From a virus: 37,863 nucleotides of DNA. Location: positions 1-37,863 of the IMG/VR virus record IMGVR_UViG_3300043775_000843. The stretch is one strand, 5' to 3'. A program made the translations under genes and the position numbers. Shown one piece after another: positions 1 to 37,863 of this stretch. The notes below the pieces were generated by a model that worked only from the letters and a program-made list of their open reading frames with translations, searched no databases and was not told where the DNA came from. Numbering within the stretch: the stretch's first letter is position 1; each line of letters opens with the position of its first letter.

Positions 1-452
1 TATATTATGGCCTTTGAAACCCCCCCCCCCCCCCCCCCCCCCCTACGGAGGACGCCGGAAACAGTGCCCTTGATTGTCAACTTGTCGCCGACCTTGTAAT
101 TGTCGGGCACTTTTAGCGTGACAAGCTGATCCCCAAGCTCACCCTGCAGCGCCACCACCACCAGCTTATAGGCTACTGTTTTCTTCGCGGGCTTCTTCTG
201 CGTCGAGACTATGGTGCCGCCCTCCAGGGCGTCGATCGTCGTGCTGTAGGCGGTTGCGTAGCGCCGCAGCTGTTCCAACTTGGGCTTGCGGAATGATGAA
301 CTGGCGCCTTCATGCGCAATGGCGGTCGGCACCGGGATGCCGATATGTCGAGCCGCGTCCGACACAGTGTTGAAGCCAGCAGCCAAGCGCGCATTCCGCA
401 GGTTCAATGCGAGCGCGCTTCGCTCACTCTTGATACTTTTGGCGTTCGTCAT
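1..452 (-). CDS. XRE-family phage repressor (CI-like), 3' end beyond the window edge
   Basis: The frame opens at ATG 452 and stays open to base 1, giving at least 150 codons. Residues about 17-80 form a helix-turn-helix of the XRE type common in alphaproteobacterial phage repressors (LRNARLAAGF, then SDAARHIGIP, then FRKPKLEQLRRYA). A lysine-rich linker (QKKPAKKT) and a beta-rich segment (YKLVVVALQG, VPDNYKVGDKLTIKG) follow, and no S24 peptidase signature is visible. The gene is divergent from the Cro-like gene at 668 and faces a cluster of palindromic operators, the normal place for a lysogeny repressor. The last codons cross the 24-C run and encode seven glycines, which may be an assembly artefact. 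If the molecule is circular, the frame stops at once (TAC then TGA across the junction), giving about 151 residues. The repressor role is an inference from fold and position. Confidence 0.72.
   Translation of the reverse strand, partial: MTNAKSIKSERSALALNLRNARLAAGFNTVSDAARHIGIPVPTAIAHEGASSSFRKPKLEQLRRYATAYSTTIDALEGGTIVSTQKKPAKKTVAYKLVVVALQGELGDQLVTLKVPDNYKVGDKLTIKGTVSGVLRRGGGGGGGVSKAII
20..43. repeat. 24-base homopolymer C run
   Basis: Bases 20-43 are an uninterrupted run of 24 C, unlike anything else in the window. It lies inside the 3' part of the repressor frame, where it would encode seven consecutive glycines. Its place at the extreme contig end suggests a sequencing or assembly artefact, or a tailed end, more than biology. 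Confidence 0.9.
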
Positions 453-482
453 TTTACACTCACTGGTTCAGCATTACCGTTA

Positions 483-510
483 TCTTTAGCATGCATATGC
501 ATTGTGACAA
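483..510 (-). promoter_or_regulatory. Candidate repressor promoter with an operator in the spacer
   Basis: Reading leftward, TTGTCA (510-505) and TAAAGA (488-483) are separated by 16 bases, a reasonable sigma70 -35/-10 pair. The start codon of the repressor lies about 30 bases downstream. The spacer holds the perfect palindrome ATGCATATGCAT (491-502), so a protein bound there would block this promoter. This fits autorepression. No start-site data exist, so the call rests on sequence resemblance. Confidence 0.45.
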
Positions 511-623
511 GCTTAAAACAATTATGCAACTGCATGTCAGACCCGCGCCTGTGGATAACTCACGTCAAGTTTTTTTGTGTCCTTGCGTAATGCATCCGCA
601 TGCATTCATAATGCAATCTGCAT
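491..623. promoter_or_regulatory. Operator cluster between repressor and Cro-like gene
   Basis: Four dyads of the form ATGC-N4/5-GCAT occur in 133 bases: ATGCATATGCAT at 491-502, ATGCAACTGCAT at 524-535, ATGCATCCGCAT at 590-601 and ATGCAATCTGCAT at 611-623. The latter two sit in a dense TGCAT-rich patch. An 8-base constrained pattern should appear less than once by chance in the whole window, so the clustering is not random. The location is that of lambda-type OR sites. The binding protein (repressor at 452, Cro-like protein at 668, or both) is inferred. Confidence 0.7.
550..558 (-). promoter_or_regulatory. Perfect consensus DnaA box
   Basis: The top strand reads TGTGGATAA, which on the bottom strand is TTATCCACA, the strong consensus DnaA box. 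It lies in the AT-rich control region between the repressor and the Cro-like gene. The phage also encodes a protein with a DnaA domain-IV-like DNA-binding region (35976-36473), so the site may have a phage or host ligand. One box alone does not prove an origin. Confidence 0.55.
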
Positions 624-652
624 AGCCGGGAAACTTTTTTAACTGCATTAAT

Positions 653-661
653 TGATACAAT
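653..661 (+). promoter_or_regulatory. Candidate extended -10 promoter for the rightward early operon
   Basis: TGA-TACAAT (653-661) matches an extended -10 element (TGN plus TANAAT-like hexamer). No good -35 is visible 17 bases upstream. The predicted start would fall near base 668, at or just before the first GTG of the Cro-like gene, so the leader would be very short or absent. Operators at 590-623 lie immediately upstream. Confidence 0.4.
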
Positions 662-667
662 TACGAG

Positions 668-865
668 GTGAAAGTGCCCAACCCATTATCAGAACAGATT
701 AAAACACTGCGCGAGAAGCGCGGATGGACGCAGCAGGATCTCGCCACCAAGCTCGGCGTCGAGCAGTCCACGGTTTCCAGATGGGAGCGCGATATGTCGC
801 GCCCCCTCGGCGTCTACCTGAGCTTTCTTGAGCGCCTGCTGGCCGGCCGCCGGGTGCGCAAGTGA
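668..865 (+). CDS. Cro-like XRE helix-turn-helix protein
   Basis: A 65-residue protein that is almost entirely one HTH domain: IKTLREKRGWTQQDLATKLG, then VEQSTVSRWERD, the classic XRE pattern with the recognition helix around STVSRWE. It is the first gene of the rightward operon, divergent from the repressor, so a Cro-type antagonist is the natural reading. The start is uncertain: GTG 668 has GAG only three bases away, while GTG 674 has GAGG five bases upstream and would give 63 residues. The gene ends in GTGA overlapping the RuvC-like gene. Confidence 0.8.
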   Translation: MKVPNPLSEQIKTLREKRGWTQQDLATKLGVEQSTVSRWERDMSRPLGVYLSFLERLLAGRRVRK

Positions 866-1332
866 AGGTGCTCGGGTGTGACCCTGGCAAAAAGGGCGCC
901 ATTGCATTGATCGACGGCGCGCAGCTGCTGGCCGTCTTTGACATGCCGGTCGTCGCCCTGAAGCGGGGCACGAAGGTGTGCTGCCACAGCTTGAACGATC
1001 AGCTGGCGGCCTTGTTCTTTGAGCACGGCCCCATCGACCTGGCCGTCCTCGAAACGGTCCACGCCACGCCGCAGATGGGCGTCACGTCGGCGTTCGACTT
1101 CGGCCGCTCGTCGGGCGTCGTCGAGATGGCGCTGGTGGCCCGCGGCGTGCGGCTGGAGCAGGTACAGCCTGCCGCATGGAAGAAGGCGCTTGGCCTCGAT
1201 GCCGACAAGAATAGCTCGCTGGCGCTGGCGCGTGCCAAGTGGCCGGGCTCCGATGCCTTCTCGCTGCAGAAGCATGAGGGCCGCGCCGAAAGCAGCCTTA
1301 TTGCAGAGTGGGCACGGAGGTTTATGGGCTGA
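862..1332 (+). CDS. RuvC-like Holliday junction resolvase
   Basis: A 156-residue RNase H-fold nuclease of the phage RuvC type. The first catalytic acid is in GCDPGKKGAIALID (D7), the second in VLETVHA (E64), and the C-terminal acids are in KHEGRAESSLIAEWA (E139, E143; many homologues have D in place of E139). The family cuts branched DNA at Holliday junctions during recombination and before packaging. It starts with GTG overlapping the stop of the HTH gene and ends in TGATG with the next gene, so it is translationally coupled. Confidence 0.85.
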   Translation: MKVLGCDPGKKGAIALIDGAQLLAVFDMPVVALKRGTKVCCHSLNDQLAALFFEHGPIDLAVLETVHATPQMGVTSAFDFGRSSGVVEMALVARGVRLEQVQPAAWKKALGLDADKNSSLALARAKWPGSDAFSLQKHEGRAESSLIAEWARRFMG

Positions 1333-1529
1333 TGAGCATCGACTACATCAAGGTCGCCGCCGCCGTGGACTACATCAAGCTCGCCGCCACGGCGCGGCAC
1401 ATTCAGGAGACGGTCTTCAACCGCGCCGCCGACAGCGACATCAAGCTGACGGCGGACACGGTGAAGGTGGTGATGGAGGCGTCGATCGAGCTCGCCTTCA
1501 TCGCGCATCGGGGTGATGCAAATGTATGA
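1332..1529 (+). CDS. Small hypothetical protein (65 aa)
   Basis: Starts at ATG 1332, which shares its A with the TGA of the resolvase gene. It is soluble and mostly helical, with a repeated YIK motif near the N-terminus (DYIKVAAAVDYIKLAATA). No family recognised. Its place between the resolvase and membrane microproteins gives no functional clue. Confidence 0.6.
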   Translation: MSIDYIKVAAAVDYIKLAATARHIQETVFNRAADSDIKLTADTVKVVMEASIELAFIAHRGDANV

Positions 1530-1623
1530 CGCAACTGTATTGACGATTGGCTTCCTGGCCGCTGGCTGCGCCGTGTTCGTCGTCGTCATCGCGTTTTTGG
1601 TCGTGGGAGGCAGGGCATCATGA
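1516..1623 (+). CDS. Single-pass membrane microprotein (35 aa)
   Basis: ATG 1516 opens a 35-codon frame ending at TGA 1621-1623. It encodes MQMYDATVLTIGFLAAG followed by a hydrophobic stretch (CAVFVVVIAFLVV) and GGRAS, so one membrane helix is likely. The alternative ATG at 1522 has GGGGTG six bases upstream and may be the true start (33 aa). It overlaps the end of the preceding gene by 14 bases and its stop overlaps the next start (ATGA), which supports it as a real coupled gene. Function unknown. Confidence 0.5.
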   Translation: MQMYDATVLTIGFLAAGCAVFVVVIAFLVVGGRAS

Positions 1624-1808
1624 ACGCCTTCTTCGCCGGCGTGCTGTTCGGCGCCATCTTCATGGGCTCAATCGTCGTGGCCTACTTCACCCACCGCTGG
1701 CGCCCGCGTCACCGCCAGCGCGAGATTGAGCCGTGGAGCGATGCCACCTACCAGGTGCCGCCTGTTCAAACCCGCATCCTCGTCAACAAGAGAGAAATAA
1801 CGCTATGA
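1620..1808 (+). CDS. Small membrane protein (62 aa)
   Basis: ATG 1620 overlaps the previous TGA. The N-terminal 25 residues (AFFAGVLFGAIFMGSIVVAYF) form one membrane helix. A basic patch (HRWRPRHRQR) and a polar tail follow, so the C-terminus is probably cytoplasmic by the positive-inside rule. Its stop overlaps the next gene as ATGA. No family recognised. Confidence 0.6.
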   Translation: MNAFFAGVLFGAIFMGSIVVAYFTHRWRPRHRQREIEPWSDATYQVPPVQTRILVNKREITL

Positions 1809-2044
1809 GCCTAGCCGCCCTATCTGAAGCCCTCGAAAACTTCGCTGCCAACGACACCGTCCTGTTCGAAACCTTGCTGGGCCACCTCGACCGGGAGCTT
1901 GCCGAGATCGAGGCCGAGCGGGCAAAGATGAACGCCTTCCTTGACGCGCGCCGCGAGAAGATCGCCGAGCGCAAGGTGGCGTTCACCGCTGAGTTTGACG
2001 CGCGCGCCAGCGACATCTACGCCATCGTCAACGGGAAGGGCTGA
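1805..2044 (+). CDS. Small coiled-coil hypothetical protein (79 aa)
   Basis: ATG 1805 shares bases with the preceding stop (ATGA). The protein is highly charged and helical, with ELAEIEAERAKMNAFLDARR and EKIAERKVAF predicting a coiled coil. A start further upstream in this frame is possible but would overlap the previous gene heavily. Function unknown. Confidence 0.6.
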   Translation: MSLAALSEALENFAANDTVLFETLLGHLDRELAEIEAERAKMNAFLDARREKIAERKVAFTAEFDARASDIYAIVNGKG

Positions 2045-2045
2045 C

Positions 2046-2168
2046 ATGCCGCAGAACGAGATCCAGTGGCTGATGTTCCTGTTCTTCGCCGTGGGCGCGC
2101 TCGGCGGCTGCATCTACCTGGTGCAGCTGGTGGCTGATGCCGCCCGCGCTTTGTCGAGGCGTGGGTGA
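2046..2168 (+). CDS. Single-pass membrane microprotein (40 aa)
   Basis: ATG 2046 lies one base after the preceding TGA. The 40-residue product has one membrane helix (WLMFLFFAVGALGGCIYLVQLV) with polar ends MPQNEIQ and ADAARALSRRG. The stop overlaps the GTG start of the DpdA-like gene, so it sits inside the coupled operon. Function unknown. Confidence 0.5.
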   Translation: MPQNEIQWLMFLFFAVGALGGCIYLVQLVADAARALSRRG

Positions 2169-2845
2169 TCCACTATCACGGCACGCCTATCTCGCCAGTC
2201 GCGCGGCTTTATGAGCTCGCCGGCGCGCATTTCTGCGTGTCGTATATGGCCCCGAAGGACGTTAAACGATGCCACGAAATCGGCCAATCTGTCATGCTCG
2301 ACAACGGCGCATTCTCTGTGTGGAAGCGTGGCGCAACGCCAGACTGGCATGGCTATTACAAATGGTCAGACCAGTGGCTCGATTGTCCGACGACATGGGC
2401 CATCATCCCTGACATCGTAGAAGCCGATGAAGGTGCCCAAGACGCTTTGATTGAGGAGTGGCCGCACGGATTTCAGGGGTCGCCAGTTTGGCACCTGCAC
2501 GAAAGCTGTGACCGCCTGCTGCGTCTGATCGACCATTGGCCGCGTGTCTGCATGGGGTCAAGCGCGCAGTACTCCGTGCCGCTGTCTGATCCGTGGCGGC
2601 GCCGGATGGATGAGGCGTGGAACGCGATCGCAGCTAAAAACGCCCGCACGCCCTACATCCACATGCTGCGCGGGATGGCCTGCTCCGGGGAGCGGTGGCC
2701 GTTTGCCAGCGTCGATAGCACCGACATCGCCCGCAACCATAACCGCCCGCAAAACACGCCGCGTGCCATGCGCGACCGCTGGGATGCCGTGCAATGTCCG
2801 ATTAATTGGAGCCCGGCTCCGCAGCAGATGGAGCTCATCGCATGA
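2165..2845 (+). CDS. DpdA-like tRNA-guanine-transglycosylase-fold protein (7-deazaguanine DNA modification candidate)
   Basis: A 226-residue protein that I read as a short TGT/DpdA-type base-exchange enzyme. Motifs in order: LDNGAF (45-50, D46) corresponds to the SDSGGF/LDSGxF aspartate region of TGT; IIPDIV (80-85); WHLHES (109-114); MGSSAQY (130-136); HMLRGM (166-171); and SVDSTD (182-187), where D184 matches the nucleophile region of DpdA proteins. The C-terminal zinc-binding cysteine motif of tRNA-specific TGT is absent and the protein is much shorter than the about 370 residues of bacterial Tgt. DpdA enzymes exchange guanine in DNA for a 7-deazaguanine. GTG 2165 overlaps the preceding stop, and its stop overlaps the YhhQ-like gene (ATGA), linking it to precursor supply. 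Activity on DNA is inferred. Confidence 0.68.
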   Translation: MIHYHGTPISPVARLYELAGAHFCVSYMAPKDVKRCHEIGQSVMLDNGAFSVWKRGATPDWHGYYKWSDQWLDCPTTWAIIPDIVEADEGAQDALIEEWPHGFQGSPVWHLHESCDRLLRLIDHWPRVCMGSSAQYSVPLSDPWRRRMDEAWNAIAAKNARTPYIHMLRGMACSGERWPFASVDSTDIARNHNRPQNTPRAMRDRWDAVQCPINWSPAPQQMELIA

Positions 2846-3348
2846 GATACCTGGTTTTCCTCGCCTTCCTCGCCACGGTGCCGCTCGCCAACTGGATGAT
2901 CGGCAACGTCGGCACTGTATGCATCCCTGACGGACCATGCTTGCTGCCGGTTGGCTTCGGCCTGTCGGCACCAAGCGGTGTCTTGGTCATCGGCGTAGCT
3001 TTGGTCTTGCGTGACTTTGTACAGCAGCAACTGGGCATCCGCTGGGCTTTCGCAGCTATTGCCTGCGGTGTCGTGTTGTCTGCTGCGGTTGCGCCGCCTG
3101 CGCTCGTCGTCGCATCGGCGGCCGCTTTCCTGCTGTCAGAGCTCGCCGATCTTGGCGTCTACACCCCCTTGCGGCGCCGTGGTCTGGCGCTAGCAGTCCT
3201 TGCCTCGGGTGCCGTTGGTTCTGTCGTCGATAGCGCAGTGTTCCTGTTGCTGGCATTCGGATCGCTTGACTACATCGGCGGCCAGGTGGTCGGAAAGCTG
3301 TGGATGACTGGCCTTGGCGCGGCGGTTCTCGCGTGGAGGCGCAAGTGA
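2842..3348 (+). CDS. VUT/YhhQ-family queuosine-precursor transporter
   Basis: A 168-residue integral membrane protein of the VUT family (YhhQ), whose characterised members import preQ0/preQ1-type queuosine precursors. Visible hallmarks are ANWMIGNVG near the N-terminus, APSGVLVIGVALVLRDFVQ (the conserved RD segment), ALVVASAAAFLLSELADLGVY and SVVDSAVFLLLAFGS. About five or six hydrophobic segments are present. ATG 2842 overlaps the stop of the DpdA-like gene (ATGA), so the two are translated together. An upstream in-frame start at 2806 is unlikely because it lies inside the DpdA gene. With no queuosine-biosynthesis gene visible, import of host or medium precursor is the likely supply route (inference). 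Confidence 0.8.
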   Translation: MRYLVFLAFLATVPLANWMIGNVGTVCIPDGPCLLPVGFGLSAPSGVLVIGVALVLRDFVQQQLGIRWAFAAIACGVVLSAAVAPPALVVASAAAFLLSELADLGVYTPLRRRGLALAVLASGAVGSVVDSAVFLLLAFGSLDYIGGQVVGKLWMTGLGAAVLAWRRK

Positions 3349-3533
3349 TGGCCGACCGCAAGGCGTCGTTCAAGAAGGCCGACTTGGAGCGGGCGCTGAA
3401 GGCGATCCGCGATACCGGCATGACGATGGCGGTGGAGGTGACGCGCGACGGGACGATCCGCCTGATCCCATCCGAGACGATGCGCGCTCAGGTTGAGACC
3501 GGCAGAAAGACACGCGCACCCATTCCGTTATAA
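3348..3533 (+). CDS. Small hypothetical protein upstream of integrase (61 aa)
   Basis: ATG 3348 overlaps the TGA of the transporter gene. The protein starts MADRKASFKKADLERALKAI and ends with a basic tail. I recognise it only as a small protein type often found before integrase genes in alphaproteobacterial phages. Its size, charge and position would suit an excisionase or DNA-architectural role, but no winged-helix signature is clear, so function stays open. Confidence 0.6.
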   Translation: MADRKASFKKADLERALKAIRDTGMTMAVEVTRDGTIRLIPSETMRAQVETGRKTRAPIPL

Positions 3534-3542
3534 GGTGGCACC

Positions 3543-4613
3543 ATGCCCAAGCGCAAACTCCCCCACCTGAACTATGAGCGCGACCGCCACGGGACCCGCC
3601 GCTACTATGTCCGCATCCGCCACGGCAGGCGGATTGCGATCGCCGGCGAGTATGGCACGTCGGAGTTCATGGAGAGCTACAGGGCAGCCCTTGCCGGTGC
3701 CCCGCAGCCATCAGCCCGCCAGCCGCGCGGCACGATGAACTGGCTAGCGGCCCGGTGGCGCGAGAGCTCCGACTGGTCGGAGACATCTATGGCGACCAGG
3801 CGCCAGCGCGAGAATATCCTGAAGCATGTACTGGACAAGAGTGGCAGCTGCGACTGCGCGGACATCACCAAGGCCGACGTTCGGCTGGGCAAGGAGAGCC
3901 GGAAGGCCACGCCGGCCGCCGCCAACAATTTCCTGAAGACGATGCGCGCCCTGTTCCGCTGGGCGGTGTCGGAGGAGATCCTGCCCGACAACCCGGCGCA
4001 GGGCGTGCCGCTGTTCCCCAAGCGCAAGGGCCACGTCGGCTATGTGCCGTGGACGATCGACGATGTCGAGGCGTATCGGGACGCTTACCCACTGGGCACG
4101 CGCGAGCGCCTGGCGCTGGAGATTGCGATCAACACCGGGCTGCGCCGCGGCGACATCGCCCGGCTGGGCCGCCAGCACCTCCGCAATGGGGTGATCGACA
4201 TCAGGACCGAGAAGACCGGCGTGCAGCTATTCATCCCGCTGCTGCCGAAGCTGCAGGAGGCGATCGAGGCTGGCCCGGTGGGCGACATGGTCTTCCTGGC
4301 TGGCAAGCGCGGTGGGCGACCGATGCGCAAGGAGAGCCTCGGCACCCTCTTCCGCACCTGGGCGAAGGCTGCCGGCGTCACCAAGCGCCTGCACGGGCTG
4401 CGCAAGCTGTGCGCCACGATCATTGCCGACGACGGCGCCAGCGAGCTTGAGCTCCAGGCACTGTTCGGCTGGCTCACCAACAGCCAGTCTGCGGTCTACA
4501 CCAAGGACGCCAACAATAAGCGCCTGGCGCTGCGGGCGGCCATGCGTTTGATCGAGGCGGAAGGTGATGACGAGGACGACGACGAGGCCAGAACGGGAAC
4601 AAAACTGCCCTAA
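3543..4613 (+). CDS. int: Tyrosine-family phage integrase
   Basis: A 356-residue site-specific recombinase. An N-terminal arm-binding-like basic region (RHGTRRYYVRIRHGRRI) is followed by a SAM-like core-binding domain (about 65-160) and the catalytic domain. Catalytic residues read as R201 or R202 (INTGLRRGDIARLG), K224 (TEKTG), H284 and R287 (HGLRK), W310 in the His/Trp position (LFGWLTN) and Y319 (SAVYTKDA). Trp at the fifth position is seen in Cre, so the enzyme is probably active. The acidic tail (EGDDEDDDEA) is unusual. It starts at ATG 3543, 10 bases after the previous stop, with AAGG upstream. The gene faces the end of the late operon across the candidate attP, as expected for a temperate phage. 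Confidence 0.93.
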   Translation: MPKRKLPHLNYERDRHGTRRYYVRIRHGRRIAIAGEYGTSEFMESYRAALAGAPQPSARQPRGTMNWLAARWRESSDWSETSMATRRQRENILKHVLDKSGSCDCADITKADVRLGKESRKATPAAANNFLKTMRALFRWAVSEEILPDNPAQGVPLFPKRKGHVGYVPWTIDDVEAYRDAYPLGTRERLALEIAINTGLRRGDIARLGRQHLRNGVIDIRTEKTGVQLFIPLLPKLQEAIEAGPVGDMVFLAGKRGGRPMRKESLGTLFRTWAKAAGVTKRLHGLRKLCATIIADDGASELELQALFGWLTNSQSAVYTKDANNKRLALRAAMRLIEAEGDDEDDDEARTGTKLP

Positions 4614-4735
4614 CCTTTTCGTTTTTCCGTCTGATGCTTAAATTCGGCCAATGATTTCAATAGGATAGAAATCCTTGGTGGGCGATGTAGATGTGGACTT
4701 TAGTATATATTTCAATTATTTAGATGCCCTAACCT
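4606..4735. other. Candidate attP region with flanking direct repeats and a tRNA 3'-end-like core
   Basis: An 11-bp direct repeat, TGCCCTAACCT, occurs at 4606-4616 (overlapping the integrase stop) and 4725-4735, a layout like integrase arm sites. Between them, bottom-strand bases 4690-4676 read CTACATCGCCCACCA, which looks like the 3' acceptor end of a tRNA including CCA. Many integrases target tRNA 3' ends, so the core may be here. No full T-arm is present, so the identity would extend only about 15 bases. The location next to int supports the call, but the core and crossover point are unproven. Confidence 0.5.
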
Positions 4736-4753
4736 AGTCAAACACCCCCATTG

Positions 4754-4776
4754 AAAACGCTTGGCTATATCAAGCG
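4754..4776 (-). terminator. Rho-independent-like terminator of the late operon
   Basis: On the bottom strand CGCTTG-ATATAGC-CAAGCG forms a 6-bp perfect stem with a 7-base loop, followed by TTTTC. It lies just downstream of the last leftward gene (4787-5026) and would stop late transcription before it enters attP and int. The T-tract is short, so termination may be partial. Confidence 0.55.
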
Positions 4777-4786
4777 CCGCCCGCAC

Positions 4787-5026
4787 CTATCTGCACCGTT
4801 TCTTCGCGTTGTCCCACTCGCCGCCGCGGCGCACGCAGTCGGCCATCTGCTGCTCGATCTCTGCCGAATTGCGGCGCGTGACGTAGGCGGCGATATAGGG
4901 CCAAGCCTTCGTCAGCAGCACGCCGCCCAAGCCCAGCCAGAACGTCGGCCGCTGGGCGACGAGGTAGCCGCCAGCGCCGATCCCGAGTAGCAGGATGGCG
5001 ATGGCGGCGATCTCCAGCCAGCTCAT
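4787..5026 (-). CDS. Small membrane protein in lysis cassette (79 aa)
   Basis: ATG 5026 overlaps the stop of the holin-like gene (ATGA). The N-terminus has a membrane segment (WLEIAAIAILLLGIGAGGYLVA), then a weaker hydrophobic stretch (FWLGLGGVLLTKAWPYIAAYV), and a polar tail with two cysteines (ADCVRRGGEWDNAKKRC). As last gene of the lysis cluster it could be a second holin, antiholin or spanin-like partner. Sequence alone does not decide. Confidence 0.6.
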   Translation of the reverse strand: MSWLEIAAIAILLLGIGAGGYLVAQRPTFWLGLGGVLLTKAWPYIAAYVTRRNSAEIEQQMADCVRRGGEWDNAKKRCR

Positions 5027-5199
5027 GCCTTCGGCGTGTTCGGCACCATGTAGGTGACGGCGGCCGTCAGCACCGCGCCGAGCACGGCGGAGACGGCATC
5101 GATCAGCGTGGGATTGGCCCAGCCGGTCGAGATGCCGAAAACGCCGACCAGCGCGATGAGGCTGGTGATGAATGCGGCGACAGCCTTGTGTGCGGTCAT
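5023..5199 (-). CDS. Putative holin (58 aa)
   Basis: A 58-residue protein with two hydrophobic helices: AVAAFITSLIALVGVFGIST and LIDAVSAVLGAVLTAAVTYMV, ending in PNTPKA. This resembles small phage holin-like proteins that end in YMVPN-type tails. ATG 5199 has a good ribosome site (TAGGAG, seven bases upstream). It follows the endolysin and overlaps the next gene, consistent with a lysis cassette. Holin function is inferred from size, topology and position. Confidence 0.65.
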   Translation of the reverse strand: MTAHKAVAAFITSLIALVGVFGISTGWANPTLIDAVSAVLGAVLTAAVTYMVPNTPKA

Positions 5200-5208
5200 A
5201 TTAGTCTC

Positions 5209-5619
5209 CTACTTTTTGCCTGGGTGTGTGGCCCACGGCAGTTGAAAATGCGGTCCGTCCTTGAACTTCCAGTCGCCGCCCCACTCGATCGGCACTTTCT
5301 CGGCCTTGGCGGCAGATTTCACCGCCGTCGCCAGCGGGCCGCTATACAGACCCCAGTCCCAGCGGGGCACGCCCTTGATGGTCATGGCGAAATCGACGGC
5401 GTGGCTGTAGCCATTGGCGGCAGGGATGTGGCGCGAGCGCAGCGTTCTGCTGGCGCCCTTGGCCTTGAGCACCTTCTGCTCCTCAAGGGTTCGCGTGCCG
5501 CAGGTGATGATCCAGCCCGTCTCCGGGTCTTTCCAATCCTTAGCCGTGCGACGCACGACGCGGACGAGATCCGGGTGGACGCCTTTCAGCTTCTTCTCGG
5601 AGGCTGCGTTGATGATCAT
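5209..5619 (-). CDS. Endolysin, M15-type L-alanyl-D-glutamate/D-Ala peptidase
   Basis: A 136-residue zinc peptidase of the VanY/M15 group that would cut peptide cross-links in peptidoglycan. Motifs: TCGTRTLEEQKVL (the conserved R-T-x-x-x-Q segment), SRHIPAANGYSHAVDF with likely zinc ligands H64 and D76, and WGGDWKFKDGPHFQL with H124 as the third ligand. No signal peptide is seen, so export depends on a holin. ATG 5619 overlaps the stop of the upstream membrane protein. Neighbours are membrane proteins of the lysis cassette. Confidence 0.88.
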   Translation of the reverse strand: MIINAASEKKLKGVHPDLVRVVRRTAKDWKDPETGWIITCGTRTLEEQKVLKAKGASRTLRSRHIPAANGYSHAVDFAMTIKGVPRWDWGLYSGPLATAVKSAAKAEKVPIEWGGDWKFKDGPHFQLPWATHPGKK

Positions 5620-5894
5620 GGCTTGCCCTTCTCGGGCATGCCGCGCTGCAGCAATTCCTTAATCTCGGTCAGGTCGTCGCGGATGTAGTTGAACTTTTCC
5701 TCGAGCACGGTGATGCGCCGCTCATAAGCCTGCTGCGCGTCGTCGCTCTCCTCGAGGTTCGTGATGCGGCCCTCGTAGTTCTCGAACTTTGCCGAGCCCC
5801 ACGACGTGATGACGATCGTCTGCACCAGCAGGGCGAGGATCAGGCCCAGCGGCACCTTCTTGTCGAGGTGCCAAGCGTTTTCGTCTCGGGTCAT
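5616..5894 (-). CDS. Membrane-anchored coiled-coil protein in lysis cassette (92 aa)
   Basis: One membrane helix near the N-terminus (KVPLGLILALLVQTIVITSWG) is followed by a long coiled coil (YEGRITNLEESD, YERRITVLEEKFNYIRDDLTEIKELL). This topology fits an inner-membrane spanin-like or holin-associated protein. ATG 5894 has GAGGA five bases upstream. Position directly before the endolysin supports a lysis role, but the exact class is unproven. Confidence 0.7.
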   Translation of the reverse strand: MTRDENAWHLDKKVPLGLILALLVQTIVITSWGSAKFENYEGRITNLEESDDAQQAYERRITVLEEKFNYIRDDLTEIKELLQRGMPEKGKP

Positions 5895-5901
5895 GATGTC
5901 C

Positions 5902-7863
5902 TCACTGCTCGCTCGATCGGGTTGCTTTCGGCGCCGGCTCGTCTAGCAAGCCACGAACAGGGCTCGACGTAGTGATGCTCGACTTGCCGGCCATCTCCAT
6001 GATGTAGGGAACGATGCCGAGGCCATACGTTTCGCTCAGTTGGCGCACCAAGGCGCGAGCCTCTGGGCCTTCTCGGGTAAGCATCTCGGCGATCCTGGGT
6101 ATCGTGCTCGGCGACAGCGTCAATCTGTCGATGCCGCGGGCCAGGAGGTTTGCCCCGATGCCGGTGAACGACGTGCTGGCCGGATAAGCGTCGGCGATGC
6201 TCGGGTTAAGGAACTTGGATGCCTCGCTGCGCCCGGCGGTCTGTGCGCCGCGCCAGATGTCGGAGTTGTTCTGCGCGTACAGACGCTCGTCGTCCAGGCG
6301 CTTGCCGAGTGCGGTGGTCGGCGTCTCGCCGAAGAGCTCGTTCATCTTCGCGCGGTTAAAGTCGTTTTCGGCGCCCAGCTTCTTCGACAGCGCCGCGAGG
6401 TCATTAGCTTGCGTGCCCATCGAGGTCTGGATGTCGGCACGCGCGCCAGCCCTCACGTCGGCGCGCGGGATCTGCGGGATGCGCGTCTGCCGACCGGCTG
6501 CCGACCGGCTCGGCCCCTTCGTGCGGCTGAGATCGCGGGCCAGATCTTCCGGCCACACGGCTGTCTTGCCGCCATCGAGAACGCTGGCGCCATAGTCCAC
6601 CGCCTCCTTGCGGGTGGCGCCCCGCTCAACTATCGCGTCGGCCTGCGAGAAGCCTGGCACCTCAGTCTTGAGAACGTCATCTATGATTGCGCGAGTGTTC
6701 CTCGCGGCCTGCTGTACGTGGGTCGGCGGCGCGGCCGTGGTCGAGGTGCGCGGGTTCCAATTCGCCGCACGGTCCATCTCCTGGCGCAAATCGTGCAGTC
6801 GGGCGATGACGCGCTGCGAGTTGCCATCCCGCAGGATCTCGGCCACCTGGTTGCTGTACCGCTGCACTTGGCCGCGCACCTGGGTCGAGCCTGAGCTGTT
6901 GAACACGTCTGTGAACATTTGGTCGATCACCGGACCATATCCACGCAGATCGGCGCCCGAGCGGTAGGCGCGTCCGTAGAGCGGGTCGGCACGGTTGCGA
7001 ACATCGCGGTTGATCCTGGTCCTGAGCGTCTCCGTCGAGGAGGCAGGGCCGAGCAGCCCGTTGGCGTCTTCCTCCAAGCGCGCCGACCGTCCCAAGTCGC
7101 GCCTCGCCGTGGCACCGACGATTGTGTCCATAGGTGCTCCGCCATTGGTGGCGACACCGGCGGCCAGGCGCGTCGTGGCTGGCGAAGCATCCAGCACCAT
7201 CGAAGGCCCGGTGAGGTCGTTGAGCCGACCGCCGTCAGTAGGCACGACCGACTTGAGGCGCTGCGTTGATAAGCGGCCGATGCCTTCCAGGCTCGGCAGG
7301 CTGGCGTAGTGCCCTGCGGTGCCACCAGCAAGCGCGCCAGCGAAACGGGCCACCGGCTCAAGGGCGGTTCCCTTGGTCTTTTCGCCGGCATACTCCGACG
7401 CGAGGCCTGCGCCGGTGCCCTTCACCAAATCGGAAACGCCTTCACCGACGTTTCGGGCCAGACTAGCGCCGCGCTCCAGTTTAGAGCCTGGCATGGGCAC
7501 GATGAATGTGCCGACCGTCTCGGCCACCGTTCCCGCGCCCGTCTTGGGCCTCGGGAGCTCGCCAGAGAAGTTTTCCCAAGCCTTGATGGTCGTCGCGCTG
7601 TTGGGGAGCATGCGACCAGGGTTCAGCACGTTGCGCACGTACTTGTTGTCGGTGACGCCCATCTTGTCGAGCAGCCAGTCACCGGCGTAACCAATATCGC
7701 CGCCGAGGCCTGGGGCTCCAGCCGCGCCCTTGTTGATGCCGGTGGCGAGGCTGGCGATTATGTCGTCAGCATAATCGGCGACGGAGGGTCCGCTATAGTC
7801 TGGGTCGGCCTCCCACGGGCCGCGCACTTCCTCGTCGTTGTCCCAAGGCTGCTTGGCGGCCAT
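5902..7863 (-). CDS. Internal virion / DNA ejection protein (653 aa)
   Basis: A large, mostly helical protein that begins MAAKQPWDNDEEVRGPWEAD and has an Ala/Gly-rich stretch (GINKGAAGAPGLGGDIGYAG). It is the last of four consecutive genes downstream of tail genes, the slot of ejection proteins in P22 (gp7, gp20, gp16) and T7 (gp14-16). No catalytic motif is seen. ATG 7863 overlaps the preceding stop (TAATG). The assignment is positional plus composition. Confidence 0.65.
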   Translation of the reverse strand: MAAKQPWDNDEEVRGPWEADPDYSGPSVADYADDIIASLATGINKGAAGAPGLGGDIGYAGDWLLDKMGVTDNKYVRNVLNPGRMLPNSATTIKAWENFSGELPRPKTGAGTVAETVGTFIVPMPGSKLERGASLARNVGEGVSDLVKGTGAGLASEYAGEKTKGTALEPVARFAGALAGGTAGHYASLPSLEGIGRLSTQRLKSVVPTDGGRLNDLTGPSMVLDASPATTRLAAGVATNGGAPMDTIVGATARRDLGRSARLEEDANGLLGPASSTETLRTRINRDVRNRADPLYGRAYRSGADLRGYGPVIDQMFTDVFNSSGSTQVRGQVQRYSNQVAEILRDGNSQRVIARLHDLRQEMDRAANWNPRTSTTAAPPTHVQQAARNTRAIIDDVLKTEVPGFSQADAIVERGATRKEAVDYGASVLDGGKTAVWPEDLARDLSRTKGPSRSAAGRQTRIPQIPRADVRAGARADIQTSMGTQANDLAALSKKLGAENDFNRAKMNELFGETPTTALGKRLDDERLYAQNNSDIWRGAQTAGRSEASKFLNPSIADAYPASTSFTGIGANLLARGIDRLTLSPSTIPRIAEMLTREGPEARALVRQLSETYGLGIVPYIMEMAGKSSITTSSPVRGLLDEPAPKATRSSEQ

Positions 7864-9392
7864 TACTGCGCCCCTCCCTTTGTCTTCACCTTGCCGTTCG
7901 GGGCGATGTAGACCGTGCCAGGGTCGAGCCTGTTGTAGTCATCAATCGTCATCACTCTAGGCGTCCCGGGCGGGGCTTGGATCGGCCCCTGGATCTCGGC
8001 GGGGTCGCGTTGCGCGCGGCTGGGGGAGCTCACCTGGCCGTCAACCACCCTTGGCTGAACAATCCCAGCGCCGCCGCTGTCGTAGCCGATTGGCATTGGC
8101 ATGTTCTGGTTTTCGCTGCCCAGGGTCGGATCAAACATTGCATCAGGGATCTGGCGACCGCGACCGATGCCCACCGTCTCGATGCGCTTCTGCTCCTTGC
8201 GGCCCTTCGCGTCGTTTGCCAGACGAGCCATCTCGCGCGCCATGTCATTGACCATGTTTGCAGAGATCGGGCCGCCGCCATCAAGCTGTGCCTCGGCCCA
8301 CTGAAGCCACTGATCCTTGATAGCCTGCATCTGCTGGGCCATCTGCACGTCGCCCTCGCGCACGGCACCATCCGGGTCGAGCGCCTTCATGAATTGATAG
8401 AGCGTCGTGAGCTTGGCGGCCGGGCCAAGGCTCGGATCTGTAGCCACTTGGACCGCGCGCTGCCCGGCGCCGATGATGGTGTTGTAGCTCTTGGTGTTCG
8501 CGGTGAAATCGTCGGTGAGGGCTTCGGCAGCCGAGCGATTACCCTGCAGGTTCTGCTGGGTCTGGTCCTCGTCCTTGTTGCGCGCATCAAGGCGCTGCTT
8601 CACTGCTTCCTGGTGATACTTGATGCCCGCCGAGGCGTTGCCTGCAGCTTTCGCCGCCAGCATGGCCTGACGCGCCTCCGCCAAGGTCATGTTTGGGTCA
8701 CCAGTCAGCTGCCGCCAGTTAATTGTCAGCTGGTCAACCGGCTCCTGAACGGCAGGCATCGCAGGGATGCCGCCAGGCGCTGCGGGCACGCTGGGCACGC
8801 CTGTCGGAGCCGGTGCGCCACCAGGCGCCGAGATGACAGAGCCCCCACCAGACGCCGGAATAACGGAACCGCCGCCAGCGGCCAGCGGAGGCGCGCCGAT
8901 CGGGGTCTGGAACGCATCCACCAGAATGTCCTGCCCCGTCATGGGGTCGAACACTCTCTCCCGCTTGAACAGGATCTCGCCGGCCTTGGCGTAGTCGCCG
9001 CTCTCATAGAACCACATGGCGGCGTCACGCAGCTGGCCGGGCGGCAGGCTCTTCAAGCGGTTTGCAAGCGAGACGCGCATCTGCTCGGCCTGGTCCTCCT
9101 CGCGCTGCGCTGACCGCATCTTCGCCGACATCAGCTTCTGCTGCGCGGCGTTGTAGAGGTTGTCCTGATACCCGCCCGACATGTCGAAGCCGGACATGAG
9201 CTCGGCACGCTGGCGCGGCGTCTGCTGCACCGAGGCCGCCATGATCTGCGAGCCCAGGTTCGACAGCGACTGCATGCGCGCCTGCCGCATCTGGCCGTCG
9301 TCGAGGCCGTAGGGGTTAGCCTGCGGCTGCCCGCCCTGCGCGCCCTGCTGCGGCCAGAGTCCGAATTGCTTGAGCGTATCGAAGAAGCTCAT
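7863..9392 (-). CDS. Internal virion / DNA ejection protein (509 aa)
   Basis: Begins MSFFDTLKQFGLWPQQ, with a Gln/Gly-rich N-terminus, a central helical region (QREEDQAEQMRVSLANRLKS, QEAVKQRLDARNKDEDQ) and a Pro/Gly/Ala-rich low-complexity linker around residues 155-210. This layout suits an ejectosome component. ATG 9392 overlaps the preceding stop as ATGA; a GTG one codon upstream is less likely. No enzyme motif seen. Confidence 0.65.
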   Translation of the reverse strand: MSFFDTLKQFGLWPQQGAQGGQPQANPYGLDDGQMRQARMQSLSNLGSQIMAASVQQTPRQRAELMSGFDMSGGYQDNLYNAAQQKLMSAKMRSAQREEDQAEQMRVSLANRLKSLPPGQLRDAAMWFYESGDYAKAGEILFKRERVFDPMTGQDILVDAFQTPIGAPPLAAGGGSVIPASGGGSVISAPGGAPAPTGVPSVPAAPGGIPAMPAVQEPVDQLTINWRQLTGDPNMTLAEARQAMLAAKAAGNASAGIKYHQEAVKQRLDARNKDEDQTQQNLQGNRSAAEALTDDFTANTKSYNTIIGAGQRAVQVATDPSLGPAAKLTTLYQFMKALDPDGAVREGDVQMAQQMQAIKDQWLQWAEAQLDGGGPISANMVNDMAREMARLANDAKGRKEQKRIETVGIGRGRQIPDAMFDPTLGSENQNMPMPIGYDSGGAGIVQPRVVDGQVSSPSRAQRDPAEIQGPIQAPPGTPRVMTIDDYNRLDPGTVYIAPNGKVKTKGGAQ

Positions 9393-10066
9393 CACATCGT
9401 TCCTTTCAGTGTGTACCGCTTGAGCGGCTGCAGCACCTGCGGGCGCAGGAACTCCTGCTCCTCCGGCGTGCTATTCTTTTTTGCGCGCTCCATGATCTTG
9501 CCGCCCAGCTTGGCGAAGTCGGCGGTGTCGAAGCCGCCCATAAGCGAGGGGGCCTCGTCGAGGAGGCCGGCAACGGCGCCGGTGTCCATGCGCGCCTGCA
9601 CGTCGCCGGGGCCGCTGGCGAAGCCGCCCAAGCCCGCGCCCATCGCGGGCGTGTCGTCGGTGTTGTAGGCCGTCATCTGGGGCGCGGCTGGCTGGCCGCC
9701 GATGCCCATGCGGCCGGTGATGTTCTCCTTCGCGGCGCCCATCCACGGACCCCAGCCAGCCTTGCGCGCCTGCGCCAGGGCGAAGTCGATGCCCTCATCC
9801 CAGGTGTCGGGGTTCGCCGGGTTCAGGCCCGTCGCCGCCATGAAGTCGTTGCCCATGCCGGGGCGCTTGCCCGTGGGGTCTACGTGCAGCTGGAACGGCC
9901 CGTAGGAGGCCTCGCGCCCGTAGGGCTGCTGGAGGTCGCTCTGCCAGGTGTTGGCCTTCAGGCCCTCGCTGCGGGCCACGCGCACGGCCACGTCGGGGTC
10001 GATGCCGAGCTCGGCAGCCTTCGCACGAATGTAGGCTTCCATCTGTGAGACTGAGGGGGGCGCCAT
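9392..10066 (-). CDS. Virion-associated lytic transglycosylase-like protein (224 aa)
   Basis: The N-terminal domain resembles phage SLT-type peptidoglycan hydrolases: AKAAELGIDPDVAVRVARSEG (likely catalytic Glu in ARSEG), then REASYGPFQLHV, and WDEGIDFALAQARKAGWGPW. Such domains open the cell wall for DNA entry. The C-terminal half is Gly-rich and less structured. I chose ATG 10066 (MAPPSVSQMEAYI), one base after the preceding stop; a longer upstream frame would overlap the neighbour. It lies among ejection-protein genes, so a role in infection rather than lysis is likely. Confidence 0.72.
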   Translation of the reverse strand: MAPPSVSQMEAYIRAKAAELGIDPDVAVRVARSEGLKANTWQSDLQQPYGREASYGPFQLHVDPTGKRPGMGNDFMAATGLNPANPDTWDEGIDFALAQARKAGWGPWMGAAKENITGRMGIGGQPAAPQMTAYNTDDTPAMGAGLGGFASGPGDVQARMDTGAVAGLLDEAPSLMGGFDTADFAKLGGKIMERAKKNSTPEEQEFLRPQVLQPLKRYTLKGTM

Positions 10067-10067
10067 C

Positions 10068-10979
10068 TTATGCCCCCGCAATGCCGCCGAGGATGCCGCC
10101 GCCCAGCATGCCCCACGGTCCCATCGAGGCGCCGGCCAGTGCGCCACCCGCGGCACCCGTCAGCCAGTTGCCGGAGGTCGGCGTCTTCTGCGTGCTCGTC
10201 GTCGGCACCTGCGTGCCGCCCAGTGCCGCCAGCATGAGGTTCAGCTGGTTCGCCGGGATGTTCGACATGGCGTCGTAGCGGCTCACGTTCTGGTTCAGCA
10301 GCTGCTGGGCCTGCTCCTGGTTGATCTGCCCGGCGGCCACCGCCGACTGCAGGCCCTGCAGGTAGGCCGCCTGCCCGCCCGTGGCGAGGTTGCCCTGCGT
10401 CGTCGCCGCGTTCAGGTTCAACTCCTGGCCCCGCATGGAGCGGTCCATGTCGGACTGCATCATGGTGCCAGCCTGGCCGTAGCCCTGAGCCCGCAGCTGC
10501 GCCGACAGGTCGCCCATCTGCCGGGCGTTCTCGGAAGCCGCGACACCCTCCGCCACGCCCTGGCGAGATCCGCCGAATGCATTTGCATTAATGGCGCGGT
10601 CGCCGATGGTGTTCAGGTTCTGCCTGTAGGCGTTGTCCATGTTACCGAGCGCGGCCTGCTCGACGTTCTGGATGTAGGGGTTCATGTAGGCGCCGATGTT
10701 GCCGGTCAGGAACGAGCCCGGCGTGTAGCCAGCGACGTTCGCCGCCGTCTGCCCGGCCTGCGCGTAGGCGGGATTGGTCGAGCCCATGTTGGCGCCGGTG
10801 TAGCTGACCGCCTGCTGGGTCATCGGGTCGAGCCCGGCCACCGTGTTGCCTTGGTACGGGCGCGCAATATTCGCAGCCGCAGCCTGCGCCTGATCCATCA
10901 TGGCCTTGGCCGGCCCGGTGTACCAGGACGGCAACTCGGTCTTGTTGGTGACAGTCTGATCGCCTTGGCTCTTACCCAT
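10068..10979 (-). CDS. Ala/Gln/Gly-rich internal virion protein (303 aa)
   Basis: Long Ala/Gln/Asn-rich helical segments (MMDQAQAAAANIA, AQLRAQGYGQAGTMMQSDMD) lead to a C-terminal Gly/Ala hydrophobic stretch (GAAGGALAGASMGPWGMLGGG) that could insert in a membrane. This pattern is common in podovirus ejection proteins such as the T7 gp14 class. I chose ATG 10979 because GGGAG lies eight bases upstream and it overlaps the previous stop; the in-frame ATG 10997 has no ribosome site. It is first of the four ejection-type genes. Confidence 0.7.
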   Translation of the reverse strand: MGKSQGDQTVTNKTELPSWYTGPAKAMMDQAQAAAANIARPYQGNTVAGLDPMTQQAVSYTGANMGSTNPAYAQAGQTAANVAGYTPGSFLTGNIGAYMNPYIQNVEQAALGNMDNAYRQNLNTIGDRAINANAFGGSRQGVAEGVAASENARQMGDLSAQLRAQGYGQAGTMMQSDMDRSMRGQELNLNAATTQGNLATGGQAAYLQGLQSAVAAGQINQEQAQQLLNQNVSRYDAMSNIPANQLNLMLAALGGTQVPTTSTQKTPTSGNWLTGAAGGALAGASMGPWGMLGGGILGGIAGA

Positions 10980-11346
10980 AGGTGAGCTCCCTTTCATAGA
11001 TCACTAGCTTGTTTTCTTTCCAGCCGTGGGAGGGCAGCACACGCGCCCAGCCCTTCCGGCCTTCCATTCTCATCTTCTCGCAGCCGTGCTCGCGCCCGAA
11101 GGCCTCGAGGTCAGGCAGCAGCGACAGCACCTCGTCGAGGTTGCCGACCGCCAGGAACACGTTGAGAGCCCGCGCCTGCGGGAACGACAGCACTTCAGTG
11201 ACGACCAGGCTGTCGCCCGCCGTCCACGCCTGCATGCGGCCTTCCTCGACGGCACGCGCGACATCGTCGGGGCCGTGGGTTTTCCCGGCCACGTCGAGTG
11301 CGCGCATCAAGCGGCGCTGGAGCTCAGTATGGTCTAGATTTGCCAT
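10972..11346 (-). CDS. Hypothetical protein with GNAT-like C-terminus (124 aa)
   Basis: Helical N-terminus (HTELQRRLMRALDVAGK) followed by alternating strand/helix pattern: SLVVTEVLSFPQARALNVFLA, DLEAFGREHGCEKMRMEGRKGWARVLPSHGW, ending YERELTYG. The segment with GRKGWARVL and HGWKENK resembles truncated GNAT-like domains of some podovirus internal proteins. No acetyl-CoA loop is convincing, so catalysis is doubtful. It overlaps both neighbours and sits between tail and ejection genes. Confidence 0.6.
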   Translation of the reverse strand: MANLDHTELQRRLMRALDVAGKTHGPDDVARAVEEGRMQAWTAGDSLVVTEVLSFPQARALNVFLAVGNLDEVLSLLPDLEAFGREHGCEKMRMEGRKGWARVLPSHGWKENKLVIYERELTYG

Positions 11347-11530
11347 CGATCACCGCAGTGGAAATGATGCCAGCATCACTGACCGTGACGCTAAAAACCG
11401 TTCCATTGGGTGACCTCAGAAGCAATCGCGCGGCCGCCTCGTCTTGCGAGATGGCCGGGATGAGTGCCCGTCTGATCGTGTCCAATATCACCCCGATCGG
11501 GGAGTTAGGGTTCGGGAGGATGACGTTCAT
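11324..11530 (-). CDS. Small hypothetical structural-region protein (68 aa)
   Basis: ATG 11530 overlaps the stop of the tail-hub gene (ATGA) and gives MNVILPNPNSPIGVILDTIRR and on to DGKSRPY. The frame continues upstream into the tail gene but the coupled ATG is favoured. Mixed helix/strand, no motif recognised. Its 3' end overlaps the next gene by 23 bases. Confidence 0.55.
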   Translation of the reverse strand: MNVILPNPNSPIGVILDTIRRALIPAISQDEAAARLLLRSPNGTVFSVTVSDAGIISTAVIDGKSRPY

Positions 11531-13260
11531 CGCCTGCCCCCCGCCGAAATCTTCATGCGCAGCCGGCCGATCGACCAGTCGCCGGCATCGTTGGCGCAAA
11601 TCCTGATCCGCACGTCACGGCCCGTGGCCCTGGTATCCACGTAGCCGTCGCTGCGCGAGTAGTATGGACCAAACTGTCGCTCCGCCCCGTTCGGCGTCAT
11701 CCGCGTGAACAGCGTGTACTTGGTCAGGTCGTAGTTGCCGCCGTTCGACGGCACCAGCTGCGTGATGTTCATCGACTGCTCGACGCCCGGCAGGTTGATC
11801 GTGCCAGACGCGATGAAGATATTGTTGGCGCAGCTGAAGGCGTCGTAGGTCCAGCCGTATTCGTGCTGGTAGAGGTGGTTGTCCGTGCCAGTCATCAGCG
11901 GGTACGCGCCGACACCGGCGCCGATCGCCGCCGTCCGCGCCAGCGTGCCCATGCTCCACCAATCCTCGGCCCAGTTCCAGACGACGTAGCGGTCGCACTC
12001 GGTAGAGCCGTTGCTGGGGTAGTAGAACCAAACCTCGTCGAACTTGCCGTTAATCGAGGCGTGCGAGACGCGAGGACCGTAGAGCGGGTCGATGTCGGAG
12101 AAGATGTAGTCGGTGAGCGGGCAAGCCAACGGCTTCATCGAGCCGCCCTCGTAGAGCATAAATCCAGAGTTATCGACCCACAGGCAACGCCCATCGAACT
12201 CAGCAAAGGCGTTGGGCGAGTAGATGCTGGTCGTGCCGAGCTCGTCGAAGCCGTAGATAAACGGCAGGCCGACGTAGCGCATCAGCACGGCGCGGTTCAT
12301 CGACCACACCAGCGTGCCCTCGCGGACGCCCGTCCCGGTGACGAGGTTCGTCTCCACCTGGAGGTCGAGGAAGCCCGCCGTGTTGGTCGTCGAGGAGAAG
12401 TTGAAGTCGGTGTAGTCCTCGCGGCTCGACCAGGCGACACGGCGCGGCTGGTTGCCCGCACCGATCAGCACCGCGTGGCGTTCCGGCGTGACAACCACGG
12501 CACGGTTGCCGGTGGGCACGGCGAGATCCTGCACCGAGCCGCCGGAGGATGAGCCGTTCGTGCCAGTGTTGGCGTAGGTGAAGGTCGTTGTGTTCGTGAC
12601 CGTGACGCTGACCGACGAGATGTTGAAGGTCGCGTCGGTGACGCCGGCGATCTTCACCAGGTCTGCCGTGGTCAGATTGTGCGGCGTCGTAGTGACGATC
12701 GTCGTCACGTTCGACGTGCGGCTGATCGTCGAGATGGCGTAGACGCCGACGACCGTGACGTCGGTGGACGGGCTCGATGCGTCGAAATACAGGAGGCGCC
12801 CGTCGGAGCTCGCCACGCCGAGAACGTCCTCGCCCCAGTTGGCGAGGGTCCAGGCCTCGCGGCGCGGCGTCAGGCTGGAGGTGCCGGTGCGAGCCGTGCC
12901 GTAGGTGCTGGAGCCGTAGGTCGAGGCGCCGTAGCCGCCGCCCGTCGAAGAGTTAAGGGCGACGAGGTCGGCCGGCGCCACGTCAACGTAGCTGCCGCTG
13001 TTGTCGGCGTAGAGGTGCTGGTCGCAGCCGATCAACGTCATGGTGAGGCTGTTGTTCGCCTTCCACTGGTGGATCAGGCGCGCGGTCGAGCCCAGCGCCG
13101 TTGTAGTCACCTTCGACCAGCCGCCCACCGGCTCCATCACGCCGTCACGCCAGCGGATCAAGTTGCCGTCATACCAACGACCCGGCGCGTCGTCGGGGTT
13201 TGCACCTCTTACGATACCGGGCGGGAGTTGGATGGGCATATAGGTCATGCGGTCACCCAA
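11527..13260 (-). CDS. Podovirus tail hub/stabilisation protein, P22 gp10-like candidate (577 aa)
   Basis: A large beta-rich protein beginning with a typical tail-protein start (MPIQLPPGIVRGANPDDAPGRWYDGNLIRW) and containing many Tyr/Trp/Gly beta-blade-like segments such as RRVAWSSREDYTDFN, FDEVWFYYPS and RYVVWNWAEDWW. Size, beta content and location after the adaptor and tail-fibre genes match P22 gp10-type stabilisation/hub proteins. A DPLYGPRVSHASI motif is well formed. The start could be GTG/ATG at 13260 or the internal ATG at residue 5. The specific gp10 identity is moderate confidence. Confidence 0.62.
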   Translation of the reverse strand: MGDRMTYMPIQLPPGIVRGANPDDAPGRWYDGNLIRWRDGVMEPVGGWSKVTTTALGSTARLIHQWKANNSLTMTLIGCDQHLYADNSGSYVDVAPADLVALNSSTGGGYGASTYGSSTYGTARTGTSSLTPRREAWTLANWGEDVLGVASSDGRLLYFDASSPSTDVTVVGVYAISTISRTSNVTTIVTTTPHNLTTADLVKIAGVTDATFNISSVSVTVTNTTTFTYANTGTNGSSSGGSVQDLAVPTGNRAVVVTPERHAVLIGAGNQPRRVAWSSREDYTDFNFSSTTNTAGFLDLQVETNLVTGTGVREGTLVWSMNRAVLMRYVGLPFIYGFDELGTTSIYSPNAFAEFDGRCLWVDNSGFMLYEGGSMKPLACPLTDYIFSDIDPLYGPRVSHASINGKFDEVWFYYPSNGSTECDRYVVWNWAEDWWSMGTLARTAAIGAGVGAYPLMTGTDNHLYQHEYGWTYDAFSCANNIFIASGTINLPGVEQSMNITQLVPSNGGNYDLTKYTLFTRMTPNGAERQFGPYYSRSDGYVDTRATGRDVRIRICANDAGDWSIGRLRMKISAGGRR

Positions 13261-13549
13261 TCATCCTGATGTCGGGCTGGGCGCCAATCGTCGCAAGCAG
13301 AACCTGCCGGCTGGTATCGTTGGCCTTTACCATTTCATTCCTGAAGCTCTCGACTGCCGCACCTGTCTGACGCTGCTGTTGCGAGTTCTCAATCATGAGC
13401 ATCGGCATCCACGCCACAGCGCAGCCCCACTCATCGACTTCTTTACCCGTGTTGGGGTTGCTGCCCCGGAGCTGAGTAAACCAAGAGCAGCCGAGGCCTT
13501 TGCAGTCTTCCTTGATGAGCGGGCAGAAGTTTGCGGGCTTTATCTGCAT
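13253..13549 (-). CDS. Cysteine-containing small phage protein (98 aa)
   Basis: The N-terminal half holds four cysteines at 9, 16, 21 and 43 (NFCPLIKEDCKGLGCSWF, then DEWGCAVAW), a pattern able to bind zinc or an Fe-S cluster. The C-terminal half is helical and Gln-rich (ENSQQQRQTGAAVESFRNEM). This is a recurrent hypothetical type in phage tail regions. Metal binding is inferred from cysteine spacing only. Confidence 0.6.
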   Translation of the reverse strand: MQIKPANFCPLIKEDCKGLGCSWFTQLRGSNPNTGKEVDEWGCAVAWMPMLMIENSQQQRQTGAAVESFRNEMVKANDTSRQVLLATIGAQPDIRMIG

Positions 13550-13551
13550 GG

Positions 13552-14352
13552 CTAGTTCTTCGTCGCGATGATGAGGTCAACGTACTGGACGGCCATGTCG
13601 AGCGTGGTCGAGAAGGAGTGGTTGTGGGCGGTTCCAGTAAAGGAGTGCGTATGTGTTTCGCCGGAGCCAACTGAACTCGACAAGCCGATTGTTGCCGCCG
13701 TTGCGCCACCCTTGAGTATGTAGCCGTTGCTACTGCTGGGCTGCGCCGACTCGTTGACATAATTGCTGGCAGACAGGGCTGTCGAAGCACTATTTGTCTC
13801 ATTCGATATAAAGTGCTGATGGCTCGGAAGCTGGCCGACAGTGAGCGCGTGCCCACCGATCGTACCCGCAGCAGTAAAGTTGTCAACATTGCCGGAGACC
13901 GTGCGACTGGCGAAGGCAGTGCTAAAGGCGACCGTACCGCCAGAGCCAGCAGTGCCGGTGACGACGCGGAGCGCCTTGTTGTCGTGCGTAATGTCCTTCG
14001 TCCAGCCGGTCGGCGCGGCTGTCTGCTGGAAGAGCATCTTGGTGCCAGCCGGAATGATCGCCTGCCAGCTGGGAGCCGCTGCTGCACCATTTGATGTCAG
14101 CACTTGGCCCGACGTGCCAAGACCCGAGACGTTCTGGAAGGCGCCGGTGCCAGTCGTACCGGCCAGCAGGACGCCATAGGCCGTGAAGCTACCGGAGCCG
14201 GTGCCGCCCTTGGTAACCTTCAGCACCGGGCCGGCGTCGAACAGCGCATCGATCGCGTCGAGATCCGCGTTGAGCTTCGTGCCCCAGGTGTCGCTGGAGG
14301 CTGAAACCTCGGGCTTAACCAGGTTCAAATTTGTGGTGTTCGTGTCAGCCAT
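13552..14352 (-). CDS. Tail fibre / collar-like protein with HxH receptor-tip motif (266 aa)
   Basis: N-terminal attachment segment ([28 protein letters not shown]) as in many phage fibres, a repetitive mid-region ([30 protein letters not shown]) and a collar-type domain with [19 protein letters not shown]. The tip has [18 protein letters not shown] and [18 protein letters not shown]; the HxH pairs resemble the metal-coordinating tips of T4 gp12/gp37-type trimeric fibres. It likely contacts the host surface. Confidence 0.8.
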
Positions 14353-14367
14353 TGGGGCACCGCATCA

Positions 14368-14547
14368 TCATGTTGGAACGATTGGGGTCCAGGTTGATGC
14401 GGTTGCCCCGGCCAGGCTCCACGCGGGAGCGTCGGCTGTCGGGGGCGACCATACATCAGAACCGGACGGAATTGAAGCCCAGCTTTCAGTGGACGGAGAG
14501 ATTTCCGTCCAGCTTGCGTTGTCAACTGGAACGGAAACCCAATCCAT
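14368..14547 (-). CDS. Small Trp-repeat structural protein (59 aa)
   Basis: ATG 14547 overlaps the TGA of the adaptor gene (TGATG). The sequence is a string of short Trp-centred units: MDWVSVPVD, ASWTEISPS, ESWASIPSG, DVWSPPT, PAWSLAG and STWTPIVPT, a W-x-x-I/V beta repeat. Small proteins of this type occur near phage tail fibres. Function unknown; a structural or fibre-accessory role is likely. Confidence 0.6.
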   Translation of the reverse strand: MDWVSVPVDNASWTEISPSTESWASIPSGSDVWSPPTADAPAWSLAGATASTWTPIVPT

Positions 14548-15164
14548 CAGCCGAAGCTCCGCCGACGCTGCAGGAGGGTTCCGCTCGGTCGGGCAGCCCG
14601 CTCGCCCTCCAGCTTGATGTCGGCGATGATCTGGTCGGCGGCCGTCTTCCACAGCCCGACACGCTCGTCGTTCACCAGGTAAGCCTCGGCTGCCACCAGG
14701 GAAGCGTACAGGTACAGATCGGGCGAGCGCGCCAGCAGCCAGTTGGACGTGTTCGAGCCCGAAAGCGCCGCCAGCTTGCCGATGTAGGTGATCTCCAGGT
14801 CGGCACCGGTGGCGTCGGGGATCAGGTGGATGCGGTTGTTGACGAGCGTGTAGTAGCGCGCCGGGCCGGTCGGAGCCTGCCCCTCCAGGTCATAGAAGAG
14901 CTCGGCGGAGAGGTACTCCAGCGCCTTGTAGCCGGTCGAGGACGTGACCCGGCAGGCGATCGTCTGCAGCCAGTCCGTCGGCAGATCCACGTAGGACGAG
15001 GTAATCGTCGAGGTCGCCCGCTTCGTCATGTCGGGCGTGCGCAGGTCGCGGTTGAAACGCGCCTCCGCCAGCGTGATGAAGTCGGGGATCTGGCTCGCCA
15101 GGTCTTCCCGGTTGAGCCAGGAGGCGATCGATGCCTGCAGGTTTGCGTAGGTGTCGAGCGCCAT
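14547..15164 (-). CDS. Phage adaptor (head-to-tail joining) protein (205 aa)
   Basis: MALDTYANLQASIASWLNRED, then FITLAEARFNRDLRTPDM and YLSAELFYDLEG, match the phage adaptor protein family (P22 gp4-like role) that extends the portal ring to the tail. ATG 15164 shares bases with the preceding TAA and has AGGGTG upstream; the ATG nine bases earlier is less likely. It follows the head genes and precedes fibre and tail genes, as expected. Confidence 0.75.
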   Translation of the reverse strand: MALDTYANLQASIASWLNREDLASQIPDFITLAEARFNRDLRTPDMTKRATSTITSSYVDLPTDWLQTIACRVTSSTGYKALEYLSAELFYDLEGQAPTGPARYYTLVNNRIHLIPDATGADLEITYIGKLAALSGSNTSNWLLARSPDLYLYASLVAAEAYLVNDERVGLWKTAADQIIADIKLEGERAARPSGTLLQRRRSFG

Positions 15165-15643
15165 TACAGCCACACCCTAGCGCGATTATTTACGACAGCC
15201 GGGTCGAACAGGCAGACGCCGTTCGGCCCCTCGTAGCCGCCCGGAACGCCCGGACCGGGGATCGGCGTCCAGACCATGCCGGGAATAAGCGACAGGATGT
15301 TCGTCCTCTCGAACACGCCCAGCAGATTGCCGTCCTCGTCGTACTGCGGGAGCACGGTCGGGTTGCCCTCCTCGTCAGGCGGTCCCTGCATCAGCAGAGC
15401 CACAATAGGGTCGATGGCGAGGAGGTTTACGTGATGCCCTGCGATGACAACGGCAGGAGTGTCCTCCGTTGCAGGCGTCTTGGTGATCGGGCCGATCTCG
15501 TCGATGATGACCCCTTCATGCGGGATCAGGTTGCCGTTCTCGTCGAGCGTTGCCAGCATAGAGCCGTCAGGGAAGGCGGTCGTGGTCATGCCCGTGACGA
15601 ACAGTTCGCGGGTCGAACACCATGCGAAGATTTCGATGCTCAT
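15164..15643 (-). CDS. Hypothetical structural-region protein (159 aa)
   Basis: Acidic, beta-rich and proline-rich protein with FPDGSMLATLDENGNLIPHEG and PQYDEDGNLLGVFERTN, two related DENGNL/DEDGNL turns that suggest a small internal repeat. ATG 15643 overlaps the spike-fibre stop. No family recognised. Position between head-spike fibre and adaptor suggests a virion component. Confidence 0.55.
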   Translation of the reverse strand: MSIEIFAWCSTRELFVTGMTTTAFPDGSMLATLDENGNLIPHEGVIIDEIGPITKTPATEDTPAVVIAGHHVNLLAIDPIVALLMQGPPDEEGNPTVLPQYDEDGNLLGVFERTNILSLIPGMVWTPIPGPGVPGGYEGPNGVCLFDPAVVNNRARVWL

Positions 15644-17922
15644 TAGGTTGTCCTCGTCTGGAGTTCTGCTGTCGTTACGGCGCGTGGCAGGTACGTGATC
15701 TGGCGGATGTGGCCGTTCAAGTATGCGACGCTACTTGCCTGAGTACGGCCAAGACGCATTTCTGTTATTCCGCTAGGAACGCTACCGCTAGTGTCAAGCG
15801 TCCCCGCTGTGCCATTCACTGCGCCGTTAAAGTTGTTTGCCTTGTAGAAACCTCCAACCTTAAACGGTGTCCCGGCAGTTACCGCAGAGTTGAAGTAAAA
15901 CACTGCTTGGTCAGAGCCGCTGTTGATAACGTAGAAGTCAGCAGTTGTAGCACCAAATCCAGCAACGTTATTGCCTGTGGTAATGGCCGTGTTTGAAGAC
16001 TCATACAGGGTTGCGATGGACCTGTTGCCAGCCGCCGTTGACAGCACAGAACCATTCACCACCAACGTCCCCTCAGTCGCCCCATACGGGAACGCTTGCG
16101 TGCTGACGCTGGCAACATCAGCATTGCGGGTGGCAGTCGCAGCCCCGGTCGGGATGTAGCTGGTGGGGAAGGAGCCTGCTTCGAGTTGTGCGCCCCAGAT
16201 GATCTGAGAACCTGCGCCAGCCACGCCGCCAGCAGAACTAAGATTCGGGTACAAACGAAACGATGCCGTGGTGTTGTTGTTGGAATTTCCAGTAACTGAT
16301 AGACGCCAATATCCGCCAGCATCTTGCACAGCAAAGCTAGAGGGGGCCGTAAAGCCGCCAGCAGATACAGCAGTAGCAACGCCAGTGTCCGTGTTCAACC
16401 TCACGGCATAAATAACAAGCGTGCCTCCTGAGAACAACAAATACAGTGCGGGCTGATATGCTGCACCGGAGGTTTTCTTGAAGTACAGACTGTCTGTATA
16501 AACGGTACTTGTTGAGCATGAGACAGACTGATCTATCTGATTTCCCGCACTGCTGTTCATTGTGTCTGCGGTGAGTGTACCATCTGGGGAAATGTCAGTA
16601 TTTGCAGAAACAGAAACACCAGCAGACGGCACCCAATTTGCAGAGACATCAAACTGCGCCGAGTAAAGAACCAGATTAGCCCTCAACTCCTCCACCAGCA
16701 GCCCCTTAGCCGCCAGCGTCACCGGATCGTAATCCAGTCGCGGCCCGTAATACGCAGCGGCAGTCGGTGCGGCTCCGTAGTTCGGCACGTAAGGATCGAG
16801 GGACGCGCTGTCGGAGAGCTGTGCGCCCCAGATGTAGACGCCATCCGTTCCGTTTGGCGTCGGAATTATTGAGTTGTCAGCATCCACTGGAGTAACGGCT
16901 GTGTACTGGTCAAATCCGCTAGTCGATGTCACAGAACAGCGATACCAACCATTCCCAAGCGATTCTGGATTAGGGGCAGTGTATCCGGCAGCAACTGTCC
17001 CAACAAGACCTGTCGAAAGATTGAACCATGCAGCACCTGCACCTGTCGTTTCTTTCAGAACACAGAACCACGTTTTTCCAGCAGCCTTAACAAAATAACT
17101 ATGCGTCTTACTGACAGAAGGGAACCCACCTTTATATAGCCCCGGTGCTGGCACGGCGGCTGTCGGATACAACAGGTTGGCAGTTGTTCCGCCATACGGA
17201 TCAGCGTACTTAGTGGCGGGCACCGCGACGGAGTATTTCAGCCAATACGCGTTATCGAACGATTGGGTATACCCCAGCAAATTCTTCGGCGTAGTCGGGT
17301 TGTACATCGGGTACGCGGAGGTGTTCGCCTTCATGCCGCCGAGGTCGCTGCGCGTGAGCGATGCGCCCCAGAACAAAATTCCTGCCGTTCCATTGCCTGT
17401 TTCTGAGGCGAACCCAGCAGTTTGCAGAACATAGTCCTGAACAAAGCCAACTGAACCGTTTACGGTCATAGAAAGTAGCCACCAATTATTTCCTACATTT
17501 GTGGCACTTGTCGCAGTAACGCTGGCACCGATATTTGTACGGTCTCCGGTTGAAAGATTAAATATCGCTCCCTTTGGAGTGGAGTTATCAAAAGTTAAGC
17601 CTACGAAATTATATCCGTCAGCCTTGGCGTACAATGTGCGCGTAATGGTTCCTGACGCAGAAACATTCTGCGTAACAAAATGCGCGCCACTCACTGCCGT
17701 TTGTATTAACTTATCAGCCGTTGTCGTACCATCTGGCGCTGCAGAGGCATTAGCCGTTACCGTAATAGCAGTCTTGCTCCACGCCGCATTGTCAAACTGC
17801 TCACTCGCCAGCAGGAGGTTATGCGGAGCCCACTTGATCTTGCCGTCGCTGTCCGTGAGGGTGGCGTTCGACGTGCGCGAGAACGTAAGTAGCTCGCTGG
17901 CCTTGCCTGTCGTAGTCGGCAT
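15643..17922 (-). CDS. Head-spike-fibre-like protein with three repeated carbohydrate-binding-type domains (759 aa)
   Basis: Three homologous domains start at about residues 35 (NLLLASEQFDNAAWSK), 214 (NLLGYTQSFDNAYWLK) and 416 (NLVLYSAQFDVSANW). Each continues with a PDGT/DPYGGT-TA motif and ends near a WGASL/WGAQL signature. This is the phage head spike fibre type of repeat known from the Rhodobacter capsulatus GTA spike system. A C-terminal region (about 620-759; YGATEGTLVVNGSV, YLNGHIRQITYLPRA) resembles LamG/concanavalin-like lectin folds. Located two genes after a GTA-like spike base and next to a glycosyltransferase. It probably binds surface polysaccharide. Confidence 0.72.
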   Translation of the reverse strand: MPTTTGKASELLTFSRTSNATLTDSDGKIKWAPHNLLLASEQFDNAAWSKTAITVTANASAAPDGTTTADKLIQTAVSGAHFVTQNVSASGTITRTLYAKADGYNFVGLTFDNSTPKGAIFNLSTGDRTNIGASVTATSATNVGNNWWLLSMTVNGSVGFVQDYVLQTAGFASETGNGTAGILFWGASLTRSDLGGMKANTSAYPMYNPTTPKNLLGYTQSFDNAYWLKYSVAVPATKYADPYGGTTANLLYPTAAVPAPGLYKGGFPSVSKTHSYFVKAAGKTWFCVLKETTGAGAAWFNLSTGLVGTVAAGYTAPNPESLGNGWYRCSVTSTSGFDQYTAVTPVDADNSIIPTPNGTDGVYIWGAQLSDSASLDPYVPNYGAAPTAAAYYGPRLDYDPVTLAAKGLLVEELRANLVLYSAQFDVSANWVPSAGVSVSANTDISPDGTLTADTMNSSAGNQIDQSVSCSTSTVYTDSLYFKKTSGAAYQPALYLLFSGGTLVIYAVRLNTDTGVATAVSAGGFTAPSSFAVQDAGGYWRLSVTGNSNNNTTASFRLYPNLSSAGGVAGAGSQIIWGAQLEAGSFPTSYIPTGAATATRNADVASVSTQAFPYGATEGTLVVNGSVLSTAAGNRSIATLYESSNTAITTGNNVAGFGATTADFYVINSGSDQAVFYFNSAVTAGTPFKVGGFYKANNFNGAVNGTAGTLDTSGSVPSGITEMRLGRTQASSVAYLNGHIRQITYLPRAVTTAELQTRTT

Positions 17923-17925
17923 GTT

Positions 17926-18156
17926 CTAAATCCTCACAGAAGAGGTGTTCGACACAAACTCCAGGGCAAAGCCCTGAGCCTCGTTGCCAATCAAGTCGTC
18001 AGCAACAAGGGTTCGCACCGACACGGTGTTGTCTAGGAAATCAATTGCAAAGCCTTCGTACTCGCTGCCCAGCAGCGACGCCGACCCGGCGCCGAAATGC
18101 CCGCCGAAGATGGCGTCAATTGACTTGAGCGATACCGAGTAGGCGAGCGCGGGCAT
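17926..18156 (-). CDS. Small protein with internal tandem duplication (76 aa)
   Basis: Two tandem copies of an approximately 25-residue unit are visible: SLLGSEYEGFAIDFLDNTVSVR and DLIGNEAQGFALEFVSNTSSVR (positions about 27-48 and 54-75), sharing L-[LI]-G-x-E-x-x-G-F-A-[IL]-[DE]-F-x-x-N-T-x-S-V-R. It lies between the spike base and spike fibre genes, so a linker or capping role in the head spike is possible. Family not recognised. Confidence 0.6.
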   Translation of the reverse strand: MPALAYSVSLKSIDAIFGGHFGAGSASLLGSEYEGFAIDFLDNTVSVRTLVADDLIGNEAQGFALEFVSNTSSVRI

Positions 18157-18162
18157 CGCGGT

Positions 18163-18396
18163 CTACCAGAGACGGACGATGTTGGTCGCAGTCGTGCTGG
18201 TCGATCGCACCTGCCTGATGCGCAGCACCAGCATCGAGCCCGCCTGCACGCCGGAGAACACGACCGTGTCGCCGCCCTCGGTGACGACAGCCACGTTGCC
18301 GGCGCCGCCGACGAACAGGGCGGAGGCATAAATCTCAGTGGTGTCGGAAGGCGTCACCGCCGCGGCACGGCTGGGTACTTGGAAGTTGTCGCTCAT
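18163..18396 (-). CDS. GTA-like head-spike base protein (RCAP_rcc01079 type, 77 aa)
   Basis: The short protein reads FQVPSRAAAVTPSDTTEIYASALFVGGAGNVAVVTEGG, with VVFSGVQAGSMLVLRIRQVRSTSTTATNIVRLW at the end. The PSDTT, GxGNVAV, VxAGxxLVLRIRxVxxTxTTAxNIV pattern matches the spike base family named for R. capsulatus rcc01079. That protein forms the base of GTA head spikes. ATG 18396 overlaps the glycosyltransferase stop. The neighbour fibre supports a full spike module. Confidence 0.78.
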   Translation of the reverse strand: MSDNFQVPSRAAAVTPSDTTEIYASALFVGGAGNVAVVTEGGDTVVFSGVQAGSMLVLRIRQVRSTSTTATNIVRLW

Positions 18397-19055
18397 GCTG
18401 CGTCCCTCTTGCTGATGATGTCCTTGCAGGCTTCCGCGTGCTCGAACGTAAACTCGAACGACCCAATGTGGCGAACCTCTTTCGACACGTCGTGGTCAAT
18501 GAAAACCTTGAAGCCGGCCTCGCGCACCTGTCGGCAATGGAAAACGTCCTCGCCGAAGAAGTCCGCGGCCGCTTGGCTGTAGCCGATCGTGAAGAACGGC
18601 AGACCCAGCTTCCTGTAGACTGCAGTGCTTTCCAGCATGGCGCCCATGCCGACCGCGTAGACCTCCTTGAGGCCGGTGCTGTCCTTGGTCGTGTAGACGA
18701 GCTCGTCGCAGCGTTCGTCCGCATAGGCCACCGGCTTCGCGGGCACCCGGCGCGTCGAGTAGTTGGCGGCCACGATGTCCTTGCCGTGCGCGTGCAGCCG
18801 ATCGACGATGTCCTTGGGAAACCGCATGTCGCTATCAAGCCAGAGCACGTAGTCGGCCTTGGCGTTGATCGCCTCGATGATGAGGCTCTGCCGTTGGTCG
18901 GCGATCAGCGTGCCCTGGCTGTTGAACAGGTGTAGCTTGCCACCATGCGGCACATGCTTCGCCGACCAGTAGGCCGTCAGGCGGGCCAGGTCGTAGGTGA
19001 AGCCCATGCTCACCGTGTCGCGCGAGGGTAAGAGAATGGCGAGGGAGTAGCTCAT
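18393..19055 (-). CDS. GT-A-fold glycosyltransferase in the head gene cluster (220 aa)
   Basis: LAILLPSRDTVSMGFTYDLARL begins a nucleotide-sugar-binding fold, and ADYVLWLDSDMRFP carries the DxD metal motif (D74, D76). FVCR-like acceptor segments follow (AVGMGAMLESTAVYRKLGLPFF, GEDVFHCRQVREAGFKVFIDHD). The resemblance is to GT2/Anp1-like enzymes. ATG overlaps the previous stop. Between capsid and head-spike genes it may glycosylate a spike or capsid protein (inference); a host-surface target is the alternative. Confidence 0.72.
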   Translation of the reverse strand: MSYSLAILLPSRDTVSMGFTYDLARLTAYWSAKHVPHGGKLHLFNSQGTLIADQRQSLIIEAINAKADYVLWLDSDMRFPKDIVDRLHAHGKDIVAANYSTRRVPAKPVAYADERCDELVYTTKDSTGLKEVYAVGMGAMLESTAVYRKLGLPFFTIGYSQAAADFFGEDVFHCRQVREAGFKVFIDHDVSKEVRHIGSFEFTFEHAEACKDIISKRDAA

Positions 19056-19357
19056 CAGAGCGTCCCCGGTCTGGTACGGAAGAACCGCTGGTCAGGATCG
19101 TTGAGCCACCGCTTCATGGCGACAGGATCGTCGGTGATCCCCTTCTTCTTCAGGTCGAAGTACAGCGACAGCGGGATCGACGCAACCCTCGTCATGTCGC
19201 CCCACCGACCCGGCGCGTCATTGTAGGCAGCCTTGTTCGCCTCGACGATGCCGGTCGTGTCCTGCTCCGTCTGGATCAGGAAGTCGTCCGTCGTGTCGTC
19301 CCAGTGGAACGTCCGCTTGATCCCGAGTACCGGGTCGTATGAGAAGGGTAGCTTCAA
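19055..19357 (-). CDS. Hypothetical protein downstream of the capsid gene (100 aa)
   Basis: Starts at TTG 19357 with GGAG seven bases upstream; no better in-frame start exists. Reads FSYDPVLGIKRTFHWDDTTDDFLI, then GDMTRVASIPLSLYFDLKKKGI and MKRWLNDPDQRFFRTRPGTL. The RWLNDPDxRFFRTRPG ending recurs in phage proteins next to capsid genes. A structural or capsid-assembly role is plausible, but the function is unknown. Confidence 0.65.
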   Translation of the reverse strand: MKLPFSYDPVLGIKRTFHWDDTTDDFLIQTEQDTTGIVEANKAAYNDAPGRWGDMTRVASIPLSLYFDLKKKGITDDPVAMKRWLNDPDQRFFRTRPGTL

Positions 19358-19407
19358 CGAAAAACTCCATTACTGGACAATAACCGCCATCACGGCAGTG
19401 GTAGGTA

Positions 19408-19429
19408 GGGAGGGCGTTTCCACCCTCCC
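19408..19429 (-). terminator. Strong GC hairpin after the major capsid gene
   Basis: On the bottom strand GGGAGGG-TGGAAACG-CCCTCCC forms a 7-bp all-G/C/A/T stem with an 8-base loop, 10 bases beyond the capsid stop. No U-tract follows, so it is more likely an attenuator or a 3' mRNA-stabilising hairpin that raises capsid output over downstream genes. Confidence 0.5.
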
Positions 19430-19438
19430 CAGTCGTTG

Positions 19439-20419
19439 TTACGAGGTCGTCAGGTCGGCGATGATGCCGTGAGCCTTCTCGGTCTTCACCTTGAGGCCGT
19501 ACTCGACGAGAAGCATTTTCTTGGTCGAGTCGCCCGTGGCGCTGAGTTCCTTGGTCTGGAAGTTGCGCAGGAAAGCAACCGACGCATACTCCGGGTCCAA
19601 GATGAACACGTCGCGCTCGCGCTGGAAGCGGTTGGCGACGAAGGCGACCTTGCCGAAATCGCTGAGATACACGTCAGCGGTTGCGACGATCGAGAACGCC
19701 TTCGGGGCACCCGCGGTCTGGTTCACACGATTGGCGGCGATGCCGGCGAAGCCAGAAGCAACCGTCTTGTTGTACGGTCCCATCATGCAGACCTTCGGGT
19801 CGCCACCTTCAGCCCACACCTGCTGGATGACATCCTTCAGCATGGTTTCAGTGAAGGCGCGCTGCGTGCCGTCCGTGCGGCCAGCGTTCGGGTAGCCGTC
19901 GTTGGTGGACGACATGGTTGGGTTGCCACCGTCCGACGCCTTGTTCACGTTCTCGCGCAGCCAAGCCGGAAGGCCGGCGGTCTTGCGAGCAACCGAGGCG
20001 GAGCCGACAGCGGCAGCCTGGTTGAACAGGAGAGAAGTCTCCATGTCGCGCTTGAGCTCGGCAGACGCCTTCGCCATTTCGTAGGCGAGGTAGCTCTTCA
20101 TGCCGGCCTTGTCCACGGCTTCTACGGTGCCCGAAACGCCTACGACTTTGCGGGAAATTTGGGTATAATTTCCTACGCGCGTCGTGGCTACGCGGGCGTC
20201 GAGAGTTGCTTCGTCGCCTTCGATGGCCTGGTTCGTCGTGCTGGCTGCCGCCAGAGCGTCAGTCTGGAACTCGAAGTAAGTGTTGGACACGTTCTCGCGT
20301 CCGACGCTGCTCATAAAGGGCACGTCTTCAGGCGATATATTAAAAATCACATTTGCGAGGTCTTCGCGGACGGCCTTCGTGCCGTCGTAGCGGTCGAACA
20401 GATTAGTGGGCTGTGCCAT
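19439..20419 (-). CDS. Major capsid protein, SU10-type (DUF5309) HK97-fold family
   Basis: A 326-residue coat protein. Family signatures: NLFDRYDGTKAVREDLANVIFNISPEDVPFMSSV near the start, AIEGDEATLDARVATTRVGNYTQI, SYLAYEMAKASAELKRDMETSLL, and the C-terminal FILDPEYASVAFLRNFQTKEL, then EYGLKVKTEKAHGIIADL. These match the DUF5309/SU10 major capsid family. Strong ribosome site AGGAGA seven bases before ATG 20419. Scaffold gene lies directly upstream and a stem-loop directly downstream, consistent with high expression. Confidence 0.9.
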   Translation of the reverse strand: MAQPTNLFDRYDGTKAVREDLANVIFNISPEDVPFMSSVGRENVSNTYFEFQTDALAAASTTNQAIEGDEATLDARVATTRVGNYTQISRKVVGVSGTVEAVDKAGMKSYLAYEMAKASAELKRDMETSLLFNQAAAVGSASVARKTAGLPAWLRENVNKASDGGNPTMSSTNDGYPNAGRTDGTQRAFTETMLKDVIQQVWAEGGDPKVCMMGPYNKTVASGFAGIAANRVNQTAGAPKAFSIVATADVYLSDFGKVAFVANRFQRERDVFILDPEYASVAFLRNFQTKELSATGDSTKKMLLVEYGLKVKTEKAHGIIADLTTS

Positions 20420-20430
20420 GACTATTTCTC

Positions 20431-21435
20431 CTAGATCAGGCTTTCAAAAAGTTTGGCGGCGTCCTTGACGCTGCCGGTTTGAGCGAGACGCTGTTTTTGT
20501 CGCGTGATCTCAGAAGTCCGACGTGCTGGTGCAGTTTGCGGTGAGCCGGCGCGCATCGGCTTTGGGCCGGTCTGCGCATTCGGCGCCGGGCGCTTTGCCA
20601 TGATCTCGTCGAACCGCATCGCCTTGTACAAAGCGACGACGGCGCGCGGGTCATAGACCTGGGAAACCTCTTCCTCGCCGTAGCCGAGCTCCTTCTGCGC
20701 GTAACTGCGCAGCTTCACTCGGTCCTGCTCCCAGCGTGCTGTGTCCTTCCACGCCGGAACTTTGTCGGAGAGTTGTTCCCTGCCCTGCTTGACGACCTCC
20801 TTCAGCTGCTGCACCTGGCTCTGCTGCATCATGCTCATCACACGCTGCTGCTCGGCTGTTGCCGCCTGAAACCGCTCTTGGTTTTCGCGGTAGAGATCTT
20901 TCTGTCGGACGTATTCCAGCGGATCTTCGGCGTAGAGCCTCTCCCAGTCCGGCTCGCGCTGGACTGTCTCCTGCAGCTGCTGCTGCAAGGCACCAAGGAG
21001 TTGGGCGTACTGCGCACGCTCCTGCTGGATCTGATTGGCCTCGGCTTCGACCTGCTTGCGCATTTCGGAGACGGCCATCGTCTTGCGACTATAATCGGCT
21101 TGCCGCTGGTAGCCTGCGACTGCTTCCTTCAGCGGGATCTGCTGCTCTTTGCCGTCGATTACGACGGTGACCAGCTGGTCCTGCGGATCGGATGCCTCGT
21201 CGGCGTCCTCGTCATTAGCCGTTGCTTCCTCATCGTCGGCACTGGCCTCATCGGCGAGCGTCTCATCCTCTGTTTCGGAAGCGTCAAGCGCCTCGGCCTG
21301 ATCGTCGGCCGGGCTTTCGTCAGCCGCGTGCCTTTCGGGCGTCTGCTTCCCGGTATCACCGGACAGAATGGCCTCGAATTGGCTTGCAGCCTCAGATAAA
21401 CCGATGCCCTGTGCGGGCGTGTCGGAGGTAGTCAT
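20431..21435 (-). CDS. Capsid scaffolding protein (334 aa)
   Basis: Acidic N-terminal half (DASETEDETLADEASADDEE and more), then a long coiled coil (EMRKQVEAEANQIQQERAQYAQLLGALQQQLQ) and a basic C-terminal region (QTAPARRTSEITRQKQRLAQ). Acidic, coiled-coil and basic-tail layout immediately before the capsid gene is characteristic of phage scaffolding proteins. Ribosome site AAAGG upstream. Confidence 0.82.
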   Translation of the reverse strand: MTTSDTPAQGIGLSEAASQFEAILSGDTGKQTPERHAADESPADDQAEALDASETEDETLADEASADDEEATANDEDADEASDPQDQLVTVVIDGKEQQIPLKEAVAGYQRQADYSRKTMAVSEMRKQVEAEANQIQQERAQYAQLLGALQQQLQETVQREPDWERLYAEDPLEYVRQKDLYRENQERFQAATAEQQRVMSMMQQSQVQQLKEVVKQGREQLSDKVPAWKDTARWEQDRVKLRSYAQKELGYGEEEVSQVYDPRAVVALYKAMRFDEIMAKRPAPNAQTGPKPMRAGSPQTAPARRTSEITRQKQRLAQTGSVKDAAKLFESLI

Positions 21436-21452
21436 CTATCTTTACCTTTTCC

Positions 21453-21469
21453 AACGTCGTCACGACGTT
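21453..21469. promoter_or_regulatory. Perfect short hairpin before the scaffold gene
   Basis: AACGTCG-TCA-CGACGTT is a perfect 7-bp stem with a three-base loop in the 48-base gap between genes 21484-21735 and 20431-21435. It ends about 18 bases upstream of the scaffold ATG, so it could affect translation of scaffold or processing of the late mRNA. No U-tract in either direction. Confidence 0.45.
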
Positions 21470-21483
21470 TGATTGGTTGAGCC

Positions 21484-21735
21484 TTAGCGCCTCACGGCGT
21501 TGCGGTTGTTGTGAGCCTCGACCTTCGGCGAGTTTGCCAGCGAGCCAAGTTTCACCTTGATGTCCTCCAGGGCACGGATGGCTGCGTAGGCAGCTTCGCG
21601 CTTCTGAAGGTCTGCGGGTGACGCACTGCGCCACTCGGAGATGTAGCGCCCCTCAAGGTATGTGAAGATGTGCGCGACGACCGCGTCCTCATGCATCTCC
21701 TTGGCCTTGCGGGCGATGTCGATCGGCGTAAGCAT
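21484..21735 (-). CDS. Small helical hypothetical protein (83 aa)
   Basis: Helical protein starting MLTPIDIARKAKEMHEDAVVAHIFTYLEG and ending NRNAVRR. ATG 21735 overlaps the stop of the Cys-rich gene. No family recognised. It lies in the head-assembly segment between portal and scaffold. Confidence 0.6.
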   Translation of the reverse strand: MLTPIDIARKAKEMHEDAVVAHIFTYLEGRYISEWRSASPADLQKREAAYAAIRALEDIKVKLGSLANSPKVEAHNNRNAVRR

Positions 21736-22178
21736 TAGTCTTCTACCTCTGCTTCGTCTTCCGGTTCAGCGAACGGCTTCTCTTCCCACGCCTGGCATAC
21801 GCGCAGATTGTGGCAGATGAAATCGAACTTGACGCAGTATCCCCTGCCGCCGCCGTCGCGGTCGAACTTGTCGAGCGGGACACTCTCCATGTTTTCCTGC
21901 ATGGCGGGCGTGTTGTCGAAGTATTCGCAGTTGGCGCACAGCTGGCGACGGGCCTGGGCCTCGTCGATCTCCCATAAGTCAGCCATCTGCTGCCAGTATT
22001 CGCTGTTCGCGTCTGGCTCCACGCTGGCCTTGGTCGGCCCCAGCGCCCAGTTCTTGATGACCTTGGCGCGGTTGGCGACGTTCTTGGCCGCCGTCGGAGC
22101 TTCCTCCGCCGCGTCGTCCATGCCGCCAATCAGGCTTTCCATCTTGCCGGCCGCCTGCATTTTGGTGAGGGCTGCCAT
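21735..22178 (-). CDS. Cysteine-cluster phage protein (147 aa)
   Basis: C-terminal half has LCANCEYFDN, RGYCVKFDFICHNLRVCQAW, five cysteines with CxxC plus C-x8-C-x6-C spacing, able to hold zinc or an Fe-S cluster. N-terminal half is helical (MQAAGKMESLIGGMDDAAEE). Sits between the large 549-residue protein and the small protein before scaffold, coupled by overlaps. No function assigned. Confidence 0.6.
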   Translation of the reverse strand: MAALTKMQAAGKMESLIGGMDDAAEEAPTAAKNVANRAKVIKNWALGPTKASVEPDANSEYWQQMADLWEIDEAQARRQLCANCEYFDNTPAMQENMESVPLDKFDRDGGGRGYCVKFDFICHNLRVCQAWEEKPFAEPEDEAEVED

Positions 22179-23827
22179 TAGTATTGCTCCTCCGGCTGGC
22201 CTTCGAGCAGGCCAGGGATTGCCATTGCGCCGATACCGGCCCCGGTCATCGCCAAGGGGGCGCGGTTGTTGATGAAGTCACTCGCCATCTCCTTGCGGGT
22301 GAGGCCGCGCTCGCGCGCACGCTTGTCGATTGTGCGGCGGAAAAGCTCCATCGAGGTGCCCTGGCTCTCGTCGGCCAAGGCGGTAATGTCGCCGGCGCCC
22401 ATCCAGAGCGAAGCCTGGAACTGCGCGGGGGTCATGTCATAACGCTTCGCCAGCCGTTGCGCCATTTGCTCAAGGGCTGCGTATTCGGTCGGCTTGGGCA
22501 TGTCGAGCCAGGCCTGCGGGATCTTCTTAAAGGCGTTGGTGTTTTTGATCACGCCATCCTCGACCGCCTTCTGGAGGTTGGTGATAGTAACCATCTGGCC
22601 GGTGCCGGTCTTGCGGGTCTGGATGTAGGGGTCGAGCTTCTTCTTGTAGACCTTGCGAAGCCCGGCCAGGTTCTCGGCCGAGATCTGCGCTTGGCCGCTC
22701 AAGAAGTCCGAGCCGCCGTCCGACATCGCCAGCATGCGCATGAAGTGCTTGTCGGCGGCAATGTTCGTCTCGCTGCCCAAGAGGTCGTTGGCAAAGCCTT
22801 TGACCTTGGGATTGGCCTGCAGCCACTTGGTCTGCTCGGCCTTGGAGAGGCCGGCAGGCATCTGCGTCTCCCACTGGCCGTCCATCTGGGCAAGCACGTT
22901 CTTGGCGTGGTTGCCCTGCATGACGTGGCCGTAGTTGTAATTGGTCGGGGTGTTGGCTGGCTCAAGCCCAAGCTCGCGAGCAGCAGCAGCCGGCGTAATG
23001 CCACCTTGCGCCACGCGCTCGGCAACCTTTTTGCGATCGGCGGCCGGGAGCGCCCGGTAGAATGTCGCATTGCGGAAATTAGAGGCCACGTCAGATCCGG
23101 TCGAGGTCGCGCCGATCAGCTGGACAAATTCGCGCCACTGGGTGTCGCCTTCCTTCTCACCAAGCTCGCCGACAAACCAGTCGCGCATCTCCTCGGTGTT
23201 GTACCAGTCAGGTCCATTCAGCTTCTTGCCCTTCTCGATGTAGGTGTCGAACATCGAGTTGATCGGGTGGGCCTGGTCGTCAGCCGCGGCGATTAGGCGC
23301 TGCATGCGAGGCGGCACCGCCGTCGGGGCGTAGCGGCTGTATTCTGTCGTGCGGTTAGGCGCGGCTCCACGGTAGCGAGGATCGTTGCCAGCAGGCATAT
23401 CCACCGATGCCAGAGGGTCTATTGAGGGGCCGCCGTTGTGGCCGAGCGGCGCGGAGGGGGCAACGTCTGGGCCACGCCTGGCGATGTTGTCGAAGGGGCC
23501 TGCGGAGATGCCGGGAATGACGGCGGCCAGGCTCGACACGCCAGCCCAGGGCGCGGCATAGGCAGCATCGCTCCAGCGGCCGTCGGAAACGGCATTGTAG
23601 AGCTCTGAATTGTTGTCGGCGGCGTCCTGCAGATCGGCGGCGTCGGAGAACTGTAGGAGGCCCTCAACCGCCGGCATGTGCGGGCCGGCCAGGTAGTTGG
23701 CCCACTCGTTGCCGGTGTCGCGCACGCGCTCCTGCCACATGCGGCCGTCAGCGGGCTTCGGCTTCGGCTTGCGAAGTCCCTCATGGCCGGGAACGGCGTA
23801 GTATGGATCGTCGAGGAGGCCAGCCAT
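22178..23827 (-). CDS. Large uncharacterised protein between portal and scaffold (549 aa)
   Basis: Starts at ATG 23827 overlapping the portal stop (ATGA). Proline- and Asp-rich N-terminus (LDDPYYAVPGHEGLRKPKPKP), then a helical core with WYNTEEMRDWFVGELGEKEG, FVQLIGATSTGSDVASNFRN and KGFANDLLGSETNIAADKHF, and a C-terminal hydrophobic segment (LAMTGAGIGAMAIPGLLEG). Similar proteins occur in phage head clusters, but I recognise no enzymatic motif. Could be injected or minor head protein. Confidence 0.6.
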   Translation of the reverse strand: MAGLLDDPYYAVPGHEGLRKPKPKPADGRMWQERVRDTGNEWANYLAGPHMPAVEGLLQFSDAADLQDAADNNSELYNAVSDGRWSDAAYAAPWAGVSSLAAVIPGISAGPFDNIARRGPDVAPSAPLGHNGGPSIDPLASVDMPAGNDPRYRGAAPNRTTEYSRYAPTAVPPRMQRLIAAADDQAHPINSMFDTYIEKGKKLNGPDWYNTEEMRDWFVGELGEKEGDTQWREFVQLIGATSTGSDVASNFRNATFYRALPAADRKKVAERVAQGGITPAAAARELGLEPANTPTNYNYGHVMQGNHAKNVLAQMDGQWETQMPAGLSKAEQTKWLQANPKVKGFANDLLGSETNIAADKHFMRMLAMSDGGSDFLSGQAQISAENLAGLRKVYKKKLDPYIQTRKTGTGQMVTITNLQKAVEDGVIKNTNAFKKIPQAWLDMPKPTEYAALEQMAQRLAKRYDMTPAQFQASLWMGAGDITALADESQGTSMELFRRTIDKRARERGLTRKEMASDFINNRAPLAMTGAGIGAMAIPGLLEGQPEEQY

Positions 23828-25944
23828 CACTGCACTCCCATCGGCTGCGGCGCCAGATCACGCGGGCGATCAATGAGGGCAAACGCCTGCTCGACCGGCA
23901 CCGGCACGCCATACTTGAGGCTCATCTCGTAAGCCTTCAGCCACAGGTCGGTCTCGATCTTGTCGCGCTCGCGGTCGTCGGAGGCCTTCTGCGTGGCGAT
24001 CTCGACAGCCATCTTCTTGTCGGCGATCTCGATGTCCTTCTTGATCTTCTCCGCCTCGACCTGGGCGAGGATCTGCGTCGGGTCGGGCGCGGGCTGCGGC
24101 GGCTGCGCCATCTGCTGCTCGATCTCGGGCGTGATCTCGTTGAAGTAGCGCGAGGCATCCTTGACGCCCTGAAGCTCGAGGATCTGCGCGATCGTGTTGC
24201 GCATCTGCTTGATCGTCACGATCGGGTTGTTCGGCCCCAGCGTCTGCAGGATTTCCTTCTGCTGCGCCAGCACCGCCATCAGCGTCTGCACCTTCTGCTC
24301 GATCGAGCCGGTGCCAAGGCCGACGTTGACGACGACATCCATGTCGGCGTCCCAGGCGCGCGGATCCACCGGCACCCAGCTGTTGCGGAGGCGCACGACG
24401 CGCGGCCGGTCCTGATGGCGGATGATCTCCTTGAGGAGGCCGCGGAACAGCCGGCGCACGCCCGTCTCGGCGAAGATGCGGGCAACCATCTCGAGGCGCT
24501 CCTGCGCCGCCGACATCGTCGCCGTTACGGCCGCTTTTGTAGTGCTCTGTAATACATCTGCATCAAGTCCCTGCGAGGCTTTGGACATGCCGGTCCGCGC
24601 AGCCTTGATGTCGTCAATGTAGGCCAGGATCGGCATCGCCTGCTGACCGACAAACGTGCTGCCGAGCTCTTGGATCATGCCCGGCTGCGTGACGCGCACC
24701 AGGCCGCCCGTCTCGACGTTCATGAGGTCGTCGGTGTTGACCGCGCCCTCCACGTAGGCGGTGCGCGGGTGGATCGTCTGCGCCAGGCTGTCGAGCGTGT
24801 TGCGGACGATATTGGACTTGATCAGCTGCAGATCCATGACCTGGTCGGCGATCGAGGAGCCGATCACCATGTGCGGCTCCGGATCAGGGCAGATCACGGC
24901 GAAACGCACGTCCTCGGCGACCTCGTCGTGGAGGATGTAGGAGGCCTCGCCAAGCGTGCAGACGCGGCGGAGCTCCGCCACGCCGTCGCCGTCCTTGTCG
25001 ATGCGAATGTAGCTTTCGACGTAGAGATAGCGCCGCATGGAGGGGTCCGACGTTTCGGACGTGCCGCCGAGGAACTCACGAAGGCCGGGGTTCCGCGTCT
25101 GCGCTTCCGTGTTGAGGTCGAACGACGACGACGTGTTGCCGTTCTGCTCGATCTCGTCGCGGTCGTAGCCCATCTCGACGAGCTCCGACATCGTCCTCAG
25201 CGAGCGGTGCCCGACGTAGTCGGCGTTGTCGAGGTCGCGCGCGTTGCGGGCGATGATAAACTCCTCGGGCGGCACGCACTCGACGACCTGGCGCTTGTGC
25301 TCGATCTGCCGGCGGATGAAGACATCGAAAAGAGGCGAAGGGAGCCCGGTCATCGGGTCGGGCTCGCCTTCACCAGTCTGGACGGCCTCCAGGGAGGAGA
25401 CGGTGCCGTCGGTCTGCAATACGTTGATCTGCGCCTGGTCGAGGCCCGAGTAGTTCTCCTCGCGCACGTCGTAGGTCGTCGCGGTGAACCACTTGGTGAT
25501 GCCTAGCTTGGTCGTGAGCGCATCCTTCAGCCATGAGTGCATGATGCTGAAGCCGGGGTTGTCGTTATTGAAGACGAACGAGACGTAGTCAGTCGCCTGC
25601 TCCGCCATCGGAACGTCCTCGGCCTTGCGCGGGCTGAATTCGACCGGCTTCTCGGAGGCCGTGAACACGCGCAGGAGGCTCGGCATCATGGCGAGGATGG
25701 TGTCGCGCACCTCGGTCATCACGACCTGGGAGCGGCCCTCCTCCTCGTTGCCGAAGTTGTCGCCGCGGTAGAACTTGGTCGCCAGTCGGCGCTGGGGAGC
25801 TATCTCGTCGTCGATGTAGTCCTCGGCGTCGGTGATCGCCGCCTTGACGGCGCCCTGGAAAGCCTCCTCCGACATGGCGCCGGCGTCGGTGGCGTCATCC
25901 GCCTCCGCCAGACCCATCTCGATGAGGTCGTCGATCTCAGCCAT
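23827..25944 (-). CDS. Portal protein, P22/podovirus type (705 aa)
   Basis: Length and sequence fit the large P22-type portals. Signatures: RSQVVMTEVRDTILAMMPSLL, FNNDNPGFSIMHSWLKDALT, VVECVPPEEFIIARNARDLD, and SIADQVMDLQLIKSNIVRNTLD, with a long helical C-terminal region (EAEKIKKDIEIADKKMAVEI). The portal forms the dodecameric vertex for DNA passage. ATG 25944 overlaps the preceding stop (ATGA). Neighbours are terminase upstream and scaffold/capsid downstream. Confidence 0.9.
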   Translation of the reverse strand: MAEIDDLIEMGLAEADDATDAGAMSEEAFQGAVKAAITDAEDYIDDEIAPQRRLATKFYRGDNFGNEEEGRSQVVMTEVRDTILAMMPSLLRVFTASEKPVEFSPRKAEDVPMAEQATDYVSFVFNNDNPGFSIMHSWLKDALTTKLGITKWFTATTYDVREENYSGLDQAQINVLQTDGTVSSLEAVQTGEGEPDPMTGLPSPLFDVFIRRQIEHKRQVVECVPPEEFIIARNARDLDNADYVGHRSLRTMSELVEMGYDRDEIEQNGNTSSSFDLNTEAQTRNPGLREFLGGTSETSDPSMRRYLYVESYIRIDKDGDGVAELRRVCTLGEASYILHDEVAEDVRFAVICPDPEPHMVIGSSIADQVMDLQLIKSNIVRNTLDSLAQTIHPRTAYVEGAVNTDDLMNVETGGLVRVTQPGMIQELGSTFVGQQAMPILAYIDDIKAARTGMSKASQGLDADVLQSTTKAAVTATMSAAQERLEMVARIFAETGVRRLFRGLLKEIIRHQDRPRVVRLRNSWVPVDPRAWDADMDVVVNVGLGTGSIEQKVQTLMAVLAQQKEILQTLGPNNPIVTIKQMRNTIAQILELQGVKDASRYFNEITPEIEQQMAQPPQPAPDPTQILAQVEAEKIKKDIEIADKKMAVEIATQKASDDRERDKIETDLWLKAYEMSLKYGVPVPVEQAFALIDRPRDLAPQPMGVQ

Positions 25945-26309
25945 CAGAGCAAGCCGTCAACGGGCGGCACGCCGCCGTTCTGGCCCTGCGTGCGATACCA
26001 TTCCTTCCACCACTCGGGGATCAGGTTCAGCTTGAACTTGTCGCCCGGCAGCGGCGCCGGCTTCGTCGGGTCAACGGGGGGCAACTCGCCGCCCGTCGTG
26101 GGCTGGCTGGCGGCGCGGTATGGCGTCGTGCCGGATGCATACATCGACTGCCGGCGCGGGTCGATCGTCATCCACTGCCCGCCGGTCTTCTGCTGGAATG
26201 GCATGCCCATCATCGCCGCCATGCCGCCCATGCCGCCGCGAGAGTTTTTCAGCGCCCAGTTAACCTGCTGCGCAAGTTGGCTCATGCCGTTGTTTGCTTT
26301 ATTGGGCAT
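25944..26309 (-). CDS. Small Met/Gly-rich hypothetical protein (121 aa)
   Basis: I chose ATG 26309 (MPNKANNGMSQLAQQVNWAL), one base after the upstream stop; a longer frame upstream would overlap the neighbour fully. Features a Gly/Met-rich patch (GGMGGMAAMMGMPFQQ) and a proline-rich tail (LPPVDPTKPAPLPG). No family recognised; position before portal suggests head-associated. Confidence 0.5.
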   Translation of the reverse strand: MPNKANNGMSQLAQQVNWALKNSRGGMGGMAAMMGMPFQQKTGGQWMTIDPRRQSMYASGTTPYRAASQPTTGGELPPVDPTKPAPLPGDKFKLNLIPEWWKEWYRTQGQNGGVPPVDGLL

Positions 26310-26310
26310 G

Positions 26311-27135
26311 TCAGTACATTCCCGCGGGGCGCGTATCCTGCGAGCCAAGGCTCGGGTAGCCGCCGTCAGTGGACGGCATGCTGCGCGTGCCGGGAACGCC
26401 GCCGCGCGGCCAGTTGGCCGAGTTGTTCTTCCAGTTGTGAGCGCGAAACTGGCGATCCAGGTTCGTGTAGCCAGGGATTGATTTGATCGGGGGATTGGTC
26501 GAGGACGCGGGGGTCCATGCATCGTCGCCGTGGGCGTTGAGGTCTTGGTATGACTTCACCAAGCTCCGCACGTAATCTGGGAGCGTGGCCGGCTTGTCGA
26601 TGAAGGGGTTGTTCATAAAGCCCGGCTGGTTGGTCGGCAGGGCCATCTCCTGCTCAACCGCCGGGTACGAGGGCGCACCAGCCGCGACAGGCGAGCCGCC
26701 GAGGAGGCCGCCGACCTGCTGCTGGGGCTGCCTGGCCTGCGCGCGATTAGCCTGCGAAAGCGCCTGGCCCATGTTCCGGCCGTAGAAAGACTGGCCCTGC
26801 ACCGGCGAATTGCCAAACATTGCGGCGCCCGAGGGCGTGCGGAAATTGCCGAAGGAGCCCACCGTCGGACCCATGCCGGCGCGGCCCAGGCTGGCCGCAT
26901 CGCGCATGCCGTAGGCGACCGCGTTGCCGCCGGGGCGCCCGACGGCCGTATTGCCGTATGTCGTGGTGCCCGTCGTCAGGCCGGTGCGAGATCCGGCGCC
27001 GCCGTTGTAGCCTGCGCCGCCGCCGCGTGAGCCGCCGCCCATGCCGCCGCCGATGCCGCCATTGCCGAGGCCGCCGGCGCCGCCGGACCCGCCTTTGTAC
27101 GTGCTCGAACCGCTTGCGCTGTCTCTAGCTGACAT
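26311..27135 (-). CDS. Glycine-rich hypothetical protein, first gene of the late operon (274 aa)
   Basis: The first about 70 residues are low-complexity Gly/Ser/Asn (GGSGGAGGLGNGGIGGGMGG). The rest has short ordered motifs (ATLPDYVRSLVKSYQDLNAHG, YTNLDRQFRAHNWKNNSANW). It is the first gene of the leftward structural operon, with GGAGG about six to ten bases upstream of ATG 27135. Function unknown; the C-terminal half is the likely conserved part. Confidence 0.55.
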   Translation of the reverse strand: MSARDSASGSSTYKGGSGGAGGLGNGGIGGGMGGGSRGGGAGYNGGAGSRTGLTTGTTTYGNTAVGRPGGNAVAYGMRDAASLGRAGMGPTVGSFGNFRTPSGAAMFGNSPVQGQSFYGRNMGQALSQANRAQARQPQQQVGGLLGGSPVAAGAPSYPAVEQEMALPTNQPGFMNNPFIDKPATLPDYVRSLVKSYQDLNAHGDDAWTPASSTNPPIKSIPGYTNLDRQFRAHNWKNNSANWPRGGVPGTRSMPSTDGGYPSLGSQDTRPAGMY

Positions 27136-27175
27136 ATGGAGGCCACCTCAAACGGATTAACGGTTATGATCCCGG

Positions 27176-27240
27176 TAACACATTTGCATTGGTTGCGCAA
27201 TATTATTGCTCGGTACTGCCGTCCTGCGCAATGTTATTGC
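27176..27240. promoter_or_regulatory. Divergent control region: operator plus twin GCAAT-N3-ATTGC dyads
   Basis: The 187-base gap between the late operon (27135, leftward) and the gene at 27323 (rightward) holds TAACACATTTGCAT (27176-27189), a member of the repeated operator family. It also holds two near-identical dyads, GCAATATTATTGC at 27197-27209 and GCAATGTTATTGC at 27228-27240. Each sits in a 17-base direct repeat (TGCGCAATRTTATTGCT) spaced 31 bases, three helical turns. This is the layout of cooperative operators. The HTH protein encoded at 27568 is a candidate ligand. Confidence 0.6.
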
Positions 27241-27322
27241 TAATATGTAGCGCATGCTGCTTTTGTGTTGTGGTTGATAGTAGCGTATGATACATCTTGG
27301 TCATCAACAAGGAGCAACGCAG

Positions 27323-27571
27323 ATGAACCGCAATTACAGCCGCCCGGAAGTTTCTGCAGATTGGGCATCAAAGCGCGAAACCGATATGGTCGTTGCAGTC
27401 GCTATCCACGCAATCTCTTCTGACGCGCGCACAGCAGAAATGATCTGGCAAAGCCCCACACCCGCCGAATGGGACCACGTTGCAATGGCTGTTGAGGAAT
27501 ACATCCGCAACGGTGACTATGATGCAGACCCGCATGGATATTGCTGGGGCCAGGAGACTATCAACGCATGA
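27323..27571 (+). CDS. Small acidic hypothetical protein (82 aa)
   Basis: ATG 27323 has AAGGAG nine bases upstream; an in-frame ATG 36 bases earlier lacks one. Reads MNRNYSRPEVSADWASKRET through DPHGYCWGQETINA. The gene is rightward, opposite to all flanking genes, and its stop overlaps the HTH gene (ATGA). No family recognised. Confidence 0.6.
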   Translation: MNRNYSRPEVSADWASKRETDMVVAVAIHAISSDARTAEMIWQSPTPAEWDHVAMAVEEYIRNGDYDADPHGYCWGQETINA

Positions 27572-27765
27572 CCCCCGCCGACCTCGCCGCGTGGATGCAC
27601 GAACACGACCTCAACAAGACCGACCTGTCGCGCATCACCGGCGTGGCCCGCACGACGATCGACCGCTACCTAGCCGGCGCCTACCCGATCCCCAAGCTCT
27701 TCAAGCTCGCGTGCCGCGGCATCGACTATCACGTCGCGCAGCACGGCAGCTACGACGTGCCCTAA
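27568..27765 (+). CDS. Small helix-turn-helix regulator (65 aa)
   Basis: ATG 27568 overlaps the preceding stop. MTPADLAAWMHEHDLNKTDLSRITGVARTTIDRYLAG is a compact HTH, with recognition helix ARTTIDRYLAG. It ends tail-to-tail with the large terminase, sharing two bases of stop codons. It probably controls its own divergent promoter region (27136-27322), where twin dyads lie. Confidence 0.75.
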   Translation: MTPADLAAWMHEHDLNKTDLSRITGVARTTIDRYLAGAYPIPKLFKLACRGIDYHVAQHGSYDVP

Positions 27766-29174
27766 ACCGTGCCCCGGATCCCCCGCTTCAGGGCCTTGCC
27801 CGGAACCCAGCGGGGTGACCGCCCGCCGACACGCGAGGCCAGGCTGGCGAAGGAAATGCAAAGACTGTCGGCCAAGTCAGGCGATCGCATGCCGCGGCGC
27901 TTCATCTCCTGCTTGCCCTCGACCTTCACCTTGCCGCTCGAGGTGAAGGTGTACGTCGGTGCCACCAACTCTTGCCTAAGCTCGGGGAGCTTCGGCAGCT
28001 TGCAGGCCCTGGCGTTCAGCCACTCCTTCACGCTCAGCCACAACTCGTCGCGCAGCTTGGCCGCCGTCGGGTTCATCGCGGAGCTCTCCGACACGTTGAC
28101 ATCGCGAACCGTGTAGCCAAGCTCGCGCAACCGATCGGCGACGCCCGAGCCCAGGCCGATCGAGTCCACGCAGATCTCCGCCGGCGTGTCCACTTTCGCC
28201 TCGTTCACAATGGCGCCAGTCAGCTGCATCAGGTCCAAGCCCTGCCACACGCGGAACTCCGTCACGACGTTGCCGCGCCGCTTGCAGAGCACACTCCGGT
28301 CGTCGCCGAAACGCGCCACGTCGAGGCCGTAGACCAGCGGCTCCTTCGTGTCCATCGTCACGTCTCGCGACATCGCGCTGTCAACCAACTCCGCCGGTAT
28401 CAGCGTGTCGTCGTCGCGCAGCGCGAACTCGCCCAGCACGCGCACACGATACGCGCCGCTGTCGGGGCCATACGTGTCCGAGATCTGCTTGACAAAGTCA
28501 GGCGCCACGCGCGGGCTGTCCAGGCAACTCACATGATACGTGCGCCACTCCGACGCCAAAGCATGGTGCGTGCGGAAAAACATGCCGCTGTTGCGCGTCG
28601 GGTTGCCGATCAGGATTGTCGCCGCGCTGTGGCCTGACATCGAGCCGGCCGCACTCTCGAACACCGGCTCGGGCACGGCCGATGCCTCGTCAACGATCAG
28701 AAGGACGTACTCGCTGTGTATGCCGGCCAGAGCCTCCGGTCGGTCGGCGCTGCTCGTTCGTGCGCTTATGAATGACGCCTCCGGCGCGGCTTTCAGCGTC
28801 ACCTTCTCCGATGTCATCTCAAACAGTGCGCGGATCGGCGCGGGTAGCTTGTTGATCCAGTATTTCACCTCGACGAACAAAGCGTCGAACAGCTGGCCCG
28901 CGGTCGGCGCCGTCATCACCGTTTTCTGCGGGTAGCGGCACACCATGTGCCAGATCGATAGCCACGCGCAGAACGCGCTCTTACCGACGCCGTGGCCGGC
29001 GCGCACCGATATGCGCCGCTCGCCGCGGGCCACCTCCATCATCACCTGCGCCTGCCAGGCGTCGGGCGTGGCGCCCAGCACGATCGTCACGAACCCAACG
29101 GGGTCGTCCTTGTACGCCGCAATGAACTGGCGAAGCTCTTCCGCAAACCGGCGGGTAATATTCTGGTCGTCCAT
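27762..29174 (-). CDS. terL: Terminase large subunit (470 aa)
   Basis: ATPase motifs: RAGHGVGKS (58-66, Walker A), VLLIVDEAS (Walker B, D162 E163) and ILIGNPTRNSG (coupling motif). RNase H-like nuclease: GLDVARFGDDRS (D285), ICVDSIGLGSGV (D337) and SPDLADSL near residue 440. This powers DNA packaging and cuts the concatemer. ATG 29174 has AGGTGA upstream. Its gene is separated from the candidate small terminase by a recombinase cassette and from the portal by two opposite-strand genes. Confidence 0.93.
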   Translation of the reverse strand: MDDQNITRRFAEELRQFIAAYKDDPVGFVTIVLGATPDAWQAQVMMEVARGERRISVRAGHGVGKSAFCAWLSIWHMVCRYPQKTVMTAPTAGQLFDALFVEVKYWINKLPAPIRALFEMTSEKVTLKAAPEASFISARTSSADRPEALAGIHSEYVLLIVDEASAVPEPVFESAAGSMSGHSAATILIGNPTRNSGMFFRTHHALASEWRTYHVSCLDSPRVAPDFVKQISDTYGPDSGAYRVRVLGEFALRDDDTLIPAELVDSAMSRDVTMDTKEPLVYGLDVARFGDDRSVLCKRRGNVVTEFRVWQGLDLMQLTGAIVNEAKVDTPAEICVDSIGLGSGVADRLRELGYTVRDVNVSESSAMNPTAAKLRDELWLSVKEWLNARACKLPKLPELRQELVAPTYTFTSSGKVKVEGKQEMKRRGMRSPDLADSLCISFASLASRVGGRSPRWVPGKALKRGIRGTV

Positions 29175-29222
29175 GTGTCACCTGCTGGACCGCCTCACGG
29201 CAGTGCATTGGCTGGGGGTTGA

Positions 29223-29266
29223 AACGCTTCACAGCGTTGGGACAGGCACGTCTAACACTTTTGCAT
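29223..29266. promoter_or_regulatory. Hairpin and operator-like motif upstream of terL
   Basis: The 96-base gap before terL holds a stem-loop AACGCT-TCAC-AGCGTT (29223-29238) and TAACACTTTTGCAT (29253-29266), one mismatch from the motif at 27176. Reading leftward the hairpin is followed by TCAA, so it is a weak terminator at best. The two elements could mark the border between early and late transcription. Confidence 0.4.
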
Positions 29267-29270
29267 CAAT

Positions 29271-29429
29271 TCAAAACCATTTCAGCTGTCGAGCATAACG
29301 CAAAAGCATTAAGCGCGTAGCACGAACGCCGATCAAACGCACGCAGTTGCCCAGCACCAGCTTCAGGACGTGATCGTGGAAGAGCTCGTCGTGGCGGCAA
29401 ACCGCGGCTTCAGCCTGGTCGTCGGTCAT
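29271..29429 (-). CDS. Small basic hypothetical protein (52 aa)
   Basis: ATG 29429 overlaps the preceding TGA (ATGA) and the frame runs 52 codons to TGA 29271-29273. Reads MTDDQAEAAVCRHDELFHDH, then a basic helix (RLIGVRATRLMLLRYARQLKWF). Coupling supports it as a gene. Function unknown. Confidence 0.5.
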   Translation of the reverse strand: MTDDQAEAAVCRHDELFHDHVLKLVLGNCVRLIGVRATRLMLLRYARQLKWF

Positions 29430-29716
29430 GGGGCGGCCTTCAGGGCGCGGATGGCGGCGGCGTACGGCAGGCCGATACTGTCATACGCCATGCGCCTGAC
29501 TAAGTAGCCGCGAAAATCGCCCTCTCCATAACGCGGGGTATGTTGCTCAACCAATTCAGCCGCTTCCTCCAGCACATCAGCGCGGATGAGGTCGATGGCG
29601 GCGTTGGCTGTCTTCTCTGCCTGCCTCAAAGACAAGTCCATGCTCCAGAAGTACGTCATTGAATTGATTAGGTTCGCCACCTTCTTTACCAGCGCGGCGC
29701 GGCGGTCAGAGGTCAT
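29426..29716 (-). CDS. Hypothetical protein (96 aa)
   Basis: Helical protein: DRRAALVKKVANLINSMTYFW, AEKTANAAIDLIRADVLEEAAELVEQH, with C-terminal YAAAIRALKAAP. Resembles small early-phage hypothetical proteins with an AAxLIRADVLEEAA helix. It overlaps its upstream neighbour by 11 bases. Function unknown. Confidence 0.6.
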   Translation of the reverse strand: MTSDRRAALVKKVANLINSMTYFWSMDLSLRQAEKTANAAIDLIRADVLEEAAELVEQHTPRYGEGDFRGYLVRRMAYDSIGLPYAAAIRALKAAP

Positions 29717-30017
29717 CCTTCTTCTCCTCTGCGAGTGCTGCGCGGCAAAAATCGTATAGCGTCAACTCCAGCCGCAGATCGTTGGCGTGGGGACCAGCAA
29801 CTATTTTCATGCTATCGCCCTGATGTGACCAGTTGCCCTTGAGCGCGTTGGCGAACGGCTCCAGCGCCGCCCGCAGCCGCTCCACCTCGTCCCGCAGCCG
29901 TTCGATCTCGGCGGCGGCCCACCACTCACGCTCATTCTTTGCGATACAGGGGTTCATGATCTGCTCTTCCAACGTAGATGCTGGCGTTGCTTGGTATGCC
30001 TTTTCAGCGTCACTCAT
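29706..30017 (-). CDS. Hypothetical protein with EIERLR coiled coil (103 aa)
   Basis: I chose ATG 30017 (MSDAEKAYQATPASTLEEQ); it overlaps the neighbouring stop by eight bases. Centre has AAAEIERLRDEVERLRAALEPFANAL, a coiled coil shared in part with the next upstream gene, and ends YDFCRAALAEEKKDDL. Common small early-phage type; function unknown. Confidence 0.6.
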   Translation of the reverse strand: MSDAEKAYQATPASTLEEQIMNPCIAKNEREWWAAAEIERLRDEVERLRAALEPFANALKGNWSHQGDSMKIVAGPHANDLRLELTLYDFCRAALAEEKKDDL

Positions 30018-30231
30018 CACGCGCCTCCAGCGCAAGTGCTGCGCGGGCAATATCTTGGAACCATTCGCTACAGCTATCGCGCTCTGTGCTGGCAATCTCC
30101 CGCAGCGCAGCCCGCAGCCGCTCAATCTCCGCCGCAGCCTCGCGCAGCCCAATCGTCAGGTGCTGCGGCGCGTGCTGGTCCTCCCACTGCTGCGCCTGCC
30201 GGATCAGCCAGGCGGCGGTGTCGTCGCTCAC
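30010..30231 (-). CDS. Hypothetical protein with EIERLR coiled coil (73 aa)
   Basis: Reads MSDDTAAWLIRQAQQWEDQH, then AAAEIERLRAALREIASTERD and WFQDIARAALALEARDE. Shares AAAEIERLR...RAAL with the gene at 29706-30017, suggesting relatedness by duplication or a mobile small domain. Stop codon region overlaps the next gene, start overlaps the recombinase end. Confidence 0.6.
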   Translation of the reverse strand: MSDDTAAWLIRQAQQWEDQHAPQHLTIGLREAAAEIERLRAALREIASTERDSCSEWFQDIARAALALEARDE

Positions 30232-30836
30232 GCCGTCATCTCCTTCTTGATGCGCTGAACCGTCAGCTTGCCGACGCCCAGCTGCGCAGCAATCTTGTTC
30301 ATCCCCACGCCGGCGCCCAGCTGGTCGCGGATCTGCTGCTCGACCTTGGCGCCAACCTTCGGCCGGCCCAGCTTCACGCCCTTCCGACGCGCCGTCTCCA
30401 GGCCCGTGTTGATGCGCTCGATGATCGTCTCACGCTCAAACTCCGCAACCGCCGCCAACACCGTGAACATCAGCTTGCCCGTGGGCGTCGAGGTATCAAT
30501 CGCCTGCGTGTAGGCGCACAAGTCAACGCCGCACGCCTTCAGGTGCTCGGCATTGTTGTGCAGGTCGATCACGCTGCGGCCCAGCCGGTCCAGCTTCCAG
30601 ATCAGGACGACATCAAACTTGCCGCGCGTGGCATCCGCCAGCATCGCGTCCAAGGCCGGGCGGCTCGTCTTGCTGCCGGAGTAGCCCGTGTCGTCGTACA
30701 CCGCCGCAATCTCCCAGCCGCGGGCGGCGCAGGCTTGGCGGAGGACGTGCTCCTGGTTCTCAGTCGTCTGCTTGCTGGTGCTGACGCGGACGTAAATGGC
30801 GGCGCGGCGTGTGATTTTTTTTGCGGGGGTGTGCAT
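30228..30836 (-). CDS. Small serine recombinase (resolvase/invertase family, 202 aa)
   Basis: Resolvase domain: AAIYVRVSTSKQTTENQ with nucleophile S19, AVYDDTGYSGSKTSRPALDAML, VVLIWKLDRLGRSVIDL (the conserved DRLGRS) and AAVAEFERETIIERINTGL. The C-terminal HTH is GVGMNKIAAQLGVGKLTVQRI. Length fits Tn3 resolvase or Hin/Gin-type invertases rather than large serine integrases. ATG 30836 has GGAG seven bases upstream. With a tyrosine integrase already present, its role may be dimer resolution, DNA inversion or cassette mobility. Confidence 0.88.
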   Translation of the reverse strand: MHTPAKKITRRAAIYVRVSTSKQTTENQEHVLRQACAARGWEIAAVYDDTGYSGSKTSRPALDAMLADATRGKFDVVLIWKLDRLGRSVIDLHNNAEHLKACGVDLCAYTQAIDTSTPTGKLMFTVLAAVAEFERETIIERINTGLETARRKGVKLGRPKVGAKVEQQIRDQLGAGVGMNKIAAQLGVGKLTVQRIKKEMTA

Positions 30837-31135
30837 GCGTTAACTCCGGGGTGGAGGGGGGGGTCGGGCGTTTTCGTGCGTGAGCGTGGGTGTCAGGCGT
30901 GGGGGCCCGTCACCGGCGGCGGGGTGCGGGACCCAAGCCGGGGCCGGGGGGCCTCGGGCCGCCGCCAGGCTGGCGCGCGTGCCGAAATTCCCGAAGCCAC
31001 CCGTCCCGCATGTGCCTAAGTGTTTCCACGTACGTATCCCCTCTCGTCATCGTTACCCCATGTCCTCATGGCGTAGGGCAGTTATCAACTGATTTCGGCC
31101 CTATGTCAAGCGACAAAATGTGGTACTGATATTGC
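30837..31135. other. 299-base intergenic region, G-rich on the top strand
   Basis: No credible gene is seen. Bases about 30846-30868 and 30899-30960 carry many G-runs on the top strand (for example GGGG, GGGGGGGG and GGG within about 25 bases), enough to form G-quadruplexes. The right part (30990-31135) is more AT-balanced, with TTATCAACT near 31080 (one mismatch from a DnaA box). It lies directly downstream of the candidate small terminase, so a packaging site is possible but unsupported by direct evidence. Confidence 0.5.
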
Positions 31136-31606
31136 TCACGTTTCTGGCTCGATTTCGATGGGGTTTTCTGCCCCTCCCCCCTCCTCCGCCTCGATCGTCT
31201 TCATCGCCTGGTCGCGGCGCTGCTGGAGCTCGACCAGCACCTGCAGGTGCGCCTGCTGCACGTTCGTCGTGGTGACGTTCACGTCGGCCTGCTGCTGCGC
31301 GCGGCCGTACAGCCGGTTCTGCAGCATGTCGATCGCCGTCAACGCAACGCGGCCGTCGGGATCCTGCGTCAGCGTCACCAGGCGCTTCGCCGCGTTCAGC
31401 GAGCCCAACTCCAGCGCCTCGATGATCTCGGGCGGCATCGGACGCCGGCCATTCGGGTTGCCGCTTTGGCCCGGCTGGAACGGTTTGAAGCCCTTCGGCA
31501 CGACGCCCTTTGGCGGCCTTCTACTAATTCTGCTGGTACCATTGCTACCAGTCGAACTGGCACCATCGCTTTTGTCGGCGTTTTCAACCTTGTCGCGCTC
31601 CGTCAA
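31136..31606 (-). CDS. DUF5681-type protein, candidate small terminase subunit (156 aa)
   Basis: Contains KGFKPFQPGQSGNPNGRRP, the hallmark of DUF5681 domain proteins, followed by a helical region (IIEALELGSLNAAKRLVTLT) and a coiled coil (QAHLQVLVELQQRRDQAMKTI). DUF5681 proteins often precede large terminases and are suspected TerS. Starts at TTG 31606 with GAGGTGG five bases upstream; no ATG is available before the domain. TerL lies 2 kb downstream after the recombinase cassette, which is unusual. Confidence 0.6.
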   Translation of the reverse strand: MTERDKVENADKSDGASSTGSNGTSRISRRPPKGVVPKGFKPFQPGQSGNPNGRRPMPPEIIEALELGSLNAAKRLVTLTQDPDGRVALTAIDMLQNRLYGRAQQQADVNVTTTNVQQAHLQVLVELQQRRDQAMKTIEAEEGGGAENPIEIEPET

Positions 31607-31704
31607 AACACCACCTCATCGCCCTTGCGCCAGTCAACCTGCGGTTTACTAACGTCACCATTCCCGAGAGTGTCCACAAATTTGTGAGGCTGTCGGCATT
31701 TCAT
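31603..31704 (-). CDS. Hidden 33-residue protein sharing a C-terminus with its neighbour
   Basis: ATG 31704 overlaps the stop of gene 31701-32171 (ATGA), and the frame ends at TGA 31605-31603, overlapping the TTG of the next gene. It encodes MKCRQPHKFVDTLGNGD and ends with DWRKGDEVVF, nearly the same as the end of gene 32168-32761 (DWRQGDEVVF). The DNA is a near-identical 39-base duplicate. It may be a remnant of a duplicated gene or a leader for coupling. Confidence 0.5.
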   Translation of the reverse strand: MKCRQPHKFVDTLGNGDVSKPQVDWRKGDEVVF

Positions 31705-32171
31705 TGCAGGTTAGCTTTCTTGTGGGCGGCCATCTCGACCAGGGCTTTGACGATCTCCTCGGCGCCCATGCCGGCGAACCTTGCCTGCCACGACATCTCC
31801 TGCGCCATGGTTTCCACTTGCATCGCGCATTCGATCATGGCTGCCGCGTGGACTGGCTTGAGGCCACCCTCCACGGCGCGGAGAGGTCCGACCATGGCGA
31901 CGATCAGATACGGCAGCGGGTTCGCCCGCCCGATCTTCTCCATCACCATGTCGAGTTCTTCCGCTGACCTTGCCGCCGCCAGATCTGTCTCCATCGCCTC
32001 CGCCACCCTGATTGCGTTGGTGAGGACGGCGACGGCTTCCAATACTTCCCCCAATGCTACGATTTGCAGTGTCTTGAAGCTCACGGCGTCTGCCATCGGT
32101 CTATTCCCTTCCTGTTTCATTTCCGCAGCGTCATTTCCATTTGTGCGAGACGCTTTCTTACCCTGCGTCAA
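31701..32171 (-). CDS. Hypothetical helical protein (156 aa, possibly 131)
   Basis: Two starts compete: TTG 32171 right after the upstream gene with GAGGTGG upstream, and ATG 32096 (MADAVSFKTLQIVALGEVLE) with GGAAGG ten bases before. The core from MADAV on is helical (LEAVAVLTNAIRVAEAMETD, KPVHAAAMIECAMQVETMAQEM). Function unknown. Confidence 0.6.
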   Translation of the reverse strand: MTQGKKASRTNGNDAAEMKQEGNRPMADAVSFKTLQIVALGEVLEAVAVLTNAIRVAEAMETDLAAARSAEELDMVMEKIGRANPLPYLIVAMVGPLRAVEGGLKPVHAAAMIECAMQVETMAQEMSWQARFAGMGAEEIVKALVEMAAHKKANLQ

Positions 32172-32761
32172 AACACCACCTCATCCCCCTGCCGCCAGTC
32201 AACCGCTGGCCGCGCCACCTTCACGACTGCAGCCTCCGGCCACAGCCCCTTCGCCTTCAGCACGCTCTCGAAGCTCTTGTCCTCCAGCACGCGGATGACT
32301 TCCGGCAGGCTCCAGATCTGGAACCCCTCCCAGCGCCCCTGGCGAGCCGCCACGCGGGCATCGTCCTCATTCTGTGTGAACAGGTAGCTGCGGCCGTCGT
32401 CGGCCCTCGTAGACCACCAGCGCGCGATTTCGAGCGGTACGTGCCCCGCGGCTATCGCGGCATCGTCGAGCGCCTCATACCCCCGGACGACGGACCCGAG
32501 CAGCCGGATGACCTCGGCATCGTCGCCGGCCTCGCGGGCAGCCTCCAGCTTCAGCCTGACGCCGGCGAACCTAGCGGCGAGCTCCGGGCCGACCAGCGTC
32601 TGCACAACGTCGGTGCCCCACTTCGCGTTCATGATGCCGACCGCCTTGTCGTGCATGGCGTACGCCGCCTCAAGCGGGCTTTCGAGGAACGGGTGCGGCC
32701 CGAGTACGGGCGGCTTCTCAGGCTGCGCGGCTTGTTGCTTGTGGTTGTATTTGGGCTTCAC
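32168..32761 (-). CDS. Hypothetical early protein (197 aa)
   Basis: Reads MKPKYNHKQQAAQPEKPP, FLESPLEAAYAMHDKAVGIMNAKWG, then ARFAGVRLKLEAAREAGD and a C-terminal RWEGFQIWSLPEVIRVLEDKS, ending DWRQGDEVVF. Purine-rich site CAGGGGGG lies 12 bases before ATG 32761. Family not recognised. The last ten codons, with stop and next start, form a direct repeat with 31603-31639. Confidence 0.65.
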   Translation of the reverse strand: MKPKYNHKQQAAQPEKPPVLGPHPFLESPLEAAYAMHDKAVGIMNAKWGTDVVQTLVGPELAARFAGVRLKLEAAREAGDDAEVIRLLGSVVRGYEALDDAAIAAGHVPLEIARWWSTRADDGRSYLFTQNEDDARVAARQGRWEGFQIWSLPEVIRVLEDKSFESVLKAKGLWPEAAVVKVARPAVDWRQGDEVVF

Positions 32762-32828
32762 TGAAGCCCCCCTGTCTGCCGTTCTGCAGACCTTCCGCTT
32801 TCAGTAGGAAATTCTCGGGGATGTTGTC

Positions 32829-32875
32829 GGGGGAAATTGGGTAGGCCTAAAGGCCTAACCCATTTAATTTCCCCC
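32829..32875. repeat. Long imperfect inverted repeat between helicase and downstream gene
   Basis: Arms GGGGGAAATT (32829-32838) and AATTTCCCCC (32866-32875) pair perfectly. Inside, GGGT pairs with ACCC and AGGCCT with AGGCCT around a two-base loop, with small bulges. This gives about 20 base pairs in 47 bases. No U-tract follows on either strand, so it is not a simple terminator. It sits next to 10-bp tandem repeats and a replication gene. Confidence 0.6.
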
Positions 32876-32910
32876 GTCAACCCCCTTTTCCCGAAAAAAG
32901 AAAACGGCGG

Positions 32911-32940
32911 TTTTCCCCCGTTTTCCCCCGTTTTCCCCCG
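32911..32940. repeat. Three tandem 10-bp iteron-like repeats
   Basis: TTTTCCCCCG occurs three times back to back, exactly one helical turn each, 11 bases past the end of the primase/helicase gene. Further related fragments flank it (for example ATTTCCCCCG and CCCCCTTTTCCCG). Iteron-like repeats near a replication gene and a large hairpin suggest an origin or a replication-protein binding site. Confidence 0.6.
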
Positions 32941-32951
32941 TCCAGAACCCA

Positions 32952-35117
32952 TCAAACGATCCTCCACGTATACCCTCCATTGGTTGCAAAATATCCCTTG
33001 CGCCGCAGCCCCTCCATTGCGTCAGCCATGGCCTTGCGCTTGGTGTGCTCCTTGCCGCCGCTTGCCATCTTGCCGACGGCGAACCCGATCAGCCGGTCGG
33101 TTGAGAGGCACAGGAACTGCCCCGCCTCGGGGAAGCCGGTGCCGAATGGCGTAGGCTTGCCCTCGTCCATCAGCAGCTGGTCGAATGCCGCCGCGACCGT
33201 GTGCTGGTTGGTGCCCTGCGGCTTGGCCTCTCGGACGGTCATGGCCTCGCCTGCGTCGGCTGGCACTGCTATGCCGGTCGTGACCGTGTCGCCGTCCTCG
33301 TCCTCGCCGAGCGGGATCGAACTGATGTCGAAGCCGTAGGTGCCGCCGTCCTCGCCGTCGCGCATCTTGGTCACCTTGATGGTGCCCGGCTGGCCCTGCT
33401 CGCGCTGCACCTCAAGCTCCAGGTTGACGGCGCCCAAGAGGCTGCTGTGCCCGCGGCTGCCGCGTCCCACGTCCTTCCCCGAGTGATGGACGATCAGCAC
33501 CATGCAGCCGACGCCCTTGGCGATCTTGTCGCAGTAGGCGATGAACTTGCCCATGTCCTCGACGCCGTTCTCGTCGCCGCCGGCCATCGCCCGGTTGAGC
33601 GTGTCCACGACCACCAGCCTGCAGCCGGGCTGGTTATCCCTGATGTCGGCGATGAGGGCGTCAGCGTCGGCCTCCGTGCTGCACAGGTCGATCGGCGCCG
33701 GTGACAGCCTGAATGTGTCGGGCCAAGCGATGTCGTGATGCTGGCACCAGCCGATCACGCGGTTGGCGCCCATCCGGCCCGCCTCCGGCGTGACGTAGCT
33801 GACCTCGGCCTGCGTCACCTTCAGGCCCCGCCAGGCGCGCCCGAGGGCGACGTGCAGGGCGATGTCCATGACGGTGAACGTCTTGCCCGAGCCCGGTCGC
33901 CCGTAGATGACGCCCAGCCCCTCGATCGGCAGCACCTTCTTCACCAGCCAGTTGCCGTTGAGCAGCGGCTGCATGCCGTTGGCGCGGGTGATCCACTGGA
34001 ACTTGTCGGCGGGTGTCGGCCCGGCGGCTGCTTGTGCCGCCTCCTGCCGGGCCTTCCTAAAATCCACAGCCTCCTCCTCAAAGCCTGCGAGCGGATCTCG
34101 CTGGTTGCCGGTGCCGGCGTCTGCCGCCAGCGTCTTCGCCGCGGCCTTCAGGTCGCCTGCGTGCTGGAACATGGCGTACATCCCGAAGGCGTCGGTCAGC
34201 CGGTGACTGAGCGGGTCGTGGGCGCCGTGGTGCGAGTACGCCACGACATCGCCGCGCCCGCCCTTGAACACGTTGACGCCCGGCGTGCCCGACTCTGACC
34301 CCGGCGCAATGAAGCGCAGGCCTTGGCCCTTGCGGCCCGCAAACTTATAGCCTGCCGCCTCCAGCTGCTGCCTGACCCATCCCACGCTGGCCGCCTGGTT
34401 GAAGGCCTCGATGATGCTGTCGCCCTGGTGCTGGCGCGGCGGCTGCGGGGCTTGCGCGCGCTCGATCGCCTGTTCAGCCTGCGCCTTGGCGCGTGCGAGG
34501 CTGACGGCGGCGCCGACATCGAGGTGGCCCCCCTCCTCGCGTGAGAAGGACGTGAAGTCGCCTATCAACTCCTCCCGGCAGCGCGGCAGGAACCATGCCT
34601 GGCTCCAAACCTTGCTTTCCTTGTTGGCCTCAACGTAGCAGCCCGCCCCGTGCAGCTGGCTGATGATCAGATCCACGGCCGCGCCGAGCTCGTCCTCGTT
34701 CTTCATGGTGGCGGGCGTGTACAGGCGCCACTTGTTGATGACGCCCGGCACGTAGGAGTGCGTCGTGTGGAGCACGTACTGGTAGCCCAGCCGGTCCATC
34801 GCCGCGGCAGCCTCCTCGATCGTGGGCGCACTCGACTTGGTCTTGCCGGTGTAGGGGTCGGTTGCCGTGAAGAACTCGCCCGTCTCCGGGTCGAAGCCGC
34901 TGTCGCCATCGACGACGAGCACGGCGGCCTCCTCCAGGTTCTCGTCGCCGCGCTCGGGCTTCCTGAGTGCGCCGCCCCGGACGAGGTATGAGCCATCCTT
35001 GTCGCCGACGCGGGGTGACTTCATGCGCTGCACGAACTCGCCCCACGTCATGTGCTTCGGCACCAGCGCCGTGTTGTTGGCTGGCCCGTGCGAGAATGAA
35101 ACCAGCATGTCACTCAT
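32952..35117 (-). CDS. Primase-helicase (AEP-like primase fused to RepA/RecA-type helicase, 721 aa)
   Basis: N-terminal region has EEAAVLVVDGDSGFDPETG (D70/D72) and HTTHSYVPGVINKWRLYTP, typical of archaeo-eukaryotic-type primase domains. The C-terminal RecA-like ATPase (AAA_25/RepA group) has GLGVIYGRPGSGKTF (Walker A 406-413), CRLVVVDTLNRAM (Walker B D505), CMVLIVHHSGKDVGRGSRGHSSL (sensor region). The end resembles a winged-helix (RRKGYFATNGGYTWRIV). It would unwind and prime phage DNA. ATG 35117 follows a 65-base gap. Confidence 0.85.
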   Translation of the reverse strand: MSDMLVSFSHGPANNTALVPKHMTWGEFVQRMKSPRVGDKDGSYLVRGGALRKPERGDENLEEAAVLVVDGDSGFDPETGEFFTATDPYTGKTKSSAPTIEEAAAAMDRLGYQYVLHTTHSYVPGVINKWRLYTPATMKNEDELGAAVDLIISQLHGAGCYVEANKESKVWSQAWFLPRCREELIGDFTSFSREEGGHLDVGAAVSLARAKAQAEQAIERAQAPQPPRQHQGDSIIEAFNQAASVGWVRQQLEAAGYKFAGRKGQGLRFIAPGSESGTPGVNVFKGGRGDVVAYSHHGAHDPLSHRLTDAFGMYAMFQHAGDLKAAAKTLAADAGTGNQRDPLAGFEEEAVDFRKARQEAAQAAAGPTPADKFQWITRANGMQPLLNGNWLVKKVLPIEGLGVIYGRPGSGKTFTVMDIALHVALGRAWRGLKVTQAEVSYVTPEAGRMGANRVIGWCQHHDIAWPDTFRLSPAPIDLCSTEADADALIADIRDNQPGCRLVVVDTLNRAMAGGDENGVEDMGKFIAYCDKIAKGVGCMVLIVHHSGKDVGRGSRGHSSLLGAVNLELEVQREQGQPGTIKVTKMRDGEDGGTYGFDISSIPLGEDEDGDTVTTGIAVPADAGEAMTVREAKPQGTNQHTVAAAFDQLLMDEGKPTPFGTGFPEAGQFLCLSTDRLIGFAVGKMASGGKEHTKRKAMADAMEGLRRKGYFATNGGYTWRIV

Positions 35118-35134
35118 CGGTATAATCGCCCTTC

Positions 35135-35148
35135 ATGCAAATGTGTTA
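35135..35148 (-). promoter_or_regulatory. Operator-family motif upstream of the primase-helicase gene
   Basis: The bottom strand reads TAACACATTTGCAT, identical over 14 bases to the top strand at 27176-27189. It lies 18 bases before the ATG at 35117 in a 65-base intergenic gap that also holds a GGGGCG/CGCCCC inverted repeat. It is probably a binding site of the phage repressor family and is in position to regulate primase-helicase expression. Confidence 0.5.
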
Positions 35149-35182
35149 AGCTGGGGCGAGCCGCAGCCCGCCCCGCCGTCGT

Positions 35183-35836
35183 CTAGAAATCGTCGCCGAG
35201 CTCGGCCTTGTTGCCGGCGGCGGTCTTCTTGTTCGCTGCGGCAGCCGCGAAGGGGTCGCCCGCAAACTCCGCCGGGCCGCTCTCGGCCTCCTCCACGTCG
35301 AACCCGTCGAGGTTGGCCGTTCCGTAAACGGGCTTCAGCACCTGCACGGCATCGAGCAGCAGGCTGATGCCGCCGTTGCCGTCAGGGTCCACGGTCGGGA
35401 AGGCGCGCACACGCACGTTGCCGGTGGAGCCTGACCAGAACTCCAGCTTCTCCGGCGGCATCGGCTGCTTCATGTTGTCCACGACGGTGACGGGCTTGTT
35501 GGCCTTGCCCTCGCCTGTCATTCCGCGCTTCTTCGCCTCGAACGTGACGGTGCCGGCCTCCTCGTCCTTCTTCATGCCGAAGACCTTGCTGAACACAGGC
35601 AACTTCTTGTTGCGCGCGGCGCAGGCTTCGTAGTGCGCCTTCATCTGCGCGTGGAAATCTTTCGCCTGCGCCTTCGGCATCTTCATGCCGCAGGACCAAG
35701 CCGCATTGGCGGCACCTGCCGCGCAGGGCTCGCTCTTCTTGCTGGCGCTGTTGAAGCGGTAGCAGCCGTTGAGGCGCGGGTACTGCAATTCTACGTGCTT
35801 GAATATGATGTCGTGGAAGTCGTCGTTCTGAGCCAT
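35183..35836 (-). CDS. Single-stranded DNA-binding protein, T7 gp2.5/DUF2815-like (217 aa)
   Basis: Reads FHDIIFKHVELQYPRLNGCYRF, MKMPKAQAKDFHAQMKAHYEACA, EKLEFWSGSTGNVRVRAFPTV and ISLLLDAVQVLKPVYG, matching DUF2815-type OB-fold SSBs. The end is acidic with a terminal aromatic (AELGDDF), the SSB-type protein-interaction tail. I chose ATG 35836 with AGGAGA six bases upstream; the GTG two codons earlier abuts the ribosome site. Neighbours are primase-helicase and DnaA-like genes. Confidence 0.82.
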   Translation of the reverse strand: MAQNDDFHDIIFKHVELQYPRLNGCYRFNSASKKSEPCAAGAANAAWSCGMKMPKAQAKDFHAQMKAHYEACAARNKKLPVFSKVFGMKKDEEAGTVTFEAKKRGMTGEGKANKPVTVVDNMKQPMPPEKLEFWSGSTGNVRVRAFPTVDPDGNGGISLLLDAVQVLKPVYGTANLDGFDVEEAESGPAEFAGDPFAAAAANKKTAAGNKAELGDDF

Positions 35837-35940
35837 GCTCACTCTCCTGTTTGCTGTTGAGGCGCCCGCCCGGCTGCGTAGGCTTGGGGGACCGGACGGG
35901 CGTTACACGGAACACTACTGTGTGTACTTACTCACTGGGT

Positions 35941-35990
35941 TTGCCGCAGTTCCGCTGCAGCGCCGGCCTCCGGCTTCACGCCGGAATTGG
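35941..35990. repeat. First copy of a 50-bp imperfect direct repeat
   Basis: Aligns without gaps to 36611-36660 at 40 of 50 bases, exactly 670 bases apart, with CCGGAATTGG identical. It contains a CCGGC/GCCGG stem. It overlaps the 3' end of the DnaA-like gene. The second copy is inside the reading frame of gene 36470-36712. Confidence 0.65.
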
Positions 35991-36473
35991 TTTACCGTCG
36001 AGCAGGATGCTGTTGACGATCGCCACCTGCGCGGCGAAGCGCGGCTTCAGCCGTTCCCACGTCCGGCAAGAGTGCTGAACAGTTGAGTGATCACGCGCGA
36101 GCCGCTCGGCGATGTACGGAAAGCTCCGCTTCGTGATCTGTCTCATCATGTAGCAGGCGTGCTGCCTGGCGTAGATGATGTGCCGATGCCGCGCCTGCCC
36201 GATGATGTCGTCGATGGAGATGCCGTGCGCGTAGGACACTGCAAGCAGGATCTTCCGCGCAGAGATGCGCTCGCCCGGAATATCTTTGAGCTCCATCTTG
36301 GCGGCGTTCTGCGCCATCAGGCGTCTCTGCCGGTCATGCCGCGTGCTTGCGGCCTCGGCTCGCGTTGCCTTCTCCTCTTGGCGGATCAAGTTGAGATCTC
36401 GCCCGCACGGCAGGAAGAACTTGCCGTCGAGCTTCTGCCGGATTATGGCCTCGGCCTCCTGCGCGGCGCTCAC
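35976..36473 (-). CDS. DnaA domain-IV-like DNA-binding protein (165 aa)
   Basis: The C-terminal half matches DnaA domain IV: ILLAVSYAHGISIDDIIGQARHR, HIIYARQHACYMMRQITKRSFPYIAERLARDHSTVQHSCRTWERL. The DHSTVQHS segment is the DnaA signature (consensus DHTTVxHA) that contacts DnaA boxes. No AAA+ domain is present, so it binds DNA but cannot act as a full initiator. GTG 36473 overlaps the preceding TGA (GTGA). A perfect DnaA box at 550-558 is a candidate target. Such proteins may regulate or mimic host DnaA. Confidence 0.82.
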   Translation of the reverse strand: MSAAQEAEAIIRQKLDGKFFLPCGRDLNLIRQEEKATRAEAASTRHDRQRRLMAQNAAKMELKDIPGERISARKILLAVSYAHGISIDDIIGQARHRHIIYARQHACYMMRQITKRSFPYIAERLARDHSTVQHSCRTWERLKPRFAAQVAIVNSILLDGKPIPA

Positions 36474-36712
36474 GCGATCACCCAGAAGAACAGCGCCAGC
36501 GTGCCGAACACGGACAGCCCGGCGATGACGGTGAGCGTGTCGGCGATGGCGCCCAGCCAGCACCACGGGGCAGAGCTTTCACCCTGCCCCGTAGCTGCAG
36601 TCCGGGGCGACTGGCGCAGTGCCGCTGCGCCGCCGGATCCCGGCTTGGCGCCGGAATTGGGTTTGAAGGTGGGGAAGTCCTTGTTCTTGCCGACGAGGAT
36701 GATGCGGTTCAT
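36470..36712 (-). CDS. Small protein with C-terminal membrane helix (80 aa)
   Basis: MNRIILVGKNKDFPTFKPNSG, a low-complexity Gly/Ala segment (AKPGSGGAAALRQSP), then a hydrophobic helix (LTVIAGLSVFGTLALFFWVIA). Coupled by ATGA to the upstream gene and by GTGA to the DnaA-like gene. The segment encoding KPNSGAKPGSGGAAALRQ is the second copy of the 50-bp repeat. Function unknown. Confidence 0.6.
   Translation of the reverse strand: MNRIILVGKNKDFPTFKPNSGAKPGSGGAAALRQSPRTAATGQGESSAPWCWLGAIADTLTVIAGLSVFGTLALFFWVIA
36611..36660. repeat. Second copy of the 50-bp imperfect direct repeat
   Basis: Matches 35941-35990 at 40 of 50 positions in the same orientation with no gaps. Lies inside gene 36470-36712, coding for the Gly/Ala-rich linker. 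Confidence 0.65.
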
Positions 36713-36858
36713 GCCGCCCTCCTCGCTTGAGCGTCGTCAACGAGCGTTCTCCAATAGGTCACCATCTCATTGGCGGCGGACCACTCTCCGTCGCTGCGGG
36801 CCTCGTCGAGGCGGGCCTCCGCGCGTGCCAGCCGCTGCCTCATTTCTTGGATCGTCAT
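36709..36858 (-). CDS. Small coiled-coil protein (49 aa)
   Basis: ATG 36858 has AGGAGG five bases upstream, an excellent ribosome site. Encodes MTIQEMRQRLARAEARLDEA and on to LVDDAQARRAA, all helix. Stop overlaps the next start (ATGA). Function unknown; it is first after operators at 36881-36923. Confidence 0.6.
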   Translation of the reverse strand: MTIQEMRQRLARAEARLDEARSDGEWSAANEMVTYWRTLVDDAQARRAA

Positions 36859-36880
36859 GTCAGCCTCCTGCCGTTACTTG

Positions 36881-36923
36881 ATGCATCTGCATTATGCTGA
36901 TTTGCGTCACAATGCAATTGCAT
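36881..36923. promoter_or_regulatory. Operator pair upstream of the DnaA-like/SSB operon segment
   Basis: ATGCATCTGCAT (36881-36892) and the perfect palindrome ATGCAATTGCAT (36912-36923) are 31 bases apart, three helical turns, suitable for cooperative binding. The second overlaps the 3' end of the exonuclease gene. Same dyad form as in the 491-623 cluster, so the same repressor is likely. Confidence 0.65.
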
Positions 36924-37779
36924 CATTTGGCGAGGTGAACAGTTCGTTAGCGTAGCCCGGCAGGTCCAATATATTGAGGCTTTCGCCGTAGCCCGGCCAA
37001 TGGTCCTCCTCCTGACACTGGCGCAGCGTGCGCAGCAGGCGACGATACTCCTCGCGCCCCGCCGCAATCATGGCCTCGCTGGCGGCGTAGCCGGCGCAGG
37101 CGTAGGGCTCCGACTTTTCGATCGCCGCGAAGATGAAGCCGCTCGCATCGACGCCGTTGGCCGCCAGGCCGTCGAGGTAAAAGGCGGCCTGCACGAAGTA
37201 GCGCCATCCGTACGCGCTGCGCTGGAAGGCGCGGGGGCTTGCGTCTTCGGTCGTCTTCAGGTCGAGGACGCAGCCGGGCGCGAGCCAGTCGGGGCGGCAA
37301 CGGCAGAGGATGCCGGTGTCGGGATCGTTCCAGTAGACAGAGAGCTCGGCGTGGCCGGTGTCGAGGAACGTCGCCAGGTGCTTGTGCCGGCCGAAGCTGT
37401 TGGCGATCGCCGTCACCTTCTCATAGTCGTCGGCGGGGATTACCTCGACGCCGCGCGATGCGGCCTCCTCCAGGGCGAGCGCCTTGGCGGCCTTGCCTTC
37501 CTTGGTGCGGCCGTCAACGTCGGGCATCACGACCCAGCCGGCGAACAGTTCAGGCTCGAGGATAGCCGCGTGCACAGCGGTGCCGAAGCGCATGGCGGGC
37601 GTCTCGTAGCTGGAGACGCGCTTCAGGCTCAGATAGTGCGACCAATAGTGGAAGGGGGATTTTGCCAGCTTGTCCAGCTGGGACTTGGAGACGCCGAGTC
37701 CGGCGTGGTACGCTGCGTTCGAAAGGCCAGCGTAGATCCCAGGCGCGGACGGCGCCGAGGTTGTCGTCTGGATGTTCAT
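36907..37779 (-). CDS. PD-(D/E)XK exonuclease, RecE/DUF3799-like (290 aa)
   Basis: Counting from an upstream GTG (37788): FGTAVHAAILEP (H73), AELSVYWNDPDTGILCRCRPDWLAPGCVLDLKTT (D167, D176, K178) and YFVQAAFYLDG (Y198, Q200) are the H, D-x-K and YxxQ motifs of the RecE/Exo VIII-type PD-(D/E)XK nuclease family. It would resect DNA ends for phage recombination, probably with the SSB. I chose ATG 37779 (MNIQTTTSAPS), with GGTG seven bases upstream. First gene of the leftward early operon. Confidence 0.82.
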   Translation of the reverse strand: MNIQTTTSAPSAPGIYAGLSNAAYHAGLGVSKSQLDKLAKSPFHYWSHYLSLKRVSSYETPAMRFGTAVHAAILEPELFAGWVVMPDVDGRTKEGKAAKALALEEAASRGVEVIPADDYEKVTAIANSFGRHKHLATFLDTGHAELSVYWNDPDTGILCRCRPDWLAPGCVLDLKTTEDASPRAFQRSAYGWRYFVQAAFYLDGLAANGVDASGFIFAAIEKSEPYACAGYAASEAMIAAGREEYRRLLRTLRQCQEEDHWPGYGESLNILDLPGYANELFTSPNDAIAL

Positions 37780-37823
37780 GAGGTTCACCGATGTTGAGAC
37801 GGGAACCTATGGTGAACCGGGTT

Positions 37824-37860
37824 TAATACATTTGCAACATCTATCTTAATGCCGATGCAT
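37824..37860. promoter_or_regulatory. Operator-family motifs upstream of the leftward early operon
   Basis: TAATACATTTGCA (37824-37836) and ATGCCGATGCAT (37849-37860) lie in the 84 bases before the exonuclease gene, at the right edge. They match the motif family of 27176 and 491-623. In a circular molecule the second site would overlap the repressor stop codon, putting repressor and early operon in line. Confidence 0.55.
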
Positions 37861-37863
37861 CAG

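Follow-up and report, generated by a model that had tools for sequence, protein, structure and literature searches.

A DpdA-like enzyme gene coupled to a short VUT-family transporter gene in phages: a candidate two-gene module for 7-deazaguanine salvage

How do phages that carry a dpdA gene and no preQ0 genes supply their enzyme with a base, and are the enzymes of this large class active? The question was left from 2019, and it is raised again by the window analysed here, the whole of one virus record of 37,863 bases (63% G+C). Profile search of the window revealed a phage gene set of terminase, portal, scaffold, tail and integrase genes. The portal protein is nearest to two uncultured Caudoviricetes records from a spring (about 56%), its nearest relative in an isolate being that of Sinorhizobium phage phiM5 (51%). 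From this gene set, with its integrase, and from the portal relatives, we take the window to be a temperate phage, the host of which is probably alphaproteobacterial. Besides the tyrosine integrase, a resolvase/invertase-type recombinase (PHROG 125) is encoded at 30228-30836; a run of C at 21-43, near the record start, is probably an assembly artefact. The genes of interest lie in a packed, co-directional run that begins with an HTH regulator (668) and ends with the integrase (4613):

668-865, + strand: HTH regulator (Pfam HTH_3, E 7e-13), at the start of the co-directional run
862-1332, + strand: RuvC-like resolvase (PHROG 1770, E 1.6e-27)
2046-2168, + strand: small upstream ORF of 40 aa in the same packed run, with a GTGA overlap with the enzyme start
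2165-2845, + strand: DpdA-like guanine transglycosylase (ORF1), 226 aa, GTG start, PHROG 887, zinc-less
2842-3348, + strand: short VUT/YhhQ-type (QPTR) transporter (ORF2), 168 aa, ATG start, Pfam Vut_1
3348-3533, + strand: small downstream ORF that overlaps the transporter stop as TGATG and immediately precedes the integrase
3543-4613, + strand: tyrosine integrase (Pfam Phage_integrase, E 3.5e-16)

ORF1 and ORF2 overlap as ATGA at 2842-2845, as the earlier note on this DNA had claimed, and their codon-position differences from the nearest relative (locus L009), 30/21/106 for ORF1 and 43/20/103 for ORF2, indicate that both are under purifying selection. The same note had seen no folE, queD, queE or queC homologue, and we agree: profile search gave no PTPS/QueD, FolE or TGT match in the whole record, and custom-built profiles found no QueD, QueE or QueC in the window. 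No Rfam match to a preQ1 or similar riboswitch and no tRNA genes were found within the window.

The first gene had been described as bearing TGT/DpdA-type motifs and lacking the zinc site and the length of tRNA Tgt, and this description is borne out, since LDNGAF, MGSSAQY and SVDSTD are all found in a protein of 226 aa that has no CxCxxC zinc motif. ORF1 matches PHROG 887, 'queuine tRNA-ribosyltransferase', over residues 1-191 (E 3.9e-46). The Pfam and NCBIfam models gave no match at all, including those for DpdA (PF23859) and for canonical bacterial TGT (PF01702), and a PDB sequence search, by protein and by profile, returned nothing. When profiles were compared, the ORF1 family aligned with the Pfam-DpdA family of phage phiLM21 (P 0.0015), so that the DSGAF/DNGAF motifs fall in register, as do the SxDS motifs, and gave no significant match with the host TGT. 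A PHROG 887 gene with 38% identity, similar to the Salmonella phage matches, is also found in the 1.7-kb 'Staphylococcus phage' record OR850331.1; a gene of this kind is otherwise typical of enterobacterial phages, and the record is possibly mislabelled.

Structure prediction points in the same direction. The AlphaFold model of ORF1 (pLDDT 91, pTM 0.87) has eight strands, and the residues that are invariant across 38 homologues (D46-N47-G48, D83, H110, G131, H166, R169 and D184-S185) are placed by it at or just beyond the ends of strands 3 to 8, a predicted placement that is the active-site layout of a TIM barrel. D46, D83, H110, G131, H166 and D184 are the predicted active-site residues. The key residues of TGT are D102, D156, Q203, G230 and D280, to which we take the D-D-(H)-G-D order of ORF1 to correspond, the mapping following motif order only. 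The fold and catalytic layout of TGT/DpdA were found in the model, with Asp at the ends of strands 3, 4 and 8 and Gly at strand 6. The structural matches in BFVD are phage TGT-like proteins with E values of 1e-7 and below, and those outside the family of ORF1 include phage 'queuine tRNA-ribosyltransferases', the Dinoroseobacter phage R5C enzyme and a Vibrio phage nt-1 protein. A fold search of the PDB ranked archaeosine TGT first, at a non-significant E of 0.013 and among many TIM barrels, and is therefore not taken as proof. We conclude that ORF1 belongs to the phage TGT/DpdA superfamily as a minimal member without the zinc site and lies outside the DpdA family of Pfam, and that 'DpdA-like' is the correct label for it.

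ORF2 belongs to the VUT/YhhQ family, as had been proposed, with a Pfam Vut_1 (PF02592) score of 40.9 bits against a cut-off of 27.2 (E 3.6e-10); its score with the NCBIfam equivalog TIGR00697, 'queuosine precursor transporter', is 37.7 bits and lies under the cut-off of 50.95. Close relatives of ORF2 stand directly 3′ of queC on several alphaproteobacterial host chromosomes (L390, L391 and L393-L395), two of these five loci having the gene order queE-queD-queC-VUT, which agrees with a 7-deazaguanine substrate. These preQ0 makers thus also retain a short VUT transporter, whether for import or export. In three other chromosomal loci (L392, L396 and L397), queC lies close to large ORFs and to a weak match for TGT, and these may be dpd-type islands of bacteria; the sole queC of the host of L277 lies in one such stretch (L392).

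How regularly does the transporter accompany a TGT-like gene? Viral contigs were scanned with transporter peptides alone, which gave 79 loci, and the partners were then called by homology models, a TGT-like gene within 700 nt and on the same strand as the transporter being counted as paired. Such a neighbour was present in 76 of 76 informative viral loci, 65 belonging to the family of the window (PHROG 887, family A) and 11 to a second one (PHROG 15826, family B); in the remaining 3 of the 79 the transporter sits at a contig end. The pairing holds in 27 of 27 informative clusters at 80% identity, and the next commonest genuine neighbour of the transporter was seen in 9 of 46 loci after dereplication. 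The transporter of phage phiLM21 is paired with a Pfam DpdA (PF23859, E 2e-43), and Rhizobium phage RHph_N3_2 carries the pair with the ATGA overlap of the window. The recurrence of the pair in dozens of unrelated phage contigs is far beyond chance, and the co-occurrence survey suggested in the earlier note is strongly positive. A tree of 105 transporters (a quick tree with many weakly supported branches) requires 15 or more switches of enzyme family, which the co-inheritance of one old pair cannot account for and which means that the pair was re-formed repeatedly.

Two further ideas were considered and rejected. The phage transporters that seemed to occur alone all had a neighbour of another TGT-like family, were cut by a contig end (L029, L066 and L093) or lay on a piece of bacterial chromosome (L007). 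Family A by itself does not predict a transporter, most of its enterobacterial and Vibrio members having none.

Family B of the transporter partners, PHROG 15826, has no named function. A barrel fold is predicted for it, and the matches of the model at E 2-3e-4 include TGT and DpdA (7ui4) beside other TIM barrels; the family carries DNG, APDVV, QDG, GG and GCDS in TGT order, and its profile aligns with that of family A at P 2.6e-5. This family, comprising L069:7357-7959 and about 60 distinct relatives of it, looks like a minimal TGT/DpdA enzyme. Among 76 loci centred on it, 63 have an adjoining transporter: 59 have the transporter only and 4 the transporter with biosynthesis genes, while 5 have biosynthesis genes only and 8 neither.

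The loci centred on family A, viral and genomic together, show an alternation between import and synthesis, since 48 have the transporter, 26 have queD-like, queE or queC genes, none has both and 70 have neither within reach. The QueE of these loci matches the equivalog TIGR04508 in full. A short length and the lack of the catalytic Cys region leave the activity of many queD-like proteins uncertain. In L128 (2687-3004), L004 (5705-6001) and about 17 further loci, the family-A gene is overlapped or immediately preceded by the gene of a short QueD-like (PTPS) protein, about 100 aa long; this protein retains the DH pair and the zinc histidines and misses the catalytic Cys region, and to judge from these residues its chemistry may differ from that of QueD. 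The idea that import and synthesis exclude each other everywhere was rejected, both being present in 4 PHROG 15826 loci and in Seuratviruses (PMC8310023). The earlier note's proposal of a TGT/DpdA-superfamily enzyme coupled to a precursor transporter in place of encoded biosynthesis is supported by the pairing survey and by this alternation. That the transporter imports something else, or aids the queuosine of lysogens' hosts as a fitness gene, with its adjacency incidental, appears very improbable to us: ORF2 does score below the TIGR00697 cut-off, and the substrate of the short VUT subfamily has, as far as we could find, never been measured, but the adjacency in all 76 informative loci, the partner switches among three TGT-like families, the alternation with queD/queE and the chromosomal relatives beside queC all argue against it.

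The hosts were examined for their own queuosine genes. queC is missing in 5 of 15 genomes with a transporter-type family-A locus, versus 2 of 47 without the transporter. As far as searched, these five queC-less hosts also lack QueD but have TGT and VUT-type transporters, and they look like precursor salvagers; four of the five are metagenome bins and possibly incomplete, the isolate being Rhizobium subbaraonis (L283). The Fisher p values, 1.2e-5 for the alternation and 0.007 for the hosts, ignore shared ancestry and count some contigs twice, and cluster counts are given for this reason. The transporter form is weakly linked to hosts without queC, most of which have it.

Taken together, we regard it as probable that the two genes form a salvage-type 7-deazaguanine module, in which an importer and DpdA-like exchange in phage DNA replace supply by queD/queE/queC. 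In such a module, the short VUT/QPTR protein would be placed in the inner membrane of the host and take up a 7-deazaguanine base, preQ0 or preQ1 being the likeliest from the characterised family members, and the DpdA-like enzyme would swap selected guanines of the phage DNA for it by the TGT mechanism, with D184 as the putative Asp nucleophile, D46 as the Asp acid/base and D83 as the base-binding Asp. The transporter would then substitute for the queD/queE/queC carried by sister loci and make the phage independent of the queuosine status of its host. The import direction, the exact base, DNA as the target, the sequence specificity and the anti-restriction benefit are what we infer here. It is very likely that the transporter supplies a 7-deazaguanine to the enzyme.

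That phage DNA is the acceptor is likely by analogy, because there is a precedent within the family: Pantoea phage MED16 carries a homologue of PHROG 887 and lacks preQ0 genes, and its virion DNA contains dADG (PMC8306585). The main rival target is tRNA. The pair could modify host or phage tRNA in infection, in a queuosine-type manner, the transporter raising the precursor pool and the small transglycosylase acting on tRNA, and for this purpose transporter and queD/queE would be equally useful; the family names read tRNA-ribosyltransferase, and some phages with preQ0 genes and no DpdA may boost queuosine (PMC6884629). We consider this unlikely, since full-length TGT is already present in 28 of 29 hosts tested and the zinc-containing part of TGT is missing from the enzyme, the sequence of which is also distant from TGT; the dADG-containing phage speaks against it as well.

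For DNA as the target, the benefit may be escape from restriction. The dADG of MED16, however, is 0.13% of G, that of Salmonella phage 7-11 is 0.02%, and the restriction enzymes tested on MED16 DNA were not affected (PMC8306585, PMC6884629). A modification at a few specific sites or at a very low level, which would be a regulatory or packaging signal and not a restriction shield, is thus a possible alternative, though we hold it to be the less probable one; the levels may be precursor-limited in laboratory media, which a transporter would cure. Counting against the salvage module are also the 70 family-A loci without either supply gene nearby, the transporter score under the equivalog cut-off, the null comparison with host TGT and the non-significant PDB fold ranking. 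The same holds for the tiny dADG content of MED16, a putative product of the gene (PMC8306585), and for mycobacteriophage Orion, which is dpdA-only and had no modification (PMC6884629).

On a wider reading our opinion is evenly balanced. It holds that a widespread two-gene phage salvage kit makes a modified DNA base wholly out of scavenged precursor, with a short QPTR importer and an enzyme from any one of three or more TGT-superfamily groups (PHROG 887, PHROG 15826 and Pfam DpdA). The kit would have been put together many times over, would be interchangeable with phage-borne queD/queE and would serve chiefly in hosts unable to make preQ0. If true, PHROG 15826 would be an unrecognised family of DNA (or tRNA) guanine transglycosylases. 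The conserved importer-enzyme pair offers an answer to the supply question for dpdA-only phages, marks those to assay and the precursor to add to the medium, and singles out PHROG 15826 as a candidate enzyme family. A further suggestion from it is that such modifications may go unseen in standard laboratory media, which are poor in preQ0/preQ1.

Phage DpdA, and YhhQ in some phages, are already known. The near-obligate two-gene phage module, the import-or-make alternation of family A, the repeated exchange of partners and PHROG 15826 as a further TGT-like partner appear to be new, although an earlier report of the pair is possible. Hutinet et al. (2019) defined DpdA 'group 3' as dpdA without preQ0 genes and saw YhhQ in some of the phages surveyed, uncorrelated with any group (PMC6884629). 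The window resembles group 3 in having one TGT-like gene, no folE/queD/queE/queC and a presumed host or imported precursor; unlike in that survey, the transporter here has a TGT-like neighbour in every informative locus and occurs in alternation with biosynthesis genes. The DpdA of MED16 shares about 43% identity with ORF1 over 84% of the protein and likewise comes from a phage without preQ0 genes, but is longer and has no transporter neighbour, and the modification level is very low. The deazaguanine cluster of Enterobacter phage EC151 and other Seuratviruses combines a phage preQ0 transporter with DpdA; there the transporter is found together with a full folE-queD-queC-queE pathway, whereas in the window it stands in the place of one (PMC8310023). 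Bacterial dpd islands, in which DpdA (crystal structure 7ui4) lies near preQ0 supply genes and YhhQ occurs in about 9%, are host defence systems with dpdB-K, while the window has two phage genes and no other dpd gene was seen in it (PMC11888242). The window transporter, finally, resembles the QPTR/YhhQ transporters such as E. coli YhhQ in its Vut_1 match and, at 168 aa, is shorter than the 221 positions of the PRK11212.1 model.
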